Shown piece after piece: positions 1-64,000 of a stretch of DNA of 64,000 nucleotides. The position numbers were made by a program, and so were the translations under genes. Every line of letters begins with the position of its first letter. The stretch's first letter is position 1. A model generated the notes under the pieces. The model did no database searches. It had not been told where the DNA came from and saw only the letters and a list, made by a program, of their open reading frames with translations. This DNA is from Millisia brevis NBRC 105863 (lineage in GTDB: Bacteria > Actinomycetota > Actinomycetes > Mycobacteriales > Mycobacteriaceae): positions 248,001 through 312,000 of the forward strand of contig NZ_BCRN01000003.1 in NCBI RefSeq assembly GCF_001552615.1, written 5' to 3'.

Positions 1-252
1 CTGGGCGAGCAAGGCCACCAACCGGGCGCGCCGCCGAGCTCCGACGGCGTGCACATCGACGTCGCCGACGTGAACCGTCCCCGCTGCGGGCGCGTCGAGA
101 CCGGCGATCGTCCGCAGCAATGTCGACTTGCCGACGCCGTTGGGCCCGACCAGGCCGAGAACCTCGCCGGGTTCGGCGACGAAGGACACCTCGTCGAGCA
201 GCCGCCGCCGACCCGCGGTGCAGGAGAGCCCGGTAACGGTGAGCGTGGTCAT
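1..252 (-). CDS. FecCD-type ABC transporter ATP-binding protein (C-terminal part outside the window)
   Basis: The ATPase that powers import of iron-siderophore, haem or cobalamin together with the permease just upstream. Only the first 84 codons are in the window. They read from ATG at 252 and contain the Walker A motif GPNGVGKST around residues 38-46, followed by the usual RTIAGLDAPAAG stretch. The ATG overlaps the permease stop codon as ATGA, so the two genes are translationally coupled. The signature and Walker B motifs lie beyond the window edge. The family is clear; the substrate cannot be told from this fragment. Confidence 0.9.
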   Translation of the reverse strand, partial: MTTLTVTGLSCTAGRRRLLDEVSFVAEPGEVLGLVGPNGVGKSTLLRTIAGLDAPAAGTVHVGDVDVHAVGARRRARLVALLAQ

Positions 253-1289
253 GTCGTCCCGGCGAAGGAGTACCGGCGGCGGGACATCAGGATCAGGAAG
301 ACCGGCGCGCCGATGATGCCGGTCAGGACCGACACCGGGATCTCGACGGGCCGGGTCAGCACCCGGGTGCCCAGGTCGACCCACACCATGAACAGCGCGC
401 CGGCCAGCATCGCGGCCGGCAGCAAGGCGCGGTGGCGGGGCCCGACCAGCAGGCGAGCGAGGTGCGGGACGACCAGACCGACGAAGCCGATTCCGCCGGA
501 CACCGCCACCAGCACCGAGACGACCAGCGCGAGCACGATCACCAGTGCCAGCCGCAACTGCGGGACCGGAACCCCGAGCGAGGCGGCGGTCGTCGGGCCG
601 AGCATCAACGCGTCGAGCCAACCGGCGACGGCGAGCAGCGCGATCGCGCCGATGGCGACGACGATCGCCGGAGCGAGCAGTTTGGTTCGGTCGGCGCCCG
701 CAAACGATCCGAGCAACCAGAACATCGCCGACTCCGCCGCCGACGGGTCTTTGCTGCGGAAGACCAGGAAGCTCGCGATCGAGGAGAAGGCGGCGGCGAG
801 CACCGTCCCGGTCAGGATCAGCCGCAACGGCGTGATTCCGCCCGAGGCGAGCACGACGGTCAGGACGATCGCGCCCGCCGCCAGCGCCCCGAGCAGCGCG
901 CCGCCGGACAGCGCCCAGGTCCCCGCGCCGGCGAGGAAACCGGTGGTCAATACGGCGACCGCGCCGACCGATGCGCCCGAGGAGATCCCCAACAGGTACG
1001 GATCGGCGAGCGGGTTGGTCACCAGGGTCTGCATCGCCGCGCCCGCGAGCGCGAGCCCGGCACCGACGATGATCGCCAGCAGGGTGCGCGGCATCCGCAA
1101 CTCCCAGACGATCGTGTCGAGCCCGGGCGAGACGGCGGCGCCGGTGAAGCGAGCGGCCACGACATCGGCCACCGTGGCGAGCGGCAGCGGTTCGGCACCG
1201 AGCGTGACACCGATCAGCGCGCTCGGCACGAGTGCGGCGAGGAGCACCACCATCACGAGCGCCGAGCGCGTGGTACGGGCAGCCGTCAC
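249..1289 (-). CDS. FecCD-family ABC transporter permease (iron/siderophore or cobalamin)
   Basis: Inner-membrane permease of a BtuC/FhuB/FecCD importer. The protein (346 aa from the chosen start) is mostly hydrophobic helices and has the family hallmark RMPRTLLAIIVGAGLALAGA followed by NPLADPYLLGISSGA. It also has the late GIGFVGLVVPHLARLL segment, which contacts the ATPase in this family. The reading frame is open further upstream to 1451, but GTG at 1289 has GAGGAG about six bases before it and gives the normal length, so I prefer it. It overlaps the ATPase gene by four bases (ATGA). No binding-protein gene is visible on this side, so it may lie left of the window. Confidence 0.9.
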   Translation of the reverse strand: MTAARTTRSALVMVVLLAALVPSALIGVTLGAEPLPLATVADVVAARFTGAAVSPGLDTIVWELRMPRTLLAIIVGAGLALAGAAMQTLVTNPLADPYLLGISSGASVGAVAVLTTGFLAGAGTWALSGGALLGALAAGAIVLTVVLASGGITPLRLILTGTVLAAAFSSIASFLVFRSKDPSAAESAMFWLLGSFAGADRTKLLAPAIVVAIGAIALLAVAGWLDALMLGPTTAASLGVPVPQLRLALVIVLALVVSVLVAVSGGIGFVGLVVPHLARLLVGPRHRALLPAAMLAGALFMVWVDLGTRVLTRPVEIPVSVLTGIIGAPVFLILMSRRRYSFAGTT

Positions 1290-1472
1290 CGACAACTCCT
1301 CTGGGCAACTCGCGGCCCGGTGGGTGGATGTCACGACGGGTGAGGTCTGGCTCCCGGCCCGCACGGGCCGGTCACAGTGGCGCGACCGCTCCGAATTTCC
1401 ATCGGATTCCCGCACCGTCGTGTGTGTCGGCGTGGAGCGTAGCCCGGGCACATCCGAATGTCCCGTTCGGAC

Positions 1473-2036
1473 TCAGTCGGCCTGCCGACGGTAGTGCCGC
1501 GCGGCCTTCGCCCGGTTGCCGCAGATGCTCATCGAGCACCACCGTCGATTCCCCGACTTGCTGGTGTCCAGGTACCACAGCACGCATTCCGGATGTTGGC
1601 ACCGACGAATCCGGTCCGCGGAGCGATCGAGCAGGTCGAGGTAGGTGTCGGCAATCGTCCAGGGCACCTCCCAGCCCGGTTCCGCGACCACCGTCGACAA
1701 CGATCGCCCGCCGGCGCCCGGCTGGGGGGCCTCGGCGAGCCGACGACGACGGTGCCCGCGCGCCAGGATCGCGTTGAATGCCGAACGCGCATCCACCGAT
1801 GCCGGGTGCTCGGCGACCGCCTGAATCGCCTCGCGGGTCTCGCACAATCGCAGCCGCAACTCCTCGCCGGCGGCCGGTCGCTCCGCCGCGGGAATCGACG
1901 ACGACGCCAACCAGATGGCGACACCGTCGACCGTCTCCAGCAAGTCCTGCAGCTCGCCGCGCTCGATCCAATGCGTATTGAGCAGATCGAGCGGTAGGGG
2001 TTCACCGAGCAGCGGACGCGGGTCGACCCGTCTCAT
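1473..2036 (-). CDS. CGNR zinc-finger (ABATE) transcriptional regulator
   Basis: A 187-residue putative DNA-binding regulator. The N-terminal two-thirds matches the ABATE stress-sensing fold (DLLNTHWIERGE near the start). The C-terminus is a CGNR zinc finger: cysteines 146, 151, 167 and 172 in the pattern CQHPEC...WCSMSICGNR, followed by the basic AKAARHYRRQ. It is transcribed away from the VOC/flavin-oxidase pair, and a divided inverted repeat (2120-2149) lies between them, so it probably controls those genes, itself, or both. That target assignment is inference from position. Confidence 0.88.
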   Translation of the reverse strand: MRRVDPRPLLGEPLPLDLLNTHWIERGELQDLLETVDGVAIWLASSSIPAAERPAAGEELRLRLCETREAIQAVAEHPASVDARSAFNAILARGHRRRRLAEAPQPGAGGRSLSTVVAEPGWEVPWTIADTYLDLLDRSADRIRRCQHPECVLWYLDTSKSGNRRWCSMSICGNRAKAARHYRRQAD

Positions 2037-2119
2037 CGCACTCTCCCTTTCCCGCTCGAAGCTTCGCTCCCATCATCGCGCGAGGCCGATTCCGTCTGCC
2101 CTCTTGACCCCTGCGCTCG

Positions 2120-2149
2120 ATAACCTACAAACTCTCTTTAGACGGTTAT
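2120..2149. promoter_or_regulatory. Inverted repeat in divergent promoter (possible CGNR-regulator site)
   Basis: ATAACC at 2120-2125 and GGTTAT at 2144-2149 form an inverted repeat spaced by 18 bases in an AT-richer 150-base gap between the CGNR gene and the VOC gene. Two half-sites at this spacing would fit a dimeric regulator. The arms are short, so chance cannot be excluded. Confidence 0.35.
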
Positions 2150-2189
2150 ATTCCGATCCGATAGCCGCCACCGACGACGGGAGTCCCCC

Positions 2190-2690
2190 ATGTCCGCACC
2201 TGCCGATACCGGAGCGTCCGCAGCCCCGGCGGCGACCGCGCCGATCACCGCGGCCCGCACCGGTCACGTCGCCTTGAACGTCAGCGACCTGGCCCGCTCG
2301 TTGACCTTCTACCGCGACGTCTTCGGATTCGACGTGATCGCCGAGAGCGGCGATCCGGACCACCGATACGCCTTCCTCGGTCGCGACTCGGTCCTGGTCC
2401 TGACGCTCTGGCAGCAGAGTTCGGGCGACTTCGCGCCCGGCGCTCCGGGACTGCACCATCTGGCCTTCGACGTGCCGACCCCGCAGGACGTCGAGACCGC
2501 CGTCGAGCGTCTGCGCGCCCTCGGCGTCCCCCTGATCTACGACGAGGTGCTCCCCCACATGCCCGGCCTCGAATCGGGCGGCATCTTCTGCACCGATCCC
2601 GACGGATTGCGCATCGAGATCTGCACGGCGTCGGGCCTCGGGGATCGGGAGCCGCTCACCCACGGACAGCCCAGCTGCGGCTTCTTCTGA
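2190..2690 (+). CDS. VOC (glyoxalase/dioxygenase superfamily) protein
   Basis: A 166-residue single-domain vicinal-oxygen-chelate protein. After a 20-residue Ala/Thr-rich lead it shows two beta-alpha-beta-beta-beta modules: RTGHVALNVSDLARSLTFYR in the first, and GLHHLAFDVPTPQDVE with DPDGLRIEIC in the second. The likely metal ligands are the His of TGHVAL (residue 26), a His of LHHLAF and the Glu of RIEI. The family includes extradiol dioxygenases, glyoxalase I and fosfomycin-resistance proteins, and the reaction here cannot be named. The stop is two bases before the next ATG, so the two genes form an operon. Confidence 0.88.
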   Translation: MSAPADTGASAAPAATAPITAARTGHVALNVSDLARSLTFYRDVFGFDVIAESGDPDHRYAFLGRDSVLVLTLWQQSSGDFAPGAPGLHHLAFDVPTPQDVETAVERLRALGVPLIYDEVLPHMPGLESGGIFCTDPDGLRIEICTASGLGDREPLTHGQPSCGFF

Positions 2691-2692
2691 CG

Positions 2693-3589
2693 ATGAGCTA
2701 TCACGCCGGGGAGCTGGAGGTGCAGGCCCGGACCGGCCGGTCCGCCGAGGCGACGCGGGTCGGGGCCTCGATCCGGTCGTTCGTGCCGCCGCGGCTGGCG
2801 CAGTTCCTCGGCACCCAGCCGTGGATCGTGCTCGGGGCGATCGACTCCGCCGGCCGGGTCCGGGCGAGCGTGCGCACCGGCCCGCCCGGGTTTCTCGCGG
2901 CCCCCGATCCGTCGACGGTGTCGATCTCGGGGTCGCCCCTGCCCGGCGATCCGCTGGCCGGCCTGCGGGCTCCGGCGCCGCTGGCGCTGCTGGCGATCGA
3001 TCCGGGACGCCGCTTCCGGGCGCGGATCAACGGCACCCTGACCGACGATCACGACGGCGCCGGGCTTCCCGGTCTGACGCTGACCGTGGCGCAGGCCTAC
3101 CCGAACTGCATGAAGTACATCCAGCGCCGACTACCGCTCGAGTCGGTCGATGTCGCGACGGCCGCGGCATCGGCCGGCGAGCAGCTGTCGGATATCGACG
3201 CCGCGACCGTGGCGTCGGCCGACACATTCTTCCTGGCATCGACCGCACCGGACGGCGCCGATGTCAGCCATCGCGGCGGCGCACCCGGATGTGTCGAGGT
3301 GATCGACGCGGCGACGCTGCGGTTCCCCGACTACGCGGGCAACTCGATGTTCAACACCCTGGGCAATATCGACCTCGACCCGCGCATCGGCCTGCTGATC
3401 CCCCGCTTCGACAGCGGAGACCTGCTGCACATCTCCGGTCGGGCGACGGTCGACTACGCCACGCCCGATCCCGGCCGACATCCCGGGGCCGAGCGGCTGG
3501 TCACCGTCCGGATCGAGGACGTCCTGCGTCGTCCGGGCGCGCTGCCGCTGCGATTCGGCCCGCCGGAGTTCTCCCGGTTTCTGCCGTAG
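2693..3589 (+). CDS. Pyridoxamine 5'-phosphate oxidase-fold flavin protein
   Basis: A 298-residue member of the PNPOx-like flavin-binding superfamily, of the long type with two split-barrel halves. Recognisable segments are FLGTQPWIVLGAID near residue 45, the SHRGGAPG turn near 190, and LRFPDYAGNSMFNTLGNI followed by IGLLIPRFDSGDLLHISGRA, which form the flavin-binding barrel. The partner substrate is unknown; relatives are often oxidoreductases for small stress-related molecules. It starts two bases after the VOC gene stop. It converges on the ABC-F gene with only 19 bases between them. Confidence 0.82.
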   Translation: MSYHAGELEVQARTGRSAEATRVGASIRSFVPPRLAQFLGTQPWIVLGAIDSAGRVRASVRTGPPGFLAAPDPSTVSISGSPLPGDPLAGLRAPAPLALLAIDPGRRFRARINGTLTDDHDGAGLPGLTLTVAQAYPNCMKYIQRRLPLESVDVATAAASAGEQLSDIDAATVASADTFFLASTAPDGADVSHRGGAPGCVEVIDAATLRFPDYAGNSMFNTLGNIDLDPRIGLLIPRFDSGDLLHISGRATVDYATPDPGRHPGAERLVTVRIEDVLRRPGALPLRFGPPEFSRFLP

Positions 3590-3608
3590 TCCCGCACGGC
3601 GGGGTGAG

Positions 3609-5285
<1,677 letters not shown>

Positions 5286-5348
5286 GGGTCACCAGTCTGG
5301 GGTAGCCGACGCCGGGGTTCAATCGGGTTTCGCGCCGCGTCGGCACGA

Positions 5349-6650
5349 TCAGCTGCCGCCGGCACCGGTCGGCCCGCCCGCGGGCGGAGTTCCACCGTCG
5401 GGGGCCGATCCACCATCGGGGCCGGCCCCGCCGCCCGGTCCGGACGCCGCCTGCTGCGTGACGCTGTTCGCGTAGTCGTTGGTCGGGTCGCGGTAGATCG
5501 TGTGGATGTGCCCCCATCCGGAGGTGATGTAGCCGTCGACGTCGGCGCCCGCGGAGCCCTGCTGGTTGGCGAATTCGATGTAGACGTTCGGGCCGGAGAT
5601 CTGGAAGTGGATGCCGTCGCCCTGCGTCATGTCGTAGGTCGTCGCACCGGACCAGTTGACGTAGGTCTCGTCGAGGGTCGCCTCGATCGCGGCGAGCGCG
5701 GTCGCGGTGGTCTGCTCGTCGGACAGGCCGACCCAGTTGGCGATCACGTCGAGCAGCAGTTGCTTCTGTTCGTCGGTCAGGTCGGCTCCGGAGATGCCGG
5801 TGCCGGTCGGGTAGTCGCAGGTGCCGCCGGGCGCGCAGGTGAGGTTGGAGATGTCCTCGCCCTGGTAGAGCTGCTGCTTCTGGGCGTCGGTCAGGCTGTC
5901 GTAGAAGGCGAAGGCGCTGTCGTACATGCCGGCGAGCGGCTGGACCTCGTTGCCCGCGTCGTCGGTGTAGACGGCGGGCTGCGATCCGAGGTGGGTCGGC
6001 GCGAAGGTGATCGCGTCGTCGGCGCCGTCGAGGGTGGCGTTGATGCCGAGGTGGTGGCCGCCGAACTGGACCTCCCAGGCGCTGCTGTCGGAGGGGTCGC
6101 CGAAGAAGGCGATGTAGTACTGGCCGAGGGAGTCCTCGGTGCTGTTGCTGTAGTCGTGCAGGAACTGGTCGCCGCCGATGATGCCGGTGACCGTCTCGTA
6201 GCCGGCGTCGCTGAGCAGCGCCTCGAGCACGGTCATCGCCGCGGCCCGCTGTTCGTCGGTCAGGTCCGCGAGGTTCAGCCCGGCGCGTTCGACGAAGGTG
6301 ACCGGGAAGTTCGACCAGGAGGTGGTCTTGGTCTCGTCGTCGTAGGCGTAGGTCACCTGTGCGATCTGCTCGTCGGAGAGGGTCGCCAGGAACGCCTGCG
6401 CGGCCGCCGCGGTATCGGTGATCGTCTCGGCCGTCGTAGAGGCCGAGGTCTCGACATCGCTCGACGTCTCGGCATCGGTGGTGTCGGTGGCGCTTGCGGA
6501 TGTCGTCGACAGGTCGGTGTCGGTCGATGTGGTCGCGGTGGTGCACCCGGCCAACGCCAGGGTCGCCGCGAGGACGACGGCGCCGACCCATCCGGCGGTT
6601 CGGCGCGGGGCCCCGCGGTCGGTGTCGTCGATTGTCCGGGTTGTCTGCAT
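5349..6650 (-). CDS. DUF3500-type secreted lipoprotein
   Basis: A 433-residue exported lipoprotein. The N-terminus is a signal peptide with lipobox LALAGC, so Cys36 would be lipidated. A Thr/Ser-rich linker (TTATTSTDTD and on to about residue 80) follows. The rest resembles the DUF3500 family, with SDEQ/TDEQ turns, WEVQFGGHHLGINATLDG near residue 190 and VYIEFANQQG near 355. The C-terminus is a Gly/Pro/Ser-rich tail. No function is known for the family. No Shine-Dalgarno sequence precedes the ATG, while TAACGT lies about eight bases upstream, so the transcript may be leaderless. Confidence 0.82.
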   Translation of the reverse strand: MQTTRTIDDTDRGAPRRTAGWVGAVVLAATLALAGCTTATTSTDTDLSTTSASATDTTDAETSSDVETSASTTAETITDTAAAAQAFLATLSDEQIAQVTYAYDDETKTTSWSNFPVTFVERAGLNLADLTDEQRAAAMTVLEALLSDAGYETVTGIIGGDQFLHDYSNSTEDSLGQYYIAFFGDPSDSSAWEVQFGGHHLGINATLDGADDAITFAPTHLGSQPAVYTDDAGNEVQPLAGMYDSAFAFYDSLTDAQKQQLYQGEDISNLTCAPGGTCDYPTGTGISGADLTDEQKQLLLDVIANWVGLSDEQTTATALAAIEATLDETYVNWSGATTYDMTQGDGIHFQISGPNVYIEFANQQGSAGADVDGYITSGWGHIHTIYRDPTNDYANSVTQQAASGPGGGAGPDGGSAPDGGTPPAGGPTGAGGS

Positions 6651-6726
6651 GCGACCGACGTTAGGCAGCCCTACATCCGGGAGGCCGGCCGTTGCCCGGG
6701 AGGTTCCCGGGAGCCGATTCGGTCGG

Positions 6727-8730
6727 CTACCGTCCGCTCTGGCTCTCCCGATCCCGGCGGGCGAGCTCTCGATACATCGCGTTGTGGGCGGCGAGGTCGG
6801 CCTCGTCGTCCCGGTCGGCGGCGCGGTCGATCCGACGGGCCAATCGCTCGTCGCTGCGCACCCACTGGACCATCAGCGCGATGATCACCACCATCAGCGG
6901 GATCTCACCGGCCGCCCAGGCGATGCCGCCGCCGACGCGTTGATCCTCGAACAGATCGATCGCCCAGGGCAGTTGCAGGTTGGCGTAGTACTGCTCCGCC
7001 AGCACCTGACCGGCGCTCATCATCGCGACACCGAAGAAGGCGTGGAAGGGCAGCGACCCGATCACCATCGCCAGCTTCACCACCGGCGGGTACTGCTTCG
7101 GTGCCGGGTCCACACCGATGACCACCCAGTAGAAGAGGTACCCGGTGACCAGGAAGTGCGCATTCATCAGCAGATGCGCGAAGTGGCTGCCCGCGGTCGC
7201 CTCGAAAATGCCGCCGAGGTAGAGCGCGTAGAAGCCGCCGACGAAGAGGGTCGCGGCCACCAACGGCTGGGTGAGGAAGCGTGAGACCGGGCTGTGCACG
7301 GCGGCGAGGATCCACTCGCGCGGGCCGGGCGGGCCGCCACGACCGGCCGGCGGCAGTGCCCGCAGGGCGAGGGTGATCGGGCCACCGAGCACCAGCAGGA
7401 CCGGCACCAGCATCGAGAGCATCATGTGGCTGATCATGTGGATGCTGAACATCAGCGGGGCGTAGACCCCGATCCCGGACGACGTCGTGAACAGCAGGAA
7501 CCCGCAGCCCAGCAACCAGGCGACCGTCCGGCCGACCGGCCACGCGTCACCGCGCCGACGCAGCCGGCGCACCCCGATCAGGTACAGCACCGCCAGCAGG
7601 ATCGCGAGCGTTCCGTAGATCAGATCGAAGCGCCAATCGAGCATCAACCGCGCGAAGGTCGGCGGACCGGAAACGGCGTATCCGACGACGGTCTCGAGCT
7701 GGGTGGGGATGCGCGCCGCCGACTCGGGCGGTGCGGTGCGTCCGAGACCGACCGCCAAGCCGATCACCGCGCCGAAGATCAGCACCTCGATGCCGGCCAG
7801 ACGGGCCAGGGTCGACCGGTCGACTCGGCCGTCCTCGATCGTGTCGACGACGCGGCGGCGCTGTTGCCAACCGAGCACCGCGACCAGGATCAGCGCGGTC
7901 GCCTTGGCGATCACCAGGGCGCCGTAGGTCGACCCGAGAGCGCTGATCGGCAGGCGCACGAGCGCATTGATCACGCCGCTGGCGGCGAGCGCGACCACCG
8001 CCCACGCGGCGACGGTCGAGAAGCGGCGGACCGCCAACGCGACGTGGGTGCCGCCGCGGACGGCGTAGGCCAGGACGGCGACCAGCCCGCCGGCCCAGAC
8101 GGCGGCGGCGACGAGGTGGATGATCAGCGAGTTGGTGGCGATGTCGTGCGCGCCGCCGGCCGAGGAGTGGCCGGTCAGCGCGAGCGGCAGCAGGCTCGCC
8201 AGACCGAAGGCGAACAGCACCGGGGTCCAGCCCCACCGCAGGATCGACCGGGCGGCGATCGCCAGGACGAAGGCCAGCACAGCGGTCTGGATCCAGGCGA
8301 CCGTGGTCTCGACCCGACCGGCGCTCGCGACGAGGTTCTCCGGCAGGATCGCCACCGACAGCGGCTGCCCGCTGACGTCCGAGAGGGTCAGCGGGATCAG
8401 CAACAATGCACCGAGCGCCCAGAGCAGCGCGGCGACGCTGGCCATGCGCACCGCCCGGTAGCCGGCGACATCGAGCAGGCCGTTGCTCTGCGGCGGTACG
8501 AAGAAGGCGGCGAACATCAGGCAGCCGATCGCGATGGCCGCCGCCATCTCGGTCAACGCCCGCACGATCGGCAGGCCGTATTCGGTGAACGCGTCCGCTT
8601 CGGGCAGACCAACCACGGTCTGACCTGCTGTGATGACGGTCACCGCAGCCACGATCACCGCGGCGAGGACCGCGGCTCCGATCAGAAAGGGTCGCGCCCC
8701 GATGGTGGAGGGCTGGTCCGTTCGGGTCAC
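6727..8730 (-). CDS. CopD / cytochrome c oxidase assembly (CtaG) fusion membrane protein
   Basis: A 667-residue polytopic membrane protein. Residues 1-330 carry a CopD-like copper-uptake domain with about eight helices (SAGGAHDIATNSLIIHLVAAAVWAGG in its middle). Residues 370-640 carry a caa3_CtaG domain (MFSIHMISHMMLSMLVPVLLVLGGP, HLLMNAHFLVTGYLFYWVVIG, YPPVVKLAMVIGSLPFHAFFG). The His and Met residues in those helices are the likely copper ligands. The fusion is common in actinobacteria and is thought to supply copper to the haem-copper oxidase or handle copper at the membrane. The C-terminal tail is charged and cytoplasmic. Confidence 0.9.
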   Translation of the reverse strand: MTRTDQPSTIGARPFLIGAAVLAAVIVAAVTVITAGQTVVGLPEADAFTEYGLPIVRALTEMAAAIAIGCLMFAAFFVPPQSNGLLDVAGYRAVRMASVAALLWALGALLLIPLTLSDVSGQPLSVAILPENLVASAGRVETTVAWIQTAVLAFVLAIAARSILRWGWTPVLFAFGLASLLPLALTGHSSAGGAHDIATNSLIIHLVAAAVWAGGLVAVLAYAVRGGTHVALAVRRFSTVAAWAVVALAASGVINALVRLPISALGSTYGALVIAKATALILVAVLGWQQRRRVVDTIEDGRVDRSTLARLAGIEVLIFGAVIGLAVGLGRTAPPESAARIPTQLETVVGYAVSGPPTFARLMLDWRFDLIYGTLAILLAVLYLIGVRRLRRRGDAWPVGRTVAWLLGCGFLLFTTSSGIGVYAPLMFSIHMISHMMLSMLVPVLLVLGGPITLALRALPPAGRGGPPGPREWILAAVHSPVSRFLTQPLVAATLFVGGFYALYLGGIFEATAGSHFAHLLMNAHFLVTGYLFYWVVIGVDPAPKQYPPVVKLAMVIGSLPFHAFFGVAMMSAGQVLAEQYYANLQLPWAIDLFEDQRVGGGIAWAAGEIPLMVVIIALMVQWVRSDERLARRIDRAADRDDEADLAAHNAMYRELARRDRESQSGR

Positions 8731-8810
8731 CGATCCAGCTTATTCCGGGCCGCCCGGGTGGTCGGTTGCGGGAGTCGGTCGAGGTGACCACTCGGCCGGT
8801 GCGACCCGGC

Positions 8811-8816
8811 TATACT
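8811..8816 (+). promoter_or_regulatory. -10 element of tRNA-Arg promoter
   Basis: TATACT lies 23 bases before the mature tRNA, the spacing expected for a short 5' leader. A weak TGACCA about 20 bases upstream could serve as the -35 element. Confidence 0.55.
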
Positions 8817-8838
8817 CTGCTCGCCCGTATCGGGCAAA

Positions 8839-8912
8839 GCCTCCGTAGCTCAGGTGGATAGAGCAAGGGCCTTCTAATCCCTAGGTCGCAGGTTCGAGTC
8901 CTGCCGGGGGCA
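8839..8912 (+). tRNA. tRNA-Arg (anticodon TCT)
   Basis: A full cloverleaf can be drawn. The acceptor GCCTCCG pairs with CGGGGGC (one G-T pair), the D-arm is GCTC/GAGC, the anticodon loop is CTTCTAA giving anticodon TCT (reads AGA), and the T-arm is GCAGG-TTCGAGT-CCTGC. The discriminator is A and CCA is not encoded. The base pair closing the anticodon loop is a C-T mismatch (positions 31/39). It stands alone, just after the CopD-CtaG gene on the other strand. Confidence 0.93.
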
Positions 8913-9043
8913 CCCCGGAAAGATGATGTCCGTCACCGAGCGAGACGTGGTCTCGACGAGGAGTGCGGATCTGCGCGCACCCAGATGGTCGACCGGGGAG
9001 GAAGCCTTCCACCGGCCGGACCTTCCCGCCTTCGGTGCAGCGG

Positions 9044-9799
9044 TCAGCCGCCGAGCATGATGCCGCCGTCGACGGCGATCTGCTGACCGGTGATGAAGGT
9101 GTTGTGGATGAGGAACAGATAGGCGTCGGCGAGTTCGTCGATCGTCGCGGTGCGACCGAGCGGAATGGCGCTCGCGAACCGCGCCTTGGTCGCGGCCAGC
9201 TCCGCCTCGGACACGTCCTTCCACAGCGGGGTCGGTGTCCAGGTTGGTGCGACGGCATTGACTCGGGCCCGCGGGGCGAGCTCGACGGCGAGACCTTCGA
9301 CCAGCGCGTGGATGGCGAGGTTGCCGACGTAGCTGCCGGCGGCGTCCTGCGCCCGACCGCCGGTGCCGGAGGTGAACGTCAGTGAGCCACCGTCGCGGAT
9401 GAGCGGGGCGGCCAGGCGCGCGATCGCGAGATTGGCGAAGAACTTCGACTCGATCGTGCGCCGAATCTCGGCGGCCGGGGCCGACAGGAAGCCGCCGCCC
9501 ATCGGCACACCGATCGTCGACACCAGGTGATCGAACGGCCCGAGCGTCGCGAAGAACGACTCCCGTTGGTCCGGATCGTGCGCGTCGAGGCGCACCCCCT
9601 CGACGGCGGCGCCATGGGCCCGCAGCCCGTCGACGGCAGCATCCAGTCGCTGCGGATCGCGGCCGGCGATCACGATGTCCGCACCGCCCCCGGCCGCGAG
9701 CTCGGCGACCCGCAACCCGATGCCGGAGCTGCCGCCGATCACGACGATCCGCTCCCCGGCGGAGCCCGATCCCGCCGCTACCTCTCCTTGTTCACTCAT
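9044..9799 (-). CDS. Atypical short-chain dehydrogenase/reductase (SDR)
   Basis: A Rossmann-fold protein of 251 residues. The cofactor site is intact (GGSSGIGLRVAEL near the start) and the C-terminus ends in the SDR-like TGQQIAVDGGIMLGG. The usual catalytic Tyr-x-x-x-Lys is not present: the corresponding stretch reads GSYVGNLAIHALVEGLAVEL, with no lysine. A branch of SDRs with Asn-type replacements at this place is known, so the protein may act differently or be a binder. ATG at 9799 lies inside the end of the marR gene (ATGAGTGA) behind GAGGAGG, so the pair is coupled. Confidence 0.85.
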   Translation of the reverse strand: MSEQGEVAAGSGSAGERIVVIGGSSGIGLRVAELAAGGGADIVIAGRDPQRLDAAVDGLRAHGAAVEGVRLDAHDPDQRESFFATLGPFDHLVSTIGVPMGGGFLSAPAAEIRRTIESKFFANLAIARLAAPLIRDGGSLTFTSGTGGRAQDAAGSYVGNLAIHALVEGLAVELAPRARVNAVAPTWTPTPLWKDVSEAELAATKARFASAIPLGRTATIDELADAYLFLIHNTFITGQQIAVDGGIMLGG

Positions 9800-10277
9800 C
9801 CCCATCCTCCTCCTCATCGTGATGCCGGGAGTCCGCCCGCAGGAGCGTAAGCAGGCGCCCCAGGGCGGGCAGCGCCGCTTCGATCGCGGCGCGCTCCGGT
9901 TCGTCGAGCCCGTCGATGGCCCGCTGCATCGCCGCGGCCCGGCCGGTGTCGACGTCGGAGAGGATCTGCCGCGCGGCGGACGACAGGCTGATCAGCACCA
10001 TGCGCGAATCGTGCGGCGACAGCTCCCGTTCGACCATCCCTGCCGTGGCCAGCCCTTTCACCAGATTGCTCACCGTCGGCCGCGCGAGGTGCAGCCGCTG
10101 CGCCACCTCGTTCGTGGTCATCTGCCCGCCGGCCTGCAGACACCGCAGGAGTTCGATCTGGGCATCGCTGAGCCCGCCGGCTCGGGTCGGGGCCGGCGCG
10201 GCGCGCGTGACGGCCCGCCGCAGCGGTACGAGCAGGCTCCGCAGTTCGCGGCCGATCTCCGTCGACGTCCTCGCCAT
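9792..10277 (-). CDS. MarR-family transcriptional regulator
   Basis: A 161-residue winged-helix regulator. The helix-turn-helix lies around residues 55-80 (MTTNEVAQRLHLARPTVSNLVKGLATAGMV), followed by the wing RELSPHDSRMVLISLS and a C-terminal dimerisation helix. It is the first gene of an operon with the SDR gene and is divergent from the siderophore-interacting protein gene. A strong inverted repeat (10299-10336) fills the gap, so it very likely represses itself and probably the neighbour. The inducing ligand is unknown. Confidence 0.92.
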   Translation of the reverse strand: MARTSTEIGRELRSLLVPLRRAVTRAAPAPTRAGGLSDAQIELLRCLQAGGQMTTNEVAQRLHLARPTVSNLVKGLATAGMVERELSPHDSRMVLISLSSAARQILSDVDTGRAAAMQRAIDGLDEPERAAIEAALPALGRLLTLLRADSRHHDEEEDGDE

Positions 10278-10298
10278 CGGCTCCCTCCACCTTCAGAA

Positions 10299-10336
10299 TT
10301 AGGTTTGTGACAAACTTAGTCTAGTGACAAACCTAA
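10299..10336. promoter_or_regulatory. Operator palindrome between marR and the siderophore-interacting protein gene
   Basis: TTAGGTTTGT (10299-10308) and ACAAACCTAA (10327-10336) are perfect inverted arms. Inside the span GTGACAAAC occurs twice as a direct repeat, and GTTTG-TGA-CAAAC is a second small palindrome. It sits in the 81-base divergent gap, as expected for a MarR operator. The outer arms resemble IdeR half-sites, but the spacing is twice that of an IdeR box. Confidence 0.7.
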
Positions 10337-10358
10337 ATTACGCCACAGGAGGCACATC

Positions 10359-11177
10359 GTGACCAACGTCGAACCCGCCGGGATCACCCGGCAGCGCTAC
10401 CCGGTGCGGGCACGGGTCCTCACCGTCGTGCGCACCGAGGACCTCTCCCCCGATATGCGACGCATCGTTCTCGGGGGCGATCAGCTGGAAGACACGCTGC
10501 CGCGCACCCGCATGGGCGTCGCGGACCACATCAAGCTCGTCGTCCCCGACGAGACGACCGGCGAGGTGACACTTCCCGAGGTCGGCGAGCGCGGCATCGT
10601 CCGACCCGAGGGTGTCGAACTCGCGATCCGCGACTACACGATCCGCACCTTCGATCCGATCGCGCGGGAGTTGACCCTCGATTTCGTCCTGCACGATCAC
10701 GGACCCGCCGGCCGCTGGGCGCTGCGCGCGGCGCCGGGCGATGCCATCGGCGTGATGGGTCCGCGCGGCACCTCGACGTATCCGTCCGGATACGACCGCT
10801 ACGTCGTCGGCGCGGACGAGACCGGCCTGCCCGCGATCGAGCGGTGGATCGAGGAGGCCCCCTACGACGCGGCGCTCGACGTCTTCGTCCTCGTCGAGGA
10901 CGCCACTCGCGAGCGCGCGACGGTCGATCGGGCCGGGCTGCGGCTGCACTGGCTGCATCGCTCGGCCGGCTCCGATCTCGCCGCCGCCCTGATCGCCGCG
11001 CTTCCCGAGGACGACGGGCACACCTTCGTCTGGGCGGCCGGCGAGGCGACCGGCATGCGACCGCTGCAGACGCACGTGCGCGAGAAGGGATTCGACCGCC
11101 GCAGCTTCGACATCCGCGGCTATTGGAAGCTCGGCGAAGCCGGACACGAGGAAGGCCACGGACCCGGCGAACGGTAA
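10359..11177 (+). CDS. Siderophore-interacting protein (ferric-siderophore reductase, FAD/NADPH)
   Basis: A 272-residue ViuB/YqjH-like flavoprotein. It would reduce Fe(III)-siderophore in the cytoplasm to release iron. The FAD-binding motif RDYTIRTF lies near residue 90, DFVLHDHGPAGRWALRAAPGD near 110, and the C-terminal signature FDIRGYWKLGE near 250. The NAD(P)-binding half includes GADETGLPAIERWIEE. The gene stands alone, divergent from a MarR regulator whose operator covers its promoter. That is unlike the usual direct IdeR/Fur control, although the ferric-iron link fits the importer genes elsewhere in the window. Confidence 0.9.
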   Translation: MTNVEPAGITRQRYPVRARVLTVVRTEDLSPDMRRIVLGGDQLEDTLPRTRMGVADHIKLVVPDETTGEVTLPEVGERGIVRPEGVELAIRDYTIRTFDPIARELTLDFVLHDHGPAGRWALRAAPGDAIGVMGPRGTSTYPSGYDRYVVGADETGLPAIERWIEEAPYDAALDVFVLVEDATRERATVDRAGLRLHWLHRSAGSDLAAALIAALPEDDGHTFVWAAGEATGMRPLQTHVREKGFDRRSFDIRGYWKLGEAGHEEGHGPGER

Positions 11178-11193
11178 CACCGACAACCCGGCG

Positions 11194-12399
11194 TCACAGC
11201 GGGCGCGGGTCGGCGTCCGCGGTTCCGAGCGTGAGCGGAAGGTGAGAGATCGAGCGAATGAAATCGGTGTGCCCGTAGGTGACCGGGCCGGCCGGTCGCA
11301 CCCCGTCGAATCGTTCGGTAATCGTGCGGAAGACGACCTCGGCCTCGGCACGGGCGAGGACCTGACCGGCGCAGCCGTGCAGCCCACCGCCGAACGCGAG
11401 GTGCTTGGCCTTGGAGTTGTCGCGCCGGAAATCGAAGACGTCCGGATCGGGGAAGACCTCGGGATCCTTGTTCGCCGCGGATATCAGCAGGATGAGGATC
11501 TCCCCCGCCGGGATGTCGACGTCACCGACGGTCACCGGCTGGGTCGTCATCCGGGTGATGAACTGTTCGGGCGTGTCGATGCGCAACGTCTCCTCGACGA
11601 TCGCCGCCCGCACGCTCTCGTCGTCCCGGTAGGCCCGCGCGATCTCGGGGTGTTCGGCGAACAGGCGCAACCCGTGCACGATCAGATAGCCGATGTCGAG
11701 GTGTCCGACGGCGAAGATCAGCGTCAGCGTGCCGACAACCTCCTCGTGGGTCAGGTCCCCGGTCGCCTCCATCGCCAGCAACGACGACAGCAGGCCGTCC
11801 GGGGAGGCCGCGGTGTGCAGGGTCACGAGGTGCTCGGCGTGACCGACGAACCAGTCCATCGCCTCGACGACCCCCGCGAGTTCGTCCTCGGTGGGGTTGG
11901 TGCCCAGACCGGCGCCCAGATCGTAGGTGGCCGTGCGCACTCCGATGGCCTCGAGTGGGGGGATGCCGATCAGATCGCAGACGGTGCGGAAGGTCACCGG
12001 ATAGGCGAGGTCCAGCACGGCGTCGAATGTGCCACCGCGGGAGACGATGTCGGCGAGTACGTCGTCGAGATGCCGTTGGGTGTGCGCACGCCAGGTCTGC
12101 ACCGCCTTGGGGGTGAACCATTTGTTGAGCACGCGGCGCAGCGTCGTGTGGCGGGGGACGTCGGCGCCGAGGGCGCTGTCGTGCAGCGGGGCGGCGGGGC
12201 CGAAGTCGATCTGCTCGACCGACAGGCTGCGGTCGTAGGCGAGCTTCGCGACGTCCTCGTAGCGGGTCAGCACCCACATGCCGAGCGGGTGCCGGTAGAC
12301 GGGCGCGAGGTCCCTGGCGCGCGCGTAGTAGGGGTACGGGTCGGCACGAAAGTCCGGGGAGTCGAACGGCAGCAGATTGTCGATCGGGTGGGTACTCAC
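11194..12399 (-). CDS. Cytochrome P450
   Basis: A 401-residue soluble bacterial P450. It has the ExxR motif (EETLR), the PERF-equivalent region (PDPDVFDFRRDN) and the haem loop FGGGLHGCAGQ with Cys343 as axial ligand. The I-helix is unusual: where most P450s have A-G-x-D/E-T-T this one reads AVGHLDIG, so the conserved acid-alcohol pair is absent. The gene follows a flavodoxin, a ferredoxin reductase and an amino acid permease on the same strand. This suggests a self-contained oxygenase system for an imported amine or amino-acid-like compound. The substrate is unknown. Confidence 0.93.
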   Translation of the reverse strand: MSTHPIDNLLPFDSPDFRADPYPYYARARDLAPVYRHPLGMWVLTRYEDVAKLAYDRSLSVEQIDFGPAAPLHDSALGADVPRHTTLRRVLNKWFTPKAVQTWRAHTQRHLDDVLADIVSRGGTFDAVLDLAYPVTFRTVCDLIGIPPLEAIGVRTATYDLGAGLGTNPTEDELAGVVEAMDWFVGHAEHLVTLHTAASPDGLLSSLLAMEATGDLTHEEVVGTLTLIFAVGHLDIGYLIVHGLRLFAEHPEIARAYRDDESVRAAIVEETLRIDTPEQFITRMTTQPVTVGDVDIPAGEILILLISAANKDPEVFPDPDVFDFRRDNSKAKHLAFGGGLHGCAGQVLARAEAEVVFRTITERFDGVRPAGPVTYGHTDFIRSISHLPLTLGTADADPRPL

Positions 12400-12429
12400 G
12401 GTGTGTCCTCTCGGAAAGGGGGCTGGTCG

Positions 12430-12882
12430 TCAGATCGCGGTGGGCAGCGTGACCGTCGCTTGCGCCCAGGCGGTCGCAAGTTCGGCGGCGTCGTCGAAGC
12501 CGGCGGCGTCGTGGCGGCCGTACTCGCCGATCCGGGTGGCGCCGAGGTCGTCGAGCAGCGCGACGAGATGCTCGCTGCCCTTGCTGTAGCTCTCGGCGTA
12601 GCCGCTGTCGCCGAGCCCGAAGATCGCGTAGCGAACGCCCGCGAGATCGGGCCGGTCGGAGGCGAGTTGGTCGACGAAGGGCTGCGCCGACGCGGGAAGC
12701 TCACCCTCGCCGTACGTGGAGCAGACAATCAGGTGCAGGTCGTCGCGGGAGAGCCCGGCGGGGTCGGTGTCCTGCAGATCGGCGACACTGACCTCGCCCG
12801 TATCGGTCAGGGCGCCGGCGATGTCGTCGGCGATCATCTCGGAGTTGCCGGATTCGGTGCCGTAGAGAATGCGGATGGTCAT
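12430..12882 (-). CDS. Flavodoxin
   Basis: A 150-residue FMN electron carrier. The phosphate loop is TESGNSEMIADDI at residues 9-21. The FMN-flanking loops CSTYGEGELPASAQPF and FGLGDSGYAESYSKG also match. It probably passes electrons from the reductase encoded immediately upstream to the P450 encoded immediately downstream. ATG at 12882 overlaps the reductase stop codon (ATGA). A flavodoxin is less common than a [3Fe-4S] ferredoxin as P450 partner in actinobacteria. Confidence 0.93.
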   Translation of the reverse strand: MTIRILYGTESGNSEMIADDIAGALTDTGEVSVADLQDTDPAGLSRDDLHLIVCSTYGEGELPASAQPFVDQLASDRPDLAGVRYAIFGLGDSGYAESYSKGSEHLVALLDDLGATRIGEYGRHDAAGFDDAAELATAWAQATVTLPTAI

Positions 12883-14147
12883 GCGGGCGGCCTTTCGGTC
12901 GGGACGATCGCTGTCGCATCGTCGAGGGTGGGATCTGTTGCCGCGGCGAGGAGTTCGCCGGCAGTCAGGAACTTCCGGCGGGCCCGATCGGAATCGGCGG
13001 CCGAGATCTCGGCCCGGTCGATGCGCCGCCACCGCTCGAAGTCGACGGGGGTGAACGGCAGCACGTCGCGCAGTGCGGCCAATCCGCCGCGATCCGGCCC
13101 CGTCTCGGATGCGAGGTGGGCATCGATCTCGGCTGCGACGCGCCTGCCGTCCGCGCGGGCGTCGGGCAGGGCGCCGCGCGGCCCGAAATGTGCCCAACCG
13201 GCGGTGAAGACACCGGGTGGGCGATCGACTCCCACCGGGTCGGACCCGCTACCGGCCGCGAACCCGATCGCGGTGATCACCGCGGTCGCCGGGATGACCA
13301 CTACGCCGCCGTCGACATCGGCGACTCGGACGCCGGCGACCCGGTCATCGCCGACGAAGCCGAGCGGCGCAGCTCCGAACCGCAGTTCGACGGTGAGCCG
13401 ATGATCGTCGGTGTGACAGCCGGGCAGTTCGGCGATCGCGCGGGCCGCGGCCGACCCCTGCGTACAGGTCTGCCCGGTCACCTCGAACCGCAGCCCGCCG
13501 ATCCGACCGAGTTCGTTGATCATCGCCGCCGCGCAGCGCACCTCGGCCTGGGCGGAGCGGGCCAGCAGGGTGATGCGCTCGATGCCACCGGTCAACGTGG
13601 CCGCCTCGGTGTCCGGGTGCAGGTCGCTGCCGCGGCGATCCTCGGCCCGCCCGGCGAGCAGACGCACCACGTCGATCGCGACATTGCCGGCGCCGATCAC
13701 CACCACATCGGTCCCCGGGTCGCACGCATCGAGGGCCTGGTCGGGATAGCCGTTGAGGTAGCGGGTGAACGCGCCGGAACCGTGCACGCCCACCAGGGAT
13801 TCACCCGGGAGACCGAGAACTCGATCGGCCGGCAGTCCGGTGGCGATCACCACCGCGTCGAAGAGCTCCCGCAGCGTCTCCAGCGTGACATCCCGACCGA
13901 CGGCGACATTCCCTGCGAAGCCGACCGCATCGCGTTCGAAGAGCCGGTCGAACTGCTTGGTGACGTTCTTCGTCCCCTGGTGATCGGCGGCGATCCCGTA
14001 GCGCACCAGCCCGTAGGGGACGGGCAGGCGCTCGATGACGGTGATCTTGGCATCCGGCCGCAGTCGGCGCAGGGCCTGCGCGGTATAGCAACCGGCCGGA
14101 CCGCTGCCGACGATCGCCACCGACCCCGGCCGCCGGTCGGCGCCCAT
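12879..14147 (-). CDS. NADPH:ferredoxin/adrenodoxin-type reductase (FprA-like)
   Basis: A 422-residue FAD- and NADPH-binding reductase of the adrenodoxin reductase family. The FAD motif VAIVGSGPAGCYTAQAL is at residues 10-26, followed by PVPYGLVRYGIAADHQGTK, a family signature. The NADP site GAGNVAIDVVRLLAG is near residue 155, and GWAHFGPRGALPDAR near the C-terminus is also typical. It would reduce the flavodoxin encoded downstream (ATGA overlap) for the P450. Its ATG overlaps the permease stop as TGATG. Confidence 0.93.
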   Translation of the reverse strand: MGADRRPGSVAIVGSGPAGCYTAQALRRLRPDAKITVIERLPVPYGLVRYGIAADHQGTKNVTKQFDRLFERDAVGFAGNVAVGRDVTLETLRELFDAVVIATGLPADRVLGLPGESLVGVHGSGAFTRYLNGYPDQALDACDPGTDVVVIGAGNVAIDVVRLLAGRAEDRRGSDLHPDTEAATLTGGIERITLLARSAQAEVRCAAAMINELGRIGGLRFEVTGQTCTQGSAAARAIAELPGCHTDDHRLTVELRFGAAPLGFVGDDRVAGVRVADVDGGVVVIPATAVITAIGFAAGSGSDPVGVDRPPGVFTAGWAHFGPRGALPDARADGRRVAAEIDAHLASETGPDRGGLAALRDVLPFTPVDFERWRRIDRAEISAADSDRARRKFLTAGELLAAATDPTLDDATAIVPTERPPA

Positions 14148-15583
14148 CAGGCGTCCTGTTCGCTGATCGCGGCCGGAGCGCGCACGGCCCCGGAGCGCAG
14201 CCGGGACACCAGACAACCGGCGAGGAACATCACCGGCACCGTTGCGAGCAGCAGCCATCCGGTGGGACCGGTACTGCCGGTGAGCATCCCGAACTGGGTG
14301 ACGATCAGATAGAGCTCGCCGACCATCAGCACCGTCGCGGCGACCGGGGCGATCAGCGTCGTCCAGATGTTCGCCTCGACGCGGGTGCGGCGGAAGTAGA
14401 CGACGATCGCCACCGAGGACAGCACGTAGAGCAACACCAGAGCCGCCACGGCGACGCCGCTGAACCACGCGAACAGTGTCCGCGACGGATCGAGTCCGGC
14501 GATCGCAAAGGGCATCACCAGGATCAGCGCGACCACGGTCTGCGCCAGCGACGCTGCCGCCGGAGCGTGCCGATCGTTGGTATGCGCAAGCCGCCGCGGC
14601 AGGTATCCGCGGTCGGCGAGCGAGTGCACGTAGCGGGTCACCATGTTGTGGAAGGCCAGCACGCCGGCCAACAGCGAGGTGCACAGCAGGATTTGCGCGG
14701 CGGTCGCGGCCCACGGACCCAGTACCGCTGTCAGCGGTTCGAGCACGAACATCGCCGGGTCGTCGGCCAGCGTCGCGAGAGCGGCGTCCTGCACATCGCC
14801 GGAGCCGTAGTAGGCGACGATCATCCACACGACGAAGGCGAAGAAGATCGCGATCGAGACGACCGACAGATAGGTCGCCCGCGGCACGGTCCGTCGGGGG
14901 TCCCGCGCTTCGCCGCTGTAGATCGCGGTCGATTCGAAGCCGAACATCGAGGCGATCGCGAACAGGATCGCCACGCCCGGGGTACCCACCGCAATCGCGG
15001 AGGGCGCGAAGCTCGCGCCGATGTCGAGATCACCCCAGCCGGTGGTGACCAGAACCACAAACGAAAATGCCAGCAGGATAGCCACTTCGGCGATAACGAG
15101 GACCGACAGGACGCGGGCCCCGAGTTCGATACCGCGGGTGCCGAGCGCCCAGACCACTGCGATCGCGGCGACCGCGTAGATCCACCAGGCCATCGCCGGG
15201 AACATTCCGGCCAGCGTGGCCCCGAGAAGCCCGTACATGGCGGCTTGGATCGTGTTGTAGGACCAGAGCGCGAGAAATGCTCCGCCGGTGCCGATCCCGC
15301 GCCCGAGGCCGGCCTGCACGATCGGGTAGAAACCGCCTCGGGTGTCGATATGCCGCGAGATCGTAGTGAAACCGACCGCGAACAGGATGATCACCAGGCC
15401 GACGAGCAGATAGGCGCCGGGTGCGCCGGCGCCGTTGCCGAGGGCCACCGAGTAGGCGACGGCGCCCACGATGCCGGTCAGCGGCGCCTGGGCGGAGAAG
15501 ACGAAGAACAGGATGGCCGGGACTCCGAGCGTGTTGCGCTTCAACGTGATCGTCGGGGTCGCCGGCTCCGTGGAATTGGTCAT
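14147..15583 (-). CDS. APC-superfamily amino acid permease
   Basis: A 478-residue transporter with about 12 helices. The family pattern is visible in SAQAPLTGIVGAVAYSVALGNG (helix 1), FGFESTAIYSGEARDPRRTVPRATYLSV (helix 6 and its loop) and NMVTRYVHSLADRGYLPRRLAHT (helix 8 region). ATG at 15583 follows GGAG at a good distance. It is the first gene of the permease-reductase-flavodoxin-P450 operon, so it probably imports the P450 substrate, most likely an amine or amino acid derivative. A regulatory element shared with the cupin gene lies upstream at 15700-15722. Confidence 0.92.
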   Translation of the reverse strand: MTNSTEPATPTITLKRNTLGVPAILFFVFSAQAPLTGIVGAVAYSVALGNGAGAPGAYLLVGLVIILFAVGFTTISRHIDTRGGFYPIVQAGLGRGIGTGGAFLALWSYNTIQAAMYGLLGATLAGMFPAMAWWIYAVAAIAVVWALGTRGIELGARVLSVLVIAEVAILLAFSFVVLVTTGWGDLDIGASFAPSAIAVGTPGVAILFAIASMFGFESTAIYSGEARDPRRTVPRATYLSVVSIAIFFAFVVWMIVAYYGSGDVQDAALATLADDPAMFVLEPLTAVLGPWAATAAQILLCTSLLAGVLAFHNMVTRYVHSLADRGYLPRRLAHTNDRHAPAAASLAQTVVALILVMPFAIAGLDPSRTLFAWFSGVAVAALVLLYVLSSVAIVVYFRRTRVEANIWTTLIAPVAATVLMVGELYLIVTQFGMLTGSTGPTGWLLLATVPVMFLAGCLVSRLRSGAVRAPAAISEQDA

Positions 15584-15699
15584 GGGGTCTCCAGGAACGG
15601 ATGCAGGTACTGCGGGACAGGAGGATTGCCGTCGGTTCGAGACCCTGCGGTGCACGTGGCGTCGAGCTGTGGCTCCAACAACTGTGCAAACGCATAGCC

Positions 15700-15722
15700 A
15701 AACTTGTCAATCGCATAGTTTC
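15700..15722 (-). promoter_or_regulatory. Shared promoter/operator element upstream of the permease-P450 operon
   Basis: Read on the minus strand it is GAAACTATGCGA followed by TTGACAAGTTT. TTGACA is a perfect -35 box, and AAACT/AGTTT are inverted arms. A copy with one difference lies before the cupin gene (16486-16509). A second CTATGCG follows 20 bases downstream on the same strand. The element would let one regulator, probably the TetR protein encoded between the two copies, occlude both promoters. Confidence 0.72.
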
Positions 15723-15880
15723 TCTCGCAACGAATCGTTTACCTGCGGCAATGGTTCCGAAACCGGCGAAGGCCCGCGGAAACCGGCTCGAAATGCGCGG
15801 CCGACGACCTTCCCGGGTACGACTGCGCGTCCGCGTAGCCTGACCGGAGGACATCACGGCCACGAGAGGCGGACGAGCGG

Positions 15881-16444
15881 ATGGGCAGTCTTGCTTACGG
15901 CACGGGACGGCAGGCCCTCCTCGACGCGACGATCAGCATCGTCGCCACCGGGGGCCTGCGGAGCCTGACCTATCGGGCGGTCGCGGCGGAGGCGGGTGTC
16001 ACACAGGGCCTCGTGCGCCATCACTTCGGGGACTGGGAGACCCTCGTCCACGAAGCCGCCGTCTATTCGGTCCGCAAAAGCCTCGACACCGCGGGCTTCG
16101 AGACCGATGAGCCCGGCTACCGACGCCTCTCCCCCGAGATGATCGACCTGGTCGCCGGCGACCGAGACCTCCAGGCCTTCCAATTCGAACTCGCCCTCGA
16201 GGCCCGACGGCGGCCGGAACTGCTGCCCGTCCTGACCAGCGTCTACGAGGTCTACCGCGAGGCCATGCGACGCGAACTGGCGCGCAACGGTATCGACGAT
16301 CCCGATCTCGCCTGGGCGGCCTTCGCCGCTCTCGACGGCATCGTTTTCCAACTGACCGTCTTCGGCGACCACGAGGCGGCATCCCGCGCGCTCGGATCGC
16401 TGCGGGCACTGTTGATCTCCCGGTCGGAGGCCGGCGCCCGGTAG
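15881..16444 (+). CDS. TetR-family transcriptional regulator
   Basis: A 187-residue regulator. The helix-turn-helix occupies residues 10-55 (ALLDATISIVATGGLRSLTY through AGVTQGLVRHHFGDWETLVHEA), and the ligand domain follows. It lies between the minus-strand permease-P450 operon and the plus-strand cupin gene, each with the same 23-base element in its promoter. That layout indicates it regulates both, and the ligand is probably the P450 or permease substrate. It has no copy of the element close to its own start. Confidence 0.92.
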   Translation: MGSLAYGTGRQALLDATISIVATGGLRSLTYRAVAAEAGVTQGLVRHHFGDWETLVHEAAVYSVRKSLDTAGFETDEPGYRRLSPEMIDLVAGDRDLQAFQFELALEARRRPELLPVLTSVYEVYREAMRRELARNGIDDPDLAWAAFAALDGIVFQLTVFGDHEAASRALGSLRALLISRSEAGAR

Positions 16445-16485
16445 GTGCGCATCGCCGATCGGTGACGGGAATCTCGTCCGTTCGC

Positions 16486-16509
16486 GAAACTATGCGCTTG
16501 ACAAGTTTC
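16486..16509 (+). promoter_or_regulatory. Shared promoter/operator element upstream of the cupin gene
   Basis: GAAACTATGCGC followed by TTGACAAGTTTC. The outer six bases (GAAACT/AGTTTC) are inverted, and TTGACA can serve as the -35 box. It matches the element at 15700-15722 (opposite strand) at 22 of 23 positions. This sits about 55 bases before the cupin start codon. Confidence 0.72.
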
Positions 16510-16561
16510 GTGGAATGCGCAGACACTGAAGCACTCCCCCTTCTTCACGAAAGGTCGCGCC

Positions 16562-16933
16562 GTGTCCGTCGCACCCGAAGCTCTTCTGAAATTTGATGTC
16601 GACCTCGTCGACGCTCTCGATGTACCGGTATCCACCGAGGCCCCGCCGCACGTCCACCCCTTCGGGTCGCCGACCTTCGGCCTGCTGCCGCTCGCGGGTC
16701 CCGAGGACGGGACCGGATTCGTGGCGATCTGGACCGCGGACCGGGACGGCTTCGACTACGACCCGATCCCCGAGCCGGAGGCCGCCTTCATCCTGTCGGG
16801 CGTCCTGCGCCTCACCCCGGTCGGCGGCGAGAGCGTCGACGTGACCGCGGGTGAGGGGTACCGGCTGCCGGAGGGCTGGGCCGGCAGGATCGAAGCCGTC
16901 GAGCCGGTCACGAAGGTGTACGTCCTGCTCTAG
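16562..16933 (+). CDS. Cupin-domain protein
   Basis: A 123-residue single-cupin protein of the DUF861/EutQ-like type. The barrel strands are visible as EAAFILSGVLRLTPVGGESVDVTAGEGYRLPEGWAG (residues 78-113). The classical His metal ligands of motif 1 are not evident (PEPEAAFILSG), so it may bind a ligand without metal or use other residues. It shares its promoter element with the permease-P450 operon, so it is likely part of the same metabolic unit, as an isomerase or small-molecule binder. That role is inference. Confidence 0.8.
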   Translation: MSVAPEALLKFDVDLVDALDVPVSTEAPPHVHPFGSPTFGLLPLAGPEDGTGFVAIWTADRDGFDYDPIPEPEAAFILSGVLRLTPVGGESVDVTAGEGYRLPEGWAGRIEAVEPVTKVYVLL

Positions 16934-16970
16934 CTTCCACACCTCCGTTTTTCATACGCCGATGCGCCGA

Positions 16971-17006
16971 TCGATGGTGAGGGACCGCCGCGTCCCTCAC
17001 CATCGA
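16971..17006. terminator. Perfect 15-bp hairpin between the cupin and LuxR-type genes
   Basis: TCGATGGTGAGGGAC (16971-16985) and its exact reverse complement (16992-17006) enclose the six-base loop CGCCGC. It ends 18 bases before the chosen start of the next gene. There is no T-run after it; a GTTTTT run lies about 20 bases before it. It may terminate cupin transcription or act as a regulatory structure in the leader of the LuxR-type gene. Confidence 0.6.
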
Positions 17007-17024
17007 AGGATGAGAAGAGGTGAC

Positions 17025-18314
17025 GTGCCGGCCGTGCCACCGACCGCAGGCCCCGTCGACGGCCGGATCGACGGCCGGGACGCCGCGACGATCGCACGGC
17101 TGTCCCCGCTGGTCGCCGCCCCGCTCGACGACATCGCCGCCTGCCTGCGCGAGGTGGTCGTCGATGTCGTTCCGCATCGCGCGTTGCTGATCTTCACCGA
17201 GGACTGCACCGGCCGCCCCCAGAAGACGGCGGGCGATCCGACGATCATCGATCGGGCGACGCTGTCCGAGTTGGCGCAGATCCGCTCGACGCTGCAAGCG
17301 GGCACGGTGGATTCCGGGGCGGTCGGCGGCGCGGAACGGCCGATCCACGCCCTGCTCGCCGGGACCGGGGCGCTGCTGGTGCTCTGCGAACCGGGCCCGA
17401 CCGCGCTCGACACGGACGCCGGGGCGTTCCTGCGGGCGGTCTGGGAGGTGGTCGCGGCGCGTATTCGGCACCGGGTCGCGGAGGCCGATCCGTCCTATCT
17501 GCGGAGGTCGCGCGCGGTCTCGGTCGAGCGGCAGCGGGCGACGGCGGAGTTGACCGAACGCCACGCCGCGGATCTCGAATCGGTGCTCGCCGTGCTGCGC
17601 AGTCGCGATCTCGACGACACCCGGGCACGGACGGTGGCGACCACCGTCGCGACCGACGCGCTGATCCTGGCGCGGGCGGCCAACGACCTGGTGGTGACGA
17701 TCACCGAGGAACCCGTCTCGCGGGCCTTCGAACGACTTCGGCACGATCTGAGCCCGTTGGCGCGCTTCGGCAGGGTGCAGATGCAGTTCGTCGAGCCGCC
17801 GACCGATGGCCGGGCGTTGCCGGGCGAGGTCGCCCACGCGGCGCGCGCCATCGTGCGCACGGCGGTCCTGGCGATCAACGAACAGGACGATGTCGGTCGG
17901 GTCCGAGTCCAATGGGGTTGCGATGGAGCACGTTTGCTGATCGGACTGCGCGACGACGGGCCGGGTCGGCTCACCGCGAGCGATCCCGCGTTCCGGGAGC
18001 TCAACGCCCGGGTCAAGGCGCTCGGGGGCACGGCGGTCTTCGACATCGTGCCCGACTGGGGTACCGCGATCGACGTGAGCATCCCCTTGGACCCGCCGCA
18101 GAACGCCGAGGCGCCGGCGGAGTGGGACCTCGGGCCGCGGGAGGCCGACGTGCTGCGCCTGCTGGTCGCCGGGAAGCGCAACCGGCAGATCGCCGCCGAG
18201 TTGGGCATCAGCGAGAACACCGTCAAGACGCATGTCGGGCAGCTCTACCGCAAGCTCGGCGTCACCTCGCGGGCGGCCGCGATCGCCAAGGCGATCGGCG
18301 CGAACGAGCTCTGA
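17025..18314 (+). CDS. LuxR-type response regulator with histidine-kinase-like ATPase domain
   Basis: A protein of about 429 residues. The C-terminus is a LuxR/GerE helix-turn-helix (LGPREADVLRLLVAGKRNRQ, then AAELGISENTVKTHVGQLYRKLG). In the middle, LLIGLRDDGPGRLTASDPAFR and later LNARVKALGGTAVFDIVPDWGTAIDVSIPL resemble the G1 and G2 boxes of a HATPase_c domain as in sensor kinases. The N-terminal part is GAF-like in position but not recognisable. No phosphoacceptor histidine box is evident. GTG at 17025 follows AAGAGGTGA; ATG at 17010 is the alternative. The target genes are unknown. Confidence 0.82.
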   Translation: MPAVPPTAGPVDGRIDGRDAATIARLSPLVAAPLDDIAACLREVVVDVVPHRALLIFTEDCTGRPQKTAGDPTIIDRATLSELAQIRSTLQAGTVDSGAVGGAERPIHALLAGTGALLVLCEPGPTALDTDAGAFLRAVWEVVAARIRHRVAEADPSYLRRSRAVSVERQRATAELTERHAADLESVLAVLRSRDLDDTRARTVATTVATDALILARAANDLVVTITEEPVSRAFERLRHDLSPLARFGRVQMQFVEPPTDGRALPGEVAHAARAIVRTAVLAINEQDDVGRVRVQWGCDGARLLIGLRDDGPGRLTASDPAFRELNARVKALGGTAVFDIVPDWGTAIDVSIPLDPPQNAEAPAEWDLGPREADVLRLLVAGKRNRQIAAELGISENTVKTHVGQLYRKLGVTSRAAAIAKAIGANEL

Positions 18315-18338
18315 CCCCACCGGTTTCGGCGCAGGGCT

Positions 18339-18388
18339 CGGTTTCGGCGCGGGACGCGGTGGCGGCAGCCGGTCCCGCGCCGAAGCCG
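18339..18388. terminator. Bidirectional terminator hairpin between LuxR-type gene and hxlA
   Basis: CGGTTTCGGCGCGGGAC (18339-18355) pairs with GTCCCGCGCCGAAGCCG (18372-18388), a 17-bp stem with one G-T pair and a 16-base loop. It lies in the 79-base gap between two converging genes. An extra copy of CGGTTTCGGCGC just upstream (about 18320) could form an alternative stem. Confidence 0.65.
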
Positions 18389-18393
18389 GTTCG

Positions 18394-19020
18394 TCACGCG
18401 ATGGCGGCGCGCAGTTCGCGGGCAGCCGCGGAGGGGTCGGCGGCGCTGTAGATCGCGCCACCGACCACCGCGACGCGGGCGCCGGCCTTCTGCACGTCGG
18501 CGATCGTGTCGACGGTGACGCCGCCGGCGACCGAGAAGGGCACCTGCGCCGTCGATCCCGCGGTCAGCAGGGTCTCGAGGCTGAAGCCCGGCTGGGCCTG
18601 CTCGTCGAGCCCGGCGTGGAATTCGACGAAGTCGACACCGAGGGCGTGAACCTCGCGGGCGCGGGCGGCCTTGTCCTCGACGCCGATCAGGTCGACGACG
18701 ATGCCCTTGCCCTTCTCCTTGGCGACGCCGACGGCCCCGACGATCGTGGAGTCGTCCGCGGAGCCGAGCACGGTCACCAGATCGGCGCCGGCGTCGAAGG
18801 CGATCCGCGCCTCGAGTGCGCCGGCGTCGGCGGTCTTCAGGTCGGCGAAGACGGTCTTGTCGGGATGCGCGCCCTTGATCGCGCGGATCACCGCCAGGCC
18901 TTCACTCTTGATCAGCGGGGTGCCCAGTTCGATGATGTCGACGTGCGGGGCCACCGCGGCGGCCAGCTCGAGGGCGGCGTCGGTGCTGAGCAGGTCGATC
19001 GCCACTTGCAGCTCGGTCAT
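18394..19020 (-). CDS. hxlA: 3-hexulose-6-phosphate synthase
   Basis: A 208-residue (beta/alpha)8 protein of the orotidine decarboxylase suprafamily. It condenses formaldehyde with ribulose 5-phosphate to give D-arabino-3-hexulose 6-phosphate, the first step of the RuMP route. The motifs AIDLLSTDAALELA, HVDIIELGTPLIKSEG, FADLKTADAGALEA and SVAGGVTVDTIADV are typical; the Asp and Lys of DLKTAD are the expected catalytic residues. ATG at 19020 follows AAAGGAA. It is the second gene after hxlB, 23 bases downstream, and the two are probably co-transcribed. Confidence 0.93.
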   Translation of the reverse strand: MTELQVAIDLLSTDAALELAAAVAPHVDIIELGTPLIKSEGLAVIRAIKGAHPDKTVFADLKTADAGALEARIAFDAGADLVTVLGSADDSTIVGAVGVAKEKGKGIVVDLIGVEDKAARAREVHALGVDFVEFHAGLDEQAQPGFSLETLLTAGSTAQVPFSVAGGVTVDTIADVQKAGARVAVVGGAIYSAADPSAAARELRAAIA

Positions 19021-19043
19021 GGGAATTCCTTTCGGGGACGGGA

Positions 19044-19628
19044 TCACTCGAGGTTCGCGTGCCGAGCCCAGAGCTCCTCGGCGGGCGCTCCGGTTCGGCG
19101 CCACAGGGTGTGGAAGAGCGCATCGCCGAGCACCAGCACGGACTGCTCGAAGAGCGAGCCCGCGTACTGCTGCGACGCCGCCGACGCCAGGTCGGTCTTG
19201 GCGGCCGCGGGCACGACGACCACCACCCGGGCGTCGCGTGCGGCGGGCGAGGTCGGGTCGGTGGTGAAGACGACGGTCGAGGCTCCGACCGCGGCGGCGG
19301 TGGTCGCCGCCCGCACGATCGAGGCGGTGGTGCCCGATCCGGAGGCGAGGACCAGGACGTCTCGGTCGCCGAGCGCCGGAGTTGTTGTCTCGCCGACGAT
19401 GTGGACCTCGATGCCGAGATGCATCAGCCGCATCCCCAAGGCCCGCAACGCGATTCCGGATCGTCCGAGACCGAGGACGAAGACCCGCCGCGCTCCTTCG
19501 ATCGCGTCGGCGGCCGCGGCCAGGTCGTCCGGCCGCACCGCCAGAACGGTGCGCGTGATCTCGTCCAGCACGAGTTCGGTGTGCGAACGAACGTGTGGGG
19601 CGATGGTCGGATCCAGCGTGGCGCTCAT
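19044..19628 (-). CDS. hxlB: 6-phospho-3-hexuloisomerase
   Basis: A 194-residue SIS-domain sugar isomerase that converts hexulose 6-phosphate from HxlA into fructose 6-phosphate, completing formaldehyde fixation. The SIS features are VFVLGLGRSGIALRALGMRL (about residues 50-69), GSGTTASIVRAA with the Ser/Thr phosphate-binding residues, and FEQSVLVLGDALFHTL near the C-terminus. The start at 19628 (MSATLD) fits the family length; the frame is open a little further upstream. The gene order hxlB-hxlA with no regulator alongside suggests a formaldehyde detoxification unit. Confidence 0.93.
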   Translation of the reverse strand: MSATLDPTIAPHVRSHTELVLDEITRTVLAVRPDDLAAAADAIEGARRVFVLGLGRSGIALRALGMRLMHLGIEVHIVGETTTPALGDRDVLVLASGSGTTASIVRAATTAAAVGASTVVFTTDPTSPAARDARVVVVVPAAAKTDLASAASQQYAGSLFEQSVLVLGDALFHTLWRRTGAPAEELWARHANLE

Positions 19629-19918
19629 ACCTGGAAAGTCTCCGGCGCGTCGCCGCTCCCTGTGCTCACCCGTTGGGATGAATCCGCTCATCCGATCCGG
19701 TCATCGGGACGATCCCCGTCAGGGTTCGAGGTTCTCCAGGTCCTCCAACAACTCGGGTGCACCGGCTGCCGGCCGAGCGCCGTGCACGGTGCGCGGCAGG
19801 CGGACCGACTCGGACACCGAACCCGGCGACGGATTGGAGGCTTCATTCCCGGCACGTGTGGGTGAACTCACCAGGTAACATGATCGTAACTCATAGAAAA
19901 CTCGACTATCATGACTAT

Positions 19919-20578
19919 ATGAGTTTGCTTGCCACGTACTGGCTGGAGCTTCTCGGCTGGGGCGGCAGCGCACTTCTGGTGTACTCGCTGCTGCAGCGCC
20001 GAGTCCTCCGGTTCCGCATCCTGAATCTGCTCGGCGGATCGGTGCTGATCACGTTCAACGCCCTGATGGGCGTCTGGCCGATGGTCGCGCTGAACCTGGT
20101 CACGAGCCTGATCAACGTCTACTTCATCGTCCGACTGCGCCGCGAGGCGCACGACGAGGCCGCCTACGAGGTCTTCGAGGTCGGCGCCGACGACGCGTAC
20201 CTGCGCCACACCCTGCGCAGCCACGCCTCGGACATCAACAAATTGCAGCCCACCTTCACCGGCGAGGTTCTGCCCGGCGAGGAGGCGTTCATCGTCGTCA
20301 AGGGTGACGAGACCGTCGGCGTCGTCGTCATCCGCCGCGACGGCACGATCGCGCGGGTCATGCTCGACTACGTCACCCCGAAGTTCCGCGACTTCACCCC
20401 CGGCGAGTTCGTCTGGCGGCGCAGCGATCTGCTCACCAGCCGCGGCTACCGCCACGTCATGACGCATCCGGCACAGGTCAACCCGTACTACGAGGAGATC
20501 GGCTTCCGCCGCAACGGCGACGCCTGGCTGCTCGACCTCGACGTCCGTTCGCGCAAGGACCTGATCCCGACCGCCTGA
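19919..20578 (+). CDS. YgjV-like membrane domain fused to a GNAT-like domain
   Basis: A 219-residue protein. Residues 1-75 form about three membrane helices similar to YgjV-type inner membrane proteins (LELLGWGGSALLVYSLLQRR, LRFRILNLLGG, VALNLVTSLINVYFIVRL). The remainder looks like an acetyltransferase-type fold ending in NPYYEEIGFRRNGDAWLLDL, the characteristic last strand of GNAT enzymes. Clear acetyl-CoA loop residues are not visible, so activity is unproven. No ribosome site precedes the ATG, while TATCAT lies close upstream, so it could be leaderless. The stretch before it (19629-19918) holds no other gene that I can support. Confidence 0.72.
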   Translation: MSLLATYWLELLGWGGSALLVYSLLQRRVLRFRILNLLGGSVLITFNALMGVWPMVALNLVTSLINVYFIVRLRREAHDEAAYEVFEVGADDAYLRHTLRSHASDINKLQPTFTGEVLPGEEAFIVVKGDETVGVVVIRRDGTIARVMLDYVTPKFRDFTPGEFVWRRSDLLTSRGYRHVMTHPAQVNPYYEEIGFRRNGDAWLLDLDVRSRKDLIPTA

Positions 20579-20598
20579 TCCCACCACCGACTACCACA

Positions 20599-20625
20599 GG
20601 GAGCTCCGTCATCGACGGGGCTCCC
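20599..20625. terminator. Bidirectional terminator hairpin
   Basis: GGGAGCTCCGTC and GACGGGGCTCCC form a 12-bp stem (one G-T pair) with loop ATC, followed by TTGTCGT on the plus strand. It lies between the converging YgjV/GNAT-like and dienelactone hydrolase genes. Confidence 0.7.
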
Positions 20626-20670
20626 TTGTCGTGCGCCGTCCCACTCACCCGAACGGGGTCACGGGCGGAC

Positions 20671-21480
20671 TCAGGTGGCGGAGTCGACCAGCTTGGCGGA
20701 GAAGAAGTCCAGCACCCGGTCGAGGGCATCGCGCGTCGGCTGACCCGGTTCGTCGATCAGGTGCTCGGTCAGCACCGCGTGCGGCGGCATCGGCGGATCG
20801 GGGTTCGCGGCGGCATCGTCGAGTTCGATTCCGATGAAGGCATCGCCGAGCTGTTCGCGCAGAAACGCGAAGCGCTCCGCCGGGACGGCGCGGTCGCCGC
20901 AGAACCGCAGGCCCATCACCTGCAATCCGTCGTCACACCGCTCCTTGACCCGCGCCAGATCGGTCGGCGAGATGTCGATCGACCGGCGCCGACTCGGCGT
21001 CAGCGGGGCGGGCATCGACGGCTGGGAGAGCACCGGCGCCACCACGATGTCGTCGACGGCCATCGCCAGGGCGTAGCCGCCGGTGAAGCACATCCCGACG
21101 ACACCGACGCCCGGCCCGCCGCAGCGCTGGTATTCGCGCGCGGCCAGCTGCCGCAACCACCCGACAACCGGCGAGCTCTTCCCCAACGCCCAGACGGTGA
21201 ACTCGCGGCTGACGCACGCCGGACCCATCGACGACGCGACCGACCACAGATAGCCGGGCCACCCGCGCTGCTGGAGACTCGAATCGCGACCGGGGACACC
21301 GAACAGATGCGGCAGCACCGCGGTGCAGCCGAGCGCCGGCAGCCGCCGGGCGAACTCGAGCACCTTCGGGGTGATGCCGGGAATCTCGGCGATCACGATG
21401 ACCGCCGGCCCCTCTCCGATCCGAAAGACCGTGCGGGTCTTGCCATCGAACTCGACTTCCTCGCGGGTGAAGTCGCTCAT
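20671..21480 (-). CDS. Dienelactone hydrolase family protein
   Basis: An alpha/beta-hydrolase of 269 residues. The nucleophile is the cysteine of GVVGMCFTGGYALAMA, as in true dienelactone hydrolases; the C-terminal His lies in MPPHAVLTEHLI, and the acid is probably in the ELDDAAANPDPP segment. Such enzymes open lactones or hydrolyse esters in aromatic-compound breakdown. Here no ring-cleavage genes are nearby, so the substrate is open. ATG at 21480 starts the conserved domain; ATG at 21537, closer to the promoter, is an alternative and would fit a leaderless transcript. Confidence 0.85.
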   Translation of the reverse strand: MSDFTREEVEFDGKTRTVFRIGEGPAVIVIAEIPGITPKVLEFARRLPALGCTAVLPHLFGVPGRDSSLQQRGWPGYLWSVASSMGPACVSREFTVWALGKSSPVVGWLRQLAAREYQRCGGPGVGVVGMCFTGGYALAMAVDDIVVAPVLSQPSMPAPLTPSRRRSIDISPTDLARVKERCDDGLQVMGLRFCGDRAVPAERFAFLREQLGDAFIGIELDDAAANPDPPMPPHAVLTEHLIDEPGQPTRDALDRVLDFFSAKLVDSAT

Positions 21481-21551
21481 GTCGTCGTCGGCCACCACAC
21501 GAGTGTTCACCGCGGCGGTCCGCACCTCAACCACCATCAGCCGAGTGACCT

Positions 21552-21568
21552 ATAGAACGTATTTCTAT
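21552..21568. promoter_or_regulatory. Inverted repeat in the divergent promoter of the globin operon
   Basis: ATAGAA (21552-21557) and TTCTAT (21563-21568) are separated by five bases in an AT-rich stretch between the dienelactone hydrolase and the cupin gene that starts the globin operon. On the minus strand it contains TATAGG, which could be a -10 element. It is a candidate operator for the metal-cluster-type regulator encoded in the operon. Confidence 0.45.
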
Positions 21569-21633
21569 CCTTTTAATTCGGTTAGGGTGGGGTTACCGGC
21601 CCATCGAGGCGCCGGTCGGACGGAGGTCGATCG

Positions 21634-22008
21634 ATGTCGGAACAGACGGGTGTCAACGAGGTCACCGGGCTGACCGCGCTGGCCGAGGAGCTGTTGGAAC
21701 GCGCCCGCGGCGGCAGCAGCGGCCGTGCCGCGCGGACCGTGCACGGCGGCAGGTTGCTGCGTCAGACCCTGCTGGCGTTGACCGCCGGGAGCGAACTCGC
21801 CGAGCACGACAGCCCGGCCGAGGCCACGGTGCAGGTGCTCACCGGGCGCATCCGACTGTCCGAGGGCGAGAGCAGCCGGGAGGTGGGGGCGGGCGACCTG
21901 GTCGCGATTCCCCCGCGGCGGCACGCGGTTTCCGCCCTGCAGGACAGCACCTTTCTGTTGACCATCCGACACGACGCACCCGACACCCCGAAGGACGATC
22001 ACCGATGA
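21634..22008 (+). CDS. Small cupin protein (first gene of the globin operon)
   Basis: A 124-residue single-cupin protein. The barrel core is LLALTAGSELAEHDSPAEATVQVLTGRIRLSEG (residues 48-80) with a later AGDLVAIPPRRHAVSALQDSTFLLTI. His and Glu residues (EHDSP, RRHAV) could bind a metal. ATG follows GGAGG by eight bases. It overlaps the next gene by ATGA and begins a five-gene operon with a methyltransferase, a truncated haemoglobin, a regulator and a zinc ribbon. A role in nitric-oxide or redox stress is inferred from that context. Confidence 0.85.
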   Translation: MSEQTGVNEVTGLTALAEELLERARGGSSGRAARTVHGGRLLRQTLLALTAGSELAEHDSPAEATVQVLTGRIRLSEGESSREVGAGDLVAIPPRRHAVSALQDSTFLLTIRHDAPDTPKDDHR

Positions 22009-22844
22009 ACACCGACGACCCCACCGTCCTGCCGTACGAGGGCCGCCGCGCCGACAACGCCCCCGGGCACTGGCTGCTCGCCCGACTCGGCAAGCGGGTG
22101 CTGCGCCCCGGCGGCCTGGAACTGACCCGGGATCTGTTGCGGCATGCGGAGATCACCGGATCCGATGTCGTCGAACTCGCACCGGGCCTCGGCCGCACGG
22201 CGACCGACATCCTGGCCGCGGATCCGCGTTCCTATGTGGGTGTCGAGAAGGATCCCGACGCCGCGCGGCTGACCGAACGGGCCGTCGGCGCGCGCGGACG
22301 GGTGGTGACCGAGGACGCCGCGTCGACCGGGCTGCCCGATGCGTCGGCCGATGTGGTGCTCGCCGAGGCGATGTTGACGATGCAGTCGGACGCGTCCAAG
22401 CGGGCGATCATCGCCGAGGCGGCGCGGGTGCTGCGTCCCGGCGGCCGGTACGCGATCCACGAACTCGGCCTGGTTCCGGATGATCTCGACGCCGAGTTCA
22501 CCACCGAGCTGCGCCGCGAGCTGGCCCGGGTGATCAAGGTCAACGCCCGACCGCTGACGGTGGCCGAGTGGCGCGCCCTGCTCGAAGAGGCGGGGCTGGT
22601 CGTCGAATGGACCTCGGTGGCGCCGATGGCGCTGCTGCAGGTGCGACGCAATATCGCCGACGAGGGGCCGCTCGGCGTGCTGCGGATCGTGCGCAATGTG
22701 CTGCGTGATGCCGATGCGCGGCGGCGGGTGCTGGCGATGCGCTCGTTGTTCCACCGGCACCGCGATACCCTGCGCGGGGTGGCGGTGGTGGCGCGCCGCG
22801 TCGATCGCGACCCCACGCGGGCGGACGTCGAACAGGAGGGCTGA
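22005..22844 (+). CDS. Class I SAM-dependent methyltransferase
   Basis: A 279-residue protein with the SAM-binding motif VVELAPGLGRTATDILAADP and the acidic end of strand 2 (YVGVEKDPDAARL). Motif 4 is SADVVLAEAMLTM, and post-motif LRPGGRYAIHELGL is typical of UbiE/small-molecule methyltransferases. The substrate is unknown. It is coupled on both sides: ATGA with the cupin gene and TGATG with the globin gene. The same set of neighbours strongly suggests a joint function with the haem protein. Confidence 0.9.
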   Translation: MNTDDPTVLPYEGRRADNAPGHWLLARLGKRVLRPGGLELTRDLLRHAEITGSDVVELAPGLGRTATDILAADPRSYVGVEKDPDAARLTERAVGARGRVVTEDAASTGLPDASADVVLAEAMLTMQSDASKRAIIAEAARVLRPGGRYAIHELGLVPDDLDAEFTTELRRELARVIKVNARPLTVAEWRALLEEAGLVVEWTSVAPMALLQVRRNIADEGPLGVLRIVRNVLRDADARRRVLAMRSLFHRHRDTLRGVAVVARRVDRDPTRADVEQEG

Positions 22845-23266
22845 TGCGGGATCTGGCCGACCGGAACGACGTTCGCGTGCTGGTGGAGGCGTTCTACACC
22901 TCGGCCTTCGCCGATCCGTTGATCGGGCCGGTCTTCACCGACGTCGCGCACCTCGATCTGGACGCGCATCTGCCGGTCATCTGCGACTTCTGGGAGACGG
23001 TGCTGTTCACGGCCGGCAGCTACCGACGCAACATCCTGCAGGTGCACGTGGCGCTGCACGCCCAACATCCGCTGGGACCGGAGCACTTCGATCGCTGGCT
23101 CGCCGTGTGGGTGCGGACGGTCGACGGGCACTTTCACGGGCCGGTCGCCGATCGGGCGAAGCTGCAGGCGCAGCGGATCGCCGGGTCGATGCGGCGGCGG
23201 CTGGCAGGGCGTTCGGGCAGCGATTTCGAGACGATCGGCCGCCGCGAGCCCGCGGCGTCGCGGTAG
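22844..23266 (+). CDS. Group III truncated haemoglobin
   Basis: A 140-residue 2-over-2 globin of the trHb3 (P) class. The signature DFWETVLFTAGSYRRN (about residues 48-63) and the proximal-His region VHVALHAQHPLGPEHFDRWLAVW (about 66-88) match the family. Such globins bind oxygen or NO and are linked to nitrosative or microaerobic stress. ATG overlaps the methyltransferase stop (TGATG), and the regulator gene begins ten bases downstream. Confidence 0.92.
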   Translation: MRDLADRNDVRVLVEAFYTSAFADPLIGPVFTDVAHLDLDAHLPVICDFWETVLFTAGSYRRNILQVHVALHAQHPLGPEHFDRWLAVWVRTVDGHFHGPVADRAKLQAQRIAGSMRRRLAGRSGSDFETIGRREPAASR

Positions 23267-23276
23267 GTCCGGACCG

Positions 23277-24050
23277 ATGACCCGCGACGACGCCCCGTCC
23301 CCCGTCACCGCGGCGGGCGGGGCCGACGAGATCCGGGACCGCGCGGCGCTCACCTCGCGGGCGCGGCGCGAGGTACTCGACGCCCTGCGCGCCTCCCCGG
23401 TGCCGTTGGATGCCGCCGCGGTCGCCGACACCCTGGGCCTGCACGTCACCACCGCCCGCTTCCACCTCGATCATCTGGTGGACGCCGGGCTCGCCGGTCG
23501 CGCGACCGGCAACGAGAAGCGGCGGGGCCGACCGCGAATCCTCTACTCCCCCATCGCCTATTCGCCCGCGATCGATCACCGGGGGTCCGATTCACGGGGG
23601 TTCGATTCCCCGGAGCACGAGGCCCGCGACCAGCTGCTCGATCTGCTGATCGCCGGCCTAGCCGACACCTCCGACGGGCCCGCCCGCGCGATCCGCGCCG
23701 GCCGCCGATGGGTCGACGGCTTCACCGCGGTGGTCGACCATTCCGCCGACGCGGGGGCTCGACTGCTCGGCGTCCTCGATCGGCTCGGCTTCGATCCGCT
23801 CGTCGACGAGCACGATATCCGGTTGCGCGCCTGCCCCTTTCGGGCATCCGCCCGCGCGCACCCGGAGGTGGTGTGCTCGGTTCACCAGGGTTTGGTCGAG
23901 CAACTGAGCGACACCACCGTCACCCTGCTGCCCTTCGTCGAACCGGAATTGTGCCTGATCCGACTCGATTCCGCGGACGACCCACAGCCCACCGATACCC
24001 GGCCCATCGACACCCGGCCGCCCGACACCCGCGCTCCGGCGGCCCCGTGA
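23277..24050 (+). CDS. Helix-turn-helix regulator with C-terminal Cys cluster (SufR-like)
   Basis: A 257-residue regulator. The winged helix is at residues 25-85 (LTSRARREVLDALRASPVPL, DAAAVADTLGLHVTTARFHLDHLVDAGL). The C-terminal domain has the cluster RACPFRASARAHPEVVCSVH, spacing that in SufR-like proteins binds an iron-sulfur cluster. A redox- or NO-sensing role would fit the haemoglobin gene just upstream. The inverted repeat at 21552-21568 is a candidate target. The C-terminal tail is rich in Pro, Asp, Thr and Arg repeats. Its TGA overlaps the next start as GTGA. Confidence 0.87.
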   Translation: MTRDDAPSPVTAAGGADEIRDRAALTSRARREVLDALRASPVPLDAAAVADTLGLHVTTARFHLDHLVDAGLAGRATGNEKRRGRPRILYSPIAYSPAIDHRGSDSRGFDSPEHEARDQLLDLLIAGLADTSDGPARAIRAGRRWVDGFTAVVDHSADAGARLLGVLDRLGFDPLVDEHDIRLRACPFRASARAHPEVVCSVHQGLVEQLSDTTVTLLPFVEPELCLIRLDSADDPQPTDTRPIDTRPPDTRAPAAP

Positions 24051-24196
24051 CCGACCGAGCGCCCGACGAACCGGACGAGATCGGCGATCCCGTCTGTTGG
24101 CTCTCGCGCGTCTGCCCCGAATGTGGGGCTTTCATCACCGGCGACCCTGCCGACGGCTGCCCGCGCTGCGGAGCGATCCCCGACGACGAGCGGTGA
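24047..24196 (+). CDS. Small zinc-ribbon protein (49 aa)
   Basis: A short ORF starting with GTG that overlaps the regulator stop (GTGA). It encodes an acidic N-terminus followed by CWLSRVCPECGAFITG and CPRCGAIPDDER. CPEC and CPRC form a zinc-ribbon knuckle pair, and two extra cysteines precede them. Tight coupling and the clear Cys motifs make it a real gene despite its length. The function is unknown; it could be a partner or metal-handling accessory of the globin operon. Confidence 0.8.
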   Translation: MTDRAPDEPDEIGDPVCWLSRVCPECGAFITGDPADGCPRCGAIPDDER

Positions 24197-24199
24197 CGC

Positions 24200-25587
<1,388 letters not shown>

Positions 25588-25626
25588 TTACGATCACGCT
25601 GTTCGATAGAACCGCACAATGGGAGC

Positions 25627-26559
25627 ATGCTCAATCCCTGGCGACTGCGGATGCTCGGCCTGCTCGACGATCTCGGGACGGTGCGGGCGGTGGCCGAGGC
25701 CCTGCACCTGAGCCCGTCGACGGTCTCCCAGCAGCTGGCGCTGCTCGAATCCGAAACGCGCAGTCGACTTCTGGAGCGATCCGGCCGGCGGGTGCACCTC
25801 ACCCGGGCGGGCGCCACGCTCGCGCGCCGCGGTCGGGAGATCCTCGACCGGATGGCGGAGGCCGAGGCGGAGTTGCGGTCGCTCAACAACGAGCCGATCG
25901 GCACGGTGCGGCTCGGCGTCTTCCAAAGTGCGATCCACACCCTCGCGGTTCCGGCCGCCACCCGGCTCGCGGGGACCCATCCGCATCTGCACGTCGAACT
26001 GATCGAGTCGGAGCCCCACGAGAGCGGGCCCGGGCTGGCCGCGGGTGAGCTGGACGTGGTGGTCACCACGACCGATCACATGGCCTTCCCCTGGGACCGC
26101 GACCTCGACATCGTGCCGCTCGGCGTCGACCAGGTGGTCCTCGTCCTCCCCGAGAACCACCCGTTGGCGCTGCGCCGCGTCGTCGATCTGGCGGCCTGTT
26201 CCGCCGAGACCTGGGCCTGCGACCGTTCGGGAACCTATATGGCGGACCTGACCCAACGACTCTGCCGGGAGGCGGGGTTCGAACCGCGGGTGGCCTGCCG
26301 CTTCGGCAACTATCTACTGATGGTGCAGCATGTCGCGGCCGGGCATTCGGTGGCGCTGCTGCCCGCGCTGGCCGTGCCCGCGCACGCCGACGTGATCACC
26401 CGCGAGCTGACCGGACCGGTGCGCCGTCATATCGCGGTCGTGACGCGCCGCGGCGGCGCGCCCCGATCGGCGGTGGAGGCCGTCGTCGGGGCGCTGCTCG
26501 ACCACCCGGACATCCCGACGCTGACGAAGGCGAACTCGGCTACCCCGCAACGGCGCTGA
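25627..26559 (+). CDS. LysR-family regulator, probable DgdR equivalent
   Basis: A 310-residue LysR-type regulator. Residues 1-60 form the winged helix (LRMLGLLDDLGTVRAVAEAL, HLSPSTVSQQLALLESETRS), and residues 90-300 form the ligand-binding fold. It is divergent from the dialkylglycine decarboxylase gene, the position DgdR has in Burkholderia. It therefore probably controls that gene in response to 2-aminoisobutyrate or a related amino acid; the effector is inference. Confidence 0.9.
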   Translation: MLNPWRLRMLGLLDDLGTVRAVAEALHLSPSTVSQQLALLESETRSRLLERSGRRVHLTRAGATLARRGREILDRMAEAEAELRSLNNEPIGTVRLGVFQSAIHTLAVPAATRLAGTHPHLHVELIESEPHESGPGLAAGELDVVVTTTDHMAFPWDRDLDIVPLGVDQVVLVLPENHPLALRRVVDLAACSAETWACDRSGTYMADLTQRLCREAGFEPRVACRFGNYLLMVQHVAAGHSVALLPALAVPAHADVITRELTGPVRRHIAVVTRRGGAPRSAVEAVVGALLDHPDIPTLTKANSATPQRR

Positions 26560-26623
26560 CCGAGTCTCTCGCCCGATGCCGCCGATTCACCCCGCGGCGG
26601 ACGCAGCAGGCTTACCCCACCGA

Positions 26624-27112
26624 TCACCGATCGACCGTGAGCATCGCGATCAGTGGCGTCGGATCCAGAGTGGTCTCACCGCGCAACAGCGCGTCGAGCA
26701 CCAGTCCGTCCAGTGCGGCGACCAGACGGCGGGCGACGTCGGGAGCACATCCCGCGTCGATCAGCGTCGCCACAAAGACATCCCGGCCGGCGACGAGCCG
26801 GTCCGCCAACTCGGGGCGCCCGAACGCCAGCAGGGTCAACTCGTAGCGCGCACGGGTCACGGTTCGCTGCGGCCCGAGCCACCGCGCGCATACCTCGGCC
26901 GGGCTCTCTCCGGGCCGCGGGCGGTCGACGTCGACGAGATGAGCGACCAGCGCGTCGAGGAAGCCGTCGAACGAGCCGAAGTGATAACGCACGCTGCCGT
27001 GCGGAACCGCGGCCCGATCCTCCGCGGCCCTGGCGGACGCGCGCGCCGACCCGACAGTGCCGAGCAATTCCAGGCCGGCATCCAGCAAGCGTTCACGCGA
27101 GCTCTTCTCCAC
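26624..27112 (-). CDS. TetR-family transcriptional regulator
   Basis: A 162-residue regulator. The N-terminal helix-turn-helix reads SRERLLDAGLELLGTVGSAR followed by VPHGSVRYHFGSFDGFLDALVAHL; the usual turn is somewhat degenerate (ASARAAEDRAA). GTG at 27112 gives a normal N-terminus, and this codon lies inside an 18-bp palindrome, so the protein would cover its own start region when bound. It is divergent from an FAD monooxygenase gene with a second palindrome in between. The inducer is unknown. Confidence 0.85.
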   Translation of the reverse strand: MEKSSRERLLDAGLELLGTVGSARASARAAEDRAAVPHGSVRYHFGSFDGFLDALVAHLVDVDRPRPGESPAEVCARWLGPQRTVTRARYELTLLAFGRPELADRLVAGRDVFVATLIDAGCAPDVARRLVAALDGLVLDALLRGETTLDPTPLIAMLTVDR

Positions 27113-27121
27113 ATGGAGAAG
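27104..27121. promoter_or_regulatory. TetR operator, site 1
   Basis: CTTCTCCA-CA-TGGAGAAG, eight-base perfect arms with a two-base centre. It overlaps the GTG start codon of the TetR gene. A sister site lies 31 bases away centre to centre, three helical turns. Confidence 0.75.
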
Positions 27122-27134
27122 TTTAGCTACGCTA

Positions 27135-27152
27135 TTTCTCCATGTGGAGAAA
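27135..27152. promoter_or_regulatory. TetR operator, site 2
   Basis: TTTCTCCA-TG-TGGAGAAA, eight-base perfect arms with a two-base centre, the same core as site 1. It lies 43 bases before the chosen start of the FAD monooxygenase gene. Confidence 0.75.
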
Positions 27153-27194
27153 TCGAGCGACCGGCGTGTGCGCCCCATCGCGGGAGGCGACGCC

Positions 27195-28328
27195 GTGAAG
27201 GTGGTGGTGATCGGCGCCGGCGTCGGCGGTCTTGCGGCCGCCATCGGCCTGCACCGGGTGGGTGCCGAGGTCCAGGTCCTGGAACGACGGGGCGGCCTGC
27301 CCGCCGAGGGGTCGGGGCTGACGCTGTTCGGGAACGGATTCACCGCCCTCGACACCATCGGCGCCGGCGACGCGGTTCGCGCCGTCTGCGCTGCCGAGGC
27401 GGCGGGGCGTATCGGCGGAATCCGGCGGCCGGACGGTACCTGGCTGATGCGCACCGAGGTACCCGCCGACTCCCCGATCCGGGTGGTCCATCGCCGGGAT
27501 CTGAGCCGAGCGCTGGCCGGCGTGCTTCCGCCGGATTCCGTGCGGTGGTCGTTCGCGGTGGACAGCGTCACCGACACCGGCGATCGGGTGATCGTTGAAG
27601 GCGCGGACGGCAGCGCCGTGGACGCGGACCTGGTTATCGCCGCCGACGGTATCGACAGCGCGGTGCGACGGTCGTGGCCGAGTGACCCGCGGGTGATCGA
27701 CGCGGGCTATGCGGCGTGGCGGGCGGTCACCGATCGGCCCGTCGACATCGGCGGCTCGGCCGGCGAAACCTGGGGCACCGGGCTGCGATTCGGATACGCG
27801 CCGCTCCGGCACGGTCGGGTGTACTGGTTCGCCGTTGTCGGCACTCGGCACGACACCGCCGATCCGGTCGAAGCGCTCGGTCGGTTCGCCGGCTGGCACG
27901 ATCCGATCGGCGCGATCCTGGCGGCCACGGCCCCGGATGCACCGTTTCGACTCCCTATCCGGGCCCTCGATCGCCCCGCCCCGACCTTCGTTCGGGGTCG
28001 CACCGTCCTGCTCGGCGACGCCGCCCACGCGATGACCCCAAACCTCGGGCAGGGCGCCAATCAGGCCCTGGAGGACGCGGCCACCCTCTCGGTCCTGCTG
28101 CGAAAAGTCGTCGACGGGCCGGCCGCGCTGTCCGAGGTCCTGGCGCACTACAGCCACCTGCGTCGCCCGCGGGTGGCCGCGCTGACCCGGCAGGCCCGCC
28201 TGATCGGATCGGTGGCCCATGCGCCGTCGCCGCTGGTTCCGCTGCGCGACGCGGTGATGCGCCTGATTCCAGCCGATCGGGCCCAACGGCAGGCGGACGC
28301 CCTACAGGGGTGGCAGCCCCCGCGATAG
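27195..28328 (+). CDS. FAD-dependent monooxygenase (PHBH/UbiH-type)
   Basis: A 377-residue group A flavoprotein hydroxylase. The FAD site VVVIGAGVGGLAAAIGLHRVG is at residues 3-23, the DG motif region is DLVIAADGIDSAVRRSW (about 150), and the GD motif is LLGDAAHAMTPNLGQGANQALEDA (about 275). It would use NAD(P)H and oxygen to hydroxylate an aromatic or related substrate. GTG at 27195 follows GGGAGG. The gene is controlled by the divergent TetR regulator, so it may serve in drug or xenobiotic modification; the substrate is unknown. Confidence 0.9.
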   Translation: MKVVVIGAGVGGLAAAIGLHRVGAEVQVLERRGGLPAEGSGLTLFGNGFTALDTIGAGDAVRAVCAAEAAGRIGGIRRPDGTWLMRTEVPADSPIRVVHRRDLSRALAGVLPPDSVRWSFAVDSVTDTGDRVIVEGADGSAVDADLVIAADGIDSAVRRSWPSDPRVIDAGYAAWRAVTDRPVDIGGSAGETWGTGLRFGYAPLRHGRVYWFAVVGTRHDTADPVEALGRFAGWHDPIGAILAATAPDAPFRLPIRALDRPAPTFVRGRTVLLGDAAHAMTPNLGQGANQALEDAATLSVLLRKVVDGPAALSEVLAHYSHLRRPRVAALTRQARLIGSVAHAPSPLVPLRDAVMRLIPADRAQRQADALQGWQPPR

Positions 28329-28359
28329 ACGCGCGGGCCACACCCCGCCGCCGCCGACA

Positions 28360-28378
28360 GTTGGTTAGCATCACCTAA
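28360..28378. promoter_or_regulatory. IdeR/DtxR-like iron box overlapping the start of the FecCD operon
   Basis: The 19 bases GTTGGTTAGCATCACCTAA match the IdeR consensus TTAGGTTAGSCTAACCTAA at 15 of 19 positions, including both conserved inner half-sites. The last base is the A of the ATG start of the permease, so a bound repressor would sit on the start of a leaderless or very short transcript. Confidence 0.6.
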
Positions 28379-29400
28379 TGCTTACCGCTCGGTCCGGCCG
28401 GACCACGGTGACCCTTGTCGCCCTGCTCGTGGCTATCGGCTTCGCCGCGCTGCTCTCACTCGCCGTGGGCGCGCGGTCGATCCCGCTGGTCGACACCTGG
28501 AACGCCCTGATCGGGAACCCCACGCCGAATGTTCCCGACGCCGGAGAACTGATCTGGGGACAACGCTTTCTGCGCACCGCCCTCGCGATCGTGGTCGGTC
28601 TGGCGCTCGGCGCCGCCGGCGCGCTGACGCAGGGACATACCCGCAATCCGTTGGCCGACCCCGGATTGCTCGGGGTGAACGCCGGGGCGGCGCTGGCCGT
28701 GTGCGCGGCGACCTTCACCCTCGGCTTCAGTGACCCGGCGGTGCTGTCGATCGCCGCGTTCATCGGCGCCGGTCTGGCGGCGTCGGCGATCCTGGCGATC
28801 AGCGCCCGCACCTCCGGGTCCGCGCCGCTGGTGTTGCTGCTCGCCGGGGTGGGCCTCAACGCCGCGTTGATCGCCTTCACCTCCGCATTGGTGTTGTCGG
28901 ACAACGCGACCCTGGAGACCTGGCGCTTCTGGACGGTCGGCTCGGTCAACGGCCGCACCACCGACACGCTGACCGTCGCGGCCATCCTGATCGCGTTCGG
29001 CCTGCTGGCCGCGCTGATCAACGCCGGTTCGCTCAACGCCTCCACCCTCGGCGACGACCTCGCCACCTCGCTCGGCGGCTCCCCCGCCGCCTCCCGCACG
29101 ACCGGTCTGTTGACGATCACCCTGCTGACCGCGGCGGCCACCGCGGCATGCGGGCCGATCGCCTTCCTCGGCCTGGTCGCCCCCCACCTCGCCCGGCTCG
29201 TGTCGGGCCCCGACTACCGCACGATGGTGCTGCTCGCGGCGCCGATCGGAGCGCTGATGCTGCTGATCTGCGACGTCCTGGGCCGCATCGTGGCACCGCC
29301 CGGCGAGGTTGCGTCCGGGATCATGGTCGCCCTCATCGGCGCACCGTTCCTGATCGTCCTGCTCAACTCGACCCGCATGTTTGCGAGCGCCCGCCGATGA
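28378..29400 (+). CDS. FecCD-family iron-siderophore ABC permease (first subunit)
   Basis: A 340-residue permease with about nine helices. The signature QRFLRTALAIVVGLALGAAG followed by NPLADPGLLGVNAGAALAV is near residues 60-105, and the ATPase-contact helix GPIAFLGLVAPHLARLVSG near 260. It pairs with the following gene as a heteromeric permease, overlapping by ATGA. An IdeR-like box covers its start, which agrees with an iron-siderophore role. Neither an ATPase nor a binding protein gene is alongside. Confidence 0.9.
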   Translation: MLTARSGRTTVTLVALLVAIGFAALLSLAVGARSIPLVDTWNALIGNPTPNVPDAGELIWGQRFLRTALAIVVGLALGAAGALTQGHTRNPLADPGLLGVNAGAALAVCAATFTLGFSDPAVLSIAAFIGAGLAASAILAISARTSGSAPLVLLLAGVGLNAALIAFTSALVLSDNATLETWRFWTVGSVNGRTTDTLTVAAILIAFGLLAALINAGSLNASTLGDDLATSLGGSPAASRTTGLLTITLLTAAATAACGPIAFLGLVAPHLARLVSGPDYRTMVLLAAPIGALMLLICDVLGRIVAPPGEVASGIMVALIGAPFLIVLLNSTRMFASARR

Positions 29401-30449
29401 CCACGCTCACCCCCGAGGGGTCCTTCGTTCGGCGCGGTCGCCGCGCCTCCGTGCGCTGGCACCGCCGCACCCTCGCCTGGGCCACCGGCCTGGGACTGGC
29501 CGTCGCCCTGATCGGCTACGCCGGCATCGGGATCAGCGAATTTCCGTTGAGTCCCGTCGATGTCGGGCGCATCCTGCTCGGTGGCGGCACCAAACCGGAG
29601 AACTACGTCGTCTTCGATGTGCAGGTACCCCGGGTGTTGTTGGCGGCACTCGCCGGCTTCGGCTTGGCGATGTCCGGGGCGCTGACCCGGACGGTGGCCC
29701 GCAACCCCCTGGCGACCCCCGATCTGATCGGCATCACCTCCGGGGCCACGGTCTTTGCCGTGCTGGCCATCGGCTTTCGCGATACCTGGGGCAGCGCGCT
29801 GGCGTCGATCGGCACCGTATCGTCCGCGTTGCTCGGTGCGGCATTGACCGGTTCGGCGGTCTTCGCGCTGGCCGCCCGACGCGGTTTCGACCCCTTCCGA
29901 CTGGTGCTGACCGGCGTCGCGTTCACCTGGTTCTGTCAGGCGCTGGTGACCTACCTGCTCACCCGGGCGGATATCTACGACGTCGCCACCGCACAACGCT
30001 GGATGGTCGGCTCGGTCGCCAACGCGACGATGGACCGAGTGATTCCGGTTGCCGTGCTCGTCCCGTTGGCCGTGGTCGCGTGCATGCTGCTCGCCCGGCA
30101 CCTGCGGGTCTACCCGCTGGGCGACGATTCCGCCGCTTCGCTGGGGACACAACCGAATCGCACCGCGGCGATCACCTTCGCGCTGGCGGTCGTGGTGGCC
30201 GCCGTGTGCACCGCGGTCGCCGGCCCGATCGCCTTCGTGGCACTGCTGGCGCCGCAGGTCGCGGTGATGGTGACCCGCTCCCCCACCCCGATTCCCTGCA
30301 CCGCCGGCTGGGTGGGTGCGCTGCTGGTCGTCGCCGGGGATCTGTTGACCCGCACGCTGCTTCCGCCGGGGTTGGCGGTCGGCATCGTGACCGCCGCCAT
30401 CGGTGGACCGGCGTTGGTGGCCCTGTTGTTGGTGCGGATACGGCGCTGA
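29397..30449 (+). CDS. FecCD-family iron-siderophore ABC permease (second subunit)
   Basis: A 350-residue partner permease. The N-terminus is a basic cytoplasmic stretch, then QVPRVLLAALAGFGLAMSGA and NPLATPDLIGITSGATVFAV, with GPIAFVALLAPQVAVMVT near 280. The last motif reads APQ where most relatives have APH. It overlaps the first subunit gene by four bases. The two would form the membrane part of a siderophore importer, using an ATPase from elsewhere. Confidence 0.9.
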   Translation: MTTLTPEGSFVRRGRRASVRWHRRTLAWATGLGLAVALIGYAGIGISEFPLSPVDVGRILLGGGTKPENYVVFDVQVPRVLLAALAGFGLAMSGALTRTVARNPLATPDLIGITSGATVFAVLAIGFRDTWGSALASIGTVSSALLGAALTGSAVFALAARRGFDPFRLVLTGVAFTWFCQALVTYLLTRADIYDVATAQRWMVGSVANATMDRVIPVAVLVPLAVVACMLLARHLRVYPLGDDSAASLGTQPNRTAAITFALAVVVAAVCTAVAGPIAFVALLAPQVAVMVTRSPTPIPCTAGWVGALLVVAGDLLTRTLLPPGLAVGIVTAAIGGPALVALLLVRIRR

Positions 30450-30492
30450 ACCGGATCCCCCGTGGTTCGAAATACGCTGAAGGAGTGGTGAC

Positions 30493-31284
30493 ATGACGGT
30501 GCTCGAGATCGCGGGCGCGGACCTCGAGGTGGTGCGCTACGGCCGTGCCGGGAGCCGTCCGGTGCTGCTGCATCACGGCCTGGCCGGTTCGGCCGCCTTG
30601 CCCCCGCAGTGGTTGGAACTGGTGGCCGACGCCGACGTCGAGATCATCGCGATCGCCCGGCCGGGATACGGGCTGTCGGCACCACGCGAGATGGCGGATA
30701 TCGCCGCCTGGGCGCCGATCGTCGGCGAACTATTGGATCGGTGGGCGCTCGATTCCGTGGGGACCCTGGGCATCTCGGCCGGTGCGCCGTACAGCTATGC
30801 GCTCGCCGCGTCGCTGCCGGATCGGGTAGCGCGGGTGGCGATCACCAGCGGCTTGGGCCTGGTGAACGAGCGGGAGACCCGCGCGCTCTATCCCGAGCCG
30901 TCGCCGACACTGTTCGAATGGTTCGGCACCGCATCGTTCGAGGAGGTCGCCCAGTTCTGGTCGAAGAACTTCTCCGCCGGGCTGGCCGATCTGCCCGACG
31001 ATCATCCGTGGCGCACGGTGATCGGGGACTCCCTCGCCCACGACGCCGCCGGCCCGGCGCGCGAGGCGATCCTGCAGCAACGCCCGTGGGGATTCGCAGT
31101 CGAGGACGTCACTGTGCCGGTGCAGTTGTGGCATACCCGCCTCGACACCGACGTTCCGTTTGCGACCGCGGAGATCGTCGCCGCCCGCATTCCGGGGGCG
31201 ATCCTGCACGAGCACGACGACCCCGCGCACATCCCCACCGAGAAGACCCTGCACACCGCCCTGACCTACGCGGCAGGCGGATAG
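30493..31284 (+). CDS. Alpha/beta hydrolase
   Basis: A 263-residue hydrolase with the oxyanion loop LLHHGLAGSA (about residue 25), the nucleophile elbow LGISAGAPYSYAL (Ser about 95) and a C-terminal HEHDDPAHIPTEKTLH in which the catalytic His probably lies. The Asp is likely that of HTRLDTDVPF. It starts 43 bases after the second permease gene and may be part of the iron operon, possibly as a siderophore or ester hydrolase. That assignment is inference; many relatives are generic esterases. Confidence 0.85.
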   Translation: MTVLEIAGADLEVVRYGRAGSRPVLLHHGLAGSAALPPQWLELVADADVEIIAIARPGYGLSAPREMADIAAWAPIVGELLDRWALDSVGTLGISAGAPYSYALAASLPDRVARVAITSGLGLVNERETRALYPEPSPTLFEWFGTASFEEVAQFWSKNFSAGLADLPDDHPWRTVIGDSLAHDAAGPAREAILQQRPWGFAVEDVTVPVQLWHTRLDTDVPFATAEIVAARIPGAILHEHDDPAHIPTEKTLHTALTYAAGG

Positions 31285-31366
31285 CCGCCGAGCGGGAGCT
31301 AATATGACCCCCGTGCTGGAGGGGGGTCCGGATGGGTGAGCTCGATGTCGACCTCGATGTGCTCAG

Positions 31367-32325
31367 GTGACGTCTATGCGGCGAGTCAAACCGTCTCTTT
31401 CGCGAAGCCGACAGGGCGGTGTCCGTGTTGCACTATCGAACAGCTCGCATCAAAATTCGGGGCAATCCAAACAAGCTCAACGATGCGTACGAAGTGGCGA
31501 AAAGGGAACGATAGCCGGTTCGGATCGTTTCTGCGTCTCGGCAACTCTCGCCTTCGCACTTGTGGTCGGAGGATGCGGATCCCAGCAGCCGACCGACCAA
31601 TCCGGTCCAAGCACTGTCGAAGCGTCGGATACTACCTACACCAACGTGTGGTCAACCGATGAGCACACTGACATTGGAAGCCGCCCGGCGGAGTTGATCC
31701 GCGCAGCCTACGAGGCGTCGAAACTCGCCTCCTACCGGGGAATATCCAACTCGTATCCCGGTTACGAGTCGGCGCTGGTTATACACAGCCGCGGGGCGTG
31801 GAGGGCCGGGAAATCACGGATATCTTTGTCGCGCCGTCACAGGTCACTAGCGCCTGGCCACCGGCACAGACCGAGTTCAACCACCTGGTAGAGCTCTCCG
31901 AATCCGACGCCACTGTTTCCGGGGTGGTCTGTACGTACAAGCTCTTCGAGGAGCCCCGCTACAACGCCACTCTCGAAGGCGGATCGATCGTTACGGCCAT
32001 CACGTTGACCAGAGACGACGATCCCGATGGCGACTCCGGAGGCCGGGACGACGACCCGGAGCGGGCGCTGACGGACCATCGTCTCCCGTCGTGGAATGTC
32101 TTCACGGGGTGGAGAATCGATCAGTTGCACCTCGTGGGTCGGACGGCGCTTCGGGACGACCCGCAGGCCACATGCGCACGCTGGATGAGCCAGCAGTTCC
32201 CCGACCACGTCTATAACGACGTCGGCCTGCTCGTCCCACCGCGCACCTACGGCGACAACCCGCCCACCATGCCCGTGCAACCGCAGTACCCGGAGTGGAT
32301 TCCCCCGGCGAGCGCGGATCGATGA
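31367..32325 (+). pseudogene. Frameshifted lipoprotein gene (paralogue of the next gene)
   Basis: Two frames together encode a copy of the lipoprotein at 32322-33140. The first frame gives LAFALVVGGCG (lipobox), then NVWSTDEHTDIGSRPAELIR and GISNSYPGYESAL. From about 31775-31785 the match switches to another frame, continuing SAWPPAQTEFNHL through VSGVVCTYKLFEEPRYN to PQYPEWIPPAS. The break needs a net -1 or +2 base shift. The start is also unclear: there are about 60 odd residues before the lipobox. The stretch is less GC-rich than its surroundings. Its final stop overlaps the next ATG (ATGA). Confidence 0.8.
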
Positions 32326-33140
32326 GGATCTCCGGACTCGGTAGGAGCGGATTGCTCGTCGCCGTCTCGCTGGTCATGGCAGGGTGCGGTAGTTCCGGGC
32401 CGTCCGAACAGGCAGGCGAACGCAACGGCACTCCCACGCCGACGGATGTCACTTTTCACAACGTGTGGTCCGCCGGAGAGGGAATCGATCTGGGGAGTCG
32501 CTCCGCGGAATTGGTACGTGCCACCGCCGAGGCTGCCGATATGGCGTCCCTGCGGGGGATCGCGGCCTCCTACCCGGGCTACGAATCGGCCCTCGCGTCA
32601 ACGGAACCCAGAGACAAGGTTGGTTGGCAGATCAGCGGCACCTACGTGCCCACAGGTGACGGGCGAAACACCTGGCCGTCCCCGCCGACGTCCTTTCAGC
32701 ACCTCATGGACGTCTCGTCGTCCTCGGACGAAGTGACCGGCGTGGTCTGCACGTACAGCGTCCTCGAGGAGCCCCGATACAACCCCTCCCTCGAGGGCGG
32801 ATACACAACAACCCTGATCCGATTGACCAGGAACGATCAGCCAGACGGCCCGGTCGGAACGCCCGACGACGACCCGAGTACAGCCCTCCCGGAACACCGC
32901 ATCCCCTCGTGGAATGTCTTCGAGGGATGGACCATCGAGCAGTTGTACCTCGACGACAACTCCAGCCTGCACGACGAACCCCGAGCCGGGTGCGCACGCT
33001 GGATGAATCAACAGTTCCCCGACCACATCTACAACGACGCCGGCCTACTGGTCCCATCCCACACCTACAGCGACAACCCGCCCACCATGCCCATGCGACC
33101 GCAATATCCGGAGTGGATTCCCCCGGCATCCACGGCATAG
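32322..33140 (+). CDS. Secreted lipoprotein of unknown function
   Basis: A 272-residue lipoprotein with the signal peptide MRISGLGRSGLLVAVSLVMA and lipidation at Cys22. Four cysteines elsewhere (including VVCTYS and AGCARWM) could form disulfides. Conserved stretches with the broken copy upstream are GSRSAELVRATAEAA, YPGYESAL, VLEEPRYNPSLEGG, PSWNVFEGWTIEQL and RPQYPEWIPPAS. I do not recognise the family. The last about 137 bases are nearly identical to the end of the upstream copy, showing a tandem duplication. Confidence 0.82.
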   Translation: MRISGLGRSGLLVAVSLVMAGCGSSGPSEQAGERNGTPTPTDVTFHNVWSAGEGIDLGSRSAELVRATAEAADMASLRGIAASYPGYESALASTEPRDKVGWQISGTYVPTGDGRNTWPSPPTSFQHLMDVSSSSDEVTGVVCTYSVLEEPRYNPSLEGGYTTTLIRLTRNDQPDGPVGTPDDDPSTALPEHRIPSWNVFEGWTIEQLYLDDNSSLHDEPRAGCARWMNQQFPDHIYNDAGLLVPSHTYSDNPPTMPMRPQYPEWIPPASTA

Positions 33141-33230
33141 GTACAGGCCAGCTATCCACAGCCCGTCGACTATCCCCAGTTCGGGATTCGAGTCCGTTTT
33201 GTGTCGGACCCCATCGATACAATCGAACAC

Positions 33231-34544
33231 ATGAGCGAATGGGGTGGCGATGGCGAGGCGACACCCGAGCGGGTGGCCGCCTGGACGGAGGCGATCATTC
33301 GTTCGGCGGGCCCCGGGGCGGATCCCGCATGCATCGACCTGATCCAGTCCCTCCGCCGGCTCACCTGCGCCGCCGAGGGCCTGATCGCCACGGCGACCGC
33401 CACCTTCGCCGCCGGTCAGCGCGGTGACGTGCCGCCATCGGATGAGCGGCGCGAACGAGTCGATCGGAACATCGCGACGCAGATCGGACTCGCTCGACGC
33501 GAATCCCCGCGCCGCGCCCGCATCCATGTCGGCCTCGCAACGGTGCTCACCACCGAGATGCCGCATACCTTCGCCGCCTTGCGCACCGGGCGGATCAGCG
33601 AGTGGCGCGCGACGATCATCGTGCGCGAGACCGCGTGCCTCACCCGCGAGGATCGCGGAAAGATCGATGCGCAGATCGGCGCCGACCCGGGGCACTGGGA
33701 GACGCTGTCGGACGGACGCACGATCGCCGAGCTGCGCGCCATGGCCTACGAGGCCGACAGGGAGCACTTCGTCCTCGCCCGCCAACGAGCGGTCAGGGAT
33801 AGGCGCGTGACGTTGCGGCCGCTACCGGCCGGGATGGCGCGGCTGTCCGCGACGGTTCCGTTGGTCGACGCGGTCGCGGCGTACGCCGGACTGGAACATG
33901 CGGCCACCGGCGCCCGAGGCCGCGGGGACGATCGATCACGCGGGGCAATCATGGCGGACACCCTTCTGCATCACCTGACCGCGGGGAACGGTCCGGCCGA
34001 GCGCCCGGTCGTGCCGATAGCGGTGAACCTGTTGATCTCGGACACCGCCCTGCTGGGCGACGGTAACGAGCCGGCCCAGTGCGAACGTTTCGGACCGATC
34101 CCCGCCGATCTTGCCCGGGACCTGGTCGGGGTCGCGGCAGATGCGGATCTTGCCACCCTCCGCCGGGTGTACGGCAGTCCGAAGTCGCTGGTGGCGATGG
34201 AATCGAAGGCGCGCTGCTTCCCCGCCGGACTGGCCCGACTGATCCGGCTGCGTGATCGGACCTGCCGAATGCCGTTCTGCGACGCACCGATTCGCCACAT
34301 CGACCATATCGTTCCCGCGGCGCGCGGGGGACCGACAAGTTATGGGAACGGCCAGGGACTGTGCGAGTCCTGCAATCACGCGAAGCAACCCCACGGTTGG
34401 TACAGCCACGTCCGTCACCGTCCGGACGGACGACATCAGGTGGAGACCACGACTCCGACCGGGCATGTGTACCGCAGCCCCGCACCGACACCGCCCCGTA
34501 GCGGCGTTCCCGCACCTCCGCGGGAGGAGCGGCGGTCGGCATGA
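33231..34544 (+). CDS. DUF222 / HNH endonuclease (13E12 repeat family)
   Basis: A 437-residue protein of the family that is dispersed in mycobacteria and relatives as the REP13E12-type element. The DUF222 part covers residues 20-320. A C-terminal HNH motif follows: CRMPFCDAPIRHIDHIVPAARGG and then GLCESCNHAKQPHGW. The tail is Pro/Arg-rich. TACAAT eight bases before the ATG at 33231 suggests a leaderless transcript; GTG at 33201 is the other choice. No flanking repeats or recombinase were seen here, so it looks like a single gene copy. Confidence 0.88.
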   Translation: MSEWGGDGEATPERVAAWTEAIIRSAGPGADPACIDLIQSLRRLTCAAEGLIATATATFAAGQRGDVPPSDERRERVDRNIATQIGLARRESPRRARIHVGLATVLTTEMPHTFAALRTGRISEWRATIIVRETACLTREDRGKIDAQIGADPGHWETLSDGRTIAELRAMAYEADREHFVLARQRAVRDRRVTLRPLPAGMARLSATVPLVDAVAAYAGLEHAATGARGRGDDRSRGAIMADTLLHHLTAGNGPAERPVVPIAVNLLISDTALLGDGNEPAQCERFGPIPADLARDLVGVAADADLATLRRVYGSPKSLVAMESKARCFPAGLARLIRLRDRTCRMPFCDAPIRHIDHIVPAARGGPTSYGNGQGLCESCNHAKQPHGWYSHVRHRPDGRHQVETTTPTGHVYRSPAPTPPRSGVPAPPREERRSA

Positions 34545-34644
34545 TGCGGAACGACGATCGGCGCCGCACCCGGGTGACGGGGCTCACCGGTCGACGGGAA
34601 GGACGGACACATCGTCGACACATGGCGCACGTAGCGTCGGAGCC

Positions 34645-35712
34645 ATGGACGTCGCGATCCTCGGGGCGACCGGAGACGTGGGTCGCCAACTGTGCACCCA
34701 GCTCCTGCTTCGCCGAGTACTCCCCCACACCTCACGTCTGCAGCTTGTCGGGCGCAGCGGCGGATCGAGCGGCCGCGCCTGCGCCGGCCTGCGCAACGAT
34801 CTCATCGACGCGTTCGACGAGATCGCCCCCTGGATCGATGTCGCGCTCTCCCCGGACGAGTTGGTCGCCGACGTCATCGTGATGACCGCCGGCGCCACGG
34901 TGGGTGTGGGCGGCGGGTCGGTCTCCCGCGAGCAGCTTGCCGAACGCAACGCCGAGGTGTTCAGCACCTACGCCGAGGCACTCGCGCGGCACGGCTCCGG
35001 GCAGGAGGTCGTGATCGTCGTCTCCAACCCTGTCGAGTTGGGGGTCGCGGTCTTCGCCGAACACCTCGGCCGCCACCGCGTCATCGGCATGGGCGCGTGG
35101 CTCGACACCCTGCGCTTCCGACGGGAGATCGCGACGACGACCGGGGTACACCGGCAGCAGGTCGGCGGATTTGCGGTCGGCCAGCACGGCGAGGACCTCG
35201 TCCCGCTGTGGTCGACGGTTCGACTGCAAGGCATGCACCCCGCCGAGTCGGCCGCATTGCTCGCCGAGGTCCGGGGCGACCGGGACCTGGAGGACTACGC
35301 CCGCGAATTCGACGTCGCCAAGAAGAAGCTCGCCAAGATGGAGGGCGGCGCTCCCGAAGCCTTCCGGTACGTCGAGAGCCTACCGCCGGATGTTCGAACA
35401 TCGTTGCGGCCGTGGCTGACCCAGAATAGTGGCGCCAAGACCGCTTCGGCGACCGCCGCCGCCACGATCGACCTGATCGAGGTGGTGCTCGGCGGGCGCG
35501 AGATCGTCGTGGCCGGGCAGGTTGCCCTCGACGGGGAGATCGCACTCGGCGGAGCGCCCTTCACCGGAGTGCTCGGCGTTCCGGTCGTGGTCGGTCCGAA
35601 CGGCTGGTCTTCGGTGCTGCTCGGCGATCTCGCCGACGACGAAACGCGGCGGCTCGAACGCACGGCCGCCCGCATCGGCGACGCGGTCCGCCCCTGGGTG
35701 GCTGCGGCATGA
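34645..35712 (+). CDS. Malate/lactate dehydrogenase-like enzyme
   Basis: A 355-residue NAD-dependent 2-hydroxyacid dehydrogenase fold. The NAD motif is AILGATGDVGRQLC at residues 4-17. The catalytic set is present: Arg of SREQLAERN, Asp and Arg of WLDTLRFRR (about 155), and His of GGFAVGQHGEDLVPLW (about 180). The second half is longer than in ordinary malate dehydrogenase, with a KKLAKMEGGAPEAFRYVE insertion. It is coupled to an ACT-domain gene (ATGA). I could not assign the substrate; the coupled ACT protein suggests a biosynthetic or controlled role. Confidence 0.83.
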   Translation: MDVAILGATGDVGRQLCTQLLLRRVLPHTSRLQLVGRSGGSSGRACAGLRNDLIDAFDEIAPWIDVALSPDELVADVIVMTAGATVGVGGGSVSREQLAERNAEVFSTYAEALARHGSGQEVVIVVSNPVELGVAVFAEHLGRHRVIGMGAWLDTLRFRREIATTTGVHRQQVGGFAVGQHGEDLVPLWSTVRLQGMHPAESAALLAEVRGDRDLEDYAREFDVAKKKLAKMEGGAPEAFRYVESLPPDVRTSLRPWLTQNSGAKTASATAAATIDLIEVVLGGREIVVAGQVALDGEIALGGAPFTGVLGVPVVVGPNGWSSVLLGDLADDETRRLERTAARIGDAVRPWVAAA

Positions 35713-36179
35713 TCGGCTCCTGGGTCGTGCAAATGGTGGGTATCGACCGGCCGGGCACGGTCACCGCGATCACCAACGTCTTCTCGTCGCGGGGCGTGTC
35801 GTTCGCCTCCCTGGTCACCGGCAGCGGTCCGCGCGACGACGGCACGGCGATCACGATGACCTTCCACGCCACCGAGGCGCGGGCCCGTCAACTCGCGCGC
35901 ACCCTGTCCCGGTTGGCGCAGGTGGATGCGGTCGATCTGCGGACCGCGGACGACGAGGCGGTGCGGGCCACGGCGGTGGTGCTGATGCCGGCCGGCGAGG
36001 GTTTCCAGCCCGATCGACACGCCACCGTCAGCTGGTCCGGGGAGGCCGAGCTGGGGCAACCGGTGCTGGTCGAGGGCCAACTGCGTCAGGTCGAGGGAGT
36101 TGTCGCCGATGCCCGCAGGCGCGGCGCGGTCGCGACCGCCGTCGTGATCCTGCCGTTGGAGAGCTACCCGGTGACATGA
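35709..36179 (+). CDS. ACT-domain protein
   Basis: A 156-residue protein. Residues 1-75 form an ACT fold (VVQMVGIDRPGTVTAITNVF, SSRGVSFASLVTGSG). The second half (80-156) could be a divergent repeat or new domain. ACT domains bind amino acids or small acids. ATG overlaps the dehydrogenase stop, so it may act as the regulatory subunit of that enzyme or a small-molecule sensor. That partnership is inference from the overlap only. Confidence 0.83.
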   Translation: MIGSWVVQMVGIDRPGTVTAITNVFSSRGVSFASLVTGSGPRDDGTAITMTFHATEARARQLARTLSRLAQVDAVDLRTADDEAVRATAVVLMPAGEGFQPDRHATVSWSGEAELGQPVLVEGQLRQVEGVVADARRRGAVATAVVILPLESYPVT

Positions 36180-36261
36180 CCCCGCACATCCCCCTCCATC
36201 TCGGACGCTACTCTGGTTCACATGTAGGCGATCGAACCGGAACCAGGGGGGAGTTATCGGT

Positions 36262-36879
36262 GTGCAACAGGGGAATCAACGCCGGACGACGACCGGCGCA
36301 GCCGATTGGATAGCGCAACAGGCATCGGGGGCGTGCCTCGATTCTGTCGACATCGCCGACTTCGCCGACCCGATGACGCGGGTGCTGCTCGGCGGTGACG
36401 GTTCGACGACCCTCGCGCTGGAGGCCCTCCTGGGCGTCCGGCTCGAGGTACGAGTGCTGCATCAGGACGTCATGGATTCTGCCCGGCTCCCGGAGCCGAT
36501 GGGCCGCCTCCTGCGCTCCGACGAAGACGCGACCGGCACCGTACTGATGCGGTGGTCACAGCTGATGGACACGCGCGGACGGGTGGTCTCGGCCAACTAT
36601 GTGGCGGTCGGGGGCCCGACCACACCCACCGCGGAGGCGACCGACCCCGCGGGCATCGGGCGGCTCGACCGGCCGATCGGGCATTCGATTCGGGCGGCGG
36701 GCACCTCGCAACGCCGCGACATCGTCACCACCGGAACGGACCGCTGGCGCGACGGTCGGCGCTGCGCCACCCGGAGCTATCTGATGGACATCGCCGGAAG
36801 CCGCCGCTGCTTCATCCGCGAATCGTTCAACCCGCACCTGGTCCCGGCCGATCTCGCGGAAACGGAGCGTCCCGCATGA
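36262..36879 (+). CDS. Chorismate pyruvate-lyase-like protein
   Basis: A 205-residue protein resembling the chorismate lyase/UTRA fold. The C-terminal RSYLMDIAGSRRCFIRESFNPHLVP matches the conserved end of the actinobacterial chorismate lyase family. If active it would convert chorismate to 4- (or 3-) hydroxybenzoate and pyruvate. The start is GTG at 36262 after GGGGGGAG. It overlaps the following FAD hydroxylase gene by ATGA, so the two proteins very likely work in sequence. The fold assignment rests on recalled motifs. Confidence 0.68.
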   Translation: MQQGNQRRTTTGAADWIAQQASGACLDSVDIADFADPMTRVLLGGDGSTTLALEALLGVRLEVRVLHQDVMDSARLPEPMGRLLRSDEDATGTVLMRWSQLMDTRGRVVSANYVAVGGPTTPTAEATDPAGIGRLDRPIGHSIRAAGTSQRRDIVTTGTDRWRDGRRCATRSYLMDIAGSRRCFIRESFNPHLVPADLAETERPA

Positions 36880-38111
36880 CGGTGGTGATCGTCGGCGGCG
36901 GCATCGGCGGGCTGACCGCCGCACTGAGTCTGCATGCGGTCGGTGTCCCGGTGCGGGTCCTCGAGGCGACCGCGCAGTTGCGCCCCCTGGGCGTCGGGAT
37001 CAATCTGCTGCCTCACGCCACCGCCCATCTGACCGAGCTCGGACTCGGAAAAGCCCTGGCGGATACCGCGATCGCCACGTCGGAGGTGGTGCACCTCGAC
37101 CGCTTCGGCAACGAGATCTGGCGCGACCCTCGAGGCCGCGCGGCCGGGCACAACCACCCGCAGTATTCGGTGCACCGCGGGGATCTCCAGCAGATCCTGC
37201 TCGACGCGGTCCGCGAGCGGATCGGCCCCGGCACCCCGAGCCTCGGGATGCGCGTGCTCGATACCCGAAACGACACCCACCGCGCCGTCTGCCGGGTCCA
37301 CAACCGCCGCACGGACACCATCGAAGAGATCTCCGGCACGGCGGTGATCGGCGCCGACGGGATCGCCTCCGCCATCCGCCGGACGCTGTATCCCCATGAG
37401 GGTGAACCGCTCTGGGGCGGTGTTCGCATGTGGCGCGGTACCGCCGCGGCGCGGCCCTTCCGCACCGGTTCGTCGATGGTGATCGCGGGCAGCAACCACG
37501 CCGCGAAGTTCGTGATGTACCCGGTCCGCCCCCGGGCCGGCGAAGATGGCAAGTCGCTGATCAACTGGGTCGCGGAGGTTCGCACCGATCGGCCGGGCGC
37601 GGCCCCGGAGTGGAACCGCACCGGCCGACTCGCCGACGTCGCACCACATTTCACCGGCTGGCACCCGGCGGGCGTGGACATCTGTGGATTGGTGGCGGCC
37701 ACACAACACATCCTCGAGTATCCGATGGTCGACCGTGATCCGCTGCCGCGGTGGAGCTTCGGTCGCATCACCCTGCTCGGAGACGCAGCCCATCCGATGT
37801 ATCCGGTCGGCTCCAACGGTGGCTCGCAGGCGATCCTCGACGCCCGCGCGCTGGCCGAATCCTTTGCGGCGACCCCGAACACCGGGGAGCCGGCGAGCAT
37901 CGATGTGCCGAGTGTGCTCGCCGACTATCAGAGCAGGCGTCTCGACAGCGCGAACGCGGTAGCGACAGCCAACCGCGATATCCCGATGGACCGGGTCCTG
38001 CGCCTGGTCGCCGAACGGGCCCCGCACGGCTTCGACGCGATCACCGATGTGCTGACCGCCGCCGAGATCGAGGCCCTCGGCGGCAGCTACCGGCACACCA
38101 GCCGGGGGTGA
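36876..38111 (+). CDS. FAD-dependent aromatic hydroxylase (PhzS/PHBH-like)
   Basis: A 411-residue group A flavin monooxygenase. FAD-binding VVIVGGGIGGLTAALSLHAVG is at residues 3-23, the DG motif is AVIGADGIASAIRRTLYP (about 160), and the GD motif is ITLLGDAAHPMYPVGSNGGSQAILDA (about 300). GINLLPHATAHLTELGL resembles PhzS-type enzymes. It overlaps the chorismate-lyase-like gene, suggesting it hydroxylates the resulting hydroxybenzoate or a close product. The product could be protocatechuate-like, but the substrate is unproven. Confidence 0.88.
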   Translation: MTVVIVGGGIGGLTAALSLHAVGVPVRVLEATAQLRPLGVGINLLPHATAHLTELGLGKALADTAIATSEVVHLDRFGNEIWRDPRGRAAGHNHPQYSVHRGDLQQILLDAVRERIGPGTPSLGMRVLDTRNDTHRAVCRVHNRRTDTIEEISGTAVIGADGIASAIRRTLYPHEGEPLWGGVRMWRGTAAARPFRTGSSMVIAGSNHAAKFVMYPVRPRAGEDGKSLINWVAEVRTDRPGAAPEWNRTGRLADVAPHFTGWHPAGVDICGLVAATQHILEYPMVDRDPLPRWSFGRITLLGDAAHPMYPVGSNGGSQAILDARALAESFAATPNTGEPASIDVPSVLADYQSRRLDSANAVATANRDIPMDRVLRLVAERAPHGFDAITDVLTAAEIEALGGSYRHTSRG

Positions 38112-38121
38112 GCGGCCCGAA

Positions 38122-40293
38122 TCACCGGCCCGGGCGCAGGTTGACCCGGCGCAACAACTGGGCATTGACGGCCACGACCACCGTCGACACCGACATCAGG
38201 ATCGCACCGACACTCATCGGCAGGATGAAGCCGATCGGCGCGAGCACACCGGCCGCCAACGGCACCGCAGCCAGGTTGTACCCCGCTGCCCACCACAGGT
38301 TTTGCACCATCTTGCGGTAGCTCGCCCGCGACAGTTCGATCGCCGAGACCACCGAGCGCGGGTCGGAGCCGGTCAGCACCACCCCGGCCGAGGCGATCGC
38401 CACGTCGGTACCCGCACCGATGGCGATTCCGACATCGGCCGCCGCCAGCGCGGGTGCGTCGTTGACGCCGTCGCCGACCATGGCGACCACCCGGCCCTCG
38501 GACTTCAGCTGCTCGACCACCCCGGCCTTGTCCTCGGGCCGCACCCCGGCGATCACCCGGTCGATGCCGATCTCCGCGGCGACCGTGTCGGCCACGGATT
38601 GCGCGTCGCCGGTGACCATCACGACCATGACGCCCTGATCGTGCAATTGCCGCACCGCTTCCGCCGATTCGGGGCGGATGCCGTCGACCACGCGCACCGC
38701 GCCGATCACCCGATCGTCGGCGACGACGTGCAGCACGCTCGCACCGGCATCACGCCACGGTTGGGTACCCGGAAGAGCGGCCGCGCCCACCTCGTCGAGC
38801 AGCCTCGGTCCCCCCACCCGCACCCGCACGCCGTCGACGGTCGCGGTGACCCCGACCGCGGGCGAGGAGGAGAAGTCGGTGGCGGCGGGCACGGTGATCG
38901 CCGGGCTGTGGTCGCTCGCGGCCCGCACGATCGCCCGGGCCAACGGATGCTCGCTGTCGGCTTCCGCCGCGGCGGCCAGGGCGAGCACCCCGGCGCTATC
39001 GGAGCCGTCGGCGGCGAGCACCTCGGTCACCTCGGGCTCGCCCAACGTCAGCGTGCCGGTCTTGTCGAACAGGACGGCGTCGACCTGGCGCATGCGCTCG
39101 AGCGCGAGCCGGTCGGTGACCAGGATGCTCATCCGCGCGGCCCGCTCGGACGCGATCGCTACCACCAGGGGGATCGCCAGGCCCAGGGCGTGCGGGCAGG
39201 CGATGACCAGCACGGTGATCGTCCGCACGATCGCCGAATCCGGCTGTCCGATAACGGTCCACACGATCGCCGTGAGCACCGCCGCACCCAACGCGTACCA
39301 GAACAACCAACCGGCGGCGCGGTCGGCGAGCCGCTGCGCCCGCGTGGACGATCGCTGGGCGTCGGCCACCATCCGCGCGATGCCGGCCAGCGCGGTCTGG
39401 TCTCCGGTGGCGGTGACGGTGATGCGCACCCCGGAGTCGGTGGCGACGGTGCCGGCGACCACGGAATCACCGATCCCCCGTGCGACCGGTGCCGATTCGC
39501 CGGTGATCATCGACTCGTCGAAGCTCGCGGCGCCGTCGATGATCGTGCCGTCCGCCGGGACGGTCGCGCCGGGCCGAACGATCACGGTGTCGCCGACCGC
39601 GAGATCGGCCGGATCGACCGGGACGACCTGTCCGTCGACCACCTTCTCCGCCCGGTCGGGCAGCAGCGCGGCCAGCGAATCGAGAGCCGAGGAGGTGCGG
39701 GCGAGCGCGGCCATCTCGATCCAGTGACCGAGCAGCATGATGACCACCAGCAGCGCCAGTTCCCACCAGAAGTCGAGGTCGTGCGGCAGCAGACCGAGCG
39801 CAGCACCCCAGGACGCGACAAAGGCAACGGTGATCGCCAACGCGATCAGCAGCATCATTCCCGGTGCGCGGGAGCGGATCTCGGAGACCGCCCCGGTCAG
39901 GAAGGGGCGGCCGCCCCAGACGTACATGACCGTTCCGAAGATCGGTGACACCCACTCGATCCCCGGGATATCGGGGAGGGTGTAGCCGATCAGGTCGGCG
40001 AACATGCTGCTGGCCAGCACAACCGGAACTGCCAGCGCCAGCATGATCAGGAAGAGGCGCCGGAACATCGCGACGTGACCACCGTGCCCGCCGTGACCGC
40101 CCATGTCGTGACCGCTCATGTCGTGCCCGGACATGCCGGCCATATCGTGCCCGGCGTGCATGTCGTGCCCGGCGTGCATGTCGTGGCCGGCGTGCATGTC
40201 GTGCATCTCATGGCCGGCGTGATGGTGCATGTCGGTCGCGGCGCCGTTCGGTTCCTTGCTGTCACCCATTGGATGCCCCATATCCGCCACCAT
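38122..40293 (-). CDS. CopB-type (P1B) copper/silver-translocating ATPase
   Basis: A P-type ATPase of 723 residues. It has a His/Met-rich N-terminus with AGHDMH repeats. Its eight helices carry the metal motif CPH (VIACPHALGLAIP), typical of CopB rather than CopA. The phosphorylation motif is DKTGTLT, actuator TGES (MITGESAPVA), and hinge VGDGVNDAPALA. It would export Cu or Ag to the outside. ATG at 40293 overlaps a CsoR-like operator, which fits a leaderless transcript; ATG at 40281 or 40269 are alternatives. No csoR gene lies nearby. Confidence 0.92.
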   Translation of the reverse strand: MVADMGHPMGDSKEPNGAATDMHHHAGHEMHDMHAGHDMHAGHDMHAGHDMAGMSGHDMSGHDMGGHGGHGGHVAMFRRLFLIMLALAVPVVLASSMFADLIGYTLPDIPGIEWVSPIFGTVMYVWGGRPFLTGAVSEIRSRAPGMMLLIALAITVAFVASWGAALGLLPHDLDFWWELALLVVIMLLGHWIEMAALARTSSALDSLAALLPDRAEKVVDGQVVPVDPADLAVGDTVIVRPGATVPADGTIIDGAASFDESMITGESAPVARGIGDSVVAGTVATDSGVRITVTATGDQTALAGIARMVADAQRSSTRAQRLADRAAGWLFWYALGAAVLTAIVWTVIGQPDSAIVRTITVLVIACPHALGLAIPLVVAIASERAARMSILVTDRLALERMRQVDAVLFDKTGTLTLGEPEVTEVLAADGSDSAGVLALAAAAEADSEHPLARAIVRAASDHSPAITVPAATDFSSSPAVGVTATVDGVRVRVGGPRLLDEVGAAALPGTQPWRDAGASVLHVVADDRVIGAVRVVDGIRPESAEAVRQLHDQGVMVVMVTGDAQSVADTVAAEIGIDRVIAGVRPEDKAGVVEQLKSEGRVVAMVGDGVNDAPALAAADVGIAIGAGTDVAIASAGVVLTGSDPRSVVSAIELSRASYRKMVQNLWWAAGYNLAAVPLAAGVLAPIGFILPMSVGAILMSVSTVVVAVNAQLLRRVNLRPGR
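40138..40209 (-). repeat. 18-base tandem repeat encoding AGHDMH units
   Basis: Four 18-base units of the type GTGCATGTCGTGCCCGGC (plus-strand reading), the outer two imperfect. They encode the AGHDMH repeats in the N-terminus of the CopB-type ATPase. The repeat is in coding sequence, and unit number could vary by slippage. Confidence 0.85.
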
Positions 40294-40308
40294 ACCCCTA
40301 GGGGGTAT
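40292..40308. promoter_or_regulatory. CsoR-like copper operator
   Basis: ATACCCC-TAG-GGGGTAT is a palindrome with G/C-rich arms, like CsoR/RcnR operators (TACCC...GGGTA). It lies at the very start of the copper ATPase gene. The regulator must be encoded elsewhere. Confidence 0.7.
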
Positions 40309-40383
40309 ATCCGCAAGGGGTCCGGCGGCCCCTCGGCGTGCGACGTTCCGTAAATCACTGGAGTTCCCCGCGAGCGACGTGCC

Positions 40384-40431
40384 ATGCTGGAGAAGTTGTT
40401 GTTCCCGAGTACGAGGTGTCGTCCTTTGTGA
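40384..40431 (+). CDS. Possible leader peptide upstream of the ABC-F gene
   Basis: A 15-codon ORF, MLEKLLFPSTRCRPL, ending with TGA, in the 272-base gap before the second ABC-F gene. ABC-F resistance genes are often controlled by short leader ORFs. Farther down, CTCCG at 40517-40521 could pair with the ribosome site CGGAGG at 40555-40560. The start codon has only a weak ribosome site, so this is a low-confidence call. Confidence 0.35.
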   Translation: MLEKLLFPSTRCRPL

Positions 40432-40565
40432 GTTGTGTCGAGTCCGCCGCGCCCATCACCGGCGCCGATCTCGTCATGCCTCACCGCGCGACCCCGCCAC
40501 GGATGCGTCCGTAACGCTCCGGGTCGACGAATCGGCGCGAAAGCCCACTCCCCTCGGAGGTTTTC

Positions 40566-42251
40566 GTGACCCACTCCCCCACTGCCACCGTCACGGTGAC
40601 CCGGCTGTCCTTCGCCTGGCCCGACGGCACCACGATCCTGTCGGACGTGACCACGGCGTTCGGCGCCGGCCGCACCGGTCTGGTCGGCCTCAACGGTGCC
40701 GGGAAGTCGACCGTACTGCGGTTGATCGCCGGTCTCCTGCAACCGATATCCGGGTCGATCACCGTCTCGGGCACTGTCGGCTACTTGCCCCAGCAGGTGA
40801 CCCTCGACGCGGACACCACCGCCGCCGACCTGTTGGACATCACCGCCAAGCGGCGGGCGCTGCGGGCGATCGAGTCCGGCGACGCCGACCCCGCCCACTT
40901 CGAGATCCTCGGCGACGACTGGGATATCGAGGCGCGGGCCCGCGCCCAGCTCGACGAGGCCGGGCTGTCGGCGGTATCGCTCGATCGTCCGATGACCGAA
41001 CTGTCCGGCGGGGAAGCGATCCTCACCGCCCTGGTCGGCTTGCGGCTGGCCGCAACGCCGATCGTGCTGCTCGACGAGCCGACCAATAACCTCGACCGCG
41101 ACGCCCGCGCCCTGCTCTACCGCATGGTCGACACCTGGCGCGGCGCGCTGATCGTCGTCAGCCACGATCTCGAACTGCTCGACCGGATGACCGATACCGC
41201 CGAGCTGCGGGACGCGGACCTGCGGATCTTCGGCGGGCCCTATGCGGCCTATCGCGAACAGGTCGAGACCGAGCAGGCCGCCGCGCGCCAGGCCCTGCGC
41301 ACCGCGGAGCAGAAGCTCGATACCGAGAAGCGCCAACGCGTCCAGGCCGAAACCGCGCTCGCCCGGCGGGCGCGGACCGGCCGCAGGATGGCGGAGAGCA
41401 AGAGTCTGCCGAAGATCCTGCTCGGCGGCCGGAAGAACTCGGCCGAGGTCACCGCGGGCAAGGTGCGCGGGTCGATGGAGGCGAAGGTCGACGCGGCGAA
41501 GCGGGCGGTCGAGGAACGCGCGGACAGCGTGCGCAGCGACGACCACATCCGCATCGACCTGCCCGATCCGCGGGTCCCCACCGGCCGACAACTCGCCCGG
41601 TTCCGGACGGCAGGCACCGATACAACCGACCGCTCCCTGACGATCGTCGGACCGGAACGGATCGCGCTGGTCGGGAGCAACGGCGCCGGCAAGACCCGAC
41701 TGCTCGAACGCCTGCTCGGCCGGGTGCCCGACAGCGGGGAGACGACGGGCGATCCGACCTCGGGCGAGGTTGGCGGCGAGGTATTCACCCGGCGTATCGG
41801 CTATCTCCCGCAGCGGATGAATCACCTCGACGACGCCGCCTCGATCCTCGACACGGTGCGCGAGGTGGCGCCGCAGACCCCGGAGCAGGACGTCCGTGCT
41901 CATCTGGCCCGCTTCCTCTTCCGCGGGGACAGCGCGCTGCGACCGGTCGGATCGCTGTCCGGGGGCGAGCGGTTCCGGGTGGCCCTGGCGCGGTTGCTCG
42001 TCGCCGATCCCCCCAATGAGCTGCTGATTCTCGACGAGCCGACCAACAACCTCGACATCCACAGCGTCGACGAGTTGGTCGACGCGCTGGCCGACTACCG
42101 CGGCGGGCTGATCGTCGTGAGCCACGACGACCGGTTCCTCGCCCGGCTGCAGCCGGACCGGTGGTGGCGGCTCGACCGGTCGACCGGTCTGACCGCTATC
42201 GACCCGCTCGAGCCGGCGCCCGCACCGGAAGGATCACCAGCAGGCCGATGA
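40566..42251 (+). CDS. ABC-F family ATP-binding protein (second copy)
   Basis: A 561-residue protein with two ABC domains. Domain 1 has GLNGAGKST (about residue 40) and LSGGEAILTALVGLRLAATP with LLDEPTNNLD. The linker (about 240-300) is charged, helical and Arg-rich (KQKL-type coiled coil). Domain 2 has GSNGAGKTR (about 375) and LSGGERFRVALARLL with LILDEPTNNLD. It starts with GTG after CGGAGG. It is of the type associated with ribosome protection. Its last 56 bases overlap the end of the converging MFS gene. Confidence 0.92.
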   Translation: MTHSPTATVTVTRLSFAWPDGTTILSDVTTAFGAGRTGLVGLNGAGKSTVLRLIAGLLQPISGSITVSGTVGYLPQQVTLDADTTAADLLDITAKRRALRAIESGDADPAHFEILGDDWDIEARARAQLDEAGLSAVSLDRPMTELSGGEAILTALVGLRLAATPIVLLDEPTNNLDRDARALLYRMVDTWRGALIVVSHDLELLDRMTDTAELRDADLRIFGGPYAAYREQVETEQAAARQALRTAEQKLDTEKRQRVQAETALARRARTGRRMAESKSLPKILLGGRKNSAEVTAGKVRGSMEAKVDAAKRAVEERADSVRSDDHIRIDLPDPRVPTGRQLARFRTAGTDTTDRSLTIVGPERIALVGSNGAGKTRLLERLLGRVPDSGETTGDPTSGEVGGEVFTRRIGYLPQRMNHLDDAASILDTVREVAPQTPEQDVRAHLARFLFRGDSALRPVGSLSGGERFRVALARLLVADPPNELLILDEPTNNLDIHSVDELVDALADYRGGLIVVSHDDRFLARLQPDRWWRLDRSTGLTAIDPLEPAPAPEGSPAGR

Positions 42252-43515
42252 GCAGCACCGCCGTCAAGCCGAGAACGCCCGCCTTCTCGGAACCGAAGAC
42301 GACCTGGAAGGTGGAGAACGCCAGCGGCGACAGGAAGGTCACCGCGCGGCCGGTGGTGGCGTACAGGCCGAACATCTGGCCCTCCACCCCCTCCGGCGTC
42401 ATGCGGGCGAGGTAGCTGCGCGCGCAGCTCTGGACGGCGCCGGGGAAGAAGCAGAGCGCCAACCCCAGCGTCCAGAACATCGTCGGACCGGAGACGAAGA
42501 AGAGGGTGAAGCCGACGGCGACCATCGCCGCCAGCGAGCCGACGATCACCGGCTTGGGACCGATCAGGTCGTCCAGGCGGCCGCCGACCATCGCGCCCAG
42601 GGCGGCGATCACGTTGGCGGCGATGCCGAAGATCAGCACATCCCCGGCGCCGACGCCGTAGACGGTGACCGCCAGCACCGCGCCGAAGGTGAAGACGCCG
42701 GCCAGACCGTCCCGGAAAACCGCGCTCGCCAGCAGGAACCAGACCGTATTGCGGTCGCGCTGCCAGAGGGTTCGAATATCGCGCCCCAGGCCTCGATAGA
42801 GCTCGGCGGTCGAGGGCTTGGGCGCGGACCGGTCGACCCGGGGCTCGTTTTCCGGCATGGTCACGAACAGCGGGATCGCCGAGAGCAGGAACCAGACCGC
42901 GCACAGCAGGGCGATCACCCGGATGTTGAGGCCGTCGTCGGTCGGGATGTTCAACAGGCCGCGCGTATCGCCGTCGCCGGCGATGAAGCCGAGGTAGCAG
43001 ATCAGCAGCAGCACGATGCCGCCGAGATAGCCCATCGCGAACCCGAAGCCGGAGACGCGGCCGACCGTCGCCGGCGTCGAGACCTGCTGCAGCATCGCGA
43101 AGTACGGCACCTGGGCCAGCTCGAAGGTCACCGACCCGATCGCGAGCAACGCCAGTCCGAGCCACAGATAGCGGTAGTCGTCCCGCACGAAGAACAGCGC
43201 CGCCACCAGGATCACCACGGCGAGCGTCAGCAGGATCAACGACCGCTTGCGTCGCCCCAACTCGTCCGAACGGCGCCCGGCCACCGGCGCCGAGAGCGCG
43301 GCGATCGCGGCCGCACCGGCGAGGAACCACCCGAGCCAGGTGCTGGCGGGGGTACCGCCCGGCAGGTCCGCGCCCACCGCGTCCACCAGATAGACCGAGA
43401 AGACGAAGGTGAGGATGACGGCGTTGAACGCCGCGGAACCCCAGTCCCACATCCCCCACGCGAAGATGCGCGTACGCATCGACGCCTCCGGAGCGGTCCG
43501 TGCTGCGTCGACCAT
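42196..43515 (-). CDS. MFS transporter (UMF1/Atg22-like)
   Basis: A 439-residue permease with about 12 helices. Early AWGMWDWGSAAFNAVILTFVFSVY and TFELAQVPYFAMLQQVSTPATVGRVSGFGFAMGYLGG are characteristic of the UMF1-type MFS branch found in bacteria, whose substrates are mostly unknown. The start at 43515 (MVDAAR) was chosen; a later ATG is possible (MRTRIF). It is divergent from fadH with an 18-bp palindrome between them, and its 3' end overlaps the ABC-F gene by 56 bases. Confidence 0.87.
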   Translation of the reverse strand: MVDAARTAPEASMRTRIFAWGMWDWGSAAFNAVILTFVFSVYLVDAVGADLPGGTPASTWLGWFLAGAAAIAALSAPVAGRRSDELGRRKRSLILLTLAVVILVAALFFVRDDYRYLWLGLALLAIGSVTFELAQVPYFAMLQQVSTPATVGRVSGFGFAMGYLGGIVLLLICYLGFIAGDGDTRGLLNIPTDDGLNIRVIALLCAVWFLLSAIPLFVTMPENEPRVDRSAPKPSTAELYRGLGRDIRTLWQRDRNTVWFLLASAVFRDGLAGVFTFGAVLAVTVYGVGAGDVLIFGIAANVIAALGAMVGGRLDDLIGPKPVIVGSLAAMVAVGFTLFFVSGPTMFWTLGLALCFFPGAVQSCARSYLARMTPEGVEGQMFGLYATTGRAVTFLSPLAFSTFQVVFGSEKAGVLGLTAVLLIGLLVILPVRAPARAGR

Positions 43516-43602
43516 GTGGTGAGCGTAGGTCACGAATTCGTACCCGAACGCCGGCGCACCGAAACGAGACGCGGAAGGCACCCGACGTTCACTCGCTCGT
43601 TG

Positions 43603-43620
43603 ACTTACTCTGCAGTAAGT
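43603..43620. promoter_or_regulatory. Palindromic operator between the MFS and fadH genes
   Basis: ACTTACT-CTGC-AGTAAGT has seven-base perfect arms with a four-base centre. It lies in the 181-base divergent gap. It looks like a TetR-type operator; no TetR gene is adjacent. Confidence 0.65.
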
Positions 43621-43696
43621 TGGGAGTCGATGGGACCACATTCCTCCCCGGCCCGTGCGCAAGCACACGAGGAATGAGGTGATCCGAGGAGGATTC

Positions 43697-45751
43697 ATGA
43701 CCACCGCGCCCGCGGAACCACCGGTGTCGGCCGACAGCTGGGAGCTGCTGCTGCAGCCGCTCGAGCTCGGCCCGATCACGCTGCGCAATCGCGTGATGAT
43801 GGGATCGATGCACACCGGGCTCGAGGACCGCGCCTACCACGTCGACCGGCTTGCGGCGTACTTCGGCGAACGCGCCCGCGGCGGCGTCGGGCTGATCGTC
43901 ACCGGCGGCTACGCACCCAATCGGCGCGGCACCCTGCTGCCCGCCGGCGCCAAGCTGACCAACCGATTCGAGGCCCGCCGACACCGGCGGATCACCGACG
44001 CCGTACACGCCCATGGCGCGCACATCCTGCTGCAGATCCTGCACGCCGGTCGCTACGCCTACCACCCGTACAGCGTCTCGGCCTCGTCGATCAAGGCCCC
44101 GATCAATCCCTTCCGCCCCTGGAAACTGACCGATCGCGGGATCCGCCGACATATCGAGCACTACGCCCGCTGCGCCCGGCTGGCCCGCGAGGGCGGCTAC
44201 GACGGCGTCGAGGTGATGGGCGGCGAGGGCTATCTGATCAACCAGTTCCTCGCCCCGCGCACCAACCGCCGCAAGGACCGATGGGGCGGCTCCACCGAGA
44301 ACCGGCAGCGCTTCCCCCTCGAGATCGTGCGCGCGATTCGACGCGAGGTCGGCAGCGACTTCGTGATCGCCTTCCGCCTGTCGATCCTCGAGTTGGTCGA
44401 GGACGGCCAGACCGTCGAGGAGGCGATCGCGCTTGCGCAGCGCCTCGAGGACGCCGGGGTCACGCTGATCAATACCGATATCGGCTGGCACGAGGCACGG
44501 GTGCCGACCATCGTCACCTCGGTTCCGCGCGCGGCCTTCGTCGATGCGACCGAACGGGTCGCCGACAAGGTCTCGATTCCCGTGGCGGCGTCGAATCGCA
44601 TCAATATGCCGCAGACCGCCGAGGCGATCCTGCGCAACGGCAAGGTCGCCCTCATCTCGATGGCACGGCCGCTGCTCGCCGACCCGGAGTGGGTGAACAA
44701 GACCGGGCAGAACCGCGCCGACGAGATCAACACCTGCGTCGCCTGCAATCAGGCCTGCCTCGACCACGCCTTCGTCCACAAGACGGTGTCCTGCCTGGTC
44801 AATCCGCGCGCCGGACACGAGACCGACCTGATCCTGCTGCCGACGAGACGCAGCCGGCGGATCGCGGTCGTCGGCGCCGGCCCGGCCGGACTCGCAGCGG
44901 CGACAGCCCTCGCCGAACGCGGCCACGCGGTCACCCTCTTCGAGGCCGGAGCGGATATCGGCGGCCAGTTCGCGATCGCCCGGCGCATCCCCGGCAAGGA
45001 GGAGTTCGCCGAGACGATCCGCTACTTCCGCCGCCGCATCGAGATCACCGGGGTCGACCTGCGCCTGAACACCCGAGCCGACGCCGACATGCTCGCCGAG
45101 TTCAACCGGGTCATCATCGCCACCGGGGTCCGCCCACGGGTGCCGCATATCGAGGGCATCGACCATCCGAAGGTGGTCACCTACGACCGGGCGGTGCTCG
45201 GCGACATCGAGATCGGCCGGTCGGTCGCGGTGATCGGCGCCGGCGGGATCGGCCACGACGTCAGCGAATTCCTGACCACCGAACACTCCCCCACCCTCGA
45301 CCTCGAGGCCTGGAAGCGGGAATGGGGCGTCACCGACGACACCCACGTGCGCGGCTCGGTGGTCCCGCCGCAGCCCGAACCGTCACCGCGCGAGGTGTAC
45401 CTGCTGCAGCGCAGCCCCGGGCGGATGGGCGGTCGGCTCGGCCGCACCACCGGATGGGTCCACCGGGCGGCGTTGTCCGCCAAGGGAGTCGAGCGGATAT
45501 CCGGGGTCGAATACGTCCGCATCGACGACGACGGCCTGCACATCCGGGTCGGCGACGACCTGATGATCCGGCGGGTCCTGCCCGTCGACACGGTCATCCT
45601 GTGCGCCGGCCAGGAGTCGGTGCGCGAGCTCTACGACGAACTCGCCGCGCGCGGCGTTCCGGTCGAGATCATCGGGGGCGCCGACGTCGCCGCGGAGATC
45701 GACGCCAAGCGGGCGATCGACCAGGGAACCCGACTCGCCGCAAGCCTGTAG
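43697..45751 (+). CDS. fadH: 2,4-dienoyl-CoA reductase (FadH)
   Basis: A 684-residue enzyme. It reduces 2,4-dienoyl-CoA during beta-oxidation of unsaturated fatty acids. The N-terminal FMN TIM barrel begins LRNRVMMGSMHTGLED and includes GYDGVEVMGGEGYLINQFL. The [4Fe-4S] cysteines are in EINTCVACNQACLD and VSCLVNPRAG (about 345-375). The C-terminal FAD/NADPH domain has AVVGAGPAGLAAATALAERG. These match E. coli FadH in order. ATG follows GAGGAGG. A palindrome upstream suggests lipid-linked repression. It is followed 25 bases later by cmrA, a mycolate gene. Confidence 0.93.
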   Translation: MTTAPAEPPVSADSWELLLQPLELGPITLRNRVMMGSMHTGLEDRAYHVDRLAAYFGERARGGVGLIVTGGYAPNRRGTLLPAGAKLTNRFEARRHRRITDAVHAHGAHILLQILHAGRYAYHPYSVSASSIKAPINPFRPWKLTDRGIRRHIEHYARCARLAREGGYDGVEVMGGEGYLINQFLAPRTNRRKDRWGGSTENRQRFPLEIVRAIRREVGSDFVIAFRLSILELVEDGQTVEEAIALAQRLEDAGVTLINTDIGWHEARVPTIVTSVPRAAFVDATERVADKVSIPVAASNRINMPQTAEAILRNGKVALISMARPLLADPEWVNKTGQNRADEINTCVACNQACLDHAFVHKTVSCLVNPRAGHETDLILLPTRRSRRIAVVGAGPAGLAAATALAERGHAVTLFEAGADIGGQFAIARRIPGKEEFAETIRYFRRRIEITGVDLRLNTRADADMLAEFNRVIIATGVRPRVPHIEGIDHPKVVTYDRAVLGDIEIGRSVAVIGAGGIGHDVSEFLTTEHSPTLDLEAWKREWGVTDDTHVRGSVVPPQPEPSPREVYLLQRSPGRMGGRLGRTTGWVHRAALSAKGVERISGVEYVRIDDDGLHIRVGDDLMIRRVLPVDTVILCAGQESVRELYDELAARGVPVEIIGGADVAAEIDAKRAIDQGTRLAASL

Positions 45752-45776
45752 CCCCCACCCGCTAGGGTCGCTGCTT

Positions 45777-46586
45777 GTGAGTCTTCCCTCCCCTGATCCC
45801 CAGTCGCGCGCGGTGGTCACCGGAGCCTCCTCCGGGATCGGCCGTGCGCTGGCCGTCGAACTGGCCGCCCGCGGCTACAACCTGATCGTCGCCGCCCGCC
45901 GCGGCGATCTGCTCGACACCCTCGCCGGTGAGGTGACCGACCGCTACGGCGTGCAGGTCGAGGTCCGCGTGGTCGACCTGTCCGACCGCGAGGCGCGCGG
46001 CGAACTGAGCGACGAGATCGCCGGCCGCAATATCTCGATCCTGTGCAATAACGCCGGCATCGCCACCTTCGGCGCGGTCGCCGACCTCGACCCGGCCTAC
46101 GAGCGCGCCCAGGTCGAGCTCAATGCCGTTGCGGTGCACGACCTCACGCTCGCGGTGCTGCCCGGCATGCTCGAGCGCGCCACCGGCGGCATCCTGGTCA
46201 CCGGCTCCGCCGCCGGCAATATGGCGATCCCGAACAACGCGACCTACGCCGCGACCAAGGCCTTCGCCAATACCTTCACCGAGTCGCTGCACGGCGAACT
46301 GCGCGGCAGCGGCGTCAACGTGACCCTGCTCGCGCCCGGCCCGGTCCGCACCGAGGTGCCGCCGGTGCAGGAGCAGTCGATCGTCGACCGGCTCGTCCCG
46401 GACGCGCTGTGGATCTCCAACGAGATCACCGCGCGCGGCTCCCTCGACGCGCTCGCGAAGAACCGGATGCGCTACGTCCCCGGCCTGATCGGCAAGGGCC
46501 TGTCGTTGGCCGGGCAGTTCAGCCCGCGCAGCATCAGCGCACCGATCGCCGGAGCCTTCTACGGAAAGCTCGGCGCCGGTTCCTGA
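45777..46586 (+). CDS. cmrA: Mycolate reductase (SDR), CmrA
   Basis: A 269-residue SDR reductase. The NADPH site is VVTGASSGIGRALAVELAARG and the catalytic set Ser...Tyr-x-x-x-Lys is GSAAGN...NATYAATKAF. Long stretches such as QLNAVAVHDLTLAVLPGM-type and NVTLLAPGPVRTEVP match my memory of M. tuberculosis CmrA (Rv2509). CmrA reduces the beta-keto group of newly made mycolic acids. Start GTG at 45777. It converges on the HerA-like ATPase gene with six bases between them. Confidence 0.86.
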   Translation: MSLPSPDPQSRAVVTGASSGIGRALAVELAARGYNLIVAARRGDLLDTLAGEVTDRYGVQVEVRVVDLSDREARGELSDEIAGRNISILCNNAGIATFGAVADLDPAYERAQVELNAVAVHDLTLAVLPGMLERATGGILVTGSAAGNMAIPNNATYAATKAFANTFTESLHGELRGSGVNVTLLAPGPVRTEVPPVQEQSIVDRLVPDALWISNEITARGSLDALAKNRMRYVPGLIGKGLSLAGQFSPRSISAPIAGAFYGKLGAGS

Positions 46587-46592
46587 TTCACC

Positions 46593-48404
46593 TCACCTGC
46601 GACGACGGCGACCGGTGCCGAAGATGCTGCGGCCGATCTCCCGACCCGCGGCGCTGGCCGCCGAGCGCAGGAAGCTCTTCACCGCGGGGTTCTGCATCAT
46701 CTTGTCGACCATCGAATCGTCCTGGATCGGCGGGGGCGGCGGCAGATCGTCGGGCACCGACACCGGCGCCGGCGGCGGCGCGAGGCGGGCGGTGAGCATC
46801 TCGTAGGCCGAGTTGCGGTCGATCGTCTGCGCATAGCGGCCGTGCAGCGGCGACGCGCCGGCGGCCGCGGTGATCGCGTCGTTGCCGATCGTATCCATCA
46901 ACGACTGCGGTGGCCGAATCTTGGTCCACGCCACAGGTGTTGGCGCGCCTCGCTCCGAGAGCACCGTCACGATCGCCTCGCCGGTGCCCAGCGCGGTCAA
47001 ATCCTGCTCGAGATCGTAGGTATCGGTCTTCGGGTAGGTGCGCACCGTGGCGCGCAACGCCTTCTGGTCGTCCGGGGTGAACGCGCGCAGGGCATGCTGG
47101 ACGCGCGCACCGAGCTGCGAGAGCACCTCCTTGGGCACGTCGGTCGGCAGCTGCGTGCAGAAGAAGACGCCGACCCCCTTGGAGCGAATCAGCTTGACCG
47201 TCTGCTCGACCTGCGCGAGGAACGCCTTCGAGGCGTCCGAGAACAACAGATGCGCCTCGTCGAAGATGAAGACCACCTTCGGCTTGTCGACGTCGCCGAC
47301 CTCCGGCAGATTCTGGAATAGGTCCGCCAGCACCCACATCAGGAAGGTCGAGAACATCGTCTGCCGGGTGGACAGCTGCGCGAACTCGAACAGGCTGATC
47401 ACCCCGCGCCCGTCCGCGTCGATCCGCATCAGGTCGGCGGTGTCGAATTCCGGTTCGCCGAAGAAGGTGTCGCCACCGTCGGCCTCCAGATTGACCAACG
47501 CCCGCAGGATCACCCCGGCGGTCTGCGAGGACACCCCGCCGATGCCCTTGAGGTCGGCCTTGCCTTCGTCGCTGGTCAGGTAGGCGATCACCGAGCGCAG
47601 ATCCTTCAGGTCCAGCAGCGGCAGACCCTGCCCGTCGGCCCAATGGAAGATCAGCCCGAGGGTCGACTCCTGGGTGGCGTTGAGGCTCAGGACCTTGCTG
47701 AGCAGGATCGGTCCGAAGGCGGTGATCGTCGCGCGGACCGGGGTGGCGATCCCCTCGGAGCCGAGCGACCAGAACGCCGTCGGGAAGGCGGACGGCGACC
47801 AATCCGCGGCACCGGTCTTGGCGGCGCGTTCGCGCAGTTTCGGGTTGTCCTCGGCGGCGCGCGAGAGGCCCGACAGGTCGCCCTTGATGTCGGCGAGCAC
47901 CACCGGAACCCCGTTGGCGGAGAGCTGTTCGGCGATCGCCTGCAGTGTCCGGGTCTTGCCGGTACCGGTCGCACCGGCGACCAGCCCGTGCCGGTTCATC
48001 GTCGCCAACGGGATGCGCACCCGCGCGTTCGGGAAGGTCTCGTCGCCGACCACCACGGTGCCGAGCTCCACCGCCGGGCCGCCCGCGGCGTAACCGGCCG
48101 CGATCGCGTCCGCCGCAGCGGATCCGGCGCTCGCCGGCGCGGCCTCGGGAGCGGGGGCCGCGGCAGGAGCGGAGGTGGCTTCGGGAACGGGCGTGGCTTC
48201 GGGCGCGGGGTCGGCAGGAGCGGCCACCTCGCGGGCCGGGGTCTTCGCGGCGGCATCGGCGGCGGCCTGCGCCTCGAGCCGGGCCACCTCGTCGGCGGCG
48301 GCCTGCGCGGCCTTGGCCGCCTCCTCGGCGGCGCGGCGGGCGGCGGCGATCGGATCCGCCGGTGCGGCGGGCTGGGGGTCGGTTGCGGACGAATCAGCCG
48401 ACAT
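46593..48404 (-). CDS. DUF853 / HerA-like P-loop ATPase
   Basis: A 603-residue ATPase. Residues 1-130 are an Ala/Pro/Glu-rich, coiled-coil-prone stretch. The P-loop [20 protein letters not shown] is near residue 150 and Walker [14 protein letters not shown] near 365. The rest (including [33 protein letters not shown]) is the DUF853/HerA-FtsK-like motor. The C-terminus ends in [26 protein letters not shown], a basic tail. It is the Rv2510c equivalent by position and is divergent from orn. Its cellular role is not settled. Confidence 0.88.
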
Positions 48405-48479
48405 ATGCGGGCCTCCCGAGTGCGTGATGATCCACCGCCAGACCTTAGTCGTTACAGCCGCCGGCTAGGCTTGGCGGCT

Positions 48480-49103
48480 GTGCAGGACAAACTGGTATGG
48501 GTCGATTGTGAAATGACCGGTCTCGATCTGAAGACCGACAAGCTGATCGAAGTTGCCGTCTTGGTGACCGACAACGACCTGAACATTCTCGACGAGGGCC
48601 TCGACATCGTCATCCGCGCCGACGACGACGCGTTGGCCGCCATGCCCGAAGTTGTGGCGCAGATGCATGCCAAGTCGGGTCTGACCGAAGAGGTTCGTGC
48701 GTCGACGGTCAGCCTCGAGGAGGCGACCGAGCAGGTGCTGGCGTACATCGTCTCGCACGTCCCGCAGCCATCGTCGGCGCCGCTGGCCGGCAACTCGATC
48801 GCCACCGACCGGGGCTTCATCGCCCGCGACATGCCCGGCGTGGACAGCCACCTGCATTACCGGATGATCGATGTCAGCTCGATCAAGGAGCTGTGCCGGC
48901 GCTGGTATCCGCGGATCTACTTCGGTCAGCCGCAGAAGGGGCTGAGCCACCGGGCGCTCGCCGATATCGAGGAATCGGTGCGTGAACTGCAGTTCTACCG
49001 CCGCACCGCGTTCGTTCCGCTGCCCGGGCCGACCACCGAGGAGATCCGGCAGGTCGTCGTGGACATCGGCGGCGTGGTGCCGGAACCACCCGCCGGCACA
49101 TAA
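48480..49103 (+). CDS. orn: Oligoribonuclease
   Basis: A 207-residue DEDDh exonuclease that degrades RNA dinucleotides and pGpG. The four acidic residues are in [11 protein letters not shown] (Asp, Glu), [12 protein letters not shown] (Asp) and [13 protein letters not shown] (His, Asp). Start GTG at 48480; TAGGCT lies ten bases upstream without a ribosome site, so it is probably leaderless. Its product removes the breakdown product of c-di-GMP, which relates to the EAL protein farther along. The gene is followed at 60 bases by tRNA-His. Confidence 0.95.
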
Positions 49104-49132
49104 GGCGATTAGGACGCCGCCGACCGGCACGC

Positions 49133-49138
49133 TAGTAT
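49133..49138 (+). promoter_or_regulatory. -10 element of tRNA-His promoter
   Basis: TAGTAT lies 25 bases before the mature tRNA-His, the expected spacing. Confidence 0.45.
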
Positions 49139-49163
49139 CTACGGAGCCGCTTCGGTGGCTGCG

Positions 49164-49239
49164 GTGAGTGTAGTTCAGTTGGTAGAGCACCAGGTTGTGA
49201 TCCTGGCTGTCGCGGGTTCGAGTCCCGTCACTCACCCCA
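49164..49239 (+). tRNA. tRNA-His (anticodon GTG)
   Basis: Cloverleaf: acceptor GTGAGTG/CACTCAC, D-arm GTTC/GAGC, anticodon loop TTGTGAT (anticodon GTG) on stem CCAGG/CCTGG, T-arm GCGGG/CCCGT with one G-T pair. G at 49163 faces C at 49236, the -1:73 pair that marks tRNA-His. CCA is encoded (49237-49239). Confidence 0.95.
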
Positions 49240-49241
49240 AG

Positions 49242-49294
49242 GAGCGAGGTGCGAGCCGCGGAGGGCAAATTCTCCGCTCGGCTCGCACCTCGTT
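49242..49294. terminator. Large hairpin after tRNA-His
   Basis: GAGCGAGGTGCGAGCCGCGGAG and its reverse complement-like partner CTCCGCTCGGCTCGCACCTC form a stem of about 19 bp with a two-base bulge and a short loop around AAATT. It starts three bases after the CCA end. It lacks a T-run but is well placed to end the tRNA transcript. Confidence 0.6.
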
Positions 49295-49357
49295 CTCGTT
49301 TCGGGTGATGATGACCTCCGTCCGCGTTATTGCTGCGTCCGGAATGCGGGGTGCGCC

Positions 49358-49753
49358 GTGTCGTCACCGTTCGTTCGTCACGTTTCCGAGGGTTCCCGGG
49401 TCGATTGGGACGATCCCCGAGACGGATTGCTGTCCTTCACCTCGCCGGTCGGCGACGGAACCACCCCCTCGGACACGCTGACCGCCGGGGTCTGCGTCGT
49501 ACCCGCCGGCGGCTGGCTCGGCCTGCACAGCCACGAGGCCGCCGAGGTCTACCACGTGCTCACGGGCACCGGCAGTGTCCACCTCGCCGGGGCGGAGCAG
49601 CCGGTTCGGGCGGGCAGCATGGTGTTCATTCCGTCCGGGTGCACACACGGGATCCGCAATACCGGCGAGAGCGACCTCGAGTTCTTCTACGTCTACGCGG
49701 CCGACTCCATGGAGGACGAGCGCACCCGATTCCGGTATCCCACCGCGGAATAG
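49358..49753 (+). CDS. Cupin-domain protein
   Basis: A 131-residue cupin. Motif 1 is GLHSHEAAEVYHVLTGTGSVHLAG (residues 51-74) with both His and the Glu metal ligands (HSHEAAE), and motif 2 is GSMVFIPSGCTHGIRNTG with a His. It is therefore a metal-binding cupin. The start is GTG at 49358. It stands alone; the substrate is unknown. Confidence 0.86.
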   Translation: MSSPFVRHVSEGSRVDWDDPRDGLLSFTSPVGDGTTPSDTLTAGVCVVPAGGWLGLHSHEAAEVYHVLTGTGSVHLAGAEQPVRAGSMVFIPSGCTHGIRNTGESDLEFFYVYAADSMEDERTRFRYPTAE

Positions 49754-49880
49754 TCGCCCGGTGCGCTCGGCACCGATCGCACATCAAGATCATCGAAAGT
49801 CGAATAGTCCGAGCGTGTTACACATGATGCAAATGTGACGTATGGTGACGATGGCGCATGTGGGGATGATGCGCACTCGT

Positions 49881-49910
49881 GCGCTGCTCCGGAGACGTCC
49901 GGAGCAGCGC
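49881..49910. terminator. Perfect 13-bp hairpin
   Basis: GCGCTGCTCCGGA-GACG-TCCGGAGCAGCGC, a perfect stem with a four-base loop, no T-run. It lies 128 bases after the cupin stop. Confidence 0.5.
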
Positions 49911-50018
49911 GCCACCCCCGGCGGCCACGTCACACCACGGTCCACAGCGATGCGGCGAGGACAATAGTTCCTCGCCGACGCTCTCCCGAGCACCGTGTGC
50001 ACCCACCCGAGAACGACA

Positions 50019-50046
50019 CAGCGCCCGAGCCGAAGCCCGGGCGCTG
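50019..50046 (-). terminator. Terminator hairpin of the L,D-transpeptidase gene
   Basis: CAGCGCCCGAGC-CGAA-GCCCGGGCGCTG is a 12-bp stem with one mismatch and a tight tetraloop, 22 bases after the stop of the minus-strand gene. Confidence 0.6.
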
Positions 50047-50067
50047 CGTGTAGGCGATTCCGGAAAG

Positions 50068-51255
50068 TCAGTCGTTGGCGTTGCCGGCCTTCCAGGTGGC
50101 CCAGGGGATGTTCCAGTCGCCGAGGCCATCGGTACCCGGCAGCGTGGGGCCAACGGTATTGCTGACGACGACGAGGTCACCGCGCTTGGTGTTGTCGTAG
50201 ACCCACTTGGCGTTCTCGGTGCTCAGATTCAGGCAGCCGTGGCTGACGTTGGTGTAACCCTGCTGGCCGACCGACCACGGCGCGGCGTGGAAGAAGATAC
50301 CGCTGTACGACATCCGCGTCGCCCACTCGACCTCGGTCCGGTAGCCCTGCGCGGAGTCGACCGGCACGCCGTAGGTGGACGAGTCCATCACCATCTCCGC
50401 GAACCGGTCGCCGATGATGTAGACACCGTTGTCCGTCGGCGCGGAGTCCTTGCCCATCGAGGTCGGCATCGTCTTGACCACCTGGCCGTTGACCGTGAAG
50501 GTCACCTGCTTGGTGTTGTCGTCGGCGTAGGCGATCACCGCGTCGCCGATCGTGAACGAACTGGTGACGTCCTGCTGCCCGAAGAGCCCGTCGCCCAGGT
50601 CGCGGCCGTAGACGTTCACCGCGACGTTGACCGTGGTGCCCGGCGCCCAGTACTCGGCGGGCCGCCAGCGGACCTCGCGGTTGTTCACCCAGTAGAACGC
50701 GCCCTCGACCGGCGGATCGGTGGTCACGGTGATCGCGTTCTGCGCGGCCAGCCGGTCGGGGATGTCCTCGTCGAACTGGACCGCCACCGGCTGCCCGATG
50801 CCGACGGTCGAACCGTCGTTCGGCAGGACGTACGGCATGGTGACGTTGCCGGGCGAACTGGTGGTGAAGGACGTCTGCGTCGCGGTGGTGCCGCCGAGGC
50901 CGAAGGCCGTGGTGTCGATGGAGTAGGTGCGGTTGTACCCGAGCGGTTCGGTCGACTGCCAGGTGGTGCCGTCGGGCTGGATCGCCCCGGTCACCTCGTC
51001 GCCCGCGGGGTTGCGCACCGTCACGGTCTGTAGGCGCCCCTCGGTGACCGAAACGGTCAACGGATCCGCCGGCGAGACCCCGACCGCACCGTCGGCGGCC
51101 GACGAGGCCACCTTGGGCTTGATCATCTCGGCCACCGGATTGCGGTCGATGACGACGTCCGATTCCCCCGTTCCGCAGCCACCCAGAACCAACACGGCGG
51201 CAGTTGCCACCGCCGTCACGGGACGGCCCACAGCGCGCCGCCAACCCTCTACCAT
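50068..51255 (-). CDS. L,D-transpeptidase (lipoprotein, Ig-like plus YkuD domains)
   Basis: A 395-residue cell-wall cross-linking enzyme. A signal peptide with lipobox VLGGC (Cys27) is followed by two Ig-like domains (about 60-245) and a YkuD catalytic domain with SHGCLNLS; the nucleophile is Cys341, paired with His339. It would make 3-3 peptidoglycan cross-links outside the membrane and be a carbapenem target. The layout equals mycobacterial LdtB-type proteins, encoded close to orn in M. tuberculosis. Start ATG at 51255 follows GAGAGG. Confidence 0.93.
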
Positions 51256-51406
51256 CGAATACCTCTCTTCGCCCCGCAGACCATAATGCCGGCCCCACGA
51301 ACCGCCGCCCACTTCATTCATCGTCTCTCGCATCACTTTCATGACAGCTCAAGTAGGCCCGTGTCCAGCGCTTTTTCCGGCGAATCGGTCGTTCCGCCGA
51401 ATTGAG

Positions 51407-52198
51407 TCAGAAGCGTTGATTGACCAGAACGGGTATTTCCGCCCGTACGGTTTCGGTTTCCGCCGGGTCGATATCCACCGTCAGCATTCCGGCCGCGGCG
51501 TCCAACTCGGCGATTACTTCACCGCGGGGAGTCGCCACCATGCTGTGCCCGATCCCCAGCGGGGCGCGCGGCGGCACGGTGCGCCCGGCGGTGGTCGGAT
51601 CGGCCTGATCGGTCGCCAGGACGAAGGAGGTCGAGTCCAGGGCGCGGGCGCGCACCAGCAGCCGCCACTGCGCGAGCTTGCCCGGTCCGTCACCCCAGGA
51701 CGCGGGCACGACGATCACTTCGGCGCCGTCGCGGGCCAATCGGGTGAACAGGCCGGGAAAGCGCAGGTCGTAGCAGGTGGCGATGCCCACTCCCACCCCG
51801 TCGACATCGACGACCACCGGCTCGGAGCCGGGCGCGACGGTCTCGGATTCGGCGAACCCGAAGGCGTCGAAGAGGTGGATCTTGTCGTAGGAGGCCTCGA
51901 CGCCGCCGCCGGTGACCAGCACGGTATTGCGGATGCGGCCGTCGTCGGACGGGGTGAACATCCCCACCACCACGGTGACGCCGGCGGCATCGGCGATCCG
52001 GCGCACCCGATCGGCCCAGGGCCCGTCGAGCGGCTCGGCGATGTCCCGAATCCGTCCCCCGAACCGTCGCATCGTCGCTTCCGGGAAGACGACCAGCCGG
52101 GCACCGTCGTTGCGGGCGCGCTCGACCTCTCGTGCCACCAGCTCGAGATTCGCGGCGACGTCGGTACCCGCGGACAGTTGCACGAGGGAGACGATCAC
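51407..52198 (-). CDS. Nitrilase-superfamily amidohydrolase
   Basis: A 263-residue carbon-nitrogen hydrolase with the Glu-Lys-Cys triad: Glu in LVVFPEATMRRF (about 42), Lys in ASYDKIHLFDAF (about 110) and Cys in VGIATCYDLRFPGLF (about 145). This branch includes omega-amidase and deaminated-glutathione amidase (Nit1-like). GRIRDIAEPLDGPWADRVR is a helix between them. The substrate is likely a small amide; deaminated glutathione is less likely as this group uses mycothiol. It ends 151 bases before the transpeptidase start. Confidence 0.88.
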   Translation of the reverse strand: MIVSLVQLSAGTDVAANLELVAREVERARNDGARLVVFPEATMRRFGGRIRDIAEPLDGPWADRVRRIADAAGVTVVVGMFTPSDDGRIRNTVLVTGGGVEASYDKIHLFDAFGFAESETVAPGSEPVVVDVDGVGVGIATCYDLRFPGLFTRLARDGAEVIVVPASWGDGPGKLAQWRLLVRARALDSTSFVLATDQADPTTAGRTVPPRAPLGIGHSMVATPRGEVIAELDAAAGMLTVDIDPAETETVRAEIPVLVNQRF

Positions 52199-52484
52199 CG
52201 CCTCAGGCTAGTCCAGATCCCGACGAGTCGGTCATCCGACCGGTCCGTCGGTATTCATCAACGGTAGGTTCCTATAACCGCGAGTCCCCAACCGACACGG
52301 AGTGACCTCCAGTTCGGATATATTCGTCGCATGCCGCCCTTGCGTCGGTGCAGCCCGCGGGGCGCACAGCCGAACGACGACGTTCGCCGACATCCGCGAC
52401 ACGGTCGGTACGGCCACGCCGGCGAGGGATGCGGTCGTCGCTGTGCCGACACCATTCGGTCGACGCTCGTAACGAGGTGAGCCG

Positions 52485-54506
52485 GTGCTGTTTACGGAAC
52501 GCATCGCCGTGGCCGAAGCCGCGGCCGAGGCCGCGCTGACTGCCGTCCTGTCCCACCCGGACGGTGTGCGCGCGTCGTACCAACCGATCGTTCGGCTCGG
52601 TTCCGGCGAGGTCGTCGGCTACGAGGCGCTGGCCCGGTGGCCGGCGACCCCGGATATCACACCGACCGAAATGTTTTCCGCGGCCAGGCGTCTCGGCCTC
52701 GCCGCTCAGCTCGACGACGCCTGCCGCACGGCGGCGATCACCGGCATCGCCGACACCGGATTCGGCCGATCCCAGACGCTGTTCGTCAATGTCGAAGTCG
52801 ACTCGATCACCCCGAACGGCCTGGTCGCTCTGTCGACCCTCGCCCGCGGCCGGTGCCGGCTCGTCCTCGAACTGACCGAACGCTCATTGCTCGACAATCC
52901 GGGACGGGTGCTCGAGATCGCGGAGCAAGCAAGGGATCTCGGATTCGGGGTGGCCCTCGACGACGTCGGTTCGAACGCGGACTCGATGACGATGCTCGAC
53001 TTCGTCGCCCCCGACATCATCAAGTTGGATCGATCCCTGCTGCGCACCACGGACTCTCCCGCCAACGCGGCGACGGTCGCGGCGGTCATCGCCCACGCGG
53101 AGGCGACCGGGGCGTTGATTCTCGTGGAGGGCATCGAGACCACGGAGGAACGGGCGCGGGCGATCACCTTCGGCGCGATCCTCGGGCAGGGCTGGCTGTT
53201 CGGGCATCCGGCCGCCCCGCCGACCACCCGTTGGCGCGGCGCCGGTCTGTCGGGGATCCCGCTCGGCCGGGGCGACCGGGGGACACCGGGGATGCCGTCG
53301 GACCTGATGATGATGCTGCCGACCGAGACCGCTTCGTCGGCAACGATCGTCGAGTTGATGCGCAATCTCGAGGATCACGCCCTGCAATTGCCGGAGCCGC
53401 TGACCATCCTGACCACCGTGTCGACACCGGAGCCCTCGATCGGGTCGATCCTGGCTCGCTACCGTCGCCTCGCCCGGGACAACGCCTTCGTGGCCCTGCT
53501 GTCGCCGGACCTACCGTCCGATCCTGCCCCCGGCGTCCGCGGCGGCACGGTCCCGATGAACGATCCCTTTGCCGGCGAGTGGGCCGTCGTGATCCTCGGA
53601 CACAGCTACTGCGCCGCGCTGATCGCCCGCGACCCGGGTGATCCGGTGCCGTCGGAGCAGCGCCGGTTCCGCTATCTGTTGACCTTCGATCGCACGGTCA
53701 CCACGATGGCCGCGCAGGCGATCATGCGCCGCATCGGGCCGATCGATCAACCGGTGGATGCCGCCCGTCCGATGCCGCCGATCGCCGCCGGCCCCGCGTA
53801 CGACGTCCCGCTTGCCGCCGAGGGTCGACCGGAGCGGCGGACCGGGCCGGGAGCGCTGCGCATGCCGCGCGCCGACCCGATCCTGCTGGCGGCCACCGAG
53901 CCGGTGACGGTCTCCGCCGGCCGTGCGGGACGGGCCGAGGCCGAGGCCGAGCGGGGATCTTCCGAGCAGGCGGCTTCCGAGCGCGGCGCGTGCGAGCGCG
54001 ACGAGCGATCGGCGCGCAGCCTGATGCTGCTCTTGGCGGGTCTCGAGATCCTCCCGTTGGCGGCGATGCTGTTGATCGGCGCGGCCGGGCAGCCGCCGGC
54101 GCGCCCCCTGGGGGTGCTGCTGACGGTTCTCGCAGCCGTGCTGGTCGCGACGTCCGGGCGCGGCGCCGCCACCGAGCGGACGCTGTGGGCGGCGACGATC
54201 GTCGGCCTGCCGGCGGTGGTGGCGGGTGCGGCTCTGCTGGATCCCGCCGCGGCGATTCCGCTGATCATCGTTCTGGCGGCCACCTTCACCATCGCGGCCG
54301 CGGTCGGCTCCGCGCGGCGCCGGGTCCTCGGCACGGCGCTCGCGGCGCTTGTCGGGATCGGTGTGGTGACGGTGGCGACCGCGGGGACGATCACCGTCGC
54401 CGGTCTGACCTGGTACGCCGGGGCCCTCGCGATCGCGCTGCCCCTGGTGGCGGTCGACCGACTTCGCCGCTCTCGGGCGCACACCGACGGCTCGGAGACG
54501 ACCTAG
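52485..54506 (+). CDS. EAL-domain c-di-GMP phosphodiesterase with DICT and membrane domains
   Basis: A 673-residue protein. The EAL domain (about 20-240) keeps the expected catalytic residues: GYEALARW, FVNVEVD, LELTERS, ALDDVGSNAD, IIKLDRS, LVEGIETTEE and GQGWLFGHPA. The next part (about 300-420) resembles a DICT sensory domain (EPLTILTTVST and RRFRYLLTFDRTVTTMAA). A linker and about five membrane helices follow (about 510-660). There is no GGDEF domain. The membrane part at the C-terminus is unusual. It would hydrolyse c-di-GMP to pGpG, which Orn then degrades. Confidence 0.85.
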   Translation: MLFTERIAVAEAAAEAALTAVLSHPDGVRASYQPIVRLGSGEVVGYEALARWPATPDITPTEMFSAARRLGLAAQLDDACRTAAITGIADTGFGRSQTLFVNVEVDSITPNGLVALSTLARGRCRLVLELTERSLLDNPGRVLEIAEQARDLGFGVALDDVGSNADSMTMLDFVAPDIIKLDRSLLRTTDSPANAATVAAVIAHAEATGALILVEGIETTEERARAITFGAILGQGWLFGHPAAPPTTRWRGAGLSGIPLGRGDRGTPGMPSDLMMMLPTETASSATIVELMRNLEDHALQLPEPLTILTTVSTPEPSIGSILARYRRLARDNAFVALLSPDLPSDPAPGVRGGTVPMNDPFAGEWAVVILGHSYCAALIARDPGDPVPSEQRRFRYLLTFDRTVTTMAAQAIMRRIGPIDQPVDAARPMPPIAAGPAYDVPLAAEGRPERRTGPGALRMPRADPILLAATEPVTVSAGRAGRAEAEAERGSSEQAASERGACERDERSARSLMLLLAGLEILPLAAMLLIGAAGQPPARPLGVLLTVLAAVLVATSGRGAATERTLWAATIVGLPAVVAGAALLDPAAAIPLIIVLAATFTIAAAVGSARRRVLGTALAALVGIGVVTVATAGTITVAGLTWYAGALAIALPLVAVDRLRRSRAHTDGSETT

Positions 54507-54534
54507 CTCGGCCGAGCGACCGATCCAGCCGATG

Positions 54535-54978
54535 TCACTCGAGGCCGGCGACGATCTTGTCGAGCAGGGCACCGAGTTCGGCGACCTCCTTTTCGTCGAG
54601 CGCTTCGAAGAGAACCCGGCGAATCGTGTCGGAGGAACACTCCTCGGTGCGCCGCAAGACATCGATGCCGCTGTCGGTGAGCACCGCGTTGATCGCACGA
54701 CCGTCGGCGGCGCAGGCGACCTTCTCGACCAGCCCGCGCCGTTCCAGACCCGCGACCGCCCGGGAGATGCGCGGCAGTCCCGATCGGGTGGTGTCGGCGA
54801 GGGCGGTCAACCGCAGTCGACCGGACTCGGCGGCGTGCAGCGCCTCGATGATCGCCAGCTCGAAGGCGGAGACCCCGCTGGGCGCGAGCCGCTGATCGAG
54901 GGCGAGGGTGAGCGCCTCGCCGACGGCGCGCAGATCGGCAGCGGTCGCCCGCTCCTGCGCTTCCCGACGAGTTCTCAT
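54535..54978 (-). CDS. MarR-family transcriptional regulator
   Basis: A 147-residue winged-helix regulator with the helix-turn-helix LTALADTTRSGLPRISRAVAGLERRGLVEKV (about 58-88) and wing ACAADGRAINAVLTDSG. It is divergent from an F420-type NADP reductase gene; the gap contains repeated CAACTAA/TTAGTTG motifs. It probably represses both genes. Its inducer is unknown. Confidence 0.9.
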   Translation of the reverse strand: MRTRREAQERATAADLRAVGEALTLALDQRLAPSGVSAFELAIIEALHAAESGRLRLTALADTTRSGLPRISRAVAGLERRGLVEKVACAADGRAINAVLTDSGIDVLRRTEECSSDTIRRVLFEALDEKEVAELGALLDKIVAGLE

Positions 54979-55007
54979 GTTCCCAGGATAACACTTACTT
55001 GCGTAGT

Positions 55008-55035
55008 CAACTAAGACGAGCTAGGTTGTTAGTTG
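55008..55035. promoter_or_regulatory. MarR half-sites in a divergent promoter
   Basis: CAACTAA (55008-55014) and TTAGTTG (55029-55035) are inverted half-sites. TTGC-AAGC-GCAA (55033-55044) is a further palindrome next to them. They lie in the 84-base gap between the MarR gene and the reductase gene. Confidence 0.55.
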
Positions 55036-55062
55036 CAAGCGCAATCAATTTGAGGAGCGATC

Positions 55063-55638
55063 ATGGCACGTTTCAGCGTTATCGGTACCGGCAATATGGG
55101 CTCCGCCATCGCGGGTCTGCTCGAGCGCGGAGGCGCCGAGGTCACCCGGGTCAGCCGCGACGAGACCGGCAGTGCACCCCTCGGCGACGTCGTCGTCCTG
55201 GCGGTTCCGTACCCGGCCCTCGCGGAGATCGTGAAGGCCTACGGCTCGCAGCTCGACGGCAAGGTCGTCGTCGACATCACCAACCCGCTCAACTTCGAGA
55301 CCTTCGACAGCCTGGTCGTTTCGGCCGACGGTTCCGCCGCGGCCGAGGTCGCGCAGGCCGTCCCGGGTGCGCGCGTCCTCAAGGCGTTCAACACCAACTT
55401 CGCCGCCACCCTGGCCGGCGGCACGGTCGGCGACGCCCCGACCACCGTTCTGGTCGCCGGTGACGACGCCGACGCCAAGCAGACCCTGATCGACGCGATC
55501 ACCGCCGGCGGCGAGTCCGCTGTCGACGCGGGCAGCCTGTCGCGGGCCCGTGAGCTCGAGGCGATCGGCTTCCTGCAGCTGACCCTCGCGGCTTCCGAGA
55601 AGATCGGCTGGACCGCGGGCTTCAACCTGTTCCGCTGA
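55063..55638 (+). CDS. NADPH-dependent F420 reductase-like (NADP oxidoreductase) protein
   Basis: A 191-residue Rossmann protein of the F420-dependent NADP reductase family. The dinucleotide site is FSVIGTGNMGSAIAGLLERGG at residues 4-24; VVVDITNPLNFETF and GARVLKAFNTNFAATLAGG are family motifs. Some relatives use F420, others act on NAD(P)H-linked ketones or flavins. ATG follows GAGGAG. Divergent MarR control suggests induction by a redox or xenobiotic signal. Confidence 0.85.
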   Translation: MARFSVIGTGNMGSAIAGLLERGGAEVTRVSRDETGSAPLGDVVVLAVPYPALAEIVKAYGSQLDGKVVVDITNPLNFETFDSLVVSADGSAAAEVAQAVPGARVLKAFNTNFAATLAGGTVGDAPTTVLVAGDDADAKQTLIDAITAGGESAVDAGSLSRARELEAIGFLQLTLAASEKIGWTAGFNLFR

Positions 55639-55644
55639 TCGACC

Positions 55645-55670
55645 GGCGATCACTCGACGACGTGATCGCC
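55645..55670. terminator. Terminator hairpin after the reductase gene
   Basis: GGCGATCAC and GTGATCGCC form a perfect nine-bp stem with an eight-base loop, starting six bases after the stop codon. No T-run follows. Confidence 0.6.
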
Positions 55671-55826
55671 CCACCAGGGGATCGCCCGACACCGCGCCGC
55701 ACCCCGCCGTCACCGCATCCGTGGTGGCGACGGGGGCGGCGGTCGGTTGCCGGTCCCATCGGCACCCCGATGTGAATGTCCTCACCGGAGGGCCGCTCCC
55801 CCGCCGCGGTCGCCGTCGACCCCGAT

Positions 55827-55840
55827 CCGAACGTGTTGTA
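55827..55840. promoter_or_regulatory. KstR operator upstream of kstR
   Basis: CCGAACGTGTTGTA fits the KstR consensus TNNAACNNGTTNNA at all defined positions except the first T. It lies 105 bases before the kstR start. KstR is known to repress itself in mycobacteria and rhodococci. The rest of the 306-base gap (55639-55944) holds no further gene. Confidence 0.6.
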
Positions 55841-55944
55841 ATGCGCAGACCGGTCCGGTTGCACCGACGCTCCGCGCCGAGCATTCGATCGTCGCGATGC
55901 GGGGCGCGACCGCCGATCCGCGAGCCCGCGGTGGGAGGACTTCA

Positions 55945-56592
55945 GTGGCGCAACCACGCCTGTCGGCTCCGGTCGAGTCGACGATGGAACCCCCTCCCGG
56001 CCTGACGATGACCGGCACGTCCTCCCAGCGGGAGCGCCGACGCCGGATCCTGGACGCCACCCTCGCGTTGGCCTCCATGGGTGGCTACGACGCGGTGCAG
56101 ATGCGCGCGGTCGCCGATCGCGCCGACGTCGCCGTCGGCACCCTCTACCGATACTTCCCCTCCAAGGTGCACCTGCTGGTCAGTGCCCTGGGACGCGAAT
56201 TCGAACGCATCGACGCCGCCGCACCCGGGTCCGCCGGGCCGCGCGCGACCACCGCCGCGGAACGTCTGCACGGGATGATCCGCTACATCACCCGCACGAT
56301 GCAGAAGGACCCGCTGCTGACCGAGGCGATGACCCGCGCGTTCATGTTCGCCGACGCGTCGGCATCCCCCGAGGTCGAACACGTCGTGCGGTTGATGGAC
56401 CGCATCTTCGCCCGCGCGATCACCGACGATGAGCCCACGCAGCTCGACCTCGACGTCGCCCGGGTGATCAGCGACGTCTGGTTGGCCAATCTCGTCGCCT
56501 GGTTGACCCGCCGCTCCTCGGCCACCGATGTCGCCAATCGCATGGCCCTGACGATCGATCTGCTGCTCAACGGCAAGCCGTCCGAATCCTGA
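55945..56592 (+). CDS. kstR: TetR-family regulator of sterol catabolism, KstR
   Basis: A 215-residue TetR protein. The helix-turn-helix region QRERRRRILDATLALASMGG, YDAVQMRAVADRADVAVG and TLYRYFPSKVHLLVSALGRE is nearly identical to KstR as I remember it, and the ligand domain follows suit (MQKDPLLTEAMTRAFMFADA, ARVISDVWLANLVAWLTRRSSATDV). KstR represses cholesterol and side-chain degradation genes until released by a CoA thioester of the sterol. GTG at 55945 follows GGGAGGA. No sterol genes are in the window; the regulon must be elsewhere. Confidence 0.88.
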   Translation: MAQPRLSAPVESTMEPPPGLTMTGTSSQRERRRRILDATLALASMGGYDAVQMRAVADRADVAVGTLYRYFPSKVHLLVSALGREFERIDAAAPGSAGPRATTAAERLHGMIRYITRTMQKDPLLTEAMTRAFMFADASASPEVEHVVRLMDRIFARAITDDEPTQLDLDVARVISDVWLANLVAWLTRRSSATDVANRMALTIDLLLNGKPSES

Positions 56593-56602
56593 GACCTCCG
56601 CC

Positions 56603-56620
56603 GTCCGGCGCGCGCCGGAC
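56603..56620. terminator. Perfect 18-base palindrome after kstR
   Basis: GTCCGGCGC-GCGCCGGAC, nine-bp arms with no loop as drawn, ten bases after the kstR stop. In RNA it would close with a four-base loop and could serve as terminator. Confidence 0.5.
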
Positions 56621-56735
56621 GCCCGGATATGCCAGCCTGGAAGGTGCGACGCCGCACGTCAGCGCCACGCCGTTCCTTGACCGCGCTGATCCCGCCGATC
56701 GGCGGTGGTCGGCCTGCGCACTTTCGGAGAAGTCG

Positions 56736-58652
56736 ATGACCATCGCCCCGGTCGGTACCGCCCAGTCCATCCTCGGCAGTCTGAGCGAGGAGGAGATCCT
56801 CACCGCTCGCACCGTTCTCACCGACGCCGGCCTGGTGACGCCCACCACCCGGTTCGTCTACGTCGGCCTGGCCGAGCCGGACAAGTCGGATGTTCTGGCG
56901 CACCTGGCCGGCGACGGCCCCGCACCCGAGCGCCGCGCCCGTGTGATGCTGCTCGACATCGCGACCGGCGACGCCGCCGACACCCTGATCTCACTGGCGA
57001 CCGGTTCGCTGTTGTCGTCCGCACAGATCGATCCGGAAATCGGTCAACTACCGATCCTCGACGAGGAGTTCACGATCGTCGCGGAGTTCCTCGCCGACGA
57101 TCCGCAGTGGGGCGAAGCGCTCCGCAAGCGCGGTGTCGACCCGGCCAAGACCGTCGCCGTGCCGCTGTCGGCGGGCAGCTACGACAACCCGAACGAGGCC
57201 GGCAAGCGCATCATCCGGTCCTTCGCGTTCGTGATGAACGACGAGAAGGACCTGCCCTGGGCGCATCCGGTCGACGGCCTCTGCGCCTACGTCGACATCA
57301 TCGCCCGCGAGGTGATCGACATCGTCGACTACCGCCTCTACGAGGTGCCGCAGGAGTCCGGCAACTTCGACACCCCCGAGGTCGCCGGCGAACCGCTGGA
57401 AGGCCTCAAGCCGATCGAGATCACCCAGCCCGAGGGGCCGAGTTTCACGGTCGACGGTGAGCACGTCGACTGGCTCACCTGGAGCTTCGATCTGTCCTTC
57501 GACGCCCGCGAGGGATTGATCCTGCGGCGGCTGAAGTACCAGGACCGGGACGTGATCTACCGCGCCTCGATCAACGAGATGGTCGTCCCCTACGGTGACC
57601 CGTCCCCGAACCGCTACTGGCAGAACTACTTCGACACCGGCGAGTACGTCTTCGGCAGGTACACCAACTCGTTGACGCTCGGCTGCGACTGTCTCGGCGA
57701 GATCCACTACTTCGACGCGACGTTGGCCGACGAGCAGGGCGCCCCGCGCACGATCACCAATGCGATCTGCATGCACGAGGAGGACTACGGCACCCTCTGG
57801 AAGCACAGCGACATCTTCAACGGGATGTCCGAGGTGCGCCGCCAACGCCGCCTGGTGATCAGCTTCTTCACCACCGTCGGCAACTACGACTACGGCTTCT
57901 ACTGGTACCTCTACCTCGACGGCACCATCGAACTCGAGGCCAAGCTGACCGGTGTCGCGTTCACCGCCGCCTACCCCGAGGAGGGGTCGGACTACCAGAG
58001 CGCGGTCGCTCCCGGGCTCGGTCTGCCGTATCACCAGCATCTGTTCAACGCGCGGCTCGACATGATGGTCGACGGCACCGCCAACGCGGTCGAGGAGGTC
58101 GACGCGGTCTCGGTGCCGATGGGCGAGGGCAACCCGTGGGGCAACGCCTTCACCCTGCGCAAGACCCGCATCACCGAGGAGTCCGAGGGGTCGCGGCGGG
58201 CGAACGCGGAGGTGGGCCGCACCTGGCACATCATCAACACCGAGAAGACCGGCCGGATGGGCCACCACCCGTCGTACGCGTTGTACGCGCAGCAGAATCC
58301 GACGCTGCTGGCCGACCCGCAGTCGTCGATCGCCAAGCGTGCCGCCTTCACCACCAACCAGGTGTGGGTCACCAAGTACGACGTCGACGAGCGCTACGCG
58401 GCGGGCGATTACGTCAATCAGAGCAGCGGTGTCGCCGGGGTGAACACCTACCAGGAGGCGAACCGGCCGCTCGACGGCGAGGACATCGTCGTCTGGCATA
58501 CCTTCGGGATCACGCACTTCCCGCGCACCGAGGATTGGCCGATCATGCCGGTCGACTACTCGGGCTTCACCCTCAAGCCGTACAACTTCGTCGACAAGTC
58601 CCCGGTGATGAACGTGCCGTCGACCGCGGCGAAGCACTGCCACCACCACTGA
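56736..58652 (+). CDS. Copper-containing primary-amine oxidase
   Basis: A 638-residue quinoprotein. Tyr384 of TTVGNYDYG is the TPQ precursor, Asp300 of NYFDTGEY the general base, and His433 and His435 (PYHQHLFNARLD) two copper ligands; the third is probably in GITHFPRTEDW. N2 and N3 domains precede the catalytic sandwich. It oxidises primary amines to aldehydes with release of ammonia and peroxide. No signal peptide is evident, so it is cytoplasmic. It follows kstR at 143 bases and has its own possible promoter. Confidence 0.94.
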   Translation: MTIAPVGTAQSILGSLSEEEILTARTVLTDAGLVTPTTRFVYVGLAEPDKSDVLAHLAGDGPAPERRARVMLLDIATGDAADTLISLATGSLLSSAQIDPEIGQLPILDEEFTIVAEFLADDPQWGEALRKRGVDPAKTVAVPLSAGSYDNPNEAGKRIIRSFAFVMNDEKDLPWAHPVDGLCAYVDIIAREVIDIVDYRLYEVPQESGNFDTPEVAGEPLEGLKPIEITQPEGPSFTVDGEHVDWLTWSFDLSFDAREGLILRRLKYQDRDVIYRASINEMVVPYGDPSPNRYWQNYFDTGEYVFGRYTNSLTLGCDCLGEIHYFDATLADEQGAPRTITNAICMHEEDYGTLWKHSDIFNGMSEVRRQRRLVISFFTTVGNYDYGFYWYLYLDGTIELEAKLTGVAFTAAYPEEGSDYQSAVAPGLGLPYHQHLFNARLDMMVDGTANAVEEVDAVSVPMGEGNPWGNAFTLRKTRITEESEGSRRANAEVGRTWHIINTEKTGRMGHHPSYALYAQQNPTLLADPQSSIAKRAAFTTNQVWVTKYDVDERYAAGDYVNQSSGVAGVNTYQEANRPLDGEDIVVWHTFGITHFPRTEDWPIMPVDYSGFTLKPYNFVDKSPVMNVPSTAAKHCHHH

Positions 58653-58675
58653 CCGTCGCGCGGTTGTGCACACTC

Positions 58676-60139
58676 TCAGCGCGAGATGGGCACACCTCGG
58701 CGGCGCGGCAGCAACACGGCGGGGATCAGGATGCAGATCGCGCCGACTGCCGCGGCGCCGAGGGCGATCGCGAATCCGTCGATGGTCATGACGTTGGGCA
58801 TGCCCGGCACGGTGTGGGCGGCGAGGATGGTCATCGCCATCGTGCTCGCCAGCGCGGTGCCGATATAGCGCATCAGGGTGTTGAAGCCGTTCGCGGCGCC
58901 GGTCTCGGACTCGGGGACGGCGTCCATGGTCAGGGTGGGCAGCGCGGCGTAGGTGAAGCCGGTCCCCAGGCCCAGCAGCCCGCCGAGGATGACCACCGCC
59001 CAGAGGTTCCCGAGGTTCAGGATCATCAGCACCAGCACGATCCCGTTGACGATCGACCCGATGATCAGGCTGGTCCGGCCGCCGAACCTGCGGGTGACGC
59101 GGCCACCGATCGGTGAGGTGACCATCATCATCAGGCCGCCGGGCATCGCCAGCAGGGCCGCGGTCAGCGCGGTGCGGCCGAAGCCGACGCCGTTGTGCGG
59201 CTGCATTTGCAGCAGGATCGGCATCAACACCATCGGGGTGTAGAGCACGTATCCGCCGGCGATCGCGGCCAGGTGGGTCAGCGCGGCGGCGCGCCGCACG
59301 GTGGTGCGCAAATCGATCAGCGGCTCGTCCCGATGCCATTCGAACCAGGCCCAGGCGGCCAGGATCAGCACCCCGCCGATGGCGAACGTCAGGGTCGCGG
59401 TGGAGGTCCACCCCCAGGCGGTGCCCTTGGACAGCGCCACCAGCAGCCCGAGGGTGCCCAGGGCGAGCCCGACGGCGCCGATCGGATCGAAACGAGCCGG
59501 GTGGGTGGCGCCGGCCGGGATCAGCAGCGCGATGGCGATCGCTACCATGACCGCCAGGGCGCCGGACAGCCAGAACGCGGAGTGCCAGTTGAGGTGCTCG
59601 ACCGCGAGACCGCCGAGCGGCAGGCCGAGCGCGCCGCCGATCCCCAGGGTGGAGCTCATCAACGCCAGGCCGCCCGGCACCCGATCGCGCGGCAGGATCT
59701 CGCGCAGCGTGCTCATGCCCAGCGAGATCAGGGCGAGCCCGACACCCTGGAGGGCGCGCCCGACGATCAGCACCTCGATGGTGGGGGCGAATCCGGCGAC
59801 GATCGAGCCGGTCAGCATCACCGCGAGGATGCCGAGCATCACCCGCTTCTTGCCGTACATATCGCCGAGGCGACCGGCGATCGGCGTGCACACCGCCGCG
59901 GCGAGCAGCGTGGCGGTGATGACCCAGGTGACGGTGGTGGTCGAGGTCGCGAGCAGCTGCGGGAGGATCGGGAACAGGGGCGTGACCAGCGTCTGCATCA
60001 TCGAGCAGGCCATCCCGGCGATCGCCAGAACCGCGACGCGGGTGCGCGGTCCGGTCCGGTAGCGCAGTGGTACGCGGGCCGTGCGTGGAGCGATCCGGGA
60101 TTCCAGAACCGGACTGTCCTCCACGTACGTCAACGCCAT
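58676..60139 (-). CDS. MFS drug-efflux transporter (EmrB/DHA2-type)
   Basis: A 487-residue antiporter with about 14 helices. Motif A is GRLGDMYGKKRVMLG (about 88-102), and motif C is in GIGGALGLPLGGLAVEHLNW (about 165). The C-terminus has GLGTGFTYAALPTLTMDAVPESETGAANGFNTLMRYIG, typical of proton-drug antiporters. An inverted repeat upstream (60189-60207) suggests TetR-type repression. It converges on the amine oxidase gene. Confidence 0.9.
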   Translation of the reverse strand: MALTYVEDSPVLESRIAPRTARVPLRYRTGPRTRVAVLAIAGMACSMMQTLVTPLFPILPQLLATSTTTVTWVITATLLAAAVCTPIAGRLGDMYGKKRVMLGILAVMLTGSIVAGFAPTIEVLIVGRALQGVGLALISLGMSTLREILPRDRVPGGLALMSSTLGIGGALGLPLGGLAVEHLNWHSAFWLSGALAVMVAIAIALLIPAGATHPARFDPIGAVGLALGTLGLLVALSKGTAWGWTSTATLTFAIGGVLILAAWAWFEWHRDEPLIDLRTTVRRAAALTHLAAIAGGYVLYTPMVLMPILLQMQPHNGVGFGRTALTAALLAMPGGLMMMVTSPIGGRVTRRFGGRTSLIIGSIVNGIVLVLMILNLGNLWAVVILGGLLGLGTGFTYAALPTLTMDAVPESETGAANGFNTLMRYIGTALASTMAMTILAAHTVPGMPNVMTIDGFAIALGAAAVGAICILIPAVLLPRRRGVPISR

Positions 60140-60188
60140 ACTCCTCGGGCTGCGGGCGGCCGTCGACGACGAGCCAACACTATTTGAT

Positions 60189-60207
60189 TAGGTAACCTTA
60201 CTACCTA
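60189..60207. promoter_or_regulatory. Inverted repeat upstream of the efflux gene
   Basis: TAGGTA (60189-60194) and TACCTA (60202-60207) flank a seven-base centre; AGGTAACCT within it is itself a palindrome. It lies about 50 bases before the MFS start. It is a candidate operator; no regulator gene is adjacent. Confidence 0.5.
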
Positions 60208-60297
60208 TCGGTCGGCGGTTCGCCCCTTTTGCGGAACTCCGATCCCGGGCAACCGGCTTTAGGCTGACGACGCCACGTTTCCCGAACGCAAGGTCCG

Positions 60298-60561
60298 ATG
60301 ACGTTGACCGCTGTTCCCTCGGAGCTCTCCGCGCGTATCAGCGCCCTCGAGAGCCAGATGTTTCACCTCTACCAAACCCTCGGTATCCCATTGCCCTCCC
60401 CCGCGCAGAGCACCGCCGACGCGCTGCCGGGCGAGGTGCGCGACCTGGCCGACGCGGGTGAACGCGACCGGGCCATCCGTGCGGCGCTCGTGGCGCTCGG
60501 CCTGTCGCTGCAGGACGCCACACTGCGGGTCGACGGATATCTGCGCGGTCGAGGGCACTGA
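60298..60561 (+). CDS. Small protein of unknown function (87 aa)
   Basis: An 87-residue protein starting at ATG 60298. It opens with a probable coiled-coil helix (LSARISALESQMFHLYQTLG), then a Pro/Ser linker and a helical second half (LADAGERDRAIRAALVALGL). No family recognised. It begins a three-gene set with a 10-base gap to the next gene. Confidence 0.65.
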   Translation: MTLTAVPSELSARISALESQMFHLYQTLGIPLPSPAQSTADALPGEVRDLADAGERDRAIRAALVALGLSLQDATLRVDGYLRGRGH

Positions 60562-60571
60562 GCGCCGACCG

Positions 60572-60871
60572 ATGCCCGACGACTACGAGCGGCTCGCCCT
60601 CGCCGCCGATCTGCATCTGACCCGCGATCGCCATCTGCTGACGGTCGCGACCTCGCGCTGGGAACCGGGGCTGTTCGTCTACGACCTCGAATACCTGACC
60701 GTCGAGGTGAAGCCGGCCCGCACCGGAACGGCGGTCGCCCTGGGGTCGCGCGGTGCGCACGTCACCTTTCAGGTGCTGCGGTTCACCCTCGACCCGGCGC
60801 AGTACACCCGCTTCGACGCCTTCGTCGCGCGGCTGCGGGACCACCGCGAGCGGATGCGGTCGGTGCAGTGA
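60572..60871 (+). CDS. Small protein of unknown function (99 aa)
   Basis: A 99-residue protein with acidic start and alternating strands (LLTVATSRWEPGLFVYDLEYLTVEVK, then HVTFQVLRFTLDPAQYTRF). It looks like a small beta-rich fold. It overlaps the next gene by GTGA, showing coupling. No family recognised. Confidence 0.68.
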   Translation: MPDDYERLALAADLHLTRDRHLLTVATSRWEPGLFVYDLEYLTVEVKPARTGTAVALGSRGAHVTFQVLRFTLDPAQYTRFDAFVARLRDHRERMRSVQ

Positions 60872-61737
60872 GCTATCGCTGGGCCGTCGGCACCCTCGGT
60901 CGCCCCATCTCGCAGCTGCAACGCCGGTTGGTCTACGGGGTATGCGGCCTGGCCGGCGCAGGCACGGCGGCGATTCTCGCGCTGATGCTCGGTTGGCGAG
61001 CCCTACCCGACGGCGTCACCGTCGCCCTGATCGTCGGCGCCCTCATCGCGGCGTTGGTACTGGCCACCGCGTCCGCGATGCGCAACCAACCGATCGGCGC
61101 GATCTACTTTCCGGTATCGGACGGCAGTTGGCTCGACCCGACCGGCCGCACATCGATCGACGCGGCAACCCTCGGTGGCGGTCGGCCCGAGCACTTCCCG
61201 GGTGGGCTGGTGGCGGTGACGGTCTTCGAGATGCACCGTTCGGGCCGCTTCTCCGCCGGGGAGGAACTGTTCGAGGCGTCGGTGATCGTCAGCGCGCCCG
61301 GCATGGACGCCTACCTCACCCGCGTCCTGATGCACCTGCGCGACGGTGATCGCGAACGGTGGCGGCCCGGCCGGCGCCTGCTGGGCGCCCGCTTCGAAGC
61401 GGACCGTCCCGACGTGGCGGTCCTGCCCGACGGGTACGCGGGCATCCTGGCCCCGGATGGGCGTGGCTACGCCGAGCGAGTGCTGGCCGAGGCGCCCGGA
61501 CCCGAGGTCGCCGGTCGACTCGCGGTGTGGGATGCGCACACCTACAAGCTCCTGCGGACCTATGTGCAGACCTCGCTCGCCCTGCGCTATCAGCGTCCGG
61601 ACGCGATCGTGCGCGATATCGTCGCCCGCCGGGACTGGATGCGCTATCTGCGGATGATCGGGGTCTTCGCGGGCGCCTTCGCGACCACCCTGTCGGCCGC
61701 CGCGATGGTGACGCTGATCCGGCACCTCGAGCTGTAA
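60868..61737 (+). CDS. Membrane protein of unknown function
   Basis: A 289-residue protein starting with GTG that overlaps the previous stop (GTGA). Two helices are near residues 25-72 and one at the C-terminus (265-287). The middle is a soluble domain of about 190 residues with short motifs such as GYAGILAPDGRGYAERVL and WDAHTYKLLRTYVQTSLA. No family recognised. Together with the two small genes before it, it may form a membrane-associated unit. Confidence 0.78.
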   Translation: MSYRWAVGTLGRPISQLQRRLVYGVCGLAGAGTAAILALMLGWRALPDGVTVALIVGALIAALVLATASAMRNQPIGAIYFPVSDGSWLDPTGRTSIDAATLGGGRPEHFPGGLVAVTVFEMHRSGRFSAGEELFEASVIVSAPGMDAYLTRVLMHLRDGDRERWRPGRRLLGARFEADRPDVAVLPDGYAGILAPDGRGYAERVLAEAPGPEVAGRLAVWDAHTYKLLRTYVQTSLALRYQRPDAIVRDIVARRDWMRYLRMIGVFAGAFATTLSAAAMVTLIRHLEL

Positions 61738-61756
61738 CCCCAGCCGCACACCGCGA

Positions 61757-62662
61757 TCAGGTCGAGGCCGCCCACAGGTGCATGCTCAGGTAGCTGCGCC
61801 ACGGTGCGAAACGGGCTGCCGCGGCGGTCAGTTCGCCGAACGAGTCGGCCAGGCCGAGCGCTCGTGCGCCGCGCAGCAGGGCGACGTCCTTGCGCACCAG
61901 GATGTCCGGGGCGCCGAGCAGGCGCATCGCGACGTAGTCGGCGGTCCACGGGCCGATTCCGCGCAGCGCGGTCAGGCGGTCGATCAGGTCGGGAACGGTC
62001 GGGTGGTCGTCGACGGTGAGACTGCCGTCGGCGATCGCGGCGCAGACGCCGATGACCGTGTCGATGCGCGCCCGGGGCCCGCGAATGACGCGTCCGCCGT
62101 GTTCGGCGATGGTCGCCGCGGTCGGGAAGACGAGGGCGGGCCGGGGGTCGGTCGGATCGTCGCGCAGGGCCGGCGGAGTGACCGCGGCCGCGGCGGGTTC
62201 GCCGAGTTCGATGACGAGGCGGGTTAGTTGGCCGCGGGCGGCCGCCACCGTGACCTGCTGACCGACGATGGCGCGCACCAGGATCTCGGCCAGCCCGGCG
62301 GCGCCGGGTACCCGAATCCCCGGGGTGGCGGCGACCAACCGCGCGAGGACCGGATCCGCCGACAGGGCGGCGTCGACGGCAGCGGTGTCGGCGTCCAGGT
62401 CGAACAGCCGACGAGCGATCACCGTCGCTTCCGAACGGGCACGGTCGGTGTCGGCGTGGACGGTGAAGGTCGGGCCGTTGGTGGTGGAACCCCCGTCGTC
62501 GGTGAACTCGAACGCGATACCGGCCGTACCGCTGTCGGTGCGCACCGTTCGCACATAGGACCGATCGCCGACCGCTTCCATCCCCGGTACGGCCCGTGCG
62601 CGGAACCACCCGAGGAGACCGGCGCTATCGATCGGTCCCGCATGCTGCTGCCGATCGGGCAT
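61757..62662 (-). CDS. AlkA-type DNA-3-methyladenine glycosylase (HhH-GPD)
   Basis: A 301-residue base-excision glycosylase. An N-terminal AlkA-like domain (1-100) precedes the HhH motif LRGIGPWTADYVAMRLLG and DILVRKDVALLRG, with Asp259 as the catalytic aspartate. It would remove alkylated purines. ATG overlaps the stop of the MocR-type gene as TGATG, so the two are transcribed together although they have no obvious link. In many actinobacteria the AlkA domain is fused to Ada; here it is separate. Confidence 0.9.
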   Translation of the reverse strand: MPDRQQHAGPIDSAGLLGWFRARAVPGMEAVGDRSYVRTVRTDSGTAGIAFEFTDDGGSTTNGPTFTVHADTDRARSEATVIARRLFDLDADTAAVDAALSADPVLARLVAATPGIRVPGAAGLAEILVRAIVGQQVTVAAARGQLTRLVIELGEPAAAAVTPPALRDDPTDPRPALVFPTAATIAEHGGRVIRGPRARIDTVIGVCAAIADGSLTVDDHPTVPDLIDRLTALRGIGPWTADYVAMRLLGAPDILVRKDVALLRGARALGLADSFGELTAAAARFAPWRSYLSMHLWAAST

Positions 62663-64000
62663 CACCGTGCGCCCGCCAGGGTCTCCAGCGTGCGACCGAG
62701 GATGCGCACACCGTCGGGGAAGGCGCCGGGGTTCGGACCGGCGAAGTTCAGCCGCAGATAGGGCGCGGTCGGCTCGGCGGGGAACCAGCCATCTCCCCCG
62801 GCGACCAGAACTCCGGCGTTCTCGCACTCGCGCACCAGTCGCGGCAGGTCGGTCCCGTCCGGCAGCCGTACCCAGATGTTGAGACCACCGGCGGGAACCG
62901 CGTGCAGATGCGCGCCGGGAACGTGTGCGCGCAGCGCGTCCATCAGCAGATCGCGGCGCCCGGCGAGCTGGTGGCGCACGCCGCGCAGGTGGGTGCGCCA
63001 CGCGGGTTGGGTGATCACATCGCGCGCGACGGTTTGCAGGACACCGCTGACGTACATCGTGTGCGCCTCGACGTCGGCGAGCACCCGGTCGCGGGCCGGG
63101 CCGCGCGCGATGATCGCAGCCACGCGCACCGCCGGCGACACGCTCTTGGTCAGCGAGCGCACGTAGACGATGTGGCCGGCGTCGTCGCGGGCCGCGAGCG
63201 GGGCGGGGTCGGCGTCGATACCGAGATCGTGCGCCCAGTCGTCCTCGATGAGGAAGGCTCCCCGCTCGCGCAGGATGTCGAGGACGCCGTCGACAACTCT
63301 TGGGGCCCAACTGGTGCCGGTCGGGTTGGCGAATCGCGGCTGGGCATAGAACGCCCGCGCGCCGGTGCGGTCGAAGGCCCGGTCGACCTCGTCCGGATCC
63401 GGACCGTCGAGGCCGGTAGGTATCGGAACCAGGTGCACCCCGGCCTGCGCCGCCGCGAGGATCGCGCCCCAATAGGTCGGGGACTCGATCAACAGGGGGC
63501 GGCCGGGGCCGGCGAGGGCGCGGAAGGCGGCGGTCAGACCGCTCTGGCTGCCCGGCAGGACGATCACGTCGCCGGCGGTCGGCGCCACGATCGTCGAGGG
63601 GGTGGCCGCGGCCAGCTCCCCCGCGAACCAGCTCTGCAGCTCCGGCAGGCCCGCCGCGGGCGGTCGGCCGATAACCGCGTCGCTGCGGGCCGCACGCGCG
63701 AAGGCGGCGCGGACCAACCGCTCGGGAAGCAGTTCGCGGTCCGGGTAACCGGAGTGCAGCGCGATCGTGTCGGCCGGGGCATCCCGCAGGGCGACCGACC
63801 GCGGCGGCTGGGACGGCAGAGCGCCGAGTGCCGCGGTCTGCCAGCCGTAGTCGTTGGGCCGATTCACCCGGGCCGCGCGCACGAATGTACCGACACCGGT
63901 GCGGGTTTCGACCAGGCCCTGCTCGGTCAGGGTGCGCAGCGCCTTCTGCACCGTCACCGGGCTCGCCCCGTACTCGGCGACCAGCGTCCGCGTCGAGGGC
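62662..64000 (-). CDS. MocR/PdxR-type regulator (GntR HTH plus aminotransferase-like domain), 5' end missing
   Basis: The window cuts the start of this gene. The visible part begins in the GntR winged helix (TRTLVAEYGASPVTVQKAL, TEQGLVETRTGVGTFV) and continues with a fold-type I aminotransferase-like domain of about 370 residues. The PLP lysine is in VRSLTKSVSPAVRVA. Such proteins sense PLP or amino acids and often control vitamin B6 or amino acid genes. It is followed by the glycosylase gene (TGATG overlap). Confidence 0.9.
   Translation of the reverse strand, partial: PSTRTLVAEYGASPVTVQKALRTLTEQGLVETRTGVGTFVRAARVNRPNDYGWQTAALGALPSQPPRSVALRDAPADTIALHSGYPDRELLPERLVRAAFARAARSDAVIGRPPAAGLPELQSWFAGELAAATPSTIVAPTAGDVIVLPGSQSGLTAAFRALAGPGRPLLIESPTYWGAILAAAQAGVHLVPIPTGLDGPDPDEVDRAFDRTGARAFYAQPRFANPTGTSWAPRVVDGVLDILRERGAFLIEDDWAHDLGIDADPAPLAARDDAGHIVYVRSLTKSVSPAVRVAAIIARGPARDRVLADVEAHTMYVSGVLQTVARDVITQPAWRTHLRGVRHQLAGRRDLLMDALRAHVPGAHLHAVPAGGLNIWVRLPDGTDLPRLVRECENAGVLVAGGDGWFPAEPTAPYLRLNFAGPNPGAFPDGVRILGRTLETLAGAR

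Follow-up and report, generated by a model that had tools for sequence, protein, structure and literature searches.

A repeated palindrome on both sides of a TetR-family gene, a probable operator for a flavodoxin-P450 operon and a cupin gene in Millisia brevis

The window, a stretch of 64,000 nucleotides from Millisia brevis NBRC 105863, contains two copies of a short TTGACA-bearing element, in opposite orientations, with a TetR-family gene between them. One copy precedes an operon for a permease, a reductase, a flavodoxin and a cytochrome P450, and the other precedes a cupin gene. The features of the locus are listed here in order of position.

11194-12399, minus strand: cytochrome P450 (p450); best solved matches 8q5j and XplA
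12430-12882, minus strand: flavodoxin (Flavodoxin_1); best solved match cindoxin, 4oxx
12879-14147, minus strand: FAD-dependent reductase (Pyr_redox_2)
14147-15583, minus strand: APC-family amino acid/amine permease (AA_permease_2), first gene of the operon
15679-15700, minus strand: O2, candidate weaker second operator TGGCTATGCGTTTGCACAGTTG, half-sites CTATGC and CTGTGC, found by matrix match
15700-15722, minus strand (read 15722-15700): putative operator O1, GAAACTATGCGATTGACAAGTTT, with TTGACA, before the permease-reductase-flavodoxin-P450 operon
15881-16444, plus strand: TetR-family regulator (TetR_N and TetR_C_31), proposed to bind the element
16486-16508, plus strand: putative operator before the cupin gene, GAAACTATGCGCTTGACAAGTTT, with TTGACA
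16562-16933, plus strand: EutQ-like small cupin (Cupin_3)
16971-17006, plus strand: strong hairpin after the cupin gene, without a T run (z -5.7, -32 kcal/mol)
17010-18314, plus strand: LuxR-type (GerE) regulator, start codon uncertain
18394-19020, minus strand: 3-hexulose-6-phosphate synthase HxlA, formaldehyde fixation (TIGR03128, above cut-off)
19044-19628, minus strand: 6-phospho-3-hexuloisomerase HxlB (TIGR03127, above cut-off)

Read from the tetR side, the minus-strand operon runs permease, reductase, flavodoxin, P450, with tetR and the cupin gene on the opposite strand. The permease and reductase genes overlap by a few bases, as do the reductase and flavodoxin genes; the gap between the flavodoxin and P450 genes is 30 bases. 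The TetR protein scores 34 bits to PF00440 (TetR_N; cut-off 24) and, in its C-terminal part, 69.9 bits to PF17940 (TetR_C_31). The I-helix of the P450 reads GHLDIG, with Ile where P450cam has Thr252. The hairpin, which has 15 base pairs and lies between the cupin and LuxR genes, is probably the terminator of the cupin transcript.

Direct comparison of O1 with the cupin-side copy shows 22 of 23 bases to be identical, confirming the inverted match described in the first-pass annotation of this DNA; the inverted AAACT and AGTTT arms that it reported are present as AAACT-N12-AGTTT. As a whole, the element forms an imperfect palindrome of 22 bp, AAACTATGCG-M-TTGACAAGTTT. The 5.65-Mb genome (5,646,340 bases) has no copies beyond these two, even when up to three mismatches are allowed. 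No other inverted pair matching at 22 of 23 positions within 1 kb occurs in the window, and a comparable pair appeared in 0 of 60 simulated windows (order-2 Markov). The hexamer TTGACA occurs three times in the 64 kb, against 8.9 expected, and two of the three occurrences sit in copies of the element. Chance pairing was rejected in view of the genome-wide uniqueness, the simulations and the conservation in Herbiconiux described below. An RNA-element reading of the repeat was also rejected, Rfam giving no match over 15400-17200. The candidate O2 adjoins O1, 21 bp away and downstream of the TTGACA of O1. It ranks third in the 64 kb by a matrix of window and Herbiconiux sites and fourth by a combined matrix; no counterpart was seen in the Herbiconiux upstream regions.

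Among about 85,000 species genomes, the only close relative of the P450, at 79% identity, is found in Herbiconiux daphne, which belongs to another order (Micrococcales). Its cluster has cupin, TetR, permease, reductase, flavodoxin and P450 genes arranged as in the window, followed by a copper amine oxidase gene. Identities are 61% for TetR, 76-80% for the cupin, 68% for the permease, 64% for the reductase and 72% for the flavodoxin. A LuxR-type gene is present in this cluster too, and HxlA/HxlB genes lie close by in both genomes. The element precedes the permease gene as AAACTATGCAATTGACAAGTTT and the cupin gene as CAACTACGCGATTGACAAGTTT, co-occurring at both sites with the TetR, P450 and cupin genes, and has no copy elsewhere in the 5.3 Mb. 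Neither element-bearing genome has it at unrelated genes; in each, one copy precedes the permease operon, one precedes the cupin gene, and there are no others. When the upstream regions of the two species are aligned, the element is the best-conserved block, and its conservation runs past the -35 hexamer into both arms. At strict cut-offs, no further members of the cluster were found in 400 genomes of the window's family (P450 search), 400 genomes of the Herbiconiux family or 395 genomes of the class (cupin search); with no others in several hundred genomes, the cluster is therefore rare and sporadic. The reductase of the Herbiconiux cluster (locus L004, 7876-9522) carries a fused N-terminal HtaA (heme-transport-associated) domain, absent from the window reductase.

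A consensus scan found no complete sigma-70 promoter at either copy in the window, and for this reason TTGACA is treated as a presumptive -35 box. Of the perfect -35 box claimed in the first-pass annotation, the hexamer itself is thus borne out in both copies, and its -35 role is presumed. The hexamers spaced 18 nt from TTGACA are GACACT, CACAGT, GAGACT and GAACAT (two from the window, two from Herbiconiux). All four share an A as second base and a T as sixth; the consensus scan gave no -10 match at 16-18 nt. Because the -10 boxes are poor, promoter activity at both copies is an assumption. A sigma-54 or plain sigma-70 promoter as the whole account of the element was rejected, the consensus being incomplete and the conservation pattern wrong. 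O1 lies inside the 297-bp divergent region between tetR and the permease gene and may therefore act on tetR as well.

Related TetR proteins are encoded in a Streptomyces homoprotocatechuate/gamma-glutamylamine cluster, seen on a plasmid of S. canus and in chromosomal relatives, which resembles the window in TetR, P450, permease and same-register operators. Genomes whose clusters show 69-99% identity to the S. canus cluster, and which share one genus label, are called Streptomyces here. What the S. canus plasmid cluster has in common with the window is only the TetR (about 47% identity), the P450 (49%) and the APC permease (49%). A recognition region GVTxGLVxHHFG is common to the TetR proteins of the window, Herbiconiux and Streptomyces. 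The Streptomyces clusters have a ferredoxin where the window has a flavodoxin; they carry gamma-glutamylation genes, the HpaD pathway, and FolD and PurU in place of the RuMP enzymes HxlA/HxlB. No cupin gene was found in them.

The exact palindrome TATCCGYATGGATA is confined, within the S. canus plasmid of 139.6 kb, to two promoters of the cluster, those of the P450 gene and of glutamine synthetase/ferredoxin. At the Streptomyces P450 promoter, a palindrome of the type TTATCCGNNTGGATAA follows directly on TTGACG, between the -35 and the presumed -10, and at the ferredoxin operon one precedes TTGACC, that is, before the -35. A related site, CTTGTCAAACGGATAGTTC, lies upstream of the permease gene in reversed orientation. 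Eight further Streptomyces genomes retain these sites in varied form. On alignment at the dyad centre, the window half TATGCGM falls exactly on the Streptomyces half TATCCGN; the left half-site is TATGC in the window versus TATCC in Streptomyces, a difference that counts against the operator reading.

Matrix scans link the site to the TetR family. One matrix was built solely from Streptomyces sites at P450 and ferredoxin promoters, picked without reference to the window. Among 127,958 positions, it ranks the window elements directly behind a tandem pair of palindromes at 27.1 kb. That pair (27102-27123 and 27133-27154; CTCTTCTCCACATGGAGAAGTT and TATTTCTCCATGTGGAGAAATC), strong, similar to one another and 31 bp apart, is probably the operator of another regulator. 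The reverse test used a matrix of the four window and Herbiconiux sites only, scanned over nine further loci whose TetR relatives are 42-50% identical to that of the window. The top match fell within about 300 bp of tetR at all nine. At five of these loci none of 200 simulations reached the score of the site, and at the other four, where sites are moderate, one to three did. Sites also accompany TetR relatives where neither P450 nor LuxR gave a hit. We rely on the P450-ferredoxin matrix and the reverse test because the matrix of Streptomyces permease sites is partly circular, its first site having been found by scanning with the window matrix. At loci L038, L041 and L042, and more weakly at L039, a pair of overlapping sites with a spacing of 16 bp accompanies the TetR relative. 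Often one site of the pair is palindromic and its partner contains the hexamer TTGACA or TTGTCA; this arrangement suggests that two dimers may bind cooperatively.

By these comparisons of sequence, the TetR encoded between the two copies very probably binds the element; it is the sole regulator common to all of these clusters and for that reason taken as the binder. The best explanation of the locus, and one that we hold with good confidence, is that the element serves as operator for the intervening TetR, lies over the presumed -35 box of two promoters and would keep both transcripts repressed. The first-pass annotation had proposed one TetR in control of permease, reductase, flavodoxin, P450 and cupin, and the predicted sites in Herbiconiux, in Streptomyces and at the nine further loci support that proposal.

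Sites of this kind, TetR operators, are already known. The window shares with TetR-family repressors at divergent promoters the domain architecture, the divergent gene, an apparent operator over promoter elements and a local regulon, although the nearest solved relatives, 3iuv and EbrA (3hta), are only weakly similar to the window TetR (E about 1e-9). Unlike the known layout, the window operator would serve two separate transcripts of a P450/cupin cluster. When inducer is absent, a TetR dimer would block RNA polymerase at the permease-operon and cupin promoters; an inducer, probably the imported substrate or its product, would bind TetR and release both transcripts. O1 would serve the permease operon and possibly tetR, and the second copy the cupin gene. 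The unit so controlled would import a small amine for oxidation by the flavodoxin-driven P450, most likely by a demethylation that releases formaldehyde for the neighbouring HxlA and HxlB to fix.

The same TetR and sites might instead serve activation, or repression of tetR alone, but we think either unlikely. Weak -10 boxes would suit an activated promoter, yet the operator lies over the -35 here and downstream of the -35 at the Streptomyces P450 promoters, which are typical positions for repression. The location of O1 in the divergent tetR/permease region would fit a repressor of tetR only, but the copy before the cupin gene cannot serve tetR autoregulation. We give still less weight to binding of the element by the neighbouring LuxR-type regulator or by an unlinked protein, with the TetR sites elsewhere. 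A LuxR gene does adjoin the cluster in both the window and Herbiconiux; none, however, was found in the Streptomyces clusters, which have same-register palindromes, and the sites follow TetR relatives to the loci mentioned above where LuxR and P450 hits are lacking. Because LuxR is absent from the Streptomyces clusters, it is an unlikely binder, which leaves TetR as the one regulator accompanying the sites throughout.

It is very improbable that the element is a mere strong -35 region shared by two constitutive promoters that have no regulator. The perfect TTGACA in both copies speaks for such a region, but conservation extends beyond the hexamer to both arms, the Streptomyces motif varies in its position relative to the promoter and is in places reversed, and TTGACA is under-represented in the window. 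Scarcely any credence can be given to an accidental origin of the two copies by recent duplication or from a mobile repeat: near-identical as they are, their similarity stops at the element edges, neither genome has extra copies, and the occurrence in another order of the same two-copy layout with diverged flanks, in Herbiconiux, contradicts accident.

The enzymes of the putatively TetR-controlled unit are unfused homologues of the RDX-degrading XplA and XplB. The window P450 is homologous to XplA (CYP177; plasmid pGKT2 of Gordonia sp. KTR9), with 39% identity over 386 residues and 283 bits to the XplA structure 2wiv. The flavodoxin is 47% identical to the XplA flavodoxin domain, the reductase is 39% identical to the XplB region of pGKT2, and the only plasmid match of the cupin is a 44% homologue from the same pGKT2 region as xplA. 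XplA is described as an RDX-denitrating P450 in which the Asp/Glu-Thr pair has been lost and to whose N-terminus a flavodoxin is fused (PMC8081977), whereas in the window the flavodoxin is a separate gene (12430-12882). The I-helix motif is GHLDIG in the window and GHMAIG in XplA: Thr is absent from both, and Asp is kept in the window where XplA has Ala. Unlike the xpl system, the window has a reductase that is not fused to glutamine synthetase, and a TetR rather than the GntR/FCD regulator found beside the xpl genes. The P450cin/cindoxin system is similar in its flavodoxin, cindoxin being the best solved match, and in its separate FAD reductase. Compared with P450cin, XplA and the Streptomyces scabiei P450 8q5j are nearer to the window P450, and the permease, cupin and TetR context differs from that of P450cin/cindoxin.

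Where the operator site recurs beside TetR relatives in other actinobacteria, it is mostly next to amine-degrading genes. The copper amine oxidase genes of Herbiconiux and of the window and the gamma-glutamylation genes of Streptomyces are likewise amine-processing. A flavin amine oxidase and an EutQ-like cupin accompany two other TetR relatives, and at the Streptomyces clusters a second TetR of the family faces a gene for a GcvT-like demethylase. We favour methylated-amine catabolism because the neighbours are amine oxidases, formaldehyde-fixing RuMP enzymes and one-carbon genes; the cluster would take up a methylated amine, demethylate it oxidatively and recover the formaldehyde. A homologue of the Streptomyces homoprotocatechuate dioxygenase (HpaD) was not found in the Millisia genome by a weak search, run without a positive control. 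The ring-degrading part is therefore apparently not shared, and the substrate may differ from that in Streptomyces.

A broader proposal, which we advance tentatively and at somewhat less than even confidence, is that a TetR subfamily marked by operators of the type CTATSC-N4-GNNNAG is devoted to the control of methylated-amine catabolism in actinobacteria, and that the window carries a chromosomal counterpart of XplA/XplB, unfused and under native control. If this is true, XplA-type P450s would natively carry out the oxidative demethylation of a methylated amine from plants or soil, and the RuMP pathway would receive the formaldehyde. The inducer of the window TetR should point to the natural substrate, offering a route to that native function.

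In the literature searched, outside which most subscription papers lie, we found no description of the operator sequence, the regulon or a tie to XplA-type P450s, and nothing matching on hordenine or methoxytyramine P450 demethylases, XplR or a TetR/cupin/amine-oxidase regulon. The first-pass annotation stated that no described regulon of such make-up is known; the XplA/XplB link, the formaldehyde-fixing genes and the amine-catabolism context go beyond that annotation. The proposed operator and regulon are recognisable across actinobacterial orders, and a flavodoxin-P450 cluster is tied to formaldehyde fixation and amine uptake.

Two further genes may be mentioned. The window has a copper amine oxidase gene of its own (56736-58652), 40 kb from the cluster, whose product is 50% identical to the copper amine oxidase encoded after the P450 in Herbiconiux; a matrix scan gave no operator match beside it. 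Elsewhere in the Millisia genome, a second TetR of the family (locus L050, contig C13, 3602-6682) is encoded near an N-methyltryptophan/sarcosine oxidase-type gene, with a weak site upstream.
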